The notes under the pieces are model-generated. The model was not told where the DNA came from and did no database searches. It saw only the letters and a program-made list of their open reading frames with translations. A program made the position numbers and the translations under genes. Below are positions 1 to 47,843 of a stretch of DNA of 47,843 bases, one piece after another (position 1 is the first letter of the stretch; each line of letters starts with the position of its first letter). This stretch comes from Actinomycetota bacterium. GTDB lineage: Bacteria; Actinomycetota; Coriobacteriia; Anaerosomatales; JAUXNU01. Where the stretch lies: positions 1 to 47,843 of the forward strand of contig JAUXNU010000134.1 of the NCBI GenBank assembly GCA_030682655.1. The letters run 5' to 3'.

Positions 1-1
1 C

Positions 2-109
2 GGCAGGAAGGTCACCGACAAGGAGATGGACTCCCTGGCCATCGAGCGCAGCGACTTCCACGGAGAATGGAACTACAGCCTCTCGCCGCGCGGCATCCCA
101 ACACGTTGA
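2..109 (+). CDS. C-terminal end of a probable ISAzo13-type transposase (partial)
   Basis: The window opens inside a reading frame that ends with TGA at 107-109. The 35 residues that can be read end in FHGEWNYSLSPR. I recall a similar His-x-Glu/Asp-Trp-Asn-Tyr tail at the end of ISAzo13-family (Rhodopirellula-type) DDE transposases. Everything upstream lies outside the window, so it cannot be said whether the element is intact. No terminal inverted repeat or target-site duplication can be recognised in the 110-220 stretch that follows. The assignment rests on a short motif only. Confidence 0.5.
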   Translation, partial: GRKVTDKEMDSLAIERSDFHGEWNYSLSPRGIPTR

Positions 110-225
110 CTCGTTCATGTTGTTATGCATAGCGTCCTTAGTGATGGGTTGGACGTAGTAGGCGGCAGAGTGGCCGAGCCGGAGCGAGTCCCCCCATTGG
201 CGACACCACCGGAATTGCAGGACGT

Positions 226-261
226 TGTCAGTTGACACCCTTCCGCATCGCGTCGTAAGGT
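226..261 (+). promoter_or_regulatory. Candidate promoter with palindromic operator ahead of the two-gene module
   Basis: A perfect TTGACA (-35) at 232-237 is followed after 18 bases by TAAGGT at 256-261, a weak -10. The -35 is the right arm of a perfect palindrome, TGTCA-GT-TGACA, at 226-237. A dyad on the -35 of a module that encodes its own helix-turn-helix protein would suit autorepression, which is inferred and not shown. Reading starts 20 bases further on at 281. Confidence 0.4.
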
Positions 262-280
262 CAAAGACGGGAAGAACCGG

Positions 281-541
281 ATGGGCAGGAAGAAGCACCC
301 GAACCCCGATATTGAGGCAGCACTGCTTCATGCCGAGGAACATGGATGGCGCATACGACCCGGTAGTGCGAGAGCACACGCGTGGGGAAAGATGTTCTGT
401 CCGCACAACAACCCGGACTGCCGATGCGGCGATTTCTGTATCACGAGTATCTACGGTACTCCCCGCAATCCAACCAACCATGCATCACACCTCAGACGAG
501 TCGTCGATAGGTGCACGGGCGTGTCCCCGGAAGATGAGTAG
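281..541 (+). CDS. Small Cys-rich protein, first gene of a two-gene module (possible HicA-like toxin)
   Basis: An 86-residue basic protein of unknown function. It begins MGRKKHPNPDIEAALLHAEE, then has Gly-Trp-Arg and a His-Ala-Trp-Gly stretch (H33), followed by a compact cysteine group C40, C47, C49, C53 (C-x6-C-x-C-x3-C) that looks able to bind a metal. The helix-then-GW-then-His layout resembles small HicA-type toxins, but HicA has no such cysteine cluster, so this is only an analogy. I recall similar proteins as conserved hypotheticals next to a helix-turn-helix gene, which is also the case here. The stop at 539-541 lies 9 bases before the next start, so the two are probably co-translated. 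A longer overlapping frame from 225 was rejected as a shadow. Confidence 0.7.
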   Translation: MGRKKHPNPDIEAALLHAEEHGWRIRPGSARAHAWGKMFCPHNNPDCRCGDFCITSIYGTPRNPTNHASHLRRVVDRCTGVSPEDE

Positions 542-550
542 GATGCAGCA

Positions 551-1129
551 GTGACCGAATACGATTTCACACTCAGATTCGATGTCTCCGGAGTCGATGC
601 AGACTCCGACGAGCGCGTCGAGCTGCTTGCCGTTCATGGATGCGATGACGCACTGATCGGCACCGGGATTCCCGGCAGGATAGCCCTGGAATTCACCCGC
701 GAGGCGCCATCTCCCGAACACGCAGTGCTCAGTGCCATCACCGACGTGAAGACAGCGCTTCCGCAGGCGACTCTCATCGAGGCAACACCAGACTTCGTGG
801 GCTACACGGAGGTCGCCGAAATCGTAGGCAAGAGCAGACAGAATATGCGGAAGCTCCTGCTTGCTCGAGGGGCAACAGGCCCGATTCCAGTCCACGAGGG
901 CCCCTCGACCATCTGGCATCTTGCGCCCGTGCTCACATGGTTGCGCGACGAGAAGCAATATGAGATCGACAGCGACTCAATCGACCTTGCGCGCACTACC
1001 ATGCACGTGAACATGGCTGCTATGCAGGTGGGTTGCGGATCGGTGATCGATGAGCGCATCACGAGACTCCTCTCCGGCACTGGGGACGTCGCTTCGAGTG
1101 GTCGGAAGGAGCGTCGCGCACGGGTATGA
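551..1129 (+). CDS. Helix-turn-helix protein, second gene of the module (possible antitoxin/regulator)
   Basis: A 192-residue protein with a GTG start. The N-terminal ~80 residues form a small alpha/beta domain (TLRFDVSG..., then GCDDALIGTG, then FTREAPSPEHAVLSAITDV). Residues about 83-110 (Tyr-Thr-Glu-Val-Ala-Glu-Ile-Val-Gly-Lys-Ser-Arg-Gln-Asn-Met-Arg) read as a MerR/AlpA-like helix-turn-helix, followed by a Trp-His-Leu stretch and a helix. The C-terminal ~60 residues are not recognisable. DNA binding is inferred from the helix-turn-helix alone. With the 86-aa gene 9 bases upstream it forms a compact bicistron sharing one promoter with a palindrome at 226-237. Such pairs are typical of toxin-antitoxin or self-regulating modules; no experimental function is known to me. 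Confidence 0.7.
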   Translation: MTEYDFTLRFDVSGVDADSDERVELLAVHGCDDALIGTGIPGRIALEFTREAPSPEHAVLSAITDVKTALPQATLIEATPDFVGYTEVAEIVGKSRQNMRKLLLARGATGPIPVHEGPSTIWHLAPVLTWLRDEKQYEIDSDSIDLARTTMHVNMAAMQVGCGSVIDERITRLLSGTGDVASSGRKERRARV

Positions 1130-1223
1130 CAGCAGGGCTTCTCCTCGGCATCGGCACGGCGCAATTCTGCATCAATCAGAAATGGTACGCTCCGGCCGTG
1201 CAGAGGGTATCGGGGGTGGGACG

Positions 1224-1427
1224 GTGATCGATCTCGCAGCGAGCTGGTCTGTCGTTGGCGTGTTTATGCTCGGTACGATCTACTTCTGGTCGTGCGGTGT
1301 CTCGGGACATGCCGTGGATATCCGATGGCACATCGTGGCCAACGGCATGTTCGTGCTTGGCTCCGGACTTGTCATCCTCGTGCGGCAGACCCGACTGCGC
1401 CGGTACCACGCGGACAAGGTCGCGTGA
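1224..1427 (+). CDS. Small two-helix membrane protein of unknown function
   Basis: A 67-residue frame starting with GTG at 1224, with a weak purine-rich stretch GGGGGTGGG just ahead. Two hydrophobic segments can be seen: about residues 6-26 (Trp-Ser-Val-Val-Gly-Val-Phe-Met-Leu ...) and about 38-54 (Ile-Val-Ala-Asn-Gly-Met-Phe-Val-Leu ...). A basic tail RQTRLRRYH would keep the C-terminus in the cytoplasm by the positive-inside rule. The same frame stays open further upstream to 1050, overlapping the preceding gene, so the start is uncertain. There is no family match I recognise. It could be a chance frame, but the hydrophobic pattern and basic tail speak for a real small protein. Confidence 0.4.
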   Translation: MIDLAASWSVVGVFMLGTIYFWSCGVSGHAVDIRWHIVANGMFVLGSGLVILVRQTRLRRYHADKVA

Positions 1428-1476
1428 GTCTCATCGGAGTCTAGTCGAGTGCAATCGGGTGCTCTCCGAGGGTCTG

Positions 1477-1499
1477 CCTCGAGAGTAAGCCTCTCGGGG
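1477..1499. terminator. Hairpin between convergent genes, possible bidirectional terminator
   Basis: CCTCGAGAG (1477-1485) can pair with CTCTCGGGG (1491-1499) over 9 bp with one G-U pair and a 5-base loop. It sits in the 112-base gap between the plus-strand small gene and the minus-strand lipoprotein gene. Neither strand has a clear T run after the stem, so the terminator role is tentative. Confidence 0.35.
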
Positions 1500-1539
1500 A
1501 CGGGCGGGCGGTTCGGTCGCTTGCGAGAGCGGGTCTGGC

Positions 1540-2004
1540 CTACGGCTTCTCGAGCATCTTGAACGAGTCCACCATGATCTCGGGTCCCGCCATCCGAATG
1601 CTTGCGCCCTCTACGAGCGTGCCGTCGAACTGCATGTACGTGCCGGCAAGCGCGCTCATGTCCGCGCCATGCATGCCGTCCTCCTCCGGCAGCAGGACCA
1701 CCGCGATCACGGGCTCGTCGCCCTTCAGATCAGTTCCCGGGGTCGCATCCACGACCGCCCAGAACCCGCCTTCGAGGTCGACTCGCGCAAGGGTTCCGAT
1801 CGCCCGCACACGCCCCCCTGGGAGTTCGACGAGGGCAGGAGGCGCGAGGTAGCCCGTCCCGTGTCCGGGCGGCTGCTCCGGAGTGGTCGTCGACTCCGCG
1901 GGCGGTGTTTCGCCGGGCTGCACCGATCCCGACCCGCACCCTGCGAGCGCAATCCCGAGCGCCATCACTACCACCGCCGCCACAACCGCCATCAACCTAC
2001 GCAT
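1540..2004 (-). CDS. Putative lipoprotein of unknown function
   Basis: The 154-residue product begins MRRLMAVVAAVVVMALGIA and reaches the lipobox Leu-Ala-Gly-Cys at about residues 21-24, so it should be exported, lipidated and held at the outer face of the membrane. A low-complexity Pro/Glu/Thr linker (about 30-52) follows, then a small globular beta-rich domain (VRAIGTLARVDLEGGFWAVVD...). I do not recognise that domain. The ATG at 2004 was chosen because AAGGGAG lies just upstream and the signal peptide starts there. A longer frame to 2088 would add residues inside dinB. The start overlaps the dinB stop by 8 bases, so translation is probably coupled to dinB. Confidence 0.75.
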   Translation of the reverse strand: MRRLMAVVAAVVVMALGIALAGCGSGSVQPGETPPAESTTTPEQPPGHGTGYLAPPALVELPGGRVRAIGTLARVDLEGGFWAVVDATPGTDLKGDEPVIAVVLLPEEDGMHGADMSALAGTYMQFDGTLVEGASIRMAGPEIMVDSFKMLEKP

Positions 2005-3286
2005 TGCCGTCACTCCCTTGCTCGCTATCCTCTGCACCGTCAGACGCGGTCTTGGCGATGTCGGTTCTCCTTGGCGATTTGATTCCACGGACTCCGAAGC
2101 CGACCGCGTCCTCGCCGAACCGCTCGCGAACCGCGTCCAGACCCGTCACGAGCCGCTTCGCACGTTCGGGACTCGACGACTCCGCCTCCAGCTCGCCAAG
2201 GAGATCGAGCTGCTGCGCGCTCTCGTCGAAGCCACTCAGCCCCACGCCGAGGAGCCGCACGCCGACACCGGGACTCCAGAGCCCCCGCACGAGGTCCCAC
2301 GCAACGCGTGCGATCTCGGGGTCGGCGTCGGCGGGCACAGAGAGCGTGCGCTGCGCTCCGCGAGTCGTGAAGTCGGAGAACCGCACCTTCACCGACAGCG
2401 TACGCCCGGCCACGCCCGCTTTGCGCAGTCGGCGACCGACGCGCTCTGCGAGCCTGTCGATCGCATCGCGGATCTGAGGGGCCTCGCGCAGGTCCTCGGC
2501 GAAGGTGCGCTCGGCCGAGATCGACTTGCGAGGATCGTTGTCATGCACGGGCCGAGGGTCGATGCCGCGGGCGCGGCGCACCAGGTCCAGACCGTGCGAG
2601 CCAAGGATGTCCTCGGCGGTAGGGTCGTCGAGTCGCGCGAGGTCGCCAAGGGTCGCAACACCCGACGTCCGCAGCCGGGCAGCGGTCTTGGGGCCGATGC
2701 CCGACATGACCTCGATCGCAAGCGGCGCGAGGAACGCGGCCTCATCGCCGGGCTGCACAACCGTGAGCCCGTTGGGCTTCTCGAAGTCCGACGCGATCTT
2801 GGCGATCGTCTTGGAGGATGCCAGCCCGGCCGAACAGGTGACCCCAAGTTCGGCGACACGCTCCCGAATCTCGCGGGCGATCTCGACCGGGTGCAGCGGC
2901 GAATGCGCACCGGGCGTCACATCCAGGAATGCCTCGTCGATCGACACCGGCTGCACTTGCGGCGTCATCGACTCGAAGATCTCGCGAACTGCGTGGGAGA
3001 TCTCCGAGTAGCGCTCGAAGTGCGGGCGGACCCAGATCGCACCCGGGCACAGCCGAGCTGCGCGGGCCGACGGCATAGCGGACCTGACGCCGAACCGCCG
3101 CGCCTCATAGGAGCAGGTGGAGACCACTCCTCGTCCATCGGGAGAACCGCCGACGATCACTGGCTTGCCGCGAAGCTCGGGGTTGTCGAGCTGCTCGACG
3201 GCAGCGAAGAACGCATCCATGTCGACGTGTATGATCGCACGGCCATGCCAGGGCGCAAGTTCGTTGGTGTCGTCGGGAGTGGTCAT
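1997..3286 (-). CDS. dinB: DNA polymerase IV (Y-family translesion polymerase)
   Basis: A 429-residue Y-family polymerase that copies past damaged bases. The catalytic carboxylates are visible: D22 in His-Val-Asp-Met-Asp-Ala-Phe-Phe, and D117/E118 in Ser-Ile-Asp-Glu-Ala-Phe-Leu-Asp. The palm contains the usual Tyr-Glu-Ala-Arg-Arg-Phe-Gly-Val stretch. A helix-hairpin-helix (MSGIGPKTAARL) and the little-finger domain follow. Near the C-terminus QQLDLL resembles the beta-clamp binding motif that recruits Pol IV to the replication sliding clamp. The start at 3286 gives the standard N-terminus. A -10-like TACACT ends only 6 bases before the ATG, so the transcript may be leaderless. It is divergent from nfo, another repair gene, and overlaps the lipoprotein gene downstream. 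Confidence 0.96.
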   Translation of the reverse strand: MTTPDDTNELAPWHGRAIIHVDMDAFFAAVEQLDNPELRGKPVIVGGSPDGRGVVSTCSYEARRFGVRSAMPSARAARLCPGAIWVRPHFERYSEISHAVREIFESMTPQVQPVSIDEAFLDVTPGAHSPLHPVEIAREIRERVAELGVTCSAGLASSKTIAKIASDFEKPNGLTVVQPGDEAAFLAPLAIEVMSGIGPKTAARLRTSGVATLGDLARLDDPTAEDILGSHGLDLVRRARGIDPRPVHDNDPRKSISAERTFAEDLREAPQIRDAIDRLAERVGRRLRKAGVAGRTLSVKVRFSDFTTRGAQRTLSVPADADPEIARVAWDLVRGLWSPGVGVRLLGVGLSGFDESAQQLDLLGELEAESSSPERAKRLVTGLDAVRERFGEDAVGFGVRGIKSPRRTDIAKTASDGAEDSEQGSDGNA

Positions 3287-3292
3287 GCCCTC

Positions 3293-3298
3293 AGTGTA
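3293..3298 (-). promoter_or_regulatory. -10-like TACACT directly ahead of dinB
   Basis: On the minus strand TACACT lies 6 bases before the dinB ATG, so transcription would start at or next to the start codon. No good -35 is seen. The GAGGGC between box and ATG could alternatively serve as a short-spaced ribosome binding site. Confidence 0.3.
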
Positions 3299-3330
3299 TG
3301 ACGCGGACGCCGCCCGGGGTACGCCTCCGG

Positions 3331-3336
3331 TAGAAT
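3331..3336 (+). promoter_or_regulatory. -10-like TAGAAT ahead of nfo
   Basis: TAGAAT lies 37 bases before the nfo ATG in the 87-base divergent gap. No convincing -35 is visible at the proper distance. AAGGCGG at 3361-3367 is the likely ribosome binding site for nfo. Confidence 0.35.
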
Positions 3337-3373
3337 GCAGCGGACGGCACCCGCGACATGAAGGCGGATTCGC

Positions 3374-4237
3374 ATGCTCTTTGGCGCGCACCTCTCGGTC
3401 TCAGGCGGATACGATGCGACCGTCGAGTATGCGCAGCACGTCGGCGCCGAGTGCATGCAGGTCTTCGCGAAGAGCCCGCGACAGTGGCACGGCAAGCCGA
3501 TCGACCCCGACGCGGCCGCCCGGTTCGCGGAACTCCGAGCAGAATCCGGGTTCGGGCCGCTCTTTACCCACACCGCCTACCTGCTGAACCTGGCAAGCGA
3601 CGACCCTGTTCTGTGGCATCGCTCCGTGGGTGCGCTCGCCGATGAAATGACGCGGGGGCGCCTTCTCCAGGCCTCCGGTGTCGTGCTTCACGTGGGAGCG
3701 GACCGCACTGACGACCCGGCGGCGGCGGCCGACCGCGTGGCACGCGGCATCCGCGAGGCGTTCGCGCTGTGCGACTGCACGCACCCCGAGACTCGGCTGC
3801 TTCTCGAGAACACGGCCGGAGCGGGTCACACTTTCGGAGGCTCGTTCGAGGAGATGGGGTGGGTGCTCGATCTCCTTGGCAAAGAGCGCGTGCTCGTAGG
3901 GGTATGCCTGGATACCTGTCACGCCCATGCGTACGGGCACGACCTGGCCACGCCTCTCGCGTGGGATGCGCTGCTCGCCGAGATCGAGCAGGCGTGTGGC
4001 TCGGGCGCGCTCGGCCTGATCCATGCCAACGACTGCATGTTCGAGCGCGGCTCGCACCGCGACCGGCACGCGTGGATCGGGGAGGGTACACTCGGCGAAG
4101 CCGCATTCGATGCGATGGTCTGCGCACCCGCGGCACACTCGATGTGTGTGGTCACCGAAATGCCTGGGGAAGTACCTGAGAAGGATGTCGTGAATATCGA
4201 ACGCTTGAAGGCGCTTCGGACGCGCTGTGACGCGTAA
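3374..4237 (+). CDS. nfo: Endonuclease IV (AP endonuclease, Nfo family)
   Basis: A 287-residue zinc-dependent AP endonuclease that nicks DNA 5' of abasic sites in base-excision repair. The TIM-barrel metal-ligand motifs appear in order: Phe-Thr-His-Thr-Ala-Tyr-Leu-Leu-Asn-Leu-Ala, Val-Val-Leu-His-Val-Gly, Leu-Leu-Leu-Glu-Asn-Thr-Ala-Gly, Cys-Leu-Asp-Thr-Cys-His-Ala-His-Ala, Ile-His-Ala-Asn-Asp-(x)n-Asp-Arg-His-Ala-x-Ile-Gly-Glu-Gly, and Val-Val-Thr-Glu-Met-Pro-Gly. The length is normal for the family. It is preceded by AAGGCGG about 8 bases from the ATG, and is transcribed away from dinB, giving a small DNA-repair pair. A hairpin follows the stop. Confidence 0.97.
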   Translation: MLFGAHLSVSGGYDATVEYAQHVGAECMQVFAKSPRQWHGKPIDPDAAARFAELRAESGFGPLFTHTAYLLNLASDDPVLWHRSVGALADEMTRGRLLQASGVVLHVGADRTDDPAAAADRVARGIREAFALCDCTHPETRLLLENTAGAGHTFGGSFEEMGWVLDLLGKERVLVGVCLDTCHAHAYGHDLATPLAWDALLAEIEQACGSGALGLIHANDCMFERGSHRDRHAWIGEGTLGEAAFDAMVCAPAAHSMCVVTEMPGEVPEKDVVNIERLKALRTRCDA

Positions 4238-4238
4238 G

Positions 4239-4259
4239 CTGCGCGAATCGGTCGCGCAG
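4239..4259 (+). terminator. Hairpin after nfo
   Basis: CTGCGCG (4239-4245) and CGCGCAG (4253-4259) form a perfect 7-bp stem with a 7-base loop, directly after the nfo stop. There is no T run, so it is a weak terminator candidate. Confidence 0.4.
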
Positions 4260-4353
4260 GGCGGTTGCCGAGCCGCCGTTCGGGTTCTAGCATGGTGCCA
4301 TTGCTGCCGATACACTCTCGTGAAGCCTGGTTCTCCGAGAAAGGGTACGTGAC

Positions 4354-5334
4354 ATGGGTTTCTTCCTGCTGGGACGGACACGCTCGGACGGCGCAGTCAG
4401 ACTGCTTTCCGACCGCCTCTTCGACACGCGTCAGCAGGCTCTCGACGAGCTCTCCTCCCTTTCGATTCCCCAGGACCTCGAGTCCGAGGTCTTCGTGGTC
4501 GACCTGGGCACCGCAACACCGGTCCTGGTCGTGCAGAGCAAGGGACTCGAAACGGCAGTGACGCCAGAACCGGATTCCGCACCTGCCGAGGAACCAGAAG
4601 AGGTCGAGACCGCAGGCGTTTGGGAAGCTCCGGTCGAACCCGCGATAGCCGAGGCCGTTCTCGATCAGGCCGCCGAGGAGGCCGCGTCGGGGTCCGAGCG
4701 TGAGGCAGTGGAATCTGAGGAAGAGCCCGATCTTGCGGACGCACTTCGTCGGGCGACTGGCACGCTAGAGAACGAGGGCATCGTCGCCCCGGAGTCCATC
4801 GGTCCAGCAGCCGCCGGATCTGACGACGCAGACACCCAACTCGCTCCGCCCGCCCAGACCAGCCCCGACGAGGATGCCGGGGTTCCCGATACTCCCGCGG
4901 TATGGCCATGGGATGTCGCGCCACCGACCGAAGCGGCAACCGCCGCACCTGACGCTCCCGCCATTGACTCCGAACCATTCGTCCTCGACGCGCTCGAAGA
5001 ACCTGCCGCGGACGTTTCTGAGCTCGTGGTTCATCCCGCAGAAGAGGACGTCGAGACTCCTCGACCGGTGATCATGGGCGCCTACGACGAGGAGCCTCTC
5101 GCCGAGGCCGAGCCCCCGGCGGTGGTCGAACCGGTCGCGCCCGCTGATGCCGCCGACGGCGAGATCGATAGCGTTCTCGCCGACCTCGAAGTAGTCGAAC
5201 CTCTTGTCTACGAAGGAGGCGGATCGGACATCGCCGACCTGACCTGCGACGACTGCGTCTACCTCAACACCTGTCCCAAGAGGGGAGAGAGCGACCCCAC
5301 CACGTGTGGGTCGTTCCAGTGGAAGTCGGGGTAG
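4354..5334 (+). CDS. Acidic, largely disordered protein with a C-terminal four-Cys motif
   Basis: A 326-residue protein that I do not recognise. Three parts can be seen. Residues 1 to about 65 form a small folded domain (MGFFLLGRTRSDGAVRLLSD ... VFVVDLGTATPVLVVQ). Residues about 70-290 are very acidic and rich in Ala, Pro and Glu, surely disordered. The last ~30 residues carry Cys-Asp-Asp-Cys-(x5)-Cys-(x10)-Cys (C-x2-C-x5-C-x10-C), which looks like a metal-binding knuckle, and end in Phe-Gln-Trp-Lys-Ser-Gly. The ribosome binding site GAGAAAGGG lies 8 bases before the ATG. A TACACT box at 4311-4316 may be its -10. It stands alone, between nfo and the chelatase-like gene. Confidence 0.8.
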   Translation: MGFFLLGRTRSDGAVRLLSDRLFDTRQQALDELSSLSIPQDLESEVFVVDLGTATPVLVVQSKGLETAVTPEPDSAPAEEPEEVETAGVWEAPVEPAIAEAVLDQAAEEAASGSEREAVESEEEPDLADALRRATGTLENEGIVAPESIGPAAAGSDDADTQLAPPAQTSPDEDAGVPDTPAVWPWDVAPPTEAATAAPDAPAIDSEPFVLDALEEPAADVSELVVHPAEEDVETPRPVIMGAYDEEPLAEAEPPAVVEPVAPADAADGEIDSVLADLEVVEPLVYEGGGSDIADLTCDDCVYLNTCPKRGESDPTTCGSFQWKSG

Positions 5335-5338
5335 GCAA

Positions 5339-5354
5339 ACACTAAATATGGGGT
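5339..5354 (+). promoter_or_regulatory. Candidate NrdR box 1
   Basis: ACACTAAATATGGGGT matches the published NrdR box consensus ACACWATATATWGTGT at 13 of 16 positions as counted by eye. It lies 32 bp (start to start, about three helical turns) upstream of a second, weaker box, the arrangement typical of tandem NrdR sites. It begins 5 bases after the stop of the preceding gene. Confidence 0.5.
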
Positions 5355-5370
5355 GGTTCGTGGAGCTTGG

Positions 5371-5386
5371 CTACAGTATATTGTAG
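5371..5386 (+). promoter_or_regulatory. Candidate NrdR box 2 overlapping a -10 element
   Basis: CTACAGTATATTGTAG is a near-perfect dyad (one mismatched pair). It matches the NrdR consensus at 11 of 16 positions and its central core CWATATATWG at 9 of 10. The sequence TATATT (5377-5382) inside it is a good -10 element, so a repressor bound here would block transcription of the chelatase-like gene starting at 5415. An alternative reading is an operator for another dimeric repressor. Confidence 0.5.
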
Positions 5387-5414
5387 TCAGGCTCTACTTC
5401 ATCGGGAGGGACGC

Positions 5415-7400
5415 GTGACGATCAGGCCGGCACACAACTACCCGTTTGCCGCCATTGTGGGTCAGGAGACCCTCAAGACCGCTCTTCTGCTCAATGCGAT
5501 CGACCCGCGAGTGGGTGGCGTGCTCGTGCGGGGCGAGAAGGGCACCGCGAAGTCCACTGCCGTCCGCGCCCTAGCCGACGTACTTCCCGACATAGACGTG
5601 GTGGACGAGTGCCGTTTCTCGTGCGACCCGGCTGACCCCGGATCGTGGTGTCCCGAGTGCCGCGAACGACGCGAGTCCGGCACGCTTCCCAAGGCCACGC
5701 GACAGGTTCGTGTGATCGATCTCCCCGTATCTGCGACCGAGGATCGCCTCATCGGGACACTTGACCTCGAGCACGCCCTCAAGCACGGGACGCGCATCTT
5801 CCAACCTGGCCTCCTTGCCGAGGCAAACCGCGCCATCCTTTACGTGGACGAAGTCAATCTGCTCGACGACCACCTGGTTGACACTCTGCTCGATGCTGCA
5901 GCGATGGGAGTCAACGTCGTCCAGCGCGAGGGCGTTGCGTTCGCCCATCCCGCTCGTTTCATCCTCATCGGATCGATGAATCCAGAGGAAGGAGATGTCC
6001 GCCCGCAGCTGCTGGACAGGTTCGGTCTGTGTGTCGACGTGACCGGTGTCCGCGACCCTGAAAGACGCGTTGAGATCGTGAGGCGCCGGCGCGCATTCGA
6101 AGAGGATGCGACCCAGTTCGCCCGCGACTGGGTCGACTCGCAGGAAGAGCTGCGCATGCAGCTCAAGCACGCGCGCTTGCGGCTCCCATCGGTCGAATTG
6201 CCCGACGACGTGCTGCTGGCGATCGCGAAGCTATGCGCTCAACTCGGCGTGGACGGTCACCGCGCCGATCTCGTGCTGGCGCGAGCTGCGTCGGCCTTTG
6301 CAGCGTACGAGTCACGGCCGACAGTCACGCTTGAAGATGTCCGCCATGTGGCGCCGTTCGCGCTCGCACACCGACTCAAGCGCACGCCCTTCGATGACCA
6401 TTCCGAAGGCGAGCAGCGCATGCATTCGTCGATCTCCTCGGCTTTGGGTGAGTCCGATCCCGGGGAGAAACGCGACGAACCGGATGCGGAGACTGGCAAC
6501 GGGGACGGGCTTGCGGCGGCACTGGCAGCGCTCACAGAGGCTCGCGAAGGCGACGGGGCGCCAGAGAAGGCCGTACTTCCCGGACCGGTCGACTTCACCG
6601 CGTCCCTCGATCGGGCGCGACGCTCGATTTCGGGGCGTCGACAGGAAACGGTTGCGGCGGACAGTCGCGGGCGGTACACGCGCGCGGAGCCTGCGAAGAC
6701 AGGGGCGACTACCGTCGATGTCGCGCTTGACGCTACGATTCGCGCCGCTGCGCCATATCAGGCGTCCCGTGAGGGCGAGATGGCCATCAAGATAGAGCCC
6801 CAGGACGTACACCGCAAGGTGCGCAAGCGGCGCGTTGGAGCGTCGATACTGTTCTGCGTTGACGCGAGTGGATCGATGGGCGCAGACAGCCGCATGGAGG
6901 CCGCGAAGTCCGCCATCCTGGAGCTGCTTGTCGACGCATATCAACGCCGCGACCGTGTTGGGCTCGTGTCTTTCCGCGGCGACGAAGCTCACACCGTCCT
7001 CGCGCCTACCGCAAGCGTGGAACTCGCCCAGCTCAAGATGCGCTCTCTTCCGACAGGAGGGGCCACGCCCCTCGCACACGGCATGCTTCGCGCTCTTGAC
7101 CTGATTGAGAGCGAGCGCAAGCGCGATACTGAGACGATTCCGTGGCTCGTACTCGTCACCGACGGTCGGGCCAATGTGGGCCTAAACGGCGGCCTTGGCA
7201 GCGAAGACGCGCGCGCGGTCGCTGCGAAGGTTCGCGCGTCGAAGATCCACGCTGTCGTGCTCGACACCGGTGCGGGCACCCGTGGTTCTTCAGGCGCCAA
7301 GGAGATCGCGAAGGCCGCCGGTGCGGAGTATGTCCGGCTCACCCGGCTCTCGGGCGGAGACATCGCCGAGAGCATCCGTGGTCGGGTGCACGGCACCTGA
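5415..7400 (+). CDS. Magnesium/cobalt-chelatase-like protein: BchI-type AAA ATPase fused to a BchD-type VWA domain
   Basis: A 661-residue protein in which the ATPase and integrin-like parts of a metal chelatase lie on one chain. The N-terminal AAA+ module shows Walker A Gly-Glu-Lys-Gly-Thr-Ala-Lys-Ser, a Cys group (CDPADPGSWCPEC) seen in bacterial chelatase relatives, and Walker B Tyr-Val-Asp-Glu-Val-Asn-Leu-Leu-Asp-Asp. A charged linker spans about residues 330-440. The C-terminal VWA domain has a complete MIDAS: Asp-Ala-Ser-Gly-Ser-Met-Gly, Thr-Gly-Gly-Ala-Thr-Pro, and Thr-Asp-Gly-Arg-Ala. Family members drive Mg insertion (with BchH) or Co insertion (with CobN) into tetrapyrroles. No large subunit is encoded in this window, so the metal is unknown. 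The GTG at 5415 was chosen over an upstream ATG because GGGAGGG lies 4 bases before it. The upstream region has a candidate NrdR-box pair. Confidence 0.9.
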   Translation: MTIRPAHNYPFAAIVGQETLKTALLLNAIDPRVGGVLVRGEKGTAKSTAVRALADVLPDIDVVDECRFSCDPADPGSWCPECRERRESGTLPKATRQVRVIDLPVSATEDRLIGTLDLEHALKHGTRIFQPGLLAEANRAILYVDEVNLLDDHLVDTLLDAAAMGVNVVQREGVAFAHPARFILIGSMNPEEGDVRPQLLDRFGLCVDVTGVRDPERRVEIVRRRRAFEEDATQFARDWVDSQEELRMQLKHARLRLPSVELPDDVLLAIAKLCAQLGVDGHRADLVLARAASAFAAYESRPTVTLEDVRHVAPFALAHRLKRTPFDDHSEGEQRMHSSISSALGESDPGEKRDEPDAETGNGDGLAAALAALTEAREGDGAPEKAVLPGPVDFTASLDRARRSISGRRQETVAADSRGRYTRAEPAKTGATTVDVALDATIRAAAPYQASREGEMAIKIEPQDVHRKVRKRRVGASILFCVDASGSMGADSRMEAAKSAILELLVDAYQRRDRVGLVSFRGDEAHTVLAPTASVELAQLKMRSLPTGGATPLAHGMLRALDLIESERKRDTETIPWLVLVTDGRANVGLNGGLGSEDARAVAAKVRASKIHAVVLDTGAGTRGSSGAKEIAKAAGAEYVRLTRLSGGDIAESIRGRVHGT

Positions 7401-7449
7401 CAGACTGCAGTGCCTGTGGGCAGCACGCTGATTCTGCCTCGAAGGCGAG

Positions 7450-7800
7450 AGTTGGAGTGGGCCTGTAAGCCGGATTCTGTCGTGGGCGACCATCTATCTG
7501 GGACCGCCGTCGCCGACGGCCTCACGCGGGCTAACCCGAGCGTTGACCGGGCCGGTCTTAGCCGCTCCTATTTGCCCTTGCACCGGGTGGGGTTTGCCAA
7601 GCCGCCACGTTACCGTGACGCTGGTGCGCTCTTACCGCACCGTTTCAGCTTTCCTCCGACCTTGCGATCGGGGGGTTTTCTTTTCTGTGGCACTTTCCGT
7701 CGGGTCGCCCCGCCCTGCCGTTAGCAGGCACCCTGCCCTGTGGTGTCCGGACTTTCCTCACGCACAACCTTCGTGCGCGCGGCCACCCGGCCCACTCCGA
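7450..7800 (-). ncRNA. rnpB: RNase P RNA (bacterial type A-like)
   Basis: The catalytic RNA that trims 5' leaders from tRNA precursors. Read on the minus strand it contains the universal GAGGAAAGTCC block near the 5' end, an internal GGTAAGAGCGCACC block, and the 3' block ACAGAATCCGGCTTACAG. GAGTGGGCC near the 5' end pairs with GGCCCACTC near the 3' end to close P1, which fixes both ends to within a few bases. A -10 element lies right upstream. It is convergent with the chelatase-like gene. No strong terminator is evident after the 3' end, only a short hairpin GCCT-TCG-AGGC. Confidence 0.96.
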
Positions 7801-7805
7801 ATACC

Positions 7806-7811
7806 ATTCTA
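7806..7811 (-). promoter_or_regulatory. Extended -10 of rnpB
   Basis: On the minus strand TGCTAGAAT carries a TG extension plus TAGAAT and would start transcription near 7800, exactly where the RNase P RNA begins. No good -35 is seen. Confidence 0.55.
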
Positions 7812-7873
7812 GCAGGTGAGACGCCCTTCGTCGCACCTGAGTCGCCCACCTGCAAGAGCGCATCTCTCCTCGG

Positions 7874-7905
7874 AATAGAAAGAAGACCGCACGCTCGCGG
7901 TCTTC
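7874..7905 (-). terminator. Intrinsic terminator of the tRNA pair
   Basis: On the minus strand GAAGACCGC and GCGGTCTTC form a perfect 9-bp stem with a 6-base loop, followed by TTTCTATT. It lies 10 bases after tRNA-Glu and ends the tRNA-Gln/tRNA-Glu transcript ahead of rnpB. Confidence 0.85.
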
Positions 7906-7915
7906 GATAGTGCTT

Positions 7916-7991
7916 TGGTAGCCCGTACGGGGTTCGAACCCGTGCCTCCGCCTTGAGAGGGCGGTGTCCTAGGCCGCTAGACGAACGGGCC
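7916..7991 (-). tRNA. tRNA-Glu (anticodon CTC)
   Basis: A 76-nt cloverleaf with encoded CCA. The acceptor stem is GGCCCGT/ACGGGCT. The anticodon stem CCGCC/GGCGG encloses CTCTCAA, giving anticodon CTC. The T arm GGTTCGAAC is standard. It follows tRNA-Gln after only 3 bases and is surely on the same transcript. Confidence 0.97.
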
Positions 7992-7994
7992 AAC

Positions 7995-8070
7995 TGGCTG
8001 GGGTACTAGGGCTCGAACCTAGACTCTTCGGAACCAGAATCCGACGTGTTGCCAGTTACACCATACCCCA
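7995..8070 (-). tRNA. tRNA-Gln (anticodon CTG)
   Basis: A 76-nt cloverleaf with encoded CCA. The acceptor is TGGGGTA/TACCCCA with discriminator G. The anticodon arm GGA-TTCTGGT-TCC gives CTG, and the T arm is GGTTCGAGC. It lies between its promoter at 8103-8131 and tRNA-Glu, downstream of gltX. Confidence 0.97.
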
Positions 8071-8102
8071 GTGCCACAGTGCGCCAGATGGCGCGAGTAG
8101 GT

Positions 8103-8131
8103 ATGCTACCGACGTGCCATGTGGCTGTCAA
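8103..8131 (-). promoter_or_regulatory. Promoter of the tRNA-Gln/tRNA-Glu pair
   Basis: On the minus strand a perfect TTGACA (8126-8131), a 17-base spacer and TAGCAT (8103-8108) lie about 33 bases ahead of tRNA-Gln. This is the best sigma-70-type promoter seen in the window. Confidence 0.8.
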
Positions 8132-8172
8132 CCCGCGGAAGCGCCCCGCCGAGCAGGGTGGTCGACGCGTAC

Positions 8173-9639
8173 TCAGTCGCTGGCCAACGGGCGTGCAGCC
8201 GCGATCCGAGCAAGTGTTGCCTCACGGCCAAGAAGCGCGATCGACTCGAAGAGCGGCGGACTCACCGTCGAGCCCGTCACGGCGACACGGACAGCCTGGA
8301 AGATGAGTTTGGCCTTCATGTCGAGTTGCTCGGGAAGTGCCCGCAGAGCCGCCTCGACGGCGTCGGGAGACATCTCGGCTTGGGCCAGAACGGCAGCAGC
8401 GGCATCGAGAGCACGCCCCGTACCCTCTTTGGCCAGGACCTTGTCCCGGGCGGACGCGTCGATCTCGACGGTGTCGGCGAAGAAGAATGCGACCTTCGCA
8501 GCGATCTCGTCCATGCGCTTCACGCGCTCGGAGACGAGCGGTGCCAGCTCGAGCAGCCAGTCGCGACGGGCAGCGGCGTCCTCGGCGGTGAGCAGCCCTG
8601 CGTCTTCAAGCCACGGCACCATGCGGTCCGCGAGCTCCTCGGCCGTCATCTCGCGGATGTAGAGGCCGTTCATCCACTCGAGCTTCTCGGGGTCCCAGAC
8701 GCCCGGGTTCTTCGAGACGCGACTGAGGTCGAATTCCCGCACGAGAGTCTCACGGTCGAAGATCGTGGTCTTGTCGTCGATCGACCAGCCAAGAAGCGAG
8801 AGGTAGTTCAGCAGCGCCTCGGACAGGTAGCCCTCATCTCGGTAGGCCTCGACGCTCGTCGCGCCGTGGCGCTTCGAGAGGCGCTTGCCATCCGGGCCGC
8901 AGATGAGGCTCATGTGCGCGAACGTGGGCACCTCCGCGCCAAGGGCCTCATAGACCACGATCTGCCGAGGAGTGTTCGAGAGGTGGTCGTCGCCGCGGAT
9001 GATGTGGGTGATACCCATCTGCCAGTCATCGACGACGGTCGCGAACATATAGGTGGGGGAGCCGTCGGTGCGGGCGAGGATGAAATCGTCCATCGCGTCG
9101 ATCGGCCAGGTGATAGAGCCGCGGATCACATCCTCGATCGTGATGTCTCCGCGATCGTCGGTGACCTTCACTCGCCACACGTGCGGCTCGCCCGCGGTGA
9201 CCCGCACGGCAGCGGTTGCGGCGTCGATTCCGCGACACGTGCGGTCGTAGCCCGAGAAGCCCCCGGCGGTTCGCGCGGCCTCGCGCTTGGCCTCGAGCGT
9301 CTCCGCAGTGCAGAAGCACGGATATGCCTGATTGCCGGCCTTGAGAATCTCGAGAGCTTCCGCGTAGTTGACCGAGCGTTGCATCTGGTAGTACGGTCCG
9401 CGATCGCCGCCGACCTCCGGTCCTTCGTCCCAGTCGAGGCCGAGCCATCTCATGGCCCGCAAGATGGCGTCGGTGTTCTCATCGGTGGAGCGCTCGCGAT
9501 CGGTGTCGTCGATGCGCAGCACGAACGAGCCACCCTCGTGACGGGCGAACGCCCAGTTGTATATAGCTGTGCGGGCGCCTCCGATGTGGAGGTGGCCCGT
9601 CGGGCTCGGTGCGAAGCGGACGCGAACGCTCTCAGACAC
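8173..9639 (-). CDS. gltX: Glutamyl-tRNA synthetase
   Basis: A 488-residue class I aminoacyl-tRNA synthetase that charges tRNA-Glu, and in organisms lacking GlnRS also tRNA-Gln for later amidation by GatCAB. The HIGH-type motif Ser-Pro-Thr-Gly-His-Leu-His-Ile-Gly is near the N-terminus. The KMSKS equivalent is Lys-Arg-Leu-Ser-Lys-Arg-His-Gly. A Cys-x-Cys ... Tyr-x-x-x-Cys pattern (PCFCTAE ... YDRTC) in the acceptor-binding insert may bind zinc. The GTG at 9639 was chosen because AGGAG lies 5-6 bases upstream and the protein then begins in the family's usual place. The tRNA-Gln and tRNA-Glu genes follow on the same strand with their own promoter. Confidence 0.97.
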
Positions 9640-9740
9640 GTGTGCTCCTGTTGGTTCCGGGTGGGACGCGGCGACTATGGTACACCTTCGCGGCGGGGTC
9701 TTGTTGTGCAAGGGTGGTGCGTGATAGGGTGCAAGACGTT

Positions 9741-9874
9741 CTCATCACGAGGCGGTCGCTTCATTGGGACCGCAGAGGGTCGAGGGATCGCGCCCGACGA
9801 CACCCCGGCAACCGACGTCCAAAACGGCGCACGGTGCCACATCGCGACAGGCAGATGGTTGCCTGGGAGATGAG
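9741..9874 (+). promoter_or_regulatory. SAM-I (S-box) riboswitch aptamer ahead of metK
   Basis: P1 is CTCATC (9741-9746) with GATGAG (9869-9874). Between them the S-box core can be read in order: ACGAGG, GAGGGATCG, CCCCGGCAACC (9803-9813), and GGTGCCA (9833-9839), then the GGCAGATGG region before the 3' strand of P1. These blocks are those of SAM-I aptamers, which bind S-adenosylmethionine. An intrinsic terminator follows at 9909, so high SAM should end transcription before metK. Confidence 0.93.
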
Positions 9875-9908
9875 GGAATACCGCCGCGTCTGGCAACGCT
9901 GCGTGTGG

Positions 9909-9942
9909 AGCCCTTGTCCTTCCAGACAAGGGCTTTTGTTAT
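9909..9942 (+). terminator. Riboswitch-controlled intrinsic terminator
   Basis: AGCCCTTGTC (9909-9918) and GACAAGGGCT (9925-9934) form a perfect 10-bp stem with a hexaloop, followed by TTTGTTATT. It lies between the SAM-I aptamer and the metK start, the expected expression platform. Confidence 0.9.
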
Positions 9943-9977
9943 TGCCGCCAGTGGCGGCGACGCGAAACGGAGGAAAG

Positions 9978-11237
9978 ATGTCTAACAGGGAGTACCTCTT
10001 CACTTCGGAGTCGGTGACCGAGGGTCACCCAGACAAGATGTGCGATCAGATCTCGGACGCCATCCTCGACGCGATCATCACCCGCGAGGCAGAACTTGCC
10101 GAGCAGGGATTTGTTTCCCCTGCAGGCACCAAAGCCAGCCCCGACTACGTCCGCTGCGCCTGCGAGACGCTGACCACGACAGGACTCGTCGTTGTCTCGG
10201 GCGAGGTCCGTACCCACGCCTATGTCGACATTCAGGCGGTCGTGCGGAAAGTCGTCAAGGAGATCGGCTACACCAGAGCCAAGTACGGTTTCGACTTCGA
10301 GACCTGCGGCGTCATCACAACCATCCACGAGCAGAGCGCCGACATCGCGATGGGCGTGGACGAGTCGTTCGAGGTTCAACACGGTGAAGGCACAGACCCG
10401 ATCGACCTCATAGGCGCCGGCGACCAGGGCAAGATGTTCGGGTATGCGTTCAACGAGAAACCGCAGCTCATGCCGCTGCCGATCTATCTCGCACACCGCC
10501 TCGCCGAACGTCTCACGGCCGTACGAAAGGGCCAAGTCCTGGACTACCTGCGTCCCGACGGCAAGAGCCAGGTAACCGTACGCTATGTCGACGGAAGGCC
10601 GGTCGGCGTGGACACCATCCTCCTCTCGACCCAGCATGCTGACGGAGTCGACATCGAGGGGCTGCTCAAGCCGGACCTCATCGAGCACGTCGTCAGGCCG
10701 GTCTTCGACCTCGAGGACATTGACTACTCCGAGGCGACCATCTATGTGAACCCCACCGGACGCTTCGTCATCGGTGGACCAATGGGCGACACCGGGCTTA
10801 CCGGCCGCAAGATCATCGTGGACACCTACGGTGGCATGGGCCGTCACGGCGGCGGCGCGTTCTCCGGCAAGGACTGCACGAAGGTCGACCGCTCAGCCGC
10901 ATACGCCGCACGATGGGTGGCCAAGAACGTCGTCGCTGCCGGACTTGCGGAGCGCTGCGAGATCGAACTCGCGTACGCGATCGGCGTCGCACACCCGCTG
11001 TCCGTGTTCGTCGAGACGTTCGGCACAGAAAAGGTGGCTGCCGAGGCGATTGAGAAGGCCATCGGCGAGGTATTCGACCTTCGACCCGGAGCCATCATTC
11101 GTGACCTCGACCTTCGTCGCCCCATCTACCAGAAGACCGCTTCCTACGGTCACTTCGGTCGGTCCGACAAGGACTTCACCTGGGAGCGCACCGACCGCGC
11201 TGCCGCGCTTGCCGAGGCTGCCGGCCTGAACGGCTGA
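9978..11237 (+). CDS. metK: S-adenosylmethionine synthetase
   Basis: A 419-residue methionine adenosyltransferase making SAM from ATP and methionine in the cytoplasm. It begins [20 protein letters not shown] with the ATP-binding Gly-His-Pro-Asp-Lys. Further family blocks are [10 protein letters not shown], the ATP-binding signature region around [12 protein letters not shown], and Gly-Gly-Gly-Ala-Phe-Ser-Gly-Lys-Asp near residue 300. The length is slightly above the usual ~385-400. The ribosome binding site GGAGGAA lies 4 bases before the ATG; an open frame reaching back to 9609 crosses the riboswitch and was rejected. The product's own ligand controls its gene through the SAM-I riboswitch. 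Confidence 0.98.
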
Positions 11238-11253
11238 TCCGGCCAACTACTCG

Positions 11254-11289
11254 GAAGGCCACCGGCGCCGTCGCGTGTCGGTGGCCTTC
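11254..11289 (+). terminator. Strong hairpin after metK
   Basis: GAAGGCCACCG (11254-11264) and CGGTGGCCTTC (11279-11289) pair over 11 bp with a 14-base loop, starting 16 bases after the metK stop. The following CTGTATG has no true T run, so it is a GC-rich terminator of the type common in actinobacteria, or an mRNA 3' stabiliser. Confidence 0.6.
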
Positions 11290-11329
11290 TGTATGCTGAC
11301 GGGGATGTACTGCGGATCCTGGAGACCGC

Positions 11330-13702
11330 ATGCCTGTTGCCGAGATCGTCCTCGACATACCGACACGCCAGCTCGACCGGACGTTTGACTACGACGTCCC
11401 GGCCGGGCTTGAGCGCGACCTGACGCCCGGAGTCGCTGTGATGGTGGATTTCGCCCACCGAATGGCAGTCGGCTACGTCATCGGAGTCAAGGACACGTCC
11501 GAAATCCACGATCTCAAGCCGGTGTTGGCCGTACTGTCGGCGCCGCTATTCAACGAGGCAGCAGGTCCACTCGCCGGTTGGATCGCCTCGCGCTATGTCG
11601 CGCCATTGTCCGATTGCATACGCCTATTCCTTCCACCTGGTTCGACCCCAACGGCGGTCGCAACAGTCGTCGCCCGAGGAAAGCCCCCGCAACAGTCGTC
11701 GCCCGAGACGTGGGCGCTTCTCGCCGAGGGCGTTCCCGAGTCATCGGTGGCTGAGCTTGACGGCCTCGGAGGGCAGCGCGGAGTGGAAGCGCTTCTCGCA
11801 TCGGGCGCGCTCATTCGCCGCTGGACACTCAAACCCCCTGCCGTCCGAGCGGCTACTGCACTATGGGTCACCCGGGCCGAGGACGGCCACTACATGCCGC
11901 CGGCCAACGCTCACCTGCAAAGCGCAGTTCTGGAGGCCGTGTCCGCGGGACCGCTTACTACTCGCGAGCTCGCCGCGGAGTTTGGCCCGGTCACGCCCGT
12001 CGTTCATAGGCTTGCTGAGATGGGCGCGGTCGTCGTCCAGGAGCGCCGCGCATTCCGGACGCCGTCCTCGGCAGGTCGGCCTTGCGGCCGACCTGACAGG
12101 CTGACCGACGAGCAACAGGCTGCCGTGAGCGCGATTCTTGGTAGAGTCGGGACAGGCGAGGTCTCGGTCCTGGACGGCATCACCGGCTCCGGAAAGACGG
12201 AAGTCTACATGCGCGCGATCGAGCAAGTCGTGCACGGCGGTGGTTCCGCCATCGTGCTCGTGCCGGAGATATCCCTCACACCGCAGACCGTGGGGCGATT
12301 CCGGGGCCGCTTCGGTGACCATGTCGCAGTGCTCCACAGCCGACTGTCGACCGGAGAGCGTTTCGACGAGTGGGAGCGGGTGCGCACGGCTCAGGCCCGC
12401 ATCGTGGTGGGCGCGAGATCGGCGTTGTTCGCTCCGGCGTGCGACCTGAGGCTGATCGTCATCGACGAGGAGCACGAGCACACCTACAAACAGGGTTCCT
12501 CCCCGCGCTATCACACACGGGACGTGGCCGAGGAACTCGCTCGCCGAAGCGGTGCGGCACTCGTCCTTGGCAGTGCCACGCCGAGCATGGAGACGCTCGA
12601 CCGGTGCGAGCGGGGGGATTGGCACCCGTTGGTGCTCTCCAAACGAGTCGGCGGTGGGGCGCTGCCCGAGGTCGATGTCGTTGATATGGGGCGTGAGTTC
12701 AACGAGGGCCATCGCTCGATGTTCTCGCGACGGCTCACTGAGGCTCTTCAGGGCGTCGCGACACGCGGCGAGAAGGCGGTTCTCCTGCTCAACCGGCGCG
12801 GCTTCGCCTCGTTCATGCTCTGCCGCTCCTGCGGACACGTGCCTGAGTGCGACTCCTGCACTACATCGATGACCTATCACGAGACGGGCCCGATCCTCGC
12901 TTGTCACCACTGTGGTGCGCGTCGAGCCGTGCCCGCGACATGCCCGGAGTGTGCGAGTCCGTACCTGCGGCTGTTCGGTGCGGGTACGCAGCGAGTGCAG
13001 CACGATCTTGGGGAGTTGCTCCCTGAATTGGCGGTCGTGCGCATGGACGCCGACTCTACCACCGGCAAGGGCGGCCACGAGCGACGTCTCGCGGAGTTCG
13101 AGGCGCTGAGCAGCGGGGTTCTCCTTGGCACGCAGATGGTTGCTAAGGGTCTCGACTATCCGGACGTGACTTTGGTAGGGGTGCTGAGCGCAGACACGAC
13201 ACTCCACCTGCCCGACTTCCGCGCGGCCGAGAGAACATACCAGCTAATCGCGCAGGTCTCTGGACGTGCTGGAAGGGGGGCGTTGCCCGGGCGCGTGATC
13301 GTCCAGACGTACTGGCCCGATCACCCCGCCATTCGCGCTGCCGCGTCGCATGACCGAAGCGCCCTCGTGGCGTCAGAGCGCACCGACCGCAAGGCGCTCG
13401 GATATCCGCCCTATGGCCGTCTCGCAAACGTAGTGGTCACCTCGCCGCGACTCGATGCTGCACGTGAGGGAGCAACCGCGATCGGAGAGGCGCTCAGGGC
13501 GGCGGTTCCGCCGTCGTGGGCGGTCCTTGGCCCGAGCCCTGCTCCACTTGCCAGGCTCAAGCGGGCGTACCGGTGGCACGTACTCCTCCGCGCTCCATTG
13601 GATGCGGATGTCTCGTCCGCATTGCGCGACGCGCTGCGGACCGCATCGTTGCCGCGGGACGTCACTGTCGCGCCTGATGTCGACCCCGTCGACCTGCTGT
13701 GA
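11330..13702 (+). CDS. priA: Primosomal protein N' (PriA helicase, replication restart)
   Basis: A 790-residue superfamily 2 helicase that reloads the replisome at stalled forks. It has the N-terminal 3'-DNA-binding domain (MPVAEIVLDIPTRQLDRTFD). A variable winged-helix part spans about residues 105-250. The helicase has Walker A Ile-Thr-Gly-Ser-Gly-Lys-Thr-Glu-Val-Tyr and the Asp-Glu-Glu-His box. A zinc-binding insert has eight cysteines in pairs (CRSCGHVPECDSC ... CHHCGARRAVPATCPEC). The helicase C-lobe contains Gly-Thr-Gln-Met-Val-Ala-Lys-Gly. A 19-bp direct repeat in the winged-helix region is read in two different frames. The gene heads a priA-def-fmt-rsmB run as in Bacillus subtilis. 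Confidence 0.96.
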   Translation: MPVAEIVLDIPTRQLDRTFDYDVPAGLERDLTPGVAVMVDFAHRMAVGYVIGVKDTSEIHDLKPVLAVLSAPLFNEAAGPLAGWIASRYVAPLSDCIRLFLPPGSTPTAVATVVARGKPPQQSSPETWALLAEGVPESSVAELDGLGGQRGVEALLASGALIRRWTLKPPAVRAATALWVTRAEDGHYMPPANAHLQSAVLEAVSAGPLTTRELAAEFGPVTPVVHRLAEMGAVVVQERRAFRTPSSAGRPCGRPDRLTDEQQAAVSAILGRVGTGEVSVLDGITGSGKTEVYMRAIEQVVHGGGSAIVLVPEISLTPQTVGRFRGRFGDHVAVLHSRLSTGERFDEWERVRTAQARIVVGARSALFAPACDLRLIVIDEEHEHTYKQGSSPRYHTRDVAEELARRSGAALVLGSATPSMETLDRCERGDWHPLVLSKRVGGGALPEVDVVDMGREFNEGHRSMFSRRLTEALQGVATRGEKAVLLLNRRGFASFMLCRSCGHVPECDSCTTSMTYHETGPILACHHCGARRAVPATCPECASPYLRLFGAGTQRVQHDLGELLPELAVVRMDADSTTGKGGHERRLAEFEALSSGVLLGTQMVAKGLDYPDVTLVGVLSADTTLHLPDFRAAERTYQLIAQVSGRAGRGALPGRVIVQTYWPDHPAIRAAASHDRSALVASERTDRKALGYPPYGRLANVVVTSPRLDAAREGATAIGEALRAAVPPSWAVLGPSPAPLARLKRAYRWHVLLRAPLDADVSSALRDALRTASLPRDVTVAPDVDPVDLL
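11660..11707 (+). repeat. 19-bp direct repeat inside priA, offset 29 bp
   Basis: GCAACAGTCGTCGCCCGAG occurs at 11660-11678 and again at 11689-11707. The 29-bp offset is not a multiple of three, so the copies encode different residues (Ala-Thr-Val-Val-Ala-Arg, then Gln-Gln-Ser-Ser-Pro-Glu). It lies in the poorly conserved winged-helix region. Confidence 0.9.
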
Positions 13703-13712
13703 CCCGGTGTTG

Positions 13713-13744
13713 CCCTGCCGTGCGATAATGTGACGCGGGCAGGG
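13713..13744 (+). promoter_or_regulatory. Inverted repeat around a -10-like element between priA and def
   Basis: CCCTGCC (13713-13719) and GGCAGGG (13738-13744) form a 7-bp inverted repeat enclosing GATAAT (13724-13729), a fair -10 element. A smaller hairpin GGTGT-AGCG-ACACC follows at 13761-13774. This may be an internal promoter for def-fmt-rsmB, but no proper -35 is seen, and the hairpin could equally be a priA mRNA end. Confidence 0.35.
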
Positions 13745-13794
13745 GATTTGCTTGTTGCCCGGTGTAGCGACACCAAACGGAGGCAGTTCAAAGC

Positions 13795-14286
13795 ATGGAG
13801 ATACTCAGTCACCCGAGTCCAGCACTCAAGGCGGGTACAGAGGAGTTCGACCCAACGACCGACAAGGACCTCGGCGACCTCGTGCGTGCGATGGCACGAG
13901 CCATGTACGATGCGCCCGGAGTCGGTCTTGCCGCACCCCAACTCGGCATTCTGAAGCGGGTGTGCGTCTACGACATCGACGATGGACTCGTTGCCCTGTG
14001 CAATCCCCGCATCGTCTCGTCCTCCGAGGAGACCGTGGCTGAGGAGGAGGGGTGCCTGTCTCTGCCCGGAATCGGTGTCCCGATCGCACGCTCGGTGTCG
14101 ATCACATGCGAGGCTCTTGATCTCGAAGGCAATCCGGTCACCATCGAGGCGTCCGACTTGCATGCGCGTGTGCTGCAACACGAGATCGACCATCTTGACG
14201 GCGTGCTCATCATAGACCGGGCAAGTCCCGAGGACCGGCGTGAGGTACTTCGCGCCTATCTTCAGACGCTCGATCGCGTCGGCTAG
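13795..14286 (+). CDS. def: Peptide deformylase
   Basis: A 163-residue metallo-enzyme that removes the formyl group from the initiator methionine of new proteins. All three family motifs are present: Gly-Val-Gly-Leu-Ala-Ala-Pro-Gln (42-49), Glu-Glu-Gly-Cys-Leu-Ser with metal ligand C87, and Gln-His-Glu-Ile-Asp-His with ligands H129 and H133 and catalytic E130. GGAGG lies about 10 bases before the ATG. It works as the counterpart of fmt, which adds the formyl group and lies directly downstream. Confidence 0.97.
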   Translation: MEILSHPSPALKAGTEEFDPTTDKDLGDLVRAMARAMYDAPGVGLAAPQLGILKRVCVYDIDDGLVALCNPRIVSSSEETVAEEEGCLSLPGIGVPIARSVSITCEALDLEGNPVTIEASDLHARVLQHEIDHLDGVLIIDRASPEDRREVLRAYLQTLDRVG

Positions 14287-14312
14287 CCGACCGGACGAGG
14301 GGGAGGGTCATC

Positions 14313-15242
14313 GTGCGCGTAGTCTTCATGGGCACGTCCGAGTTCTCGGTGACAATCCTTGACTCCTTGGTCACACACCACCACGTAGTGGGTGTCTACA
14401 CTCAGCCAGACCGTATCCGCAGACGTGGACGGACCGCTACGCCGTCCCCGGTCAAGATCGCCGCATTGGCGAACGGGATTGCCGTTTCCGAACCGGAAAC
14501 CCTTCGCGATCCCGCCGTTGTGGATGAGCTTCGGTCACTGGACCTCGACGTCATCTGCGTGGCCGCATACGGCCAGATCCTTCCCATGGACGTGCTCCTG
14601 GTGCCCCGCTTCGGGTGTCTGAATGTACACGCTTCGCTGCTTCCAAGACACCGCGGCGCCGCCCCGGTGCACCGGGCCATACTCGAAGGCGACGCCGAGA
14701 CGGGCGTCGCGATCATGCTCATGGACGAAGGGCTCGATACCGGCGCGTACACCTCCGTGCTTCGAGTCCCGGTTGATGACCACACTGTCGTGTCGCTCAC
14801 GTCCGTGCTCGCAACCCTCGGTGCCCGTGCACTGCTCGAAACCCTCGACGCTGTCGCGACCGGGACGGTGCATTGGGTGCTCCAGGACGACTCTGTGGCG
14901 ACGCACGCGGCCAAAGTGACCCCCGCCGACCTTGAGCTGCATCCGCGTCTTCGCGTCGTTGACGCACTGCGCCGGGTCAGGGCCTCGACCCCCAGCGCTC
15001 GCTCTCGCGCATCCATCGGAGGAACCGTCGTCGACGTCATTCGCGCGACAGCAGTCTTGGACTCGACGGAGACCACGCCGGGAAGCGTGACCGCGAACAA
15101 GCGCGAACTCCTACTCGGCTGCTCCGATGGTGCGATGCGCGTCGAGGAGCTGCGTCCTGCCGGCAAGGCCGTCATGGACGGCGCGTGCTTCGGGCGCGGA
15201 CGCGATCTCGGTCCGATGACCACGTGGGGATCCACGCCGTGA
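14313..15242 (+). CDS. fmt: Methionyl-tRNA formyltransferase
   Basis: A 309-residue enzyme that formylates Met-tRNA(fMet) with 10-formyltetrahydrofolate. The formyltransferase core shows Leu-Asn-Val-His-Ala-Ser-Leu-Leu-Pro with N104 and H106, and the catalytic Asp (D142) in Asp-Glu-Gly-Leu-Asp-Thr-Gly. The C-terminal OB-type domain covers about residues 205-305. It starts with GTG after GGGGGAGGG. Its TGA overlaps the GTG of rsmB in GTGA, so the two are translationally coupled. Confidence 0.97.
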   Translation: MRVVFMGTSEFSVTILDSLVTHHHVVGVYTQPDRIRRRGRTATPSPVKIAALANGIAVSEPETLRDPAVVDELRSLDLDVICVAAYGQILPMDVLLVPRFGCLNVHASLLPRHRGAAPVHRAILEGDAETGVAIMLMDEGLDTGAYTSVLRVPVDDHTVVSLTSVLATLGARALLETLDAVATGTVHWVLQDDSVATHAAKVTPADLELHPRLRVVDALRRVRASTPSARSRASIGGTVVDVIRATAVLDSTETTPGSVTANKRELLLGCSDGAMRVEELRPAGKAVMDGACFGRGRDLGPMTTWGSTP

Positions 15243-16609
15243 GCGCGACTGGATCCCGCTTGCTTGCGCTGCGTGTTGGGGAGCAGGTTCGCACCAGAAA
15301 AGCATGGGTTGGGAACGTACTCGACGCCGAGCGCGCGAAGACATCTCTGTCGCCCGAGGACTTCGCTCTTGCGACACGGCTTTCATACGGCGTCGCCCAA
15401 TGGACCGGCACACTCGACGACGCCTTGGACCGCTACATCCCACGCCCTCATGACGTGCGTCCGCGCGTTCGCAGCGCGATGCGGATCAGCGCCTACGAGT
15501 TGCTCTTCTCCGACGTGCCGTCGCGCGCTGCGGTCCACCAGGGAGTAGAGCTGGCCAAGGCAGCCGGCCCCGGTGCCGCGAAACTGGCGAATGCGATTCT
15601 CCGACGCCTCGCCCAGGACGTGGCCACCTTCCCATGGGGCGACCCGGAAACCGACATCGCGGCGCTCGCCCGCTCGACCGGACACCCCAAGTGGCTTGTG
15701 GAACGACTCCTCGCCGACCTGGGCGAAGCCGACGCACGAACGATGCTGCTCGCCGACACGGACACGGCGCCGCTCTATCTGGCCCACAACCCCTTCAAAT
15801 GCGAGATGTCGGAGCTGATGGAGCTGCTTGCCAAGGAAGAGGCGCAGCCCGCCCAGGTCTCCGATGTTCCAGGATGCATCCGCTGCGCCGTACCCGCCGC
15901 AGCCGTTGGCGGGTCCGCGCTCTCGGAAGGACTCGCCATTGTTGCTGACGCCGGCGCACAGTTCGCCGCGCAGTGTGCGATACCCCCCGATGGCGGCGTC
16001 GTTGTCGATGTCGCGGCGGGGAGGGGAACGAAGACAGCTCTCATCCTTGCCGGACTCAAGCGCCTGGGTCGCTCCGCACGTGTCATCGCGATCGACGTAC
16101 ACGGTTTCAAGGCCGGGGTTGCGCGAGCCCGCCTTGCTGAGCTCGGTATGCCCGAGGTTGATTTCGTCGAAGCCGACTCTACAAACAAGGCCGCACTCGT
16201 TGTCGCTGCAGGCGAGGGGACGACCGATGTTGCCTTGGTTGACGCCCCGTGTTCCGGCCTCGGTACTCTGCGCCGCCATCCCGAGAAGCGATGGCGTCTT
16301 CGACCGGAAGATATCGACTCCGTTGCCGCCACGGCTCAGGGTATGTTGGTAGCCTCCGCCGCGCTTGTCCGCCCCGGCGGATTCGTGGTGTACTCGACAT
16401 GTACGGTTACCGCACGCGAGAACGACCAGCTCGTAGACTCGTTTCTTGCATCCCAGGCGGGCGAGGGGTTCTCCTCGGCGGACATGAAGTCGAGGCTCCC
16501 TGAGGGATGGATGCGCTTTCTGAACGCTGCGGGGCGCGTCCAGATCGTGCCGGAGCAGAACGGTCCTGACGGACACTACGTCGCGGTGCTGATCCGCGAT
16601 CTTGCATGA
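15239..16609 (+). CDS. rsmB: 16S rRNA m5C967 methyltransferase (RsmB/Sun)
   Basis: A 456-residue SAM-dependent rRNA cytosine-C5 methyltransferase. An N-terminal NusB-like helical domain spans about residues 1-140. The Rossmann core then has the SAM loop Val-Asp-Val-Ala-Ala-Gly-Arg-Gly-Thr-Lys-Thr (many relatives read Ala-Pro-Gly-Gly-Lys-Thr here). Motif IV is Val-Asp-Ala-Pro-Cys-Ser-Gly-Leu-Gly and motif VI Tyr-Ser-Thr-Cys-Thr, supplying the two cysteines of the reaction. The GTG at 15239 overlaps the fmt stop. A longer frame from 15185 would run within fmt. The changed SAM loop is the only odd point. Confidence 0.93.
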   Translation: MSATGSRLLALRVGEQVRTRKAWVGNVLDAERAKTSLSPEDFALATRLSYGVAQWTGTLDDALDRYIPRPHDVRPRVRSAMRISAYELLFSDVPSRAAVHQGVELAKAAGPGAAKLANAILRRLAQDVATFPWGDPETDIAALARSTGHPKWLVERLLADLGEADARTMLLADTDTAPLYLAHNPFKCEMSELMELLAKEEAQPAQVSDVPGCIRCAVPAAAVGGSALSEGLAIVADAGAQFAAQCAIPPDGGVVVDVAAGRGTKTALILAGLKRLGRSARVIAIDVHGFKAGVARARLAELGMPEVDFVEADSTNKAALVVAAGEGTTDVALVDAPCSGLGTLRRHPEKRWRLRPEDIDSVAATAQGMLVASAALVRPGGFVVYSTCTVTARENDQLVDSFLASQAGEGFSSADMKSRLPEGWMRFLNAAGRVQIVPEQNGPDGHYVAVLIRDLA

Positions 16610-16640
16610 CGCAGTGCCATCACGTTTTGAGGAGGGCTTG

Positions 16641-17606
16641 ATGCGCAACACAAGGATCGTTGAGATGCTGGAGGTCACCGAAGCCGCTGCACTGGCCGCG
16701 GGACGCTGGATGGGCAAGGGCGACAAGCATGCTGCTGATGACGCCGCCGTCGAGGGCATGCGCAAGGCATTCGAGTCCGTCAGCATCTCGGGCACCGTCG
16801 TCATTGGCGAGGGAGAACGGGATGAGGCGCCGATGCTCTATATCGGTGAGAAGGTCGGCGCGGGCGGCGAGGAGATCGACATCGCGGTCGACCCCCTAGA
16901 GGGGACCAACCTGACGGCGTACGGCCAGCAGAACTCCCTGGCGGTACTCGCGTTCGGTCCCAAAGGGACTCTCCTGCACGCCCCTGACACGTACATGAAC
17001 AAGGTAGCGACGGGTCAGGCGGCAGCAAGCGTGGTCCACATCGACGCAACGCCCACCGAGAACGTCGTCAACGTCGCCAAAGCGCTCAACCGGCCGGTTG
17101 AAGACGTCGTCGTTTGCATCCTTGACAGAGATCGCCATGTCGATCTCATCAAGGAAGTCCGGGAGGCAGGTGCACGCATCAGACTGATCAGCGACGGCGA
17201 TGTCTTCGGCGCCGTGGCGACGTCCATCGAGGGCACCGGTATCCACCTCTACCTCGGCATCGGAGCTGCCCCTGAAGGCGTGCTCGCGTGCGCCGCGATG
17301 AAGTGTATCGGCGGATGCTTCATGGGACGCTTCGCGTGGCGTAGCGACGAGGAGAAAGCGCGTGCCGTGGACATGGGCACCTGCAAGATCGATGACGTGC
17401 TGACCATGGACTGCCTCGTCAACACGGATGAGGCCGCATTCATCGCCACAGGTGTCACCGACGGCGAGATGCTTCGTGGCGTTCGGTACTTCGGCAAGGG
17501 CGCTCGTACCCACTCGGTCACCATGGATGGCAAGTCCGGGACGGTCCGGTTCATCGAGACCGTACACCGCACAGGAGCGGAGAAGTTCTGGGTGCGAATG
17601 GACTAG
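16641..17606 (+). CDS. glpX: Class II fructose-1,6-bisphosphatase
   Basis: A 321-residue GlpX-type phosphatase of gluconeogenesis that converts fructose 1,6-bisphosphate to fructose 6-phosphate. Family blocks visible include Ala-Ala-Gly-Arg-Trp-Met-Gly-Lys-Gly-Asp, Ile-Gly-Glu-Gly-Glu-Arg-Asp-Glu-Ala-Pro-Met-Leu, the metal site Val-Asp-Pro-Leu-Glu-Gly-Thr, and Gly-Ala-Ala-Pro-Glu-Gly-Val. GAGGAGGG sits 5 bases ahead of the ATG at 16641. It follows rsmB closely and is probably read from the same transcript. Its TAG stop is interlocked with the TAG of the convergent zinc-ribbon gene. A sedoheptulose bisphosphatase activity is also possible in this family. Confidence 0.95.
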   Translation: MRNTRIVEMLEVTEAAALAAGRWMGKGDKHAADDAAVEGMRKAFESVSISGTVVIGEGERDEAPMLYIGEKVGAGGEEIDIAVDPLEGTNLTAYGQQNSLAVLAFGPKGTLLHAPDTYMNKVATGQAAASVVHIDATPTENVVNVAKALNRPVEDVVVCILDRDRHVDLIKEVREAGARIRLISDGDVFGAVATSIEGTGIHLYLGIGAAPEGVLACAAMKCIGGCFMGRFAWRSDEEKARAVDMGTCKIDDVLTMDCLVNTDEAAFIATGVTDGEMLRGVRYFGKGARTHSVTMDGKSGTVRFIETVHRTGAEKFWVRMD

Positions 17607-17902
17607 GAGGCGTCGCTTGATGTCGTGTCGGCCGGTTTGGCCGCGGGGCACGAGGCACAACTCGCAGAGTCTCCGCTGGCCGAAGGGCATGCGGGCTCCG
17701 GAACAGATTCGGCAGCCGGCTTCTTCCGGTAGTCGGTGGTGTGGAAGCCGGACCCCTTGAAGACCACGCCGACGGGCGTGAAGACGCGCTTCGTGGCGTC
17801 TGAGTCGCACTGCGGGCAGCAGACCGCGTCAACCGAGCCGGCCCGGCGGCTGATCTCAAAGACGGTATCGCAGGCAGTGCACCTGAAGTCATACGCTGGC
17901 AT
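17603..17902 (-). CDS. FmdB-type zinc-ribbon protein
   Basis: A 99-residue protein. The N-terminus MPAYDFRCTACDTVFE and Cys-Cys-Pro-Gln-Cys-Asp make a CxxC...CxxC zinc ribbon of the FmdB/CxxC-SSSS regulatory-protein family. Lys-Gly-Ser-Gly-Phe-His-Thr-Thr-Asp-Tyr is the family's conserved stretch after the ribbon. The C-terminal third is Ala/Ser/Pro-rich with three more cysteines. FmdB was named after a formamidase regulator, but the role of most members is unknown. The ATG at 17902 has AGGAG 10 bases upstream. It is convergent with glpX and divergent from the PASTA gene. Confidence 0.88.
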   Translation of the reverse strand: MPAYDFRCTACDTVFEISRRAGSVDAVCCPQCDSDATKRVFTPVGVVFKGSGFHTTDYRKKPAAESVPEPACPSASGDSASCASCPAAKPADTTSSDAS

Positions 17903-17988
17903 GCTTGTTGGCTCCTTCCACATGCGGGAGTGCATGCACAGCGTTGCACGATAGCGACTCAAACCTGCGGACGCAAGGAAGAAGCGAT

Positions 17989-17994
17989 TACACT
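17989..17994 (+). promoter_or_regulatory. -10-like TACACT directly ahead of the PASTA gene
   Basis: TACACT ends 7 bases before the ATG at 18002, so the transcript would start at the start codon. No ribosome binding site lies at a normal distance (AAGGAAG is about 20 bases upstream). No good -35 is seen. Confidence 0.35.
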
Positions 17995-18001
17995 CTTGTC
18001 C

Positions 18002-19078
18002 ATGGAAACGCGAACCCGACCGCCCCGGCGGCCTCTCATACCCCGATGGGTGATATACGCGCTCCTGGGCGCAGTGGCACTTGCGCTAGTGGTCGCAGGG
18101 TTTGTCACCTGGTCGTTCCTTGGCAACAAGTCGCCCGTGCCTGACGTGCTCAATGTCGATGAAGGGGTGGCCCGGGCGAGCCTTGCACAGGCGGGCTTTG
18201 TCATCGAGGTGGCCGAACGACGCTTTAACGTTCTGCCTGCGGGCACGGTGCTCGAACAGGACCCGGCGCCAGGCACGACGCTCAAGCGCGGCGACGCCGT
18301 AATCGTGGTGGTTTCCGCCGGTTCCGAGGAGATCATCATGCCGGACGTCATCGGCAGCAGCATCAATGTCGCCAGACCGCAGCTCGAACAACTCGGCCTC
18401 GTCGTCAAGATCGACGCGATGGAGTCAGATGCCCCGCGCGACACGATAATCTCCACGAATCCGTCTGCGGGAGCCACGCTGCGCACCGCTGAGATCGTCC
18501 GGGTCACGATCGCGACCGAAGGCTCCGCCACCAACGCGCTCCTGCCATATGCTTTGGAGGGCGTATCTGTGCTCATCGATCCATCAGTCGTCACGGATGG
18601 CTCGGTGGACGCCCCACTCGAGGTCACCCGCCGTCTGCAATCGCTGCTGGAGGCCTCCGGCGCTACCGTCTCGGTCACGCGTTCGGGAGTCGCCGCCGAT
18701 ACTTCACAGGCCGCAAGGGTACGTGCCGCCGAAGCGGCGTCCTTCGATGTGGCGATCGGCCTCGATGTCGCATCCTCAGGTGCGGGTGGACTGACGCTCT
18801 CGGTGTCCACGGATCCGTCTGGCGACCCACCTCTTCCAGGCGCACTCACATTCATTGACGAACTGTCCACCCAACTACGGGCCACCGATGCGACCGTGAA
18901 CAAGCGCGCTGCAACCAAGGACCCTGTCCTGGGCCCGACTGGGGCACCGGCAGCACGGGTAGGTGTCGGATCCACGTCGTCAGGTCAGGATGTCTCCGCA
19001 TTCCGTGACCCCGCCTGGCGAGACACCATCGCGCGCGCGCTCTACCGTGCGATTGGGGAACGATTCGGTAGGAGCTGA
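18002..19078 (+). CDS. Membrane-anchored PASTA protein with a degenerate amidase_3-like C-terminus
   Basis: 358 residues. A basic N-terminus (RTRPPRRPLIPR) precedes one membrane helix (about 16-40). Two PASTA domains follow, at about 45-108 and 112-175, with the typical Val-Pro-Asp-Val ... Pro-x-x-Gly-Thr repeats. PASTA domains bind muropeptides outside the cell. The C-terminal ~165 residues look like an N-acetylmuramoyl-L-alanine amidase fold (Val-Leu-Ile-Asp-Pro at the start, ArgLeuGlnSerLeuLeu helix, ValSerValThrArg strand). The zinc ligands are missing: Gly-His-Gly-Gly is replaced by Ser-Val-Val-Thr and Ser-Ile-His-Ala-Asn by Ile-Gly-Leu-Asp-Val-Ala. It is therefore probably a binding or scaffold protein. 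There is no kinase domain, although it occupies the place of prkC in the Bacillus gene order. Confidence 0.82.
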   Translation: METRTRPPRRPLIPRWVIYALLGAVALALVVAGFVTWSFLGNKSPVPDVLNVDEGVARASLAQAGFVIEVAERRFNVLPAGTVLEQDPAPGTTLKRGDAVIVVVSAGSEEIIMPDVIGSSINVARPQLEQLGLVVKIDAMESDAPRDTIISTNPSAGATLRTAEIVRVTIATEGSATNALLPYALEGVSVLIDPSVVTDGSVDAPLEVTRRLQSLLEASGATVSVTRSGVAADTSQAARVRAAEAASFDVAIGLDVASSGAGGLTLSVSTDPSGDPPLPGALTFIDELSTQLRATDATVNKRAATKDPVLGPTGAPAARVGVGSTSSGQDVSAFRDPAWRDTIARALYRAIGERFGRS

Positions 19079-19122
19079 GGCGGTATTCCGCTTCAGGGAG
19101 ATGGATCGGGCGTGACATTGGG

Positions 19123-20130
19123 GTGCGTTCGCGAATACTGACAATCGTTGCAGTGATCATCATCGCCGCCCTCATGGCTCCCCATGCGGTGGCGGCACCC
19201 GGCAACGCCGCGGCCCTCAAGTCCCAGCTGGATCGGCTACGTGAGGACCTCTCCGACGCTGGCAGTGACTACGACCGCGCGTACTGGAAGCTCGACGAGA
19301 CCGACGTTCGTATCTCCAAGGTCGACAAGCGCATCGCTACCACCAAGAAGCGACTGGCAAAGTCCAGCAAGCTGCTCTCTGCGCGTGTGGCGGCGATGTA
19401 CCGCACTGCCCCGACCGACATGCTGACGGTTCTCCTCGGCGCACGGTCATTCGAGGAGATGGTGACGCGTCTCGACTACGTCCAACGGATCGGTCGCTCC
19501 AACGCCGAGGCTATCCGTGAGTTCAAAGAGCTTCGGGCCGAGCTGTCCAAGGACAGGGAAGCGCTCGAGGAGGAACGCGCTGAGCGCTCGAAGGTCGCGA
19601 ACAGACTCAAGAAGGAGCGGGACGCACTCCAGAGCCGCTTCTCGAAGAAGAAGACCGAGTACGAGAAACTGCAGGCGGAGTACGCACGGGTGACCGCAAA
19701 CGTCTCAACGTCGTCCGGGCCGGTCGTCCGCGGTGCAAACGGGATGGTCTTTCCGGTCCAGGGCGTTCACTACTACAGCAACACATGGGGGGCTTCGCGA
19801 TCGGGGGGCAGGCGCAGTCACCAGGGTACCGACATCATGTCGCCACGAGGTACGCCTTGTGTAGCGGTCCTCTCCGGCACGGTCTCCTCCGGCAACGGAG
19901 GCCTAGGTGGCAAGACGATCTGGCTCACGGCCGACAACGGTTGGAGGTTCTACTACGCGCACCTTGACGGCTTCGCCCTCACGTCCGGCCATGTTTCGGC
20001 AGGCCAGACAATCGGCTATGTCGGTTCGACCGGCAACGCATCCGGCGGATCACCGCATCTCCATTTCGAGATTCATCCCGGCGGGGGCGGAGCGGTGAAT
20101 CCCTATCCCTACCTCCGTCAGATGCAGTAG
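19123..20130 (+). CDS. Secreted coiled-coil M23 peptidase (LytM/EnvC-like cell-wall hydrolase)
   Basis: 335 residues. A signal peptide of about 25 residues (MRSRILTIVAVIIIAALMAP ... AVAA) is followed by a long charged coiled coil (about 30-200). The M23 domain comes last, with ligands in Ser-His-Gln-Gly-Thr-Asp and His-Leu-His-Phe-Glu-Ile-His, so it should be catalytically competent. Proteins of this build cut peptidoglycan cross-links or activate amidases during division; FtsEX-linked regulation through the coiled coil is known in relatives. It starts with GTG at 19123 without a clear ribosome binding site. It follows the PASTA gene by 44 bases and the two envelope genes are likely co-transcribed. 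Confidence 0.92.
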   Translation: MRSRILTIVAVIIIAALMAPHAVAAPGNAAALKSQLDRLREDLSDAGSDYDRAYWKLDETDVRISKVDKRIATTKKRLAKSSKLLSARVAAMYRTAPTDMLTVLLGARSFEEMVTRLDYVQRIGRSNAEAIREFKELRAELSKDREALEEERAERSKVANRLKKERDALQSRFSKKKTEYEKLQAEYARVTANVSTSSGPVVRGANGMVFPVQGVHYYSNTWGASRSGGRRSHQGTDIMSPRGTPCVAVLSGTVSSGNGGLGGKTIWLTADNGWRFYYAHLDGFALTSGHVSAGQTIGYVGSTGNASGGSPHLHFEIHPGGGGAVNPYPYLRQMQ

Positions 20131-20206
20131 CGCGCACTCTCCCGGATTGGCTCGCGGCTATTGCCGGAAGCCACCGTGTTGTGCCAGGATAGCCGTGACA
20201 ACCCCA

Positions 20207-20300
20207 TACCGTATCGGGAGCTGCCGGCAAAGGCGGCTGAGAGGCAGTCCTGTGACTGCGACCGACGCGACGGCCCCGGTAATTCGGGGTACGGAACACG
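20207..20300 (+). promoter_or_regulatory. TPP (THI-box) riboswitch ahead of thiT-thiN
   Basis: The two halves of the thiamine-pyrophosphate aptamer can be read: the pyrimidine-sensing CTGAGAG (20237-20243) and the pyrophosphate side GGTAATTCGGGGTACGG (about 20278-20294). P1 is CCGTA (20209-20213) with TACGG (20290-20294). The downstream genes are a thiamine transporter and thiamine pyrophosphokinase, which fits ligand and pathway. The expression platform seems translational (see hairpin at 20341). Confidence 0.88.
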
Positions 20301-20340
20301 GTGATTCTCACCTTGCGACAGCGTACCTGTCTGCGGGTAG

Positions 20341-20363
20341 CCTCCGACGAAGCTCATTGGAGG
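20341..20363 (+). promoter_or_regulatory. Hairpin hiding the thiT ribosome binding site
   Basis: CCTCC (20341-20345) is fully complementary to the Shine-Dalgarno GGAGG (20359-20363), 4 bases before the thiT ATG. Pairing would block ribosome entry. It lies 40 bases after the TPP aptamer, so it is the probable translational off-switch; no T-tailed terminator is present in between. Confidence 0.65.
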
Positions 20364-20367
20364 GACT

Positions 20368-20973
20368 ATGCGCAACGAACGGCTTGTCGTGCTCGTTGAG
20401 ATCGCGCTGGCGATCGCTCTCGCCGCAACACTGAACATGCCGGGACTCAGGATCAAGCTGCCGATCAACATCGCCGGCGGTACAGTCGCACTCAACATGT
20501 TGCCGATCTTCGTCCTGGCAATCAGGCGGGGGTGGGTACCGGGCGTCGTTGCCGGATTGCTGTACGGGTTCGTGGATCTGCTCTTTGACCCGTTCTTCGT
20601 CCACCCGGCTCAAGTGGTCCTTGACTACCCGCTCGCGTACGCGCTGGTGGGTCTTGGCGGGCTTGTCTCAGCATCATGGCATCGTGCGCGTGCCGCAGAG
20701 ACCCACGTTCGCGCGAGCATGCTCCTCAGTGGCGGACTCGTCCTGGGTTGTAGCGCGAGGCTCTTCTCCCATTGGCTCTCCGGAATGATCTTCTTCGGCC
20801 AGTCAGCTCCAGCGGGTCAACCCGTATGGCTGTACTCCCTGCTCTACAATGCGAGCTACATCCTGCCTTCGGCCCTGATGGCTGCTGCAGCAGCTGCCAT
20901 AGTCCTGCCAGTGCTTGAGCGCGCCGTACCCGTTCGTGATGGGAAGGGTCTCGCATGGCGACCGTCCTCGTAG
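20368..20973 (+). CDS. thiT: Energy-coupled thiamine transporter, substrate-binding protein ThiT
   Basis: A 201-residue polytopic membrane protein with about six hydrophobic segments. It fits the S-component ThiT of ECF transporters, which takes up thiamine with shared EcfA/A'/T units encoded elsewhere. The blocks Gly-Thr-Val-Ala-Leu-Asn-Met-Leu-Pro and Gly-x-x-x-Gly-Leu-Leu-Tyr-Gly-Phe-Val-Asp-Leu-Leu match the family's L1 and helix regions, and the His/Trp/Tyr-rich stretch near 129-155 (FSHWLSGMIFFG ... WLYSLLYNASY) holds thiamine-binding aromatics. GGAGG lies 4 bases before the ATG. It overlaps thiN by 19 bases and is controlled by the TPP riboswitch upstream. Confidence 0.92.
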   Translation: MRNERLVVLVEIALAIALAATLNMPGLRIKLPINIAGGTVALNMLPIFVLAIRRGWVPGVVAGLLYGFVDLLFDPFFVHPAQVVLDYPLAYALVGLGGLVSASWHRARAAETHVRASMLLSGGLVLGCSARLFSHWLSGMIFFGQSAPAGQPVWLYSLLYNASYILPSALMAAAAAAIVLPVLERAVPVRDGKGLAWRPSS

Positions 20974-21617
20974 CCGGAGCACCCCCAAATGCTGATGACT
21001 ACCGCGACCTCGTGGCGGGCGCCTCCCGCGTCGTCGCTGTCGACGGGGGAGCGGATGTCTGCGCTGTGCTCGGACGAGTACCTGACCTTGCGATAGGAGA
21101 CTTCGACACCGCTACAGTTCGCGCTGTGAGCTTCCTCCAAGACGCGGGCGCGGAAATCGTTCGCTACTCTCCTGACAAGGACGAGTCGGACCTCGATCTA
21201 GCACTTGATGAGATCAGGGCTCGCGGTTGGGGACCGGTGACAATCGCGTGCGCAACCGGAGGGCGTCTGGACCACACTCTCGCTGTGTTGGGGTCGATTG
21301 CCAGTCGAGCGGACATCGTACATGGGCTGTGGGAGCGCGAAATGCGCGCCTGGCCGCTCGACGCTCGTGTCCGTTCCTCGCTCGAGCTGGGAGGTTCGGG
21401 TGCGGTCGTAAGCATCCTGGCCCTGGGAGATAGCGCAACCGTGACCTGCAGTGGCATGCGCTATGCCCTCGACCACGATGAGCTGCAATCCCTGGGTTCT
21501 CACGGGTTGAGCAACGTGATCGTCGCGTCGTCTGCGCGCGTATCAGTAGCAGCCGGAAGAGCTCTCGTGATCACCGTCGCAGCCGAAGGAGCTCCGCTCG
21601 CATACGCGACAGGCTAG
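20955..21617 (+). CDS. thiN: Thiamine pyrophosphokinase
   Basis: A 220-residue enzyme that converts thiamine to thiamine pyrophosphate with ATP. Family motifs are Val-Ala-Val-Asp-Gly-Gly-Ala-Asp, Ile-Gly-Asp-Phe-Asp, Lys-Asp-Glu-Ser-Asp-Leu-Asp-Leu-Ala-Leu and Thr-Gly-Gly-Arg-Leu-Asp-His. The start overlaps the thiT coding end by 19 bases, so uptake and activation of thiamine are translated together, and TPP, its product, should shut both down through the riboswitch. thiN lies ahead of rpmB also in Bacillus subtilis. Confidence 0.95.
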   Translation: MATVLVAGAPPNADDYRDLVAGASRVVAVDGGADVCAVLGRVPDLAIGDFDTATVRAVSFLQDAGAEIVRYSPDKDESDLDLALDEIRARGWGPVTIACATGGRLDHTLAVLGSIASRADIVHGLWEREMRAWPLDARVRSSLELGGSGAVVSILALGDSATVTCSGMRYALDHDELQSLGSHGLSNVIVASSARVSVAAGRALVITVAAEGAPLAYATG

Positions 21618-21634
21618 ATGTCAGAGCGTATAAT
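21606..21634 (+). promoter_or_regulatory. Promoter of the GAF/HD-GYP-like gene
   Basis: A perfect TATAAT at 21629-21634 is preceded at 17 bases by GCGACA (4 of 6 to TTGACA). It sits at the thiN end, 31 bases before the TTG start of the next gene. Confidence 0.6.
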
Positions 21635-21664
21635 CCCCTGACGGCTGGATGGGGGGACTTCGAC

Positions 21665-23386
21665 TTGACGTCAGCCTTGGCGAGCATACTTGCAACACTC
21701 TCGACGCTGCTCTGGGCGTTGGCCTTCGCAACGCGGTCGTGGTTCGCCGCAGCCGTGGCGCTGGTCTTGTCGATCGCCGCGGTCGGCTACATCTCGGTGT
21801 CAACGCGCCCCAGCCGCGAGTTGGCGCCCCCGCCTGTCCCAGCCATCCACGTTGAACCCCCGGCCCCTCAGCCACCGAGAGTCCGCCGCCTGGTACAGCC
21901 GAAGACGCTCGACCCACGTGCTGTTGCCCGGGCGTTCTTCGATAACGCTATTGCTGTGTCCCAGCCGGTTGCAGCACATATCTGGCTCGAGGATACCGAG
22001 ACAGGAACTCTCAGGCTCGTTGCGGGTGCGGGACCTCTCGCGCCCACGAACCAACCAGTGCCGGCAAATCGGGACACACTCGGGCGATCACTAGCTGGGG
22101 GGAAGGCGATTCTCGAGCCCCATGCACATTTGTGCTCTGCCGATCGAGAGGACACACTCTGGCGCTACGCAGTCCCCATCGGCTACGACTCTCTACGCGG
22201 CGTCGCCGCTTTGGACTTCGCTTCCACCTCACCACCGGACTCCGGCGCCCTCAATGACATCGTGGCTGGCTTCCGTCCCACACTCTCGGGTGCGATTGCA
22301 CTGTACGTTGCCGACATTCGTGGCCATGCCGCGCGCGCGTTGCTCGACGCTGCCCGGGCGCTGTCACGCAACCTCGACCCCGACCAGGTCATTGAGACGG
22401 CACTCGACACCGCAATGTCGTCGACGAGGGCGGCAACCGGCAGCGTCATGCTGCTCGATGCGGCCACGGGCCGTCTCAGGATCGTTGCCGCACGTGGCCT
22501 TCCCGAGGAGGTCGTTGCGTCCACGGAAGTCGCCATGGGTGAGGGTATCGCGGGTTGGGTCGCCGCTTCGAACCAGCCACTCCTCGTGGAGGACCTGCCC
22601 GGCAAGACAGGCCGCACCGACCGCCACGGGGTCAGGTCCGCAGTCTCCGTACCGATCGCGGATGAAGACGGGCTCCTTGGCGTTCTGAATATCGGAAGCC
22701 GTGATTTTCCCGCGCGATTCACCAGGGCGCACCTCGATATCCTGGAGACACTCGGACGGCTTGCTGCCGTGGCTCTGCGCAATGCCCGGGCCATGTCCTC
22801 GGCTGGTGACCTCTACTTCGACACGCTAAAAGCACTCGTGCTCGCCCTGGAGACCAAGGATCCGTACGCACAGGGCGGAACGGAGCGCGTGCTGCACTAC
22901 TCGCTGCTCATCGGTCAGGCCATGGGCTTGTCCATCGAGGAGTCACATGCACTCGAGATTGCAGCCATGCTGCACGACATCGGGATGACGGGACTCGACG
23001 GTTCGGCATCCACCCGTCCGCTCTCGACCGTCGAACGGGGCATGCTCACCATGCATCCGGTCATAGCGGCAGACATCTTGGAGCAGGCTCCCGCACTCGC
23101 TGCGGTCGTGCCTATCGTCTATCACCACCACGAGCACTTCGATGGCCGTGGCTACGTGACCGGGAGTTCCGGGGATCAGATTCCACTGGCCTCGCGTATT
23201 CTCGCCGTCGCTGACGCCTACGTGGCCATGACCTCGGATCGACCTTACCGCGCCGCCAAGACCTCTGATCGTGCGATGCGCGAGTTGTCCGACAAAGCAG
23301 GAACCCAGTTCGACCCCGATGTAGTGCAGACCTTCTTGCATCTGCTCGGATCGGACTCGAACCGGGTTCCGGACCGCCGACTCTAG
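21665..23386 (+). CDS. Membrane-anchored GAF-GAF-HD-GYP-like signalling protein
   Basis: 573 residues. Two N-terminal membrane helices (about 5-24 and 26-45) are followed by a Pro-rich linker, a first GAF-like domain (about 80-215), a clear second GAF domain (about 220-375) and an HD domain (about 385-570). The HD part keeps His-Asp (437-438), Tyr-His-His-His-Glu-His-Phe-Asp-Gly-Arg, Val-Ala-Asp-Ala-Tyr and Ser-Asp-Arg-Pro-Tyr-Arg. Two signature spots are changed: His-Asp-Ile-Gly-Lys reads ...Gly-Met (M441), and Gly-Tyr-Pro reads Gly-Tyr-Val (496-498). Canonical HD-GYP proteins hydrolyse cyclic di-GMP; here activity may be altered. TTG start after GGGGGAC; own promoter at 21606. Confidence 0.85.
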   Translation: MTSALASILATLSTLLWALAFATRSWFAAAVALVLSIAAVGYISVSTRPSRELAPPPVPAIHVEPPAPQPPRVRRLVQPKTLDPRAVARAFFDNAIAVSQPVAAHIWLEDTETGTLRLVAGAGPLAPTNQPVPANRDTLGRSLAGGKAILEPHAHLCSADREDTLWRYAVPIGYDSLRGVAALDFASTSPPDSGALNDIVAGFRPTLSGAIALYVADIRGHAARALLDAARALSRNLDPDQVIETALDTAMSSTRAATGSVMLLDAATGRLRIVAARGLPEEVVASTEVAMGEGIAGWVAASNQPLLVEDLPGKTGRTDRHGVRSAVSVPIADEDGLLGVLNIGSRDFPARFTRAHLDILETLGRLAAVALRNARAMSSAGDLYFDTLKALVLALETKDPYAQGGTERVLHYSLLIGQAMGLSIEESHALEIAAMLHDIGMTGLDGSASTRPLSTVERGMLTMHPVIAADILEQAPALAAVVPIVYHHHEHFDGRGYVTGSSGDQIPLASRILAVADAYVAMTSDRPYRAAKTSDRAMRELSDKAGTQFDPDVVQTFLHLLGSDSNRVPDRRL

Positions 23387-23410
23387 GCGGAGACACCCAA
23401 CGCGATCAAC

Positions 23411-23599
23411 CTAGCCGCGTTGGACCTTTCCCGCCTTCAGGCACTTCGTACACACCTTGATCTTCTTGACCGACCCGTCGACCACCGCGTTTACCGTCTG
23501 GATGTTCGGGTGAAACATACGGTTCGTGACGCGGTGAGAGTGACTGACGTTGCGGCCGGCAACCGGCTTCTTGCCGCACACGGTGCAGACCTGAGACAT
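23411..23599 (-). CDS. rpmB: Ribosomal protein bL28
   Basis: A 62-residue large-subunit ribosomal protein beginning MSQVCTVCGKKPVAGRNVSH. Two CxxC pairs (CTVC and CTKC) indicate the zinc-binding C+ form. The ATG at 23599 has GGAG 8 bases upstream. An open frame extends further up but has no ribosomal sequence. It lies on the minus strand, back to back with the DUF1858-Asp23-fakA run; rpmB next to Asp23 (yloU) and yloV is also the Bacillus order. Confidence 0.97.
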   Translation of the reverse strand: MSQVCTVCGKKPVAGRNVSHSHRVTNRMFHPNIQTVNAVVDGSVKKIKVCTKCLKAGKVQRG

Positions 23600-23670
23600 C
23601 TTGAGGACTCCGTTCGGTTCTTCGTCGGGCCTCCGCTTTGCGACGGCTGCCCCCTGGGTGCAAAAGCGCA

Positions 23671-23676
23671 ATGATA
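23671..23676 (-). promoter_or_regulatory. -10-like TATCAT ahead of rpmB
   Basis: On the minus strand TATCAT lies about 72 bases before the rpmB ATG. TGACGC 16 bases further up is a weak -35. Confidence 0.35.
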
Positions 23677-23748
23677 CTACCACACGCCCGATGCGTCACA
23701 CAACAATTCCCGCCGGTGAACCGAGCAGTTCACGTCGCCTGTTTCGGC

Positions 23749-23754
23749 TATACT
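23749..23754 (+). promoter_or_regulatory. -10 element TATACT ahead of the DUF1858-Asp23-fakA operon
   Basis: TATACT (5 of 6 to TATAAT) lies 41 bases before the ATG at 23796. No convincing -35 is seen. Confidence 0.45.
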
Positions 23755-23795
23755 TATTCTCGCGCAGACACTCCGAACCCGGCCGAGGAGTCGCC

Positions 23796-24020
23796 ATGGC
23801 GCCGTACACCGCGGATATGCTGATTCGAGACGTTCTTGTGAGCCACCCTGGTGCGACCACCGTCTTCGAACGCCACAAACTGGGATGCGCATCGTGTCTT
23901 GCTGCGGGAATGGAGACTCTCGGTTCGGTCGCAGGCATGCATGGCGTCCCCGTCGAGGCTTTGATCTCAGACCTCGACCGACTTGAGGACCCGACAGGAA
24001 GGGACGTGGCTGACGCATGA
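23796..24020 (+). CDS. DUF1858-domain protein
   Basis: A 74-residue protein matching the DUF1858 pattern: Met-Leu-Ile-Arg-Asp-Val-Leu, then His-Pro-Gly-Ala-x-x-Val-Phe, then the Cys-Ala-Ser-Cys pair (C31, C34), then Glu-Thr-Leu ... His-Gly-Val-Pro-Val-Glu-Ala-Leu. The domain is often found in anaerobes fused to or near redox proteins; its function is unsettled, and the CxxC may be redox-active or bind a metal. GAGGAG lies 5 bases before the ATG. Its stop overlaps the next start in ATGA, so it is co-translated with the Asp23 protein. Confidence 0.85.
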   Translation: MAPYTADMLIRDVLVSHPGATTVFERHKLGCASCLAAGMETLGSVAGMHGVPVEALISDLDRLEDPTGRDVADA

Positions 24021-24364
24021 CGACAAAGGCTCGCGGCGACATCAACATCGCAAATGATGTCCTGGCTGATCTGGCCGGGTTCGCAGCGCTTGAGTGCTAC
24101 GGCATCGTCGGCATGGCAAGCCCCTCCTTGGCGGACGGCGTCGCACAACTGCTCTCTCGTGAGAAGCTCCGCAAGGGAGTCATCATCAAGAGCATCGATG
24201 ACGGAGTGCAGGTCGACCTCTACGTGATCATCGAGTACGGAACGAATCTCTCCGAGGTCTCTCATAACCTGACCGAGCGCGTGAAGTACGTTCTTGTCAC
24301 GATGGCTGACGTCAAGGTCACGGCAGTGGATGTTCACGTACAAGGGATAAAGGTCCGCAAGTAG
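24017..24364 (+). CDS. Asp23/Gls24 family (YloU-like) protein
   Basis: A 115-residue protein with the family's pattern: Ile-Asn-Ile-Ala-Asn-Asp-Val-Leu, Cys-Tyr-Gly-Ile-Val-Gly-Met-Ala, Val-Asp-Leu-Tyr-Val-Ile-Ile-Glu-Tyr-Gly and a closing Val-Asp-Val-His-Val-Gln-Gly-Ile. Members are small cytoplasmic or membrane-docked proteins tied to envelope stress. They very often precede a FakA homologue (yloU-yloV in Bacillus), as here with 21 bases between. Coupled to the DUF1858 gene by ATGA. Confidence 0.93.
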   Translation: MTTKARGDINIANDVLADLAGFAALECYGIVGMASPSLADGVAQLLSREKLRKGVIIKSIDDGVQVDLYVIIEYGTNLSEVSHNLTERVKYVLVTMADVKVTAVDVHVQGIKVRK

Positions 24365-24385
24365 CACCCGAACCGGAGACGACAC

Positions 24386-26005
24386 ATGCCCGAACAGCCG
24401 ACGTTCGTCCGACTCGTGGTGGCGGCAGCCCAGGCCCTCGAAGAGCGCAAGGACGAGGTCAATCGCCTCAACGTCTTCCCGGTGCCCGACGGAGACACCG
24501 GAACCAACATGGCCCTGACCATGAAGGCGGTCATAGGCGAACTTGAGTCTCTGCCATCCGGTGCGAGTGTCCGCGACATATGTCATGCAGTGACTCAGGG
24601 TTCACTCATGGGCGCTCGTGGCAACTCCGGCGTCATCCTCAGTCAGATACTGCGCGGTCTGTGTGAGGCCGTCGCGGAGGCCGCACATTTCGACACCGCT
24701 CTTGTTGCCGCCGCGCTCGACCGTTCGAAGACCGTCGCCTTTCAGGCCGTTCGAAAGCCCGTCGAGGGCACGATGTTGACCGTGCTTAAAGACACCGCCG
24801 GGGCCGCCAAGGTCGCCCACCGCTCCGACAGCGACCTCGACACCATGCTCGATCAACTCCTTGCCGCAGCGTTCGAGTCGGTTCGCCGCACGCCCGAGCT
24901 GCTTCCTGTTCTGAAGGAGAACGGGGTCGTTGATGCCGGCGGCTTCGGTCTGGCAATACTTGCCGAAGGCCTGCTGGCTGCGTACAAGGGGACTGCAGTG
25001 CATGTGAGCGACACCATTTCGACGGCTGCCCCGAACATCACGATCGAATCGGCCGACGACTGGGACGATCAGGAGTACTTGTACTGCACGGAATTCCTGC
25101 TGATGGGGGAGGAACTCGATCGTGCCCAGATCGAGGAGTACGTCATCTCGATGGGGGGCTCGGAGCTCGTAGTCGGCGAGGGCGACACTCTGAAGATCCA
25201 CGTGCACACCGATAATCCGGGAGCCGTTCTGGCACATATGACCGGGCTCGGCGAGATCGCCGAGGTGCACATCAACAACATGCGTCAGCAGACCGAGGCC
25301 CGTCGGGCCGAGCTTCGGGCGCAGGCGACCGGCGACGCAGCCACACCGCGACGTCCCTACGGGCTCATCACGGTCTCGGTCGGTGACGGACTGACCGAGA
25401 TACTTCGAAGCCTGGGTGCGGACGCTGTCGTCAACGGCGGTCAGACAATGAACCCTTCGACCGCCGAGCTGCTCGAGGCTGCGTCGACGATACCTGCAGA
25501 CGCTGTGGTATTCCTTCCGAACAACAAGAACATCATCATGGCCGCTCAGCAGGCTGCCACCGTCTCGCCCGTACCTGCCGCAGTCGTTCCCACGAAGTCC
25601 ATTCCCGAAGCGTTCGCCGCTCTGCTCGCGTTCGACGCGTCCGCCTCCCTCGAAGACAACGTGACTGCGATGTCTGATGCTGCCTCAACGGTCCGCACGG
25701 GTGAGGTCACGACAGCCATCAAGGACTCAGTGGCAAAGGTCGGGCCCATCTCTGCGGGCCAGATAATCGGTATCACCGCCGATGAGATCGAGATCGTTGG
25801 GGACGACCTTGTCGACGTTGCACTCCGTCTTGTCGAGATGATCGCCGACGGCGCAGAAGCTGTGACACTGCTCGCCGGAAGCGATCTCTCACCCGATTCG
25901 CTCCACGAGATCGAGGAGCGAATCACCCAAGCACATCCCGGACTCGAGATCGAAAGCCACCACGGAGGCCAGCCTCTCTATCCGCTTATCATTGCCGCAG
26001 AGTAG
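24386..26005 (+). CDS. fakA: Fatty acid kinase catalytic subunit (FakA; DhaL-type)
   Basis: A 539-residue kinase. The N-terminal DhaL domain shows Asn-Val-Phe-Pro-Val-Pro-Asp-Gly-Asp-Thr-Gly-Thr-Asn-Met (nucleotide and Mg site) and Gly-Ala-Arg-Gly-Asn-Ser-Gly-Val-Ile-Leu-Ser-Gln. The middle and C-terminal FakA/DegV-like domains run to the end (Val-Phe-Leu-Pro-Asn-Asn-Lys-Asn-Ile). In Staphylococcus FakA phosphorylates a fatty acid held by FakB, giving acyl phosphate for phospholipid synthesis or elongation. A FakB candidate lies directly downstream, 17 bases away, which supports the call. Confidence 0.94.
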   Translation: MPEQPTFVRLVVAAAQALEERKDEVNRLNVFPVPDGDTGTNMALTMKAVIGELESLPSGASVRDICHAVTQGSLMGARGNSGVILSQILRGLCEAVAEAAHFDTALVAAALDRSKTVAFQAVRKPVEGTMLTVLKDTAGAAKVAHRSDSDLDTMLDQLLAAAFESVRRTPELLPVLKENGVVDAGGFGLAILAEGLLAAYKGTAVHVSDTISTAAPNITIESADDWDDQEYLYCTEFLLMGEELDRAQIEEYVISMGGSELVVGEGDTLKIHVHTDNPGAVLAHMTGLGEIAEVHINNMRQQTEARRAELRAQATGDAATPRRPYGLITVSVGDGLTEILRSLGADAVVNGGQTMNPSTAELLEAASTIPADAVVFLPNNKNIIMAAQQAATVSPVPAAVVPTKSIPEAFAALLAFDASASLEDNVTAMSDAASTVRTGEVTTAIKDSVAKVGPISAGQIIGITADEIEIVGDDLVDVALRLVEMIADGAEAVTLLAGSDLSPDSLHEIEERITQAHPGLEIESHHGGQPLYPLIIAAE

Positions 26006-26022
26006 ACACCTAAGGAGACCCA

Positions 26023-26874
26023 ATGGCCAAGGTCGGAATCGTCTGTGACAGTACGTGTGATCTGGGCCTTGAGTGGTTCGAGGCCAATGATGTGACCATG
26101 GTTCCTCTGAAGGTCCTCTTTGGCGAGGACACCTTCCTCGACTGGGTCGACCTTCAGCCGGAGCAGTTCTTCGAGAAGCTCACGGCCGCAACAACACTGC
26201 CCAAGACCTCGCAGCCGTCACCGGCGGAATTCGTGACCGCCTACGACGCCCTTGCCGAACAGGGCTGTGACTCGATCGTCTCCATCCATCTCACTGCGGC
26301 ACTCTCGGGTACCTTCGAGTCCGCGACATTGGCCGCAAAGGACGTGGCCATTCCCGTCCACGTGATAGACACCAAGTGCGTGACCCAGGCGACCGGCCTT
26401 GTGGTGAAGCTGGCAACGGAGCTGAGGGACGAGGGTCTCGACGCGGATACTATCGCGACGCGCGCCCGGGAGGCCACGACGCAGATGAAGATGTTCTTCA
26501 TCCTGGATACTCTCGAGTACCTCGTAAAGGGAGGCAGGGCAGGGAAGGCCCAGGGGCTTGCGGCATCCCTTCTCAACATCAAGCCCGTGCTCACATTCAA
26601 CCAAGACGGAATCATCGAACCTTTCAGGAAGATCAAAGGGCTGCGCAAGGCAATGGCGGAGCTGGCCACATACATCGCCGAGGAGTCGCGTGGCGGTGCG
26701 ATCAGACTCTCGCTCTTCCATGCTTGTGCGCCTGACCTGGCGGACGAACTCAAGGCCGCGTTCGATGAGGCCGGTGTGGACTACGTCCTTGACTCCGTAG
26801 GCCTAGTTGGCGCCGTCATCGGGACGTATGCCGGCCCCCGCGCACTCGGTGCGGCGTACCTGCCAAGGAGCTAG
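26023..26874 (+). CDS. fakB: DegV-family fatty-acid-binding protein (FakB)
   Basis: A 283-residue DegV-type protein that would hold a fatty acid for FakA. Family landmarks are Val-Cys-Asp-Ser-Thr-Cys-Asp-Leu near the N-terminus, Thr-Ser-Gln-Pro-Ser-Pro-Ala-Glu-Phe, Ile-His-Leu-Thr-Ala-Ala-Leu-Ser-Gly-Thr (carboxylate-binding Ser/Thr) and Leu-Glu-Tyr-Leu-Val-Lys-Gly-Gly-Arg. AAGGAG lies 8 bases before the ATG. It stands between fakA and recG. Which chain types it binds cannot be told from sequence. Confidence 0.92.
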   Translation: MAKVGIVCDSTCDLGLEWFEANDVTMVPLKVLFGEDTFLDWVDLQPEQFFEKLTAATTLPKTSQPSPAEFVTAYDALAEQGCDSIVSIHLTAALSGTFESATLAAKDVAIPVHVIDTKCVTQATGLVVKLATELRDEGLDADTIATRAREATTQMKMFFILDTLEYLVKGGRAGKAQGLAASLLNIKPVLTFNQDGIIEPFRKIKGLRKAMAELATYIAEESRGGAIRLSLFHACAPDLADELKAAFDEAGVDYVLDSVGLVGAVIGTYAGPRALGAAYLPRS

Positions 26875-26884
26875 GCCGACGAAC

Positions 26885-28987
26885 ATGGCTTCTCACGCGC
26901 GTCAGGATCCCGCAGCTACGCGTGCAGCGTGGGGCGATTCCGTCTCCTCCGCGCGGTTCGTGGACGCTGCACGCACCGAGGCACTGTCGCGCCTTGGGAT
27001 TCAAACCGTCGGTGACCTGGTCTGCCACTATCCTTTTCGCTATCTGGATCTTACAGAGACGGCTGCGCTCCTTCATGTCAAACCCGGAACAGATGTCACC
27101 GTCGTTGGCCGGGTTCACGCGGTAAACGTCAAGAAGCCGCGACCGCGCTTGACCATCGTTGAAGTCGCCATAGTGGACGGAACCGGCGTTCTCCTTGGCG
27201 TATGGTTCAACCAGCCGTATATGGCATCACGGTTCGTCGAGGGGGAGCACGTTGCCTTTGCCGGGCGTGTCACGCTCGACTACGGGATGAAGCAGATTCG
27301 CAACCCGCTGTTCGAGAAGCTCGGAGGGACCGGAGACCCCGCGATGCTGGGGCGGATTCTCCCGGTACATCGCACCACCGACGGGCTTTCGACCAGTTGG
27401 TTGCGCAGACTCGTTGCGGCGGCCGTCGATGACTTCGGTGACGTGGAGGACTTCCTGCCGTCCGAGATCCGAGTCGCACGCGAACTGATGCCGAGGCGGG
27501 CGGCGTTGCGGGCGGTCCAGTTTCCGTCTTCCCATGCCGAGTGTCGTGCCGCACGTCGCCGGCTCGCCTTCGAAGAGCTGTTCGTGCTCCAGGTGGGGCT
27601 CGCGCTGCGCAGACACGCGGTCCAGGTGCTCACTGGTGTTGCGCATCAGATCGGGGGACCGGCTCTAGGCCATCTGGTGCAAAACCTCCCCTTCGAGTTG
27701 ACTTGCGAACAGTGCGGCGCGCGCGATGACGTCCTTGGAGACATGGCGTCGAGTGTGCCAGCTAACCGCATGCTCCTGGGAGACGTCGGGACCGGCAAGA
27801 CGGTCGTGGCGGCCCACGCGCTGTGTGTTGCAGCCGATTCCGGCCACCAGGCGGCGATGATGGCCCCAACGGAGGTACTTGCAACCCAATATGCCGACAA
27901 GGTTGGTCCTATGATGTCCGCGGCGGGTGTCCCGTGGGCACTGCTCACCGGCTCGACTCCGGCGCGCCGGCGCCGCGAGATCGTAGCCGGGCTGGCGGAC
28001 GGCTCCCTGTGCGTTGCATTCGGGACGCATGCACTCATCGAAAAGGGCGTGTCCTTCGCGGACCTGAGTCTGGCCATCGTGGACGAACAGCATCGTTTCG
28101 GTGTCGCTCAGAGGCTCGGATTGCGATCGAAGGGAGCCGCCACGGATCTTCTCGTGATGACCGCAACACCAATCCCGCGCAGTCTGGCACTGACTCTGTA
28201 CGGGGATTTGGATACTTCCTACTTGCGGGAGCGTCCCATTTCCAACACGCCGCAGACCGTTACGGAAGTCGTTCCTGTATCCAGGCGCCGTGCTGCATAC
28301 GACGCCATCCGTTCCGAGGTGGCCGCCGGACGTCAGGCCTACATCGTATGCGCGCTCGTTGACGAATCCGACAGTGCCCAGGCGCGCGCTGCGGTCAAAG
28401 AGGCGGACCGTCTCGCTACTCAGGTCTTCCCGGATCTGAGGGTCGGACTGCTGACCGGCCGTATGGTCCCTGCTGAGAAGTCCAAGGTCATGGACGCGTT
28501 CAGACGGGGTGAGATCGATGTTCTCGTGTCGACCACGGTGATCGAGGTCGGTATCGACGTCCCGAATGCGACCATCATGATCGTCGAAGACGCCGAGCGT
28601 TTCGGACTGGCGCAGCTTCACCAGCTCAGAGGAAGGGTGGGCCGAGGAGAACATCCCGGTCGCTTCATCCTCTTCCCGGATGCCCGGACCGAGGAAAGCC
28701 GACGTCGAATGGAGGCCATCAGCTCCACAAACGACGGTTTCGAACTGGCCCGACTCGACATGACGCTGAGAGGAGAGGGCCAGATCCTTGGCCAGAGGCA
28801 AAGCGGTCTTCCGGAACTCAAACTCGCCGACCTGACCGAGGACATGGACCTTGTGGAAGCCGCACGCGATGATGCGCGTGCGATCGTCGACACCGAACCC
28901 GGGCTCGACGATCCTCGAAACGGTCCGCTGCGTCACGAGGTTGAGCAGCGCTTCGATGCTGTTTGGGAGTGGGTGAGCAGCGGGTGA
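26885..28987 (+). CDS. recG: ATP-dependent DNA helicase RecG
   Basis: A 700-residue branch-migration helicase for stalled forks and Holliday junctions. The wedge OB-fold domain is at about 50-170 (Val-Thr-Val-Val-Gly-Arg-Val-His). Helicase motifs are Walker A Gly-Asp-Val-Gly-Thr-Gly-Lys-Thr, the Val-Asp-Glu-Gln-His-Arg-Phe-Gly box, Met-Thr-Ala-Thr-Pro-Ile-Pro-Arg-Ser, Val-Ser-Thr-Thr-Val-Ile-Glu-Val-Gly-Ile-Asp-Val, and Gln-Leu-Arg-Gly-Arg-Val-Gly-Arg-Gly. The ATG at 26885 is 10 bases after the fakB stop, with AAGGAG at the end of fakB somewhat far upstream. Its TGA overlaps the rsmD GTG. Confidence 0.96.
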   Translation: MASHARQDPAATRAAWGDSVSSARFVDAARTEALSRLGIQTVGDLVCHYPFRYLDLTETAALLHVKPGTDVTVVGRVHAVNVKKPRPRLTIVEVAIVDGTGVLLGVWFNQPYMASRFVEGEHVAFAGRVTLDYGMKQIRNPLFEKLGGTGDPAMLGRILPVHRTTDGLSTSWLRRLVAAAVDDFGDVEDFLPSEIRVARELMPRRAALRAVQFPSSHAECRAARRRLAFEELFVLQVGLALRRHAVQVLTGVAHQIGGPALGHLVQNLPFELTCEQCGARDDVLGDMASSVPANRMLLGDVGTGKTVVAAHALCVAADSGHQAAMMAPTEVLATQYADKVGPMMSAAGVPWALLTGSTPARRRREIVAGLADGSLCVAFGTHALIEKGVSFADLSLAIVDEQHRFGVAQRLGLRSKGAATDLLVMTATPIPRSLALTLYGDLDTSYLRERPISNTPQTVTEVVPVSRRRAAYDAIRSEVAAGRQAYIVCALVDESDSAQARAAVKEADRLATQVFPDLRVGLLTGRMVPAEKSKVMDAFRRGEIDVLVSTTVIEVGIDVPNATIMIVEDAERFGLAQLHQLRGRVGRGEHPGRFILFPDARTEESRRRMEAISSTNDGFELARLDMTLRGEGQILGQRQSGLPELKLADLTEDMDLVEAARDDARAIVDTEPGLDDPRNGPLRHEVEQRFDAVWEWVSSG

Positions 28988-29565
28988 GGATCGTAGCTGG
29001 TGAACTGCGTGGCCGCCGCATCTCAGCCCCCGCCGGCGTCGAGACCCGTCCCACGTCGGACCGCGTGCGAGAGGCGCTGTTCAGTTCGCTGACGGCTCGC
29101 CTCGGCACACTTGACGGAGCATGCGTGCTCGATGCGTTTGCGGGATCGGGCGCCCTTGGCATCGAGGCGCTTTCCCGGGGTGCTTCCAGTGCGACCTTCG
29201 TGGAATCGGCACGCCCCGCCCTCTCGGCGCTCGACGCCAACGTCGGTTTCCTCGGAATCGCGAATCGGACGCGCATCGTTCGTGGGGACGTGTTCGCCCT
29301 TGCCCGGAGGGGCGCCCTACCAGGCGGGCCGTTCACGTTGCTCTTTCTCGACCCTCCCTATAGAATCAACAAGTTCGAGGTCAGAAGGCTTATCGAGGAT
29401 ATGCTTGATGCCAGTCTGGTGACCCGCGAAGCACTTGTCGTCTGGGAGCACGCATCGAACACGGATGCCGACTGGCCTGACCGGTGCGCGGAGCTTGGGG
29501 CGCGCAAGTACGGATCCACGACGATCTCCATTGCAGGATGCGACGCAGAAGGGGAGGGTCGATGA
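28984..29565 (+). CDS. rsmD: 16S rRNA m2G966 methyltransferase
   Basis: A 193-residue SAM-dependent methyltransferase for 16S rRNA guanine N2. It begins VRIVAGELRGRRI, and shows Thr-Arg-Pro-Thr-Ser-Asp-Arg-Val-Arg-Glu-Ala, the SAM loop Val-Leu-Asp-Ala-Phe-Ala-Gly-Ser-Gly-Ala-Leu-Gly, and motif IV Asp-Pro-Pro-Tyr. It starts with GTG inside the recG stop (GTGA) and ends inside the coaD start (ATGA). rsmD-coaD is a very common pair. Confidence 0.96.
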   Translation: MRIVAGELRGRRISAPAGVETRPTSDRVREALFSSLTARLGTLDGACVLDAFAGSGALGIEALSRGASSATFVESARPALSALDANVGFLGIANRTRIVRGDVFALARRGALPGGPFTLLFLDPPYRINKFEVRRLIEDMLDASLVTREALVVWEHASNTDADWPDRCAELGARKYGSTTISIAGCDAEGEGR

Positions 29566-30053
29566 AGCGGGGACTGTGCCCGGGTACGTTCGACCCGGTT
29601 ACCTCAGGTCACCTCGACATCATCGAGCGAGCCGCCTTCCTGCTTGACGAACTGGTCGTCGCAGTTGCCTTCAATCCCGACAAGGGTGGTGGGCCACTGT
29701 TCACGGTTGAGGAGCGCGTCGCGTTCATCGAGGATGCAACACAAGAACTTCCTAACGTGACGGTGCGGCCTTTTGATACCCTGTTGGTGGACTTCGCACA
29801 CGAGACCGGTGCCACGGCTATCATCAAGGGCCTTCGAGCGGTAACGGATTTCGAGCGGGAATTCCAGATGGCTCAGCTGAACTACCGTCTCGACAAGAGG
29901 ATCGAAACGATGTTCATCATGGCGATACCGGAGTACATGTACCTCAGTTCCTCGGCAGTCAAGGAGATAGCGAGACATGGCGGGCCCGTGAAAGGTCTCG
30001 TACCGGATGTGGTGCGCGAGGCAATGACGGCGCGGTTCGCCCAGTCCCGTTAA
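29562..30053 (+). CDS. coaD: Phosphopantetheine adenylyltransferase
   Basis: A 163-residue enzyme for the fourth step of coenzyme A synthesis, adding AMP to 4'-phosphopantetheine. The nucleotidyl-transferase motif Gly-Thr-Phe-Asp-Pro-Val-Thr-Ser-Gly-His is at residues 8-17 and Tyr-Met-Tyr-Leu-Ser-Ser-Ser-Ala-Val-Lys-Glu near 125. The ATG at 29562 overlaps the rsmD stop, with GGGGAGGG upstream. CoA made by this pathway is also the source of the acyl-carrier-protein arm used by the fab genes downstream. Confidence 0.97.
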   Translation: MKRGLCPGTFDPVTSGHLDIIERAAFLLDELVVAVAFNPDKGGGPLFTVEERVAFIEDATQELPNVTVRPFDTLLVDFAHETGATAIIKGLRAVTDFEREFQMAQLNYRLDKRIETMFIMAIPEYMYLSSSAVKEIARHGGPVKGLVPDVVREAMTARFAQSR

Positions 30054-30065
30054 GGGAGGACTTTC

Positions 30066-30524
30066 ATGGACATTATGGCCTTGATCGATCGAATCGAAGA
30101 GCTTGTCGACAACGGGCGTTCGTTCCCGTTCTCCAGCTCCAAGTCGGTCGATCCTGAGAAGGTCTATGAGATCATCGATGAGATCCGCGCTCAATTCCCC
30201 GACGAGCTCAAGCAGGCCCGTTGGATCGTCAAGGAGCGCCAGGAGATGCTCGAAGAGGCCGAGAAGGAGGCTAACCGCGTTCTCGAAGAGGCGCGGGACC
30301 GTGCGCAGGCGATCGCCTCCGAGCAGGAAGTGGTCAAGCTCGCGGAGCAGCAGGCCGCGGCCATCCTTGACGATGCCCGAACCAAGGAACGCGAGATCCG
30401 GCTCGGCGCCGAAGACTATGCCGACGAGATGCTCGCCAACCTCGAAGTCAACCTCGGCAAGCTCCTGACTGCCGTGCAGCGCGGCCGCGACCGTCTGCAG
30501 GGCAAGGTCAATCAGCGACAATAG
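30066..30524 (+). CDS. Coiled-coil protein resembling ATP synthase b-subunit stalks
   Basis: 152 residues, almost all helical and highly charged, with heptad-like Ala/Glu/Leu patterns over about 45-140 (KERQEMLEEAEKEANRVLEE region). The N-terminal ~35 residues (MDIMALIDRIEELVDNG ...) are less charged and could dock to a partner. There is no membrane segment. Similar small proteins are annotated as ATPase or F0 subunit b-like and are known to me between coaD and the yceD gene in related bacteria. A role in division or envelope scaffolding is possible but not shown. AGGGAGGA lies just ahead of the ATG. Confidence 0.75.
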   Translation: MDIMALIDRIEELVDNGRSFPFSSSKSVDPEKVYEIIDEIRAQFPDELKQARWIVKERQEMLEEAEKEANRVLEEARDRAQAIASEQEVVKLAEQQAAAILDDARTKEREIRLGAEDYADEMLANLEVNLGKLLTAVQRGRDRLQGKVNQRQ

Positions 30525-30526
30525 CC

Positions 30527-31060
30527 ATGGAACCCCTCAGAATCGATGTCACCGAGATTCGCGAAGAACTCGGGGCACATGTCAGCGTTCAACGCTCAGT
30601 CGACCTCGGTGCTCTCGCCGTTGGTCAAATTGAGTTCGCGCCGATGGGTCCGGCGGCTGTCGACGTCTCCATTCTCAACACGGGCAACGGGCTCGTTGCG
30701 CAGGGGCGCATCAACGCCACAGTCCGCACCGAGTGCGTACGGTGCCTCGAACTTTTCGACCTCGATGTCGAGGTTGCCGTCGAGATGTTCTACGCCGACC
30801 GCGAGGAGGCTCAACTTCTCAACGAGGATGTTGACTGGGAGCCGATCGAATCCGGTTCGATCGACCTTGCCTCGGCTATCGAAGCTGCAGTGACCGTGGA
30901 CCTGCCCTTTGCCCCTCTGTGTGCGGACGACTGCAGAGGCATCTGCCCAACATGCGGGAACAACCTCAACGAGACCACCTGCCTGTGCGCTTCCCCCGAA
31001 ACGTCTCCCCCGAGTCCGTTCTCGGCACTCAAGAATCTGTTTCCCGGGGAAGAAACCTAG
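30527..31060 (+). CDS. yceD: YceD family (DUF177) protein
   Basis: A 177-residue member of the YceD/DUF177 family. It has an N-terminal beta-rich part, the central Arg-Thr-Glu-Cys-Val-Arg-Cys-Leu-Glu-Leu-Phe motif, and the C-terminal Cys group Cys-Arg-Gly-Ile-Cys-Pro-x-Cys-Gly-x-Asn-Leu. Members are linked to 23S rRNA or ribosome accumulation in bacteria and plants, and are nearly always next to rpmF, as here. It starts 2 bases after the coiled-coil gene. Confidence 0.93.
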   Translation: MEPLRIDVTEIREELGAHVSVQRSVDLGALAVGQIEFAPMGPAAVDVSILNTGNGLVAQGRINATVRTECVRCLELFDLDVEVAVEMFYADREEAQLLNEDVDWEPIESGSIDLASAIEAAVTVDLPFAPLCADDCRGICPTCGNNLNETTCLCASPETSPPSPFSALKNLFPGEET

Positions 31061-31073
31061 CACGACGCGTGAG

Positions 31074-31102
31074 TTCCCGGTTCATGGGGGCTGTGCTATG
31101 AT
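31074..31102 (+). promoter_or_regulatory. Candidate promoter of rpmF
   Basis: TATGAT at 31097-31102 with TTCCCG 17 bases upstream (weak -35), in the 127-base gap ahead of rpmF. The leader also holds CGGACC and GGTCCG, a 6-bp inverted repeat. Confidence 0.4.
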
Positions 31103-31187
31103 GTCGCACCGTGCGGCTCAGACTAGCGCACTGACAAGAACATGCCGGACCTAGGTCACTGGTCCGTGCCCGAGAGGAGAACCAAGC

Positions 31188-31364
31188 ATGCCCGTCCCCA
31201 AGAGGAAGACATCGCGAGCCGTACGCGACCAGCGTCGGGCCACACATAGTCTCGAAGTGCCGGCCAAGTCGCTGTGCCCCCAGTGCCACTCGCCGAAGCT
31301 TCCGCATCGCGTGTGCGCTGAGTGCGGGTACTACAACGGTAAGGAAGTCATACAGACTGACTAG
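31188..31364 (+). CDS. rpmF: Ribosomal protein bL32
   Basis: A 58-residue large-subunit protein beginning MPVPKRKTSRAVRDQRRATH. A CxxC...CxxC zinc ribbon is visible (Leu-Cys-Pro-Gln-Cys-His and Val-Cys-Ala-Glu-Cys-Gly-Tyr-Tyr), the C+ type. GAGAGGAGA lies about 8 bases before the ATG. It follows yceD, the usual pair, and precedes the acyl-CoA synthetase gene by 8 bases. Confidence 0.97.
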   Translation: MPVPKRKTSRAVRDQRRATHSLEVPAKSLCPQCHSPKLPHRVCAECGYYNGKEVIQTD

Positions 31365-31372
31365 CCGCTTCG

Positions 31373-33520
31373 GTGCGCACGTACTGGAGCTATCTCGACA
31401 CGGGGGAGGCGAGCGGGTCTGTGCTCGATGGGTTCTTCGAGCCCCGTGCCGTCGCAGTGGTCGGCGCTGCCCGTGAACCGGGCAAGGTCGGCCACTTTGT
31501 TCTTGAGAACCTTGTGTCGGCCGGTTTTCAGCGCCCCATCTACCCCGTCAACCCCAATGCGACAGAGATTCTTGGCCTGACGTGCTATGGGAACGTCGGT
31601 GAACTGCCTGGTCCGTGCGATCTGGCGGTCGTGGTCGTTCCAGCCGCAGCCGTCCCGGGGGTTATCGATGAGTGCGCGGCCGCGCACATCGACTCCGTGA
31701 TCGTCATCTCCGCCGGCTTCAAAGAGTCCGGACCGGCTGGAGGCGCACTCGAGCGCGAGGCCCTGGCACGGGCACGCTCCGGCGGCGTTCGGCTGCTCGG
31801 ACCCAACTGCCTCGGTCTTATCGCATCCGGCTCCAAGCTCAATGCATCCTTTGCCCAGGTCATGGCCCCTCCGGGGGCGATATCCTTCATGTCTCAGTCC
31901 GGTGCGTTGGGGACAGCCATTCTCGACTACGCAGCCGGTGAGGGGATCGGGTTGGCGAACTTCGTATCACTAGGCAACAAGGCCGATCTGACCGAGGTCG
32001 ACCTGCTCAGAGCGTGGGACGCCGATCCTGCGACCAGTGTCATCGTCGCCTACATAGAGTCGGTGACCGACGGAAGGCTCTTCGTCGAGACCGCTGGCCG
32101 CGTCAGTGCCAGAACGCCGGTGATCGCGATCAAGTCGGGGCGATCTGACGCCGGCGCCCGAGCGGTCTCGTCGCACACTGGCAGTCTCGCCGGATCGCGC
32201 GTCGCATACGATGCCGCTTTCGACAAGGCCGGGATCATCCGGGCGCACGACGTTCAAGAACTCTTCGATCTGGCCGCGGGCTTCTCGCGACAACCGCTTC
32301 CTTGCGGCCCGGGTGTCGCCCTGCTCACCAACGCAGGCGGACCTGCGGTGCTCGCCACCGATGCGTGCGAGGCTGCGGGTCTCACCCTGGCATCTCTTGA
32401 GAACGAGACCATCGATGTCCTGCGCGGTCAGCTGCCTCCAGCAGCAGCGCTGTACAACCCCGTCGATATCCTTGGCGACGCCACACCTGAGCGCTATCGC
32501 GGCGCATTGCGAGCTCTCTACAGGGATTCCAACGTCAGAGCCGTCATAGTCATTCTCACTCCTCAGGCGATGACCGATCCTACGAGTACCGCGCGTGCCA
32601 TAGTCGAGGAGGCTGCGGTCTCCGGAATCACGACTTTCGCTTCGTTCATGGGTCGGGACTCCGTCGAGGAGGCGTGGGGCGTCCTGCGCGAGGGTACCGT
32701 TCCGAGCTTCCCGTTTCCGGAGCGGGCGGTCGCGACGCTTGCCGCCATGAACCGCTACGTCGCCTTCCGCTCACGTCCGAAGAGCATGTCGCCACCGGTA
32801 CGAGGGGACTCGACGCGTGTCCAGGCACTTCTGGACGAGACTCGGGCGGCAGGGCGGTCATTCGCTACAGAGCAGGCCGCTGCCGAGATAGCCGACGCGT
32901 ACGGCCTGCGAGTTCCTGCAGGCGGTGTTGCCAGAGGTCTCGCCCGCGTTCGGGAGCTTGCCGCGCGAATCGGCTATCCCGTCGTCATGAAGATCGCGAG
33001 TCCGGACATCCTGCACAAGTCCGACGTTGGCGGGATTCTCACCGGCATCGCGGATGAAGAGGAACTCGCGCAAGCGTACGAGACCATCGTCGGTCGTGCG
33101 CGAGCGTACGCACCCGAGGCGATCATCCACGGCGTGCATCTTCAGAAGCAGGTAGCGCCCGGCCGGGAAGTCATCGTCGGTGTGGACCGCGACCCGCAGT
33201 TCGGCCCGATTCTCATGTTCGGACTCGGAGGCGTCTACGTCGAGGTCCTCAAGGATGTGACCTTCCGCCTGTGCCCGGTCACCCCTAGGGAGGCCCGCGA
33301 CATGGTCGCCGAGATTCGTGCCTATGGACTCCTGCGGGGGGCACGCGGCGAGAAGCCTGCGGACATCGACGCGGTCGTCGAGGCTATCCTTGGCGTATCG
33401 GCGCTTGTCATGGACTTTCCCGAAATCGTCGAGCTCGACATCAATCCGCTCATCGTTGGCAATGCCGGCGAAGGAGCGTTCGCTGCGGACGTCAGGATCG
33501 GCATCGGAGGATCATCATGA
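31373..33520 (+). CDS. ADP-forming acyl-CoA synthetase (acetate-CoA ligase type, alpha and beta fused)
   Basis: A 715-residue NDP-forming acyl-CoA synthetase with the order CoA-binding domain (about 20-115), succinyl-CoA-ligase-like domain (about 120-300), flavodoxin-like part, and ATP-grasp domain (about 490-715; Val-Met-Lys-Ile-Ala-Ser-Pro-Asp-Ile-Leu-His-Lys-Ser-Asp-Val-Gly-Gly). The phosphohistidine site is likely in Ser-Ser-His-Thr-Gly-Ser-Leu-Ala-Gly. The family reaction acyl-CoA + ADP + Pi = acid + CoA + ATP goes through acyl phosphate and phosphohistidine. The substrate (acetate, other short acids or longer ones) cannot be told. The start may be GTG 31373 or, better placed for the family's N-terminus and with GGGGGAGG upstream, GTG 31421. 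Its stop overlaps the next start (ATGA). Confidence 0.93.
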   Translation: MRTYWSYLDTGEASGSVLDGFFEPRAVAVVGAAREPGKVGHFVLENLVSAGFQRPIYPVNPNATEILGLTCYGNVGELPGPCDLAVVVVPAAAVPGVIDECAAAHIDSVIVISAGFKESGPAGGALEREALARARSGGVRLLGPNCLGLIASGSKLNASFAQVMAPPGAISFMSQSGALGTAILDYAAGEGIGLANFVSLGNKADLTEVDLLRAWDADPATSVIVAYIESVTDGRLFVETAGRVSARTPVIAIKSGRSDAGARAVSSHTGSLAGSRVAYDAAFDKAGIIRAHDVQELFDLAAGFSRQPLPCGPGVALLTNAGGPAVLATDACEAAGLTLASLENETIDVLRGQLPPAAALYNPVDILGDATPERYRGALRALYRDSNVRAVIVILTPQAMTDPTSTARAIVEEAAVSGITTFASFMGRDSVEEAWGVLREGTVPSFPFPERAVATLAAMNRYVAFRSRPKSMSPPVRGDSTRVQALLDETRAAGRSFATEQAAAEIADAYGLRVPAGGVARGLARVRELAARIGYPVVMKIASPDILHKSDVGGILTGIADEEELAQAYETIVGRARAYAPEAIIHGVHLQKQVAPGREVIVGVDRDPQFGPILMFGLGGVYVEVLKDVTFRLCPVTPREARDMVAEIRAYGLLRGARGEKPADIDAVVEAILGVSALVMDFPEIVELDINPLIVGNAGEGAFAADVRIGIGGSS

Positions 33521-34578
33521 GAACGGTCATCGTCGCTTCCACCGCGCCCTACTCGGGCAAGAGCGGCATCTCCCTCGCGATGCTCGCCGCGCTCGGCGAG
33601 CGCGGGCACGCGACCGGCTACTTCAAGCCATATGGAACCATGCCGGTCACAGTGAACGGCATTGTCACCGACGAGGACGCTTTCTACATCACGCGCAACG
33701 CGTCAGCTGCGGCCTCCATCGAGATGGTTTGCGGCGTCGTGGAAACCCGCGCGTTCGTCGAAGGGACCCTCGATGACGACCCCGGGGACCTCAGCGAGCG
33801 CGTGACGGCCGCTTTTGCCGCGGCCTCGCGCAACGCCACGGTCATGGTCGTAGAGGGCACAAGCTCGCTGGCGCAGGCGCGCACCGTTGGCCTGAATCTC
33901 TGCCCGATGGCCGAGCTCCTCGATGCTCAAGTACTGCTTGTGGACCGGCCACAAGGGCTGGATCTGCCTGACAACGTGCTGTGGGCCTCCGACTGCCTTG
34001 GCGAACGTCTCCTTGGCGTCGTATTCAACGCGGTGTCTGAATCGCACTTCGACTTCATTGCCGAGGACGTCACCCGTTTTCTCACAGGCCGAGGAGTACC
34101 CGTCCTTGGAACACTGCGGCGCGACCCGCTGCTTTCGTCGGTCACAGTCGCCGAGATCGTGGAGGCCCTCGGTGGCATGGTGCTTTGCGCCGAGAGCGCC
34201 CTTGCCGAGCCCGTCGAGACCTTCATGGTCGGTGCCATGGGGCAGGAGAAGGCGCTCAGGTTCTTCCGCCGCAAGGCCCGCAAGGCGGTCATCACCGGCG
34301 GCGACCGCCCCGACGTGCAGCTTGCAGCCCTGGAGACGGACACGCGCTGCATCGTGCTTACCGGGAATCTTCCCCCTAGCTCGCTCGTGCTGGCGCGTGC
34401 AGAGGAGCTGGGTGTGCCGATGGTCCTGGTAGGTATGGACACGCTCTCCGCCGTCGAGACGATGGAGTCTTTGCTGGGGCGTGTCCACCTTCATGATGTG
34501 GTGAAGGCTGATAGAATACGCGAGATGTTCTGCTCAGCGGTCGACGTCGACAAGCTCGTGCACCAGATCGTTGAGTAG
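33517..34578 (+). CDS. P-loop plus DRTGG-domain protein resembling the N-terminal half of phosphotransacetylase
   Basis: A 353-residue protein. The N-terminal ~215 residues are a BioD-like P-loop domain (Ser-Thr-Ala-Pro-Tyr-Ser-Gly-Lys-Ser-Gly at 8-17). The following ~120 residues are a DRTGG-type domain (Val-Ile-Thr-Gly-Gly-Asp-Arg-Pro-Asp-Val-Gln-Leu, Leu-Thr-Gly-Asn-Leu-Pro-Pro). This is the regulatory N-terminal part of long Pta enzymes; the phosphotransacetylase catalytic domain is absent. It overlaps the acyl-CoA synthetase gene in ATGA, so a partner or sensor role for that enzyme is likely. Nucleotide or effector binding is inferred. Confidence 0.85.
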   Translation: MRTVIVASTAPYSGKSGISLAMLAALGERGHATGYFKPYGTMPVTVNGIVTDEDAFYITRNASAAASIEMVCGVVETRAFVEGTLDDDPGDLSERVTAAFAAASRNATVMVVEGTSSLAQARTVGLNLCPMAELLDAQVLLVDRPQGLDLPDNVLWASDCLGERLLGVVFNAVSESHFDFIAEDVTRFLTGRGVPVLGTLRRDPLLSSVTVAEIVEALGGMVLCAESALAEPVETFMVGAMGQEKALRFFRRKARKAVITGGDRPDVQLAALETDTRCIVLTGNLPPSSLVLARAEELGVPMVLVGMDTLSAVETMESLLGRVHLHDVVKADRIREMFCSAVDVDKLVHQIVE

Positions 34579-34609
34579 CCGAAACGATTCACTCAACACG
34601 GGAGAAGAC

Positions 34610-35611
34610 ATGGTCGAGCGGCGCACGGCGCGAGTGTGCGTTGATGTCATGGGCGGGGACCACGCTCCCGACAAGATCCTCGAAGGCGTGGACGATGCAC
34701 TGGCTGTCGATCCCGACCTCGTTGTCGTGCTGACGGGCGATGTGGGAATCGTTGGCCCCTTCGCCTCATCACGCGATCGTGTCGAGGCGCACCCGACCAC
34801 CGAGGTTATCGCGATGGACGAGCACCCGGCCAACTCCGTACGTGCGAAGAAGGACTCGTCGGTCGTGGTCGGGTGTCGGCTCGTGCGCGACGGCGAGGCC
34901 GACGCCTTCTTCTCGGCAGGTTCCACCGGAGCCTGCATGGCAGCAGCGACCCTCGTCATGGGGCGGATTCGCGGTGTCTCCCGGCCGGCGATCGCGACGG
35001 TCATTCCTACCGGAGGGACTCCCACGGTCTTGCTTGATGTCGGCGCCAATGCCGACTGCAAGGCGGAGAATCTTCTCCAGTTCGCGCACATGGGCAGCGC
35101 ATACGCTACAACCGTTCTCGGACTTGAATCGCCGCGGGTAGGACTGCTCAATATCGGCGAGGAGGCCACGAAGGGCTCGCTGCTGGCTCAGGAGGCACAT
35201 GCTCTCATGGCTGAGTCGGTCGGAGGCTTCGCGGGCAACATCGAAGGGCGCGATGTCACGACCGGTGTCGTCGATGTCATCGTCACCGACGGGTTCACCG
35301 GCAACATCGCGCTCAAACTGCTCGAAGGGCTGTCCCGGACGCTCCTTGGCGAAGTGAAGGCCGCGATGACGTCGGGCGTGCTGAACTCACTTGCAGCGGC
35401 CGTGCTGAAGCCCTCGTTGCAGGCGCTCAGGGACGAGCTTGACCCGGACACGTATGGCGGAGCTCCGCTGCTCGGGGTCAACGGTATATGCATCATCGGC
35501 CACGGAAGCTCCGGCGCACGCGCGGTCGCGTCCGCCATCCGCGTCGCAGCGCAGGCGGCGCGCGGAGGGCTCACGGAACGGATCGCCGGAGCGATAACAG
35601 GACCGTCCTGA
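34610..35611 (+). CDS. plsX: Phosphate acyltransferase PlsX
   Basis: A 333-residue peripheral membrane enzyme turning acyl-ACP and phosphate into acyl phosphate, the donor for PlsY in phospholipid synthesis. Family blocks are Val-Cys-Val-Asp-Val-Met-Gly-Gly-Asp-His-Ala-Pro, Phe-Phe-Ser-Ala-Gly-Ser-Thr-Gly-Ala, Leu-Leu-Asp-Val-Gly-Ala-Asn, Asn-Ile-Gly-Glu-Glu-x-x-Lys-Gly, and Val-Thr-Asp-Gly-Phe-Thr-Gly-Asn. GGGAGAAG lies just before the ATG at 34610. It heads the fab block, as in Firmicutes. Confidence 0.97.
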   Translation: MVERRTARVCVDVMGGDHAPDKILEGVDDALAVDPDLVVVLTGDVGIVGPFASSRDRVEAHPTTEVIAMDEHPANSVRAKKDSSVVVGCRLVRDGEADAFFSAGSTGACMAAATLVMGRIRGVSRPAIATVIPTGGTPTVLLDVGANADCKAENLLQFAHMGSAYATTVLGLESPRVGLLNIGEEATKGSLLAQEAHALMAESVGGFAGNIEGRDVTTGVVDVIVTDGFTGNIALKLLEGLSRTLLGEVKAAMTSGVLNSLAAAVLKPSLQALRDELDPDTYGGAPLLGVNGICIIGHGSSGARAVASAIRVAAQAARGGLTERIAGAITGPS

Positions 35612-35639
35612 TGCCCTTTCGTAGCGTTGCGTGCATGTG

Positions 35640-35645
35640 TACACT
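35640..35645 (+). promoter_or_regulatory. -10-like TACACT within a small palindrome ahead of fabH
   Basis: TACACT lies 51 bases before the fabH ATG and overlaps the perfect 8-bp palindrome GTGTACAC (35638-35645). The -35 position has only TTTCGT. It may be an internal promoter and operator of the fab genes. Confidence 0.3.
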
Positions 35646-35696
35646 ACTCGGACATCCAGCCCCCGGCCTTCGACATCCAAGGAGACCTACTCAGTC

Positions 35697-36701
35697 ATGA
35701 CCCGTTATGCCGAGATCATCGGCGTCGGCTCGTACCTGCCGGACAGGCGGCTCACGAACTCCGACCTCGAGCACATGGTTGACACTTCCGACGATTGGAT
35801 CGTCAGCCGCACGGGCATCCGCGAGCGGCGTATTGTGGCAGACGGCCAGGCGACCTCGCATCTTGCGACCGAGGCGGCCGCAAGAGCGCTATCCGACTCC
35901 GGGGTTGCTCCGGCTGCAGTGGACCTTCTGATCGTCGGTACATCGACTCCCGACATGCTCATGCCATCCACCGCGTGTCTCGTCCAGGCCCGGCTTGGTA
36001 TGACCTGCGCGGCTTTCGACGTCAACGCCGCCTGCACTGGATTCGTCTATGCGCTCAGCGCCGGTGTCTCGGCAATCGAGTCAGGGCGCGCGAAGATCGT
36101 GCTCGTCGTCGGCGCGGACGCTCTCACACGTTTCGTGGACTTCACCGACAGGGGCACGTGCGTCCTCTTCGGTGATGGTGCCGGAGCGGTCGTACTGAGC
36201 GCGGGCGACGACCCGGGTGTTCTTGGAATAGTGCTTGGCGCAGACGGGGAAGGGGCGGATCTCCTCACTATCCCCGCGGGCGGTAGTGCCGCACCGGCGA
36301 CTTGCGAGCGTGTCGAGGCTCACGAGACTACGATTCAGATGAACGGCAACGAGGTCTTCAAGTTTGCCGTGCGTGCGATTCCGGCGGTGACGAACGAGGC
36401 GCTTGCGGCTTCCGGACTCAGTGTCGACGACCTGTCGTGGCTGGTCCCACATCAGGCCAACCAGCGCATAATCTCGACGATCGCCGAGCGTCTCGGCATT
36501 CCGGAATCTCGCGTGTTCTCAAACGTCGAGGGCACAGGCAACACGTCGGCGGCCTCGATACCGTTGGCCCTCGACGACATGTATACTTGCGGGCATCTTG
36601 CGCCCGGTGACGTGGTCGCCCTTGTCGGCTTCGGAGCCGGTCTCACCTGGGGCGCGGCCATCGTACGCTGGACCAAGGCATCACCGAACAAGGAGGCGTA
36701 G
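35697..36701 (+). CDS. fabH: 3-oxoacyl-ACP synthase III (FabH)
   Basis: A 334-residue condensing enzyme that starts fatty-acid synthesis from an acyl-CoA primer and malonyl-ACP. The catalytic triad is visible: C113 in Asn-Ala-Ala-Cys-Thr-Gly-Phe, His in Val-Pro-His-Gln-Ala-Asn, and Asn in Gly-Asn-Thr-Ser-Ala-Ala-Ser. The start at 35697 has AAGGAG 11-12 bases upstream and gives the standard N-terminus; the longer frame from 35631 has no support. It lies directly upstream of fabK. Confidence 0.96.
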   Translation: MTRYAEIIGVGSYLPDRRLTNSDLEHMVDTSDDWIVSRTGIRERRIVADGQATSHLATEAAARALSDSGVAPAAVDLLIVGTSTPDMLMPSTACLVQARLGMTCAAFDVNAACTGFVYALSAGVSAIESGRAKIVLVVGADALTRFVDFTDRGTCVLFGDGAGAVVLSAGDDPGVLGIVLGADGEGADLLTIPAGGSAAPATCERVEAHETTIQMNGNEVFKFAVRAIPAVTNEALAASGLSVDDLSWLVPHQANQRIISTIAERLGIPESRVFSNVEGTGNTSAASIPLALDDMYTCGHLAPGDVVALVGFGAGLTWGAAIVRWTKASPNKEA

Positions 36702-37646
36702 ATGGCCCTGCACACCCGGCTCACAGAGCTGCTGGGCATCGAGTATCCGATCATCCAGGGCGGCATGGCGTGGACGGCAACGGCGGAGCTTGCGTCTGCG
36801 GTCAGCAACGCCGGCGGACTCGGGATCATCGGCGCAGGCCACATGCCGACGGACGCCCTTCGCGAGCAGGTCCGCATGACCAAGGCCGCGACAGACAGGC
36901 CTTTCGGCGTCAACCTGATGCTCCTTACGCCTCATATCGACGAACTCGTGCAGGTCGTGCTCGACGAGAACGTTCCCGTCGTGACTACCGGCGCGGGCAA
37001 TCCCGCGCCCTACATGACTTCCCTCAAGGAGCACGGCATCAAGGTGCTGCCGATCGCTCCGTCGACCGCACTCGCCAAGCGCCTTGAGCGCGTTGGAGCC
37101 GACGCGATCATAGGGGAGGGCATGGAGGCGGGCGGCCACATCGGTGAGCTGACCACGATGGTCCTGACTCCGCAGCTGGTCGACGCGCTGGATGTTCCTG
37201 TCGTGGCAGCTGGCGGAATCGCCGACGGCAGGGGAGTTGCCGCGGTATTCGCCCTGGGCGCCGAAGGTGTCCAGGTAGGCACGAGGTTCATGTGCGCCAC
37301 GGAGTGCACCATTCACGACTCGGTCAAGGAACGCATCATCAAGGCCAAAGACCGCGACACGACCGTGACCGGCTACTCGACAGGCCATCCCGTGCGCGTC
37401 CTCAAGAACAGACTCTCGAAGATGATCGAGGAGCTCGATCGCGCTAGCAAGGTCGACGAGATCGAAGCGCTTGGGAGCGGCAAGCTTGCACTCGCGATGC
37501 GGGAAGGCGACCTGCAAATGGGGAGTCTCATGGCCGGCCAGTGCGCGTCGATGGTCGATGACATAATGCCTGCCGAGGAGATCATCCTCACGATGATCGC
37601 TGAGGCCGAAGAAGTCATGAGGCGCATGGGCGCCCTTCCTCGGTAG
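36702..37646 (+). CDS. fabK: Enoyl-ACP reductase II (FabK)
   Basis: A 314-residue FMN-dependent enoyl reductase that finishes each elongation cycle. It follows the FabK/nitronate-monooxygenase fold: Ile-Ile-Gln-Gly-Gly-Met-Ala near residue 18, Gly-Gly-Leu-Gly-Ile-Ile-Gly-Ala-Gly, Glu-Gly-Met-Glu-Ala-Gly-Gly-His-Ile-Gly (FMN/catalytic His region), and Ala-Ala-Gly-Gly-Ile-Ala-Asp-Gly-Arg-Gly. It starts on the base after the fabH stop, with AAGGAGG inside the fabH end. No FabI homologue is seen in the window. Confidence 0.93.
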   Translation: MALHTRLTELLGIEYPIIQGGMAWTATAELASAVSNAGGLGIIGAGHMPTDALREQVRMTKAATDRPFGVNLMLLTPHIDELVQVVLDENVPVVTTGAGNPAPYMTSLKEHGIKVLPIAPSTALAKRLERVGADAIIGEGMEAGGHIGELTTMVLTPQLVDALDVPVVAAGGIADGRGVAAVFALGAEGVQVGTRFMCATECTIHDSVKERIIKAKDRDTTVTGYSTGHPVRVLKNRLSKMIEELDRASKVDEIEALGSGKLALAMREGDLQMGSLMAGQCASMVDDIMPAEEIILTMIAEAEEVMRRMGALPR

Positions 37647-37655
37647 GGAGATCGG

Positions 37656-38576
37656 ATGACCTTCGTTCGCACGGCGTTCGTCTTCCCTGGCCAGGGGTCT
37701 CAGCGGGCCGGGATGCTCGACGCCGTCCCGGAGAACGACGCGCTCGAGCGGCTGCTTGACGCCGCGGAAGCATTGTCCGGTCTGGAGCTGCGCACGATTG
37801 CGCGTCTCGGGCAGGCCGAGGAACTCGCCGACACTCGTGTCGCCCAGCCGCTGCTGTACCTGACCGACTGGGCCTGGGCGGTCGCTCTTCTCGAATCCCA
37901 AGTGGTCCCGGAACTGCTCGCCGGTCACAGCCTCGGGGAGCTTGCTGCTCTCGCGATAGGTGGCGTCGTATCAGTTGAGGCCGGTCTGGAGCTCGTCATC
38001 GAACGCTCGAAGCTCATGGCGACTACCGCTGCGTCGGCGCCTGGAACGATGGCCGCCGTCCTTGGCGTGTCTGCCGACGTCATCGCCGACACCCTGGCCA
38101 CCGTCGATCAAGTGTGGGTCGCGAACGACAACTCGCCGAGTCAGGTGGTCATCTCCGGCTCGCACGAGGGTGTCGAAGCGGCGACCCTGCGGCTCTTGGA
38201 CGTCGGCGCCCGGCGTGTCGTTCCTCTCAATGTCGCCGGCCCCTTCCACTCGCCGATGATGGAGCCCGCGCGCGCGGCCTTCGCCGAGATCCTCGTCGAG
38301 ACCGAGTTCAAGAACGCCACGATCCCGGTGCTTCAGAACACGGACCCCTCTCCGGCCACCGATGGCCAGGCGATCCGCGAGCGACTCACCGGCCAGATCA
38401 CGGCTCCTGTACGCTGGACCGAGACCATGCAGGCGTTGGTCGCGGACGGACCCACCGTCGTTGTCGAGGCCGGACCGGGCTCGGTCCTCAAGGGTCTCGT
38501 TCGGAACTATGAGTCCCTCTCGGCCGTGTCTGTGGAAGAATCCGGTATCGAACGAGTCGTCGAGGAGGTTTCCTGA
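37656..38576 (+). CDS. fabD: Malonyl-CoA:ACP transacylase (FabD)
   Basis: A 306-residue enzyme that loads malonate onto ACP. The oxyanion motif Phe-Pro-Gly-Gln-Gly-Ser-Gln (10-16) and the nucleophile S92 in Gly-His-Ser-Leu-Gly-Glu are plain. Gly-Pro-Phe-His-Ser carries the catalytic His. TAGGGAG is close upstream of the ATG. Its TGA shares a base with the fabG ATG (TGATG). Confidence 0.97.
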   Translation: MTFVRTAFVFPGQGSQRAGMLDAVPENDALERLLDAAEALSGLELRTIARLGQAEELADTRVAQPLLYLTDWAWAVALLESQVVPELLAGHSLGELAALAIGGVVSVEAGLELVIERSKLMATTAASAPGTMAAVLGVSADVIADTLATVDQVWVANDNSPSQVVISGSHEGVEAATLRLLDVGARRVVPLNVAGPFHSPMMEPARAAFAEILVETEFKNATIPVLQNTDPSPATDGQAIRERLTGQITAPVRWTETMQALVADGPTVVVEAGPGSVLKGLVRNYESLSAVSVEESGIERVVEEVS

Positions 38577-39325
38577 TGGCGGATCTCACAGGCAAGGTGG
38601 CCTTGGTCACCGGCGCTTCACGAGGCATCGGTGCCGCGATCGCCCTTCGTCTGGCCAAGGAAGGTGCCACCGTTGCGGTGAACTACGCGGGCAACGCCGA
38701 AGCCGCGGCGAGTGTCGTTGAGAGAATCGTAGCCGGTGGGGGTCGCGCTGTGGCGTTTCAAGCCGACGTGAGCGACCCTGCGGCTTCCACGGCACTGGTC
38801 GAAGACGTGATCGGACAACTCGGGGGCCTCGACATCGTTGTCAACAACGCCGGAATCGCCCGCGACGGACTCCTGGTCCGGATGAGCGACGATGATTGGC
38901 GCACCGTCATCGACACCAATCTCGGAGGCGTGTTCGGTGTCTGTCGCGCCGCCGGGAGGCACCTGATGAAGCAGCGCTCCGGTTCCATCGTGAACATCAC
39001 GTCCGTCATCGGCCTTGTCGGAAACGCAGGTCAGGTGAACTATGCCGCTGCGAAGGCAGGCGTTATCGGACTCACCAAGTCCGTGGCTCGCGAGCTCGCC
39101 AGCCGGGGTGTCCGAGCCAACGCAGTCGCTCCAGGCTTCATCGAGACTGACATGACCTCGGAGCTGCCCGAGGCTGTGCGCGACCTGGCCCGGAACCAGA
39201 TTGCTCTGGGAGCGTTCGGCACTCCCGAGGACGTTGCCGCAGCCGTAGCGTTTCTCGCCTCCGATGACGCCCGATATGTCACCGGACAGGTCCTAGCTGT
39301 CGACGGGGGCATGACCTTCGTCTAA
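38576..39325 (+). CDS. fabG: 3-oxoacyl-ACP reductase (FabG)
   Basis: A 249-residue short-chain dehydrogenase that reduces 3-oxoacyl-ACP with NADPH. It has the cofactor loop Thr-Gly-Ala-Ser-Arg-Gly-Ile-Gly, Asn-Asn-Ala-Gly-Ile, the catalytic Ser in Asn-Ile-Thr-Ser-Val and the Tyr/Lys pair in Asn-Tyr-Ala-Ala-Ala-Lys-Ala-Gly. The start overlaps the fabD stop. The C-terminal Val-Asp-Gly-Gly-Met is the usual ending. Confidence 0.97.
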
Positions 39326-39381
39326 AGTGTCCCGCGAACGCAATACGACAAACGCCCGACGGGAAGGAGGTGTTCGTTTCC

Positions 39382-39621
39382 ATGGAACACGAGGAGATCT
39401 TCGACAAGGTGAAGGACGTCATCGTCGAGCAACTCAACGTGGACGAGGCAGACGTCAACGAGGATTCGTCGTTCGTTGATGACCTTGGTGCCGACTCGCT
39501 CGACATCGTGGAGCTTGTCATGGCACTCGAGGAGAGCTTCGGTGTCTCGATCCCTGACGAGGAGGCCGAGTCCATCAAGACCGTCGGCGATGCCGTCAAC
39601 TACATCGTCGCGAACGCATAG
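39382..39621 (+). CDS. acpP: Acyl carrier protein
   Basis: A 79-residue acidic four-helix protein that carries growing acyl chains. The phosphopantetheine site is S39 in Asp-Leu-Gly-Ala-Asp-Ser-Leu-Asp. The ATG at 39382 was preferred over a GTG at 39370 because AAGGAGG lies directly before that GTG, and thus 11 bases before the ATG. fabG-acpP order is standard. Confidence 0.97.
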
Positions 39622-39633
39622 TTCGAATGTCGC

Positions 39634-39671
39634 AGGCGTCAGGCGGGCCGGTCTGGCTTCGCCTGACGCCT
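39634..39671 (+). repeat. Perfect 12-bp inverted repeat (hairpin) between acpP and the FabK-like gene
   Basis: AGGCGTCAGGCG (39634-39645) and CGCCTGACGCCT (39660-39671) are perfectly complementary, with a 14-base loop. It starts 12 bases after the acpP stop and has no T run. It could end or stabilise the highly needed acpP mRNA. It also argues against a start at 39627 for the next gene. Confidence 0.85.
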
Positions 39672-39695
39672 GTCTCACAGGAAGGTCCTATCCAC

Positions 39696-40655
39696 GTGGA
39701 GATGCCGCATCTCACCATAGGGAATCAGACGGCGCGACTGCCCATCATCCAGGGCGGGATGGCCGTCAGGATATCCATGGCTCCGCTTGCTTCAGCAGTC
39801 GCCGAGGCCGGCGGGATCGGGCTGATCGCCGGTTCCGGGCTGGACGTCGATGAACTGCGCGAGGAGATACGCGCCGCGCGGGCCGCGACAAACGGCGTCA
39901 TCGGCGTCAACATCATGGTTGCCGTCCGCAAGTTCAGAGACCTGGTTCAGGCCGCTCTCGCCGAAGGTATCGACCTTGTGGTCGCCGGCGCGGGCTTCTC
40001 CCGAGACGTCTTCTCGTGGTGTGCCGAAGCCGACGTTCCGATGGTTCCCATCGTCGGATCGGAGCGAGTCGCCAAGCTATCCCAACGCTTCGGCGCCTCG
40101 GCAGTCATCGTCGAGGGAGTCGAAGCCGGCGGGCACCTTGGCACCGACGAACCCCTCAAGCAGCTGCTTCCAAGGATTCTCGACTCCGTGACGATTCCAG
40201 TCATCGGCGCGGGGGGTATCGCAGACGGGGCCGACATCAAGGAGATCCTCGACATGGGTGCTGCGGGAGTCCAGATGGGGTCGCGTTTCGCGGCGACCCG
40301 GGAGTCCTCGGCAAGTGATGCATTCAAGCAGCTCTACGTGGATGCCGGCGATGACGACATCGTTATCGTCAAGAGTCCGGTCGGCCTTCCCGGGCGTGCG
40401 ATTCGGAGCACGTTCACACGCCGCCTCGAAAGGGGGGACTATCCCCGCATCGAGAAGTGTATTGTCTGCCTCAAGGACTGCGGCAAGGACTACTGCATCA
40501 TCGACAAGCTCGTCAAAGCGCAGCAGGGCGACATGGAGGACGGACTCATCTTCGCCGGGACGACGGCTGCGCGCGTGCACGACATCCCCGCGGTCTCCGA
40601 GCTGATGGACAGGCTCGTCACGCAGTGGAAGGCCGCGACCGAAGGAGCGAACTGA
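39696..40655 (+). CDS. FabK/nitronate-monooxygenase-like flavoprotein with a four-Cys insert
   Basis: A 319-residue TIM-barrel flavoprotein related to FabK. Shared motifs are Ile-Ile-Gln-Gly-Gly-Met-Ala, Gly-Leu-Ile-Ala-Gly-Ser-Gly, Glu-Gly-Val-Glu-Ala-Gly-Gly-His-Leu-Gly and Gly-Ala-Gly-Gly-Ile-Ala-Asp-Gly. Unlike the FabK at 36702 it carries Cys-x2-Cys-x3-Cys-x4-Cys (C255, C258, C262, C267), which could bind an iron-sulfur cluster or zinc. GTG 39696 (AGGAAGG about 10 bases upstream) is preferred; ATG 39702 is possible. Its TGA overlaps the fabF ATG (TGATG). It may be a second enoyl reductase, or another ene-reductase or nitronate oxidase serving the fab operon. Confidence 0.85.
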   Translation: MEMPHLTIGNQTARLPIIQGGMAVRISMAPLASAVAEAGGIGLIAGSGLDVDELREEIRAARAATNGVIGVNIMVAVRKFRDLVQAALAEGIDLVVAGAGFSRDVFSWCAEADVPMVPIVGSERVAKLSQRFGASAVIVEGVEAGGHLGTDEPLKQLLPRILDSVTIPVIGAGGIADGADIKEILDMGAAGVQMGSRFAATRESSASDAFKQLYVDAGDDDIVIVKSPVGLPGRAIRSTFTRRLERGDYPRIEKCIVCLKDCGKDYCIIDKLVKAQQGDMEDGLIFAGTTAARVHDIPAVSELMDRLVTQWKAATEGAN

Positions 40656-41881
40656 TGAGAAGAGTCGCCGTCACCGGACTCGGCGCTGTCTCACCTCTTG
40701 GAGTCGGTGTCGCCGCGACCTGGGAGGGAATCGCGGCAGGCCGTAGCGGGATAGGTCCTGTCACGGAGTTCGATGTCTCCGAATACGCTACTCAGTTCGC
40801 CGGCACCGTAGACGGGTGGGACCCCACGGTATTCATCGACGCCAAGGAGTCCCGTCGCATGTCCCGCTTCCAGCAGTTCGCGGTCAAGGCCGCCGATGAG
40901 GCGGTTGCCGATGCCGGACTCGTCATCGACGACAGCAACGCCGACCGGGTCGGCGTGATCGTCGGTTCGGGCATCGGTGGTCTGTACACCATGGAGGAGC
41001 AGTCTCGCGTACTGCACGAGCGCGGTCCGAAGAAGATCAGCCCGTTCCTCGTCCCGATGATGATCGTCGACCTTGCGGCGGGTCACATCTCCATCCGTCT
41101 CGGCGCTCGCGGCGTCAACTACGCTCCCGTCTCTGCGTGTTCGACCGGCAACCACGCCATCGGCGAGGCGGGAGAGGCCATCCGCCGAGGACAGGCCGAC
41201 GTAGTCATCGCCGGCGGCTTCGACTGCGGTGTCACGCCCCTGGGTATGGCCGGCTTCTGCGCGGCTCGCGCGCTGTCCACCCGCAACGACGACCCGCAGG
41301 GCGCGTCGCGGCCGTTCGACTCCGGTCGCGATGGTTTCGTGATGGGCGAGGGCGGCGGCATTCTCGTCCTTGAAGACATGGACATGGCCCTCGCGCGCGG
41401 AGCTCGCGTATACGCCGAACTCGTCGGCTATGGAGCAACGGCGGATGCCTACCACATCACTGCACCGGCACCCGATGGCAACGGCGCATGTCGCGCGATG
41501 CTGCACGCACTCGACCAGTCCGGGCTTGCCGCCGGCGATATCGGCTACATCAACGCACACGGAACATCGACTCAGCTCGGAGACCTCGCCGAAACAGGCG
41601 CGATCAAGGAGGTGTTCGGCAGCGACGCCCCTCCGGTGTCTTCAACGAAATCGATGACGGGACATCTGCTGGGTGGAGCCGGCGCTCTCGAAGCTGTGAT
41701 ATCCGTTCAGGCGCTCGTCAACGAGATGCTGCCACCGACGATCAACCTCACCGATCCTGACCCCGGCTGTGATCTCGACTACGTCCCGAATGTCGCCCGG
41801 AATACGCGCATCGATGCCCTGATGAGCAACTCGTTCGGGTTCGGGGGCCACAACGCGACACTCGTCTTCGCAAGACCATGA
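40655..41881 (+). CDS. fabF: 3-oxoacyl-ACP synthase II (FabF)
   Basis: A 408-residue elongating condensing enzyme. The nucleophile is C162 in Val-Ser-Ala-Cys-Ser-Thr-Gly. The two histidines are in Asn-Ala-His-Gly-Thr-Ser-Thr and Met-Thr-Gly-His-Leu-Leu-Gly. Lys-Ser-Met-Thr gives the conserved lysine. AAGGAG lies 8 bases before the ATG at 40655. The stop overlaps the rnc start (ATGA), so fatty-acid and RNase III genes are coupled. Confidence 0.97.
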   Translation: MRRVAVTGLGAVSPLGVGVAATWEGIAAGRSGIGPVTEFDVSEYATQFAGTVDGWDPTVFIDAKESRRMSRFQQFAVKAADEAVADAGLVIDDSNADRVGVIVGSGIGGLYTMEEQSRVLHERGPKKISPFLVPMMIVDLAAGHISIRLGARGVNYAPVSACSTGNHAIGEAGEAIRRGQADVVIAGGFDCGVTPLGMAGFCAARALSTRNDDPQGASRPFDSGRDGFVMGEGGGILVLEDMDMALARGARVYAELVGYGATADAYHITAPAPDGNGACRAMLHALDQSGLAAGDIGYINAHGTSTQLGDLAETGAIKEVFGSDAPPVSSTKSMTGHLLGGAGALEAVISVQALVNEMLPPTINLTDPDPGCDLDYVPNVARNTRIDALMSNSFGFGGHNATLVFARP

Positions 41882-42588
41882 CGCGTCCCGTCAACGGACG
41901 CCCGCTCGATGAGCGCCTTTCCGAAGCCCAGCACATCATTGGACACAGCTTCTCCGATCCCGGACTACTTGAGCTCGCGCTTACTCATCCGTCGTTCAGC
42001 GATGAACCTCACGCCACCCACGACTACGAGCGCCTGGAGTTCCTTGGCGATGCCGTACTGGGTCTTGTCATCGTCGAAGCCATCTACGCGCGTTCTCCGG
42101 AGATGCCCGAAGGCGCCATGACGAAGCTCAAGGTCTCGCTGGTAGCCGGGACAACGCTCGCAGCAACAGCACGCGAGCTCGGGCTCGCAGATCTGCTTCT
42201 CCTCGGGGACAGCGAGATCGGGACAGGCGGGCGGGGTATGGCCTCGGCCCTGGAGAACGTCTTCGAGGCCACCTGCGGCGCGCTCTATCTCGACGGCGGT
42301 CTCGATACCGCCCGGGAGTTCATCCTTGGCGTGCTCGGCGATCGCATCGAGGAGAGCTCGATCGAGTCGCTCGAGCATCCCAAATCGCGACTTCAGGAGA
42401 TCACACAGGCACACGGCAAAGCCCCCGAGTACCGCATCGTGGCCGAGGAAGGCCCTCCCCACGACCGCTCGTTCGTGGCCACCGTTCTGATCGACGGACG
42501 TCCCCTGGGCTCCGGATCGGGCCATTCCAAGAAGGAGGCCGAGATGAACGCAGCGCGTGAGGCCCTCGGCCAGTTCGAAAGCTCCTGA
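41878..42588 (+). CDS. rnc: Ribonuclease III
   Basis: A 236-residue double-strand-specific RNase that processes rRNA precursors and structured mRNAs. The signature Glu-Arg-Leu-Glu-Phe-Leu-Gly-Asp-Ala-Val-Leu (51-61) gives acidic residues E54 and D58, with a second acidic site in Asn-Val-Phe-Glu-Ala. The C-terminal ~70 residues are a dsRNA-binding domain (Lys-Ser-Arg-Leu-Gln-Glu ... Gly-Ser-Gly-His-Ser-Lys-Lys-Glu-Ala-Glu). Position between acpP/fabF and smc is the classic one. Confidence 0.97.
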   Translation: MTRPVNGRPLDERLSEAQHIIGHSFSDPGLLELALTHPSFSDEPHATHDYERLEFLGDAVLGLVIVEAIYARSPEMPEGAMTKLKVSLVAGTTLAATARELGLADLLLLGDSEIGTGGRGMASALENVFEATCGALYLDGGLDTAREFILGVLGDRIEESSIESLEHPKSRLQEITQAHGKAPEYRIVAEEGPPHDRSFVATVLIDGRPLGSGSGHSKKEAEMNAAREALGQFESS

Positions 42589-42624
42589 ACCAGCGCCTTC
42601 TTCCCGCTCCGCATGGTTCCGCTG

Positions 42625-42633
42625 TGGTAGAAT
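42625..42633 (+). promoter_or_regulatory. Extended -10 ahead of smc
   Basis: TGGTAGAAT at 42625-42633 is a TG-extended -10 in the 115-base rnc-smc gap, 70 bases before the smc start. No -35 is seen. A short hairpin CACGCC-GTCG-GGCGTG follows in the leader. Confidence 0.4.
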
Positions 42634-42703
42634 CCAGCTCGTTTCCGCACGCCGTCGGGCGTGTGGGTTCCGTGTCGCAGATCGCCTGTCGGAGAGAGCC
42701 TGA

Positions 42704-45700
42704 TTGCACCTCAAGTCGCTCATACTCAAAGGCTTCAAGTCCTTCGCTGACAAGGGCGTCCTCGTGCTCGAACCCGGGGTCACCGTGGTCGTTGGACCCA
42801 ACGGCTCGGGCAAGTCGAACATCTCCGACGCCGTGCTGTGGGTCCTTGGCGAACAGTCTGCCAAAGTACTCCGCGGTCAGGCGATGGAGGACGTCATCTT
42901 CGCCGGCTCCTCGGCCAGGCAGCCTGTCGGCGTGGCCGAGGTCGACCTCGTGCTCGACAACTCCGACGAGACGCTTCCGCTCGAGTTCACCGAGGTCACG
43001 ATCACACGTCGGATGTATCGCAGCGGTGAGAGCGAGTACCTCGTCAACCAGTCGCCTTGCCGGCTCATGGACATCCACGAGTTGCTGCACGACTCGGGCC
43101 TCGGGCGCGGAACGCATTCCATCATCAGCCAGGGGCAGCTCGACGAGATTCTCAGCTCGCGCCCCGAGGATCGTCGCGCGCTCATCGAAGAGGCCGCCGG
43201 CGTACTCAAACACAAGAAGCGCCGCGAAAGGGCACTGCGCAAACTCACCGGCATGGACGCGCACCTCGAGCGCGCGAAGGACGTCGCGGGCGAGATCGAT
43301 CGCCAGCTGCGACCGCTCCAGCGACAGGCGAACAGAGCACAGGAACACTCAGGACTCACCGGCGAGCTCAAGAAGCTCGAGGTCTCGCTCGCAGTCGACG
43401 ACCTGCGTTCACTCCAAATCGCGTGGGACAACATCACCAAGCGCGAGAAGGAGCAGGACGCCGAGATCGACCTTGCCCGCTATCGCCTTGCCGAGAAGGA
43501 GCGGGAACTCGGCAAGTTCCAGTCGCTTCTCGAGGAAAAGGGGCTCTTCGTCGGCGATCTCGGCGAGCAGCGCCGTCGCCTGCAGTCGGTCCTCGAGCGT
43601 ATCAACTCCGGCTTGCTGCTTCTCGAGGAGAAGGGCAAGAACCTCGTCGGGCGCCTGTCCGAGTTGCGGCAGAAACTTCACCACAGCGAAACGCGCTCTG
43701 TGGTCCGCACCGAGGAGCTCCAGCGCCTGGCCGAGGAACGCCAGGGCACCGATGCGCGACTCAAGGCGCTCTACAGCCAGCTCTCGGAACTGCGTCGCGA
43801 GACCGAATCCACCAAGAAGGAACGCATTGCGGCCGACCAGGACCTGGCACGCATCACCGGCGAGATCCGCCGCACCCGCAAGGAGACCGAGGATGCGCGG
43901 CTCGAGTTTTCCACGCTCGTTCACGACCTGTCCTCGGCCACGGTCGAGAGTGAGCTGCTCGCACAGCGCACTGATGCGCTCCGTGACGAGCGTGCGGCGG
44001 TAGCGAATACGCTTTCCGCGCGGCGGGCTCGCCTCGAGCAACTCGACTCGGGCCTCTCGCACCGTCGCAAGGAACGCGCGCTGGCCGACGCTGACGTCGA
44101 CAAGCGGGTGCGTGTCCTGGAAAGCCGTCGTCGTGACCTGTCCGAGAGCCGCGAGGACCTCACGGCCGCGCGAGCCGAGATCCGAGGCCTCGAAGAGGTG
44201 GATCGCGCGTTCGCGACAGCCTCTCCCGGAATGGCATGGGCGCTGGCCAAGGCAAGCGAGCTCCCGGGTCTCATCGGCCCGCTTGCCGAGCGCATCTCCG
44301 TGGGTGCCGAGCACGAACGACTCGTGGAGCAGGTCCTCGGCTCAGATCTCTTCGCACTCCTCGTTCGGAACACCGATTCCGCTGCCCACATCGCACGGGC
44401 GCTTCGCACCGAGACCGAGGGCGACGCCACGCTCATCCCGATCGACGGCCTTCGCACTACCCGACCGCCTTCCGACACACTGCCCGGAGTCGCCCTCTCG
44501 TCGCTGGCCACATGCGATGACGAGCTCAGACCCGTTGTGGATGCCCTCCTTGGCGACATACGCCTTGTGGGGTCGCTTGAGGAGGCGCTGAGCGCTGCGT
44601 CGGCAGCTGACACAACGCGATTCGTAACACCTGCGGGAGAACTCGTCTGGCCTTCCGGCAAAATCACCGTTGGCGGTGTGGTAGCGGACAATGCCGGCGT
44701 GCTCGCGCGCAAGCGACGCCTCAATGAGCTGCGCGACGACGTCGAGTCGCTTACCGTCGCTGTTGGCGCGTCTGAAGCCGTTGTCGGCGAAGCCGAGGAC
44801 GCTCTCGCCGCCGCTCAACAGGACGCGCTGGACATCGGACAGCTGCTGGCAAGCCTGGCCGGCGAGCACGCCTCGCTGCGTGAAGAGATCGGTCGTCTCG
44901 AGCAGTCGCTCACCGGAAGCGATCAAGAGGTGAATCGTCTTGCTACTCGCGAAAAGGAGATCGCTGATCGCTGCTCGAAGGATGAGCCTGCCCGTCGCAC
45001 GCTTGGTGAGCGTATCGGTCGTCTTTCGGCCGACTCCGAGCGCCTGGAGGAAGAGGCGGCCACTGCACGCGAGACGCGCGACGCCCGATTCCGCGACGAA
45101 GCGGCCATCAACGAGCGTCTCTCGTCGTGCCAGGTGGATATCGCTACGGTCTCGGAGCGTGAGGTGCACCTCAAGCGACAGGTGTCGGCCATCACGTCGG
45201 AACTGGCTGAACTCGAACGCACCGTCGTGCAGTCCCGGGATACCGAAGAGGCTCTCGAACTGCTGCGCGAGCGCATAGAGCCGATCCACGACCTCTATGC
45301 CGCACTTCTCGAGCGCGCGGAGCATTGGGCCGTCAAGCTGCGTGACCGCGCACGTTTTGAGGCCGCAGACAGCGAGTCCCTGCGTTCGACGATCCACGAG
45401 GCACAGGATGCCGTGAGAGTCGTCCAGACCGAGATCGAGGGCCATTCCTCGGTAATGAGCGATCTGAGGGTAGAGAAGGGTCAGCTGGAGGTCCAGGTGA
45501 ACGCTGCTGTGGCCCGCATCGTTCAGGAACTCGGGATCTCCATCGAGGTCGCCCTTGACTCGCCGCCGATCGAGGACCGGGATCGCACGCGGGACGCCGC
45601 ACATCGACTGCGGAAACGTATCGAGAACATGGGACCCGTGAACCCCATCGCGATGCAGGAGTACGACTCCCTGAAGTCGCGGCGGGACTTCCTCACGGAG

Positions 45701-46264
45701 CAGATCGAAGACCTCGTCGGAAGCCGTCAGGCGCTTTCAAAGGTCGTCGCGGCGATCGACCGCAAGATCCGCGAGCGCTTCCTCGAGACGTTCGAGCAGG
45801 TAGACACGCACTTCCAGCACGTCTTCTCGGTGCTCTTCCCCGGTGGCCACGCCTCGCTGGCCCTTACCGAGCCGGACGACCCCGAGAACACCGGCGTAGA
45901 GGTCATCGCGCAGCCGCTCGGCAAGAAGCTCGCCAAGATGTCCCTCATGTCCGGGGGGGAGAAGTCGCTCACGGCACTCGCACTGCTCTTTGCGGTGTAC
46001 CGCACCCGACCGTGCCCGTTCTACATCCTGGACGAGGTTGAAGCCGCACTCGACGACACGAACCTGCGACGCTTCATCGCGTTCGTCGACACCATGCGCG
46101 CTCACACCCAGTTCATCATCGTCACCCACCAGCGCCGGACCATGGAGATGGCCGACGTTCTCTACGGCGTATCGATGCAGGCCGACGGCGTCAGCAAGGT
46201 CGTGAGCCAGAAGCTCGATCGCTTACCGCAGCCGGAGGCCTCCGATGACCACGCCCTGGTATAG
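42704..46264 (+). CDS. smc: Chromosome segregation protein SMC
   Basis: A 1186-residue condensin ATPase. The N-terminal head has Walker A Gly-Pro-Asn-Gly-Ser-Gly-Lys-Ser (31-38) and Ile-Ser-Gln-Gly-Gln. Long coiled coils flank a hinge at about 510-660 (Leu-Pro-Gly-Leu-Ile-Gly-Pro-Leu-Ala-Glu-Arg opens it). The C-terminal head has the ABC signature Met-Ser-Gly-Gly-Glu-Lys-Ser-Leu-Thr-Ala and Walker B Phe-Tyr-Ile-Leu-Asp-Glu-Val-Glu-Ala-Ala-Leu-Asp-Asp. It starts with TTG, backed by GGAGAG 7 bases upstream. Its end overlaps ftsY by 20 bases. The partners ScpA/ScpB are not in the window. Confidence 0.97.
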   Translation: MHLKSLILKGFKSFADKGVLVLEPGVTVVVGPNGSGKSNISDAVLWVLGEQSAKVLRGQAMEDVIFAGSSARQPVGVAEVDLVLDNSDETLPLEFTEVTITRRMYRSGESEYLVNQSPCRLMDIHELLHDSGLGRGTHSIISQGQLDEILSSRPEDRRALIEEAAGVLKHKKRRERALRKLTGMDAHLERAKDVAGEIDRQLRPLQRQANRAQEHSGLTGELKKLEVSLAVDDLRSLQIAWDNITKREKEQDAEIDLARYRLAEKERELGKFQSLLEEKGLFVGDLGEQRRRLQSVLERINSGLLLLEEKGKNLVGRLSELRQKLHHSETRSVVRTEELQRLAEERQGTDARLKALYSQLSELRRETESTKKERIAADQDLARITGEIRRTRKETEDARLEFSTLVHDLSSATVESELLAQRTDALRDERAAVANTLSARRARLEQLDSGLSHRRKERALADADVDKRVRVLESRRRDLSESREDLTAARAEIRGLEEVDRAFATASPGMAWALAKASELPGLIGPLAERISVGAEHERLVEQVLGSDLFALLVRNTDSAAHIARALRTETEGDATLIPIDGLRTTRPPSDTLPGVALSSLATCDDELRPVVDALLGDIRLVGSLEEALSAASAADTTRFVTPAGELVWPSGKITVGGVVADNAGVLARKRRLNELRDDVESLTVAVGASEAVVGEAEDALAAAQQDALDIGQLLASLAGEHASLREEIGRLEQSLTGSDQEVNRLATREKEIADRCSKDEPARRTLGERIGRLSADSERLEEEAATARETRDARFRDEAAINERLSSCQVDIATVSEREVHLKRQVSAITSELAELERTVVQSRDTEEALELLRERIEPIHDLYAALLERAEHWAVKLRDRARFEAADSESLRSTIHEAQDAVRVVQTEIEGHSSVMSDLRVEKGQLEVQVNAAVARIVQELGISIEVALDSPPIEDRDRTRDAAHRLRKRIENMGPVNPIAMQEYDSLKSRRDFLTEQIEDLVGSRQALSKVVAAIDRKIRERFLETFEQVDTHFQHVFSVLFPGGHASLALTEPDDPENTGVEVIAQPLGKKLAKMSLMSGGEKSLTALALLFAVYRTRPCPFYILDEVEAALDDTNLRRFIAFVDTMRAHTQFIIVTHQRRTMEMADVLYGVSMQADGVSKVVSQKLDRLPQPEASDDHALV

Positions 46265-47156
46265 GCGCCTCAGCGACGGTCTCAGCAGAAGTCGCGAGCA
46301 GCTCGGTGGGCATCTCAACGTTCTTCTCCGTCGCGGGCCCGGTCTTGACGAGACCTTCTGGGAAGAGCTCGAAGACGCTCTCATCGGGTCTGACATGGGT
46401 GTCACCGCAGTTACCGAGATCGTCACCCGTCTCAAGGACTCCGCCGCACGCAAGGCGCTGCCCGATGCGCACGCCGTTCTCGATCACCTGGCCGAGGAAC
46501 TCGCCGCCGAGTTCCCGCCCTACGAGGACTTCCTCGGCTCGTACCCCGCCACGGTCCTCGTCGTCGGCGTCAACGGCACCGGCAAGACGACCACCGTCGG
46601 CAAGCTTGCCAAGCAGACAGTCGACGCCGGGCACAGCGTTCTCCTTGGCTCGGCGGACACGTTTCGCGCTGCGGCGGTCGAGCAACTCGACGTCTGGGCT
46701 GAGCGCGCAGAGGTGCCCGTCGTTCGGCGAGACAGGGGATCGGACCCGGCGGCCGTGGCGTTCGAAACTGCGACGCAGGCTGCGGCTTCCGGCACGGACT
46801 TGACGCTGATCGATACGGCTGGTCGACTGCACACTTCCAAGGACTTGATGCGCGAGCTTCAGAAGGTCAAACGCGCCACCGAAAAGCAGAGTGCAGTTCC
46901 GGTGCGGGTGCTTCTCGTCATGGATGCGACGACAGGACAGAACGGACTGGTGCAGGCGCGGGAGTTCGACACTGCGCTGGATGTCGATGGCATCGTGCTC
47001 ACCAAACTCGACGGCACTGCCAAGGGCGGCATCGCCGTGGCTATCGCACGCGAACTTCAGATCCCGATACTTAGAATCGGCGTTGGCGAGGGGATCGACG
47101 ACCTCAGGCCCTTTGTCGCAGACCAGTTCGCCCGCGCGCTGTTCGGACACGAGTAG
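46245..47156 (+). CDS. ftsY: Signal recognition particle receptor FtsY
   Basis: A 303-residue SRP GTPase that receives ribosome-SRP complexes at the membrane. It is a short form: an N domain of about 90 residues and a G domain, without the long acidic A domain of Escherichia coli. GTPase motifs are Gly-Val-Asn-Gly-Thr-Gly-Lys-Thr-Thr-Thr, Asp-Thr-Phe-Arg-Ala-Ala-Ala, Asp-Thr-Ala-Gly-Arg, Thr-Lys-Leu-Asp-Gly-Thr-Ala-Lys-Gly-Gly and Gly-Val-Gly-Glu-Gly-Ile-Asp-Asp-Leu. GGAGG lies just before the ATG, within the smc end. smc-ftsY is a conserved pair. Confidence 0.97.
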   Translation: MTTPWYRRLSDGLSRSREQLGGHLNVLLRRGPGLDETFWEELEDALIGSDMGVTAVTEIVTRLKDSAARKALPDAHAVLDHLAEELAAEFPPYEDFLGSYPATVLVVGVNGTGKTTTVGKLAKQTVDAGHSVLLGSADTFRAAAVEQLDVWAERAEVPVVRRDRGSDPAAVAFETATQAAASGTDLTLIDTAGRLHTSKDLMRELQKVKRATEKQSAVPVRVLLVMDATTGQNGLVQAREFDTALDVDGIVLTKLDGTAKGGIAVAIARELQIPILRIGVGEGIDDLRPFVADQFARALFGHE

Positions 47157-47165
47157 GCGTCGAAC

Positions 47166-47711
47166 ATGCCGCTTGAGTTCATGCGCGAAGGAAGCGCGTC
47201 GGATCGCCGGGCACTGTGGCTGGTGTTCCCGCTGTCGATTCTCCTCATAGCCGTTGTCTCGTGGTTCACCGTGCTGCACACGACCGCGATGGTTGACGGG
47301 CTCTCCATGTATCCGACGCTGCACGACCGGGACTACCTGCTCATCACCCAGGGCTACTCGCGCCCGGTCCGCGGCGACGTGATCGCCTTCAGTGCCAGCG
47401 CGGCACCGGAAGACGCCAGGAACGAGGTTCTCAAGCGCGTCGTGGCGGTTCCTGGAGACACTGTCGAAGTCCGATCGGGAGAAGCAATCGTCAATGGTGC
47501 ACCGGAACGCGGATCATACTCCCTTCAGCTGTCCGCCGACGACGTGTCAACCGACGAGATCACGGTCCCCGAGGGTACCCTCTTCGTCCTTGGCGACAAT
47601 CGTCCTGACTCGGTCGACAGCCGCTTCTTCGGCCCGGTCCCGCTCGATCTGGTGGTTGGAAAAGCCATCGCGGTATTCGCGCCGATCAACCGCGTGAGGT
47701 GGATTGACTGA
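47166..47711 (+). CDS. lepB: Signal peptidase I
   Basis: A 181-residue type I signal peptidase with one N-terminal membrane anchor (about 16-37). The Ser/Lys dyad is S47 in Asp-Gly-Leu-Ser-Met-Tyr-Pro-Thr and K90 in Leu-Lys-Arg-Val-Val-Ala-Val-Pro-Gly-Asp. Box E is Leu-Gly-Asp-Asn-Arg-Pro-Asp-Ser-Val-Asp-Ser-Arg. It removes signal peptides from exported proteins, a natural neighbour of ftsY, which it follows by 9 bases. No strong ribosome binding site is seen at the start. Confidence 0.96.
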   Translation: MPLEFMREGSASDRRALWLVFPLSILLIAVVSWFTVLHTTAMVDGLSMYPTLHDRDYLLITQGYSRPVRGDVIAFSASAAPEDARNEVLKRVVAVPGDTVEVRSGEAIVNGAPERGSYSLQLSADDVSTDEITVPEGTLFVLGDNRPDSVDSRFFGPVPLDLVVGKAIAVFAPINRVRWID

Positions 47712-47761
47712 CGCGCTCGGCGCTACTAGCCTAGAAATTTCACGAAGCGCCTGACTTTCCT

Positions 47762-47843
47762 GCCTGAAACAGGCGACGGTGACCCTTTGAGCTGGGATAA
47801 TGGGAGTTACAAGACCTCCATGACCCCACGCGAAAGGAACACC
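47762..47843 (+). promoter_or_regulatory. End of the lepB operon and candidate promoter of the next gene
   Basis: GCCTG-AAA-CAGGC (47762-47774) is a small hairpin 50 bases after the lepB stop. GATAAT (47796-47801) is a fair -10 without a clear -35. The next gene may start at ATG 47820 (reading Met-Thr-Pro-Arg-Glu-Arg-Asn-Thr to the window edge), or just past the edge after AAAGGAA (47834-47840). The 47712-47761 stretch holds nothing recognisable. Confidence 0.35.

Follow-up and report, generated by a model that had tools for sequence, protein, structure and literature searches.

The closest described systems to the gene pair discussed here are HicAB toxin-antitoxin (TA) systems of Class 3, in which HicB possesses a C-terminal helix-turn-helix (HTH) (PMC10865869), and a homologous pair in SSU5 and Cyrano (SSU5_055/054; CYRAN_51/50), whose products are 37-38% identical to our protein A and 32-35% identical to our protein B. 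Cyrano is a phage-plasmid of Escherichia coli LF82, and its two homologues have been annotated as a HicA toxin and a putative HicB antitoxin and were transcribed 30- and 14-fold above the prophage background (PMC9928086). The same pair is also listed by PADLOC as PDC-M06, with both genes, their order and their length as in our locus, but this is a mere catalogue entry for a putative defence candidate, and the PDCs as a group are unvalidated (PMC12988326). I found no mention of PDC-M06 in the literature searched and, in what could be searched, no description of its operator, folds, decay pattern or lone N-terminal domains (NTDs). The original prediction had described the pair as possibly a new TA type, a claim that needs correcting in view of the PADLOC entry and the Cyrano annotation. 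In this article, I will argue that A-B is probably a type II TA module consisting of a HicA-like toxin, A, and an autoregulating antitoxin, B, with an NTD unlike that of HicB. A catalogue entry known from several phyla and from phage-plasmids of the SSU5 type, but so far untested, would thereby become a concrete hypothesis that names the toxin gene, the neutralizing domain, the regulator site and the half-site for each recognition helix; and, if this is true, the pair would combine a HicA-like toxin with an antitoxin whose domain is folded differently from HicB.

The window, by which I mean the whole stretch of DNA analysed, comprises 47,843 nt of contig JAUXNU010000134.1 from an Actinomycetota bacterium, and the module is located at the extreme start of this contig (Table 1). 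Read directly, gene A is an ATG open reading frame encoding 86 aa and gene B a GTG frame encoding 192 aa, separated by 9 nt, and these sizes, the gap, the Cys spacing, the palindrome and the TTGACA hexamer are all as first described. The adjacent genes match PDC-M06A and PDC-M06B, both nearly full-length; Pfam and NCBIfam hold no family for either protein, and a PDB sequence search with A and B returned nothing useful. Protein A was introduced as an 86-aa basic protein and does have that length, but its basic character is weak (net charge about +2, His not counted). Similarly, of the TTGACA promoter that had been proposed, the -35-like hexamer does lie within the palindrome (232-237, overlapped by the operator, whose perfect core TGTCA-GT-TGACA spans 226-237), but the -10 is poor (TAAGGT at 256-261) and a promoter scan of the window region found no promoter.

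Table 1. Features of the A-B module and its upstream flank in the window.
Feature	Position	Strand	Evidence
Transposase gene 3' end, ISAzo13-family	2..106	+	PF07592 DDE_Tnp_ISAZ013 match, E 7e-6
Operator type T1, GTTGTCA-GT-TGACACC	224..239	.	Pattern conserved across loci, none in flanks
Gene A, PDC-M06A family, predicted HicA-like toxin	281..541	+	Profile E 1.1e-38, fold, HicA register, conservation
Gene B, PDC-M06B family, predicted antitoxin/autoregulator	551..1129	+	Profile E 1.9e-65, AF2 pLDDT 88 overall
B NTD, ferredoxin-like, predicted toxin-neutralizing part	551..787	+	AF2; kept with every intact A; alone in phage contigs
B winged HTH, SRQNMRK recognition-helix type	797..949	+	AF2; type pairs with operator T1

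The transposase end reported close by is recovered as the PF07592 match, which covers the end of the profile (280-308 of 308) at a bit score slightly below the cut-off. Window bases 1-141 have a second copy with 100% identity on contig C100 of the same genome, placing an insertion sequence (IS) end approximately 83 bp upstream of the operator, and this copy may also be the source of the contig break beside the module. The GC content of the module (58-60%, versus roughly 64-69% for most neighbouring genes) is consistent with acquisition, and the mobile context that had been suspected agrees both with this IS end and with the carriage of the pair by plasmids of cyanobacteria and of alpha-, beta- and gammaproteobacteria and by phage-plasmids of the SSU5 family.

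The two families were expected to co-occur elsewhere if they form a module, and clearly they do. Among 396 genomes of the window's phylum, A is present in 13, B in 12 and both in 11 (0.4 expected), with the two genes adjacent in 11 of the 13 A-positive genomes and always in the order A then B; among 398 genomes of Pseudomonadota, the phylum to which the Lysobacter locus L003 belongs, 26 carry B and 22 carry A, and all 22 have B directly downstream of A (about 1.4 expected by chance). Furthermore, across 49 loci the distances among A proteins correlate with those among B proteins (r 0.74, a value reached by 0 of 2000 permutations), so adjacency in two phyla and the distance correlation both speak for a two-gene module that is inherited together. 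Judged on this linkage and co-inheritance, A and B appear to be the co-inherited gene pair in one operon by which type II TA systems are recognized. Among 99 neighbouring genes, none recurred as a conserved third member of the module, the surroundings being variable. Degenerate scans from broad alignments gave nothing, since no stretch is conserved enough; scans from close trios worked.

The HicA-like outline ascribed to A is backed by its predicted structure, an alpha-beta-beta-beta-alpha order (AF2 pLDDT 80), and by a fold search in the viral library BFVD, where the functionally named entries within the top 12 were all HicA (two HicA-named matches had prob 0.96-0.97 and E 0.07-0.09). A Foldseek search of A against the PDB gave noise only, with no significant match and no HicA among the 50 matches listed, and the HicA family profile PF07927 did not match A at E<=1. 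Alignment by hhalign with a profile of 17 HicA sequences remained sub-threshold (12-30%, E 0.0024-0.0006), its best register laying helix-GW-strand-GSH of HicA on helix-GW-strand-H33 of A and beating reversed controls. H33, T60, P61 and A68 are invariant in 51 A sequences; in this weak profile match H33 is aligned with the catalytic His of the HicA GSH motif, and in the A protein of locus L140 the position reads literally RGSH. A sister A family (L148:9293-9993; L208, Malisha gp50/gp49; L209, Mao1 gp40/gp39) has no His in place of His33, and it is paired with other small proteins, about 100 aa long, in which the strand-helix pattern of the B NTD may recur. Gordonia phages encode a relative at greater distance, annotated as a HicA-like toxin, which has a different small partner and is without the His.

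For B, the AF2 model predicts a ferredoxin-like beta-alpha-beta-beta-alpha-beta domain at residues 1-79 (pLDDT 91-97; invariants F6, G30, C31, D33, A34, F48, R50, A58 and A62), whose PDB fold matches are weak and mostly ferredoxin-like domains, followed by a winged HTH at residues 83-133 and further helices; the helix-turn-helix itself falls at residues 85-104, near the middle of the protein where it had been seen in the sequence. The likeness to HicAB Class 3 would extend to the toxin-antitoxin gene order, a small alpha-beta-beta-beta-alpha toxin and a two-domain antitoxin with a C-terminal HTH and operon control via a palindrome, all as predicted for A-B. However, neither protein has a Pfam HicA or HicB match, the modelled NTD differs from the beta-beta-beta-alpha-beta partial RNase H fold that defines HicB, and the S-T-P motif and C40/C-H53/C78 of A are foreign to HicA. 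By analogy, A-B may work like HicAB Class 3, but I do not claim membership in HicAB, because two defining features were looked for and not seen and A matched nothing but noise among PDB folds.

The operator came from an unprompted palindrome search upstream of A, which returned the same motif in most loci, and the window copy had been picked out independently in the original prediction. It exists as T1 (GTTGTCA-NN-TGACAAC) and T2 (GTTGACA-NN-TGTCAAC), lies mostly 38-57 nt before A and crosses phyla. Allowing one mismatch at most, 28 of the 48 loci carry it, whereas dinucleotide shuffles lead one to expect 0.01; the motif was derived from these very loci, so that the count is not blind. Some loci have no recognizable operator. 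Operator type matches HTH type in 35 of 35 clear cases, an agreement to which the relatedness of the loci contributes: T1 loci mostly have the RQ(N/A/Y)(M/I)RK...WHL type and T2 loci the G.RG..FP.P...LWDW type. The window has a T1 operator and a T1-type domain, locus L022 combines a T1 operator with a divergent DNA-binding domain, and the SSU5/Cyrano pair has the same operator architecture but differs from the window in its T2 operator and T2-type HTH. That B binds the palindrome at its own promoter, as had been suggested, is in keeping with this conservation and pairing, and on such comparisons B likely autoregulates via 224-239.

Decay of the pair is one-sided. In eight loci (L018, L021, L041, L139, L145, L163, L165 and L169) B is intact but the A next to it carries a frameshift, is interrupted or has been deleted, and L144 likewise has no visible A; in L024, L146 and L147 an intact A stands beside a B that keeps the NTD but lost or lacks the HTH. 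An intact A beside a broken or lost NTD was not found among the loci compared, and 8 versus 0 has a p of about 0.008 if either of two parts of equal length were free to break, although some of the A breaks seen in draft genomes might be sequencing errors. Locus L018 is plasmid pAQ7 of Picosynechococcus PCC 7002, with A frameshifted at ~5729-5963 and B intact; assembly noise can be dismissed as the cause of this break, because the plasmid sequence is finished and A is uninterrupted in its sisters from PCC 73109 and 8807. A single E. coli plasmid clade (L027) has lost A jointly with residues 1-19 of B but retains the HTH. A comparison of 272 B with 214 A plasmid records was rejected as a measure of independent decay, much of the difference being this one clade.

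What I infer from these observations is a toxin, its chemistry, two binding events and a trigger. A would most likely be an RNA-cutting toxin using the invariant His33; the ferredoxin-like NTD of B would bind and silence it; and the winged HTH of B, as a dimer, would bind the palindrome and shut the promoter whose -35 lies within it. If B were lost or overwhelmed, by plasmid loss or phage infection, A would be freed. Counting against this reading are the sub-threshold HicA homology, the His-less sister family, the loci without an operator, the naming of B relatives in PHROG and the L027 clade.

Now considering phages themselves, the NTD also occurs alone, without an HTH, in five kinds of viral contig (L124; L125/126; L128/129/132; L130; L131), around base 4000 of each in L124, L125, L128 and L131. 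These lone NTDs retain the invariant residues, no A was found near them in the contig records examined, which may be fragments, and no operator lies upstream, as expected for proteins that have no HTH. In L130 (IMGVR_UViG_3300038393_001263) at 3780-4225, the lone NTD gene has a 4-bp overlap with a gene whose product is of the Acb2/Tad1 family (PF24729, E 1.6e-19), the members of which are phage sponges that counter defences based on signalling. Some viruses thus seem to carry the presumed antidote half alone, possibly for counter-defence, and the lone NTDs would make a counter-defence test simple. They also count in favour of the suggestion that the selected job of the pair is anti-phage abortive infection, in which a phage inactivates B and A stops growth; because it uses TA chemistry and not another chemistry, it overlaps the TA module preferred here. 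The PADLOC listing and a scatter of defence neighbours (such as GajB, PDC-M07, HEC-01 and HmaC) point the same way, but PDCs are unvalidated (PMC12988326), most neighbours are ordinary genes, and the pair is carried by plasmids and phage-plasmids, for which addiction would be reason enough, so that I hold this role only tentatively. The fuller scenario of a phage-triggered TA defence, countered by phages that carry the NTD alone as an antidote, I consider somewhat doubtful.

The PHROG result raises another possibility, namely that A-B is a regulatory pair of mobile elements without any toxin, in which B would be a regulator of the AlpA/excisionase type and A either a small co-regulator or an inhibitor of B. 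Most of B is covered by a match (E 5e-17) to PHROG 2620, 'excisionase and transcriptional regulator', A falling in a family of unknown function, and a winged HTH of the AlpA type behind what looks like a strong autoregulatory operator would suit such a role. However, the function name of PHROG 2620 comes from annotation only, and neither an integrase nor a target gene is a constant companion of the chromosomal and plasmid loci; no further operator copy turned up in about 796 kb of flanking sequence, so no second regulated promoter is seen; and decay hits A and not the NTD, which persists in places without any HTH. I therefore regard this alternative as unlikely and the TA module as the better account of the pair.

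The metal-type Cys cluster that had been taken as a mark of the small protein (C40-x6-C47-x-C49-x3-C53 in the window) turns out to be a subclade trait and was rejected as a family hallmark, since C47 and C49 sit in an insertion restricted to one subclade, which the SSU5/Cyrano pair does not have, and L141/L142 are without these Cys. That A is a Cys metal-binding nucleic-acid protein unrelated to HicA, such as a zinc-ribbon, is suggested by the conservation of C40, C/H53 and C78 in 47, 49 and 49 of 51 sequences and their joint replacement in L141/L142, but in these two loci H33 and the remainder of A persist although all of these Cys are gone, and the predicted element order is alpha-beta-beta-beta-alpha, with HicA proteins as the named fold neighbours, making this very unlikely. 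A losable metal site in A is possible.

Two further loci are worth recording. In the Pseudomonadota genome G589 (L170), two copies of B lie 10 kb apart and A was found beside one only. In Klebsiella aerogenes NCTC10006, the pair (L025:4728-5546) lies between a yfcH-like gene and the acetyltransferase/hisP side, an apparent chromosomal insertion.
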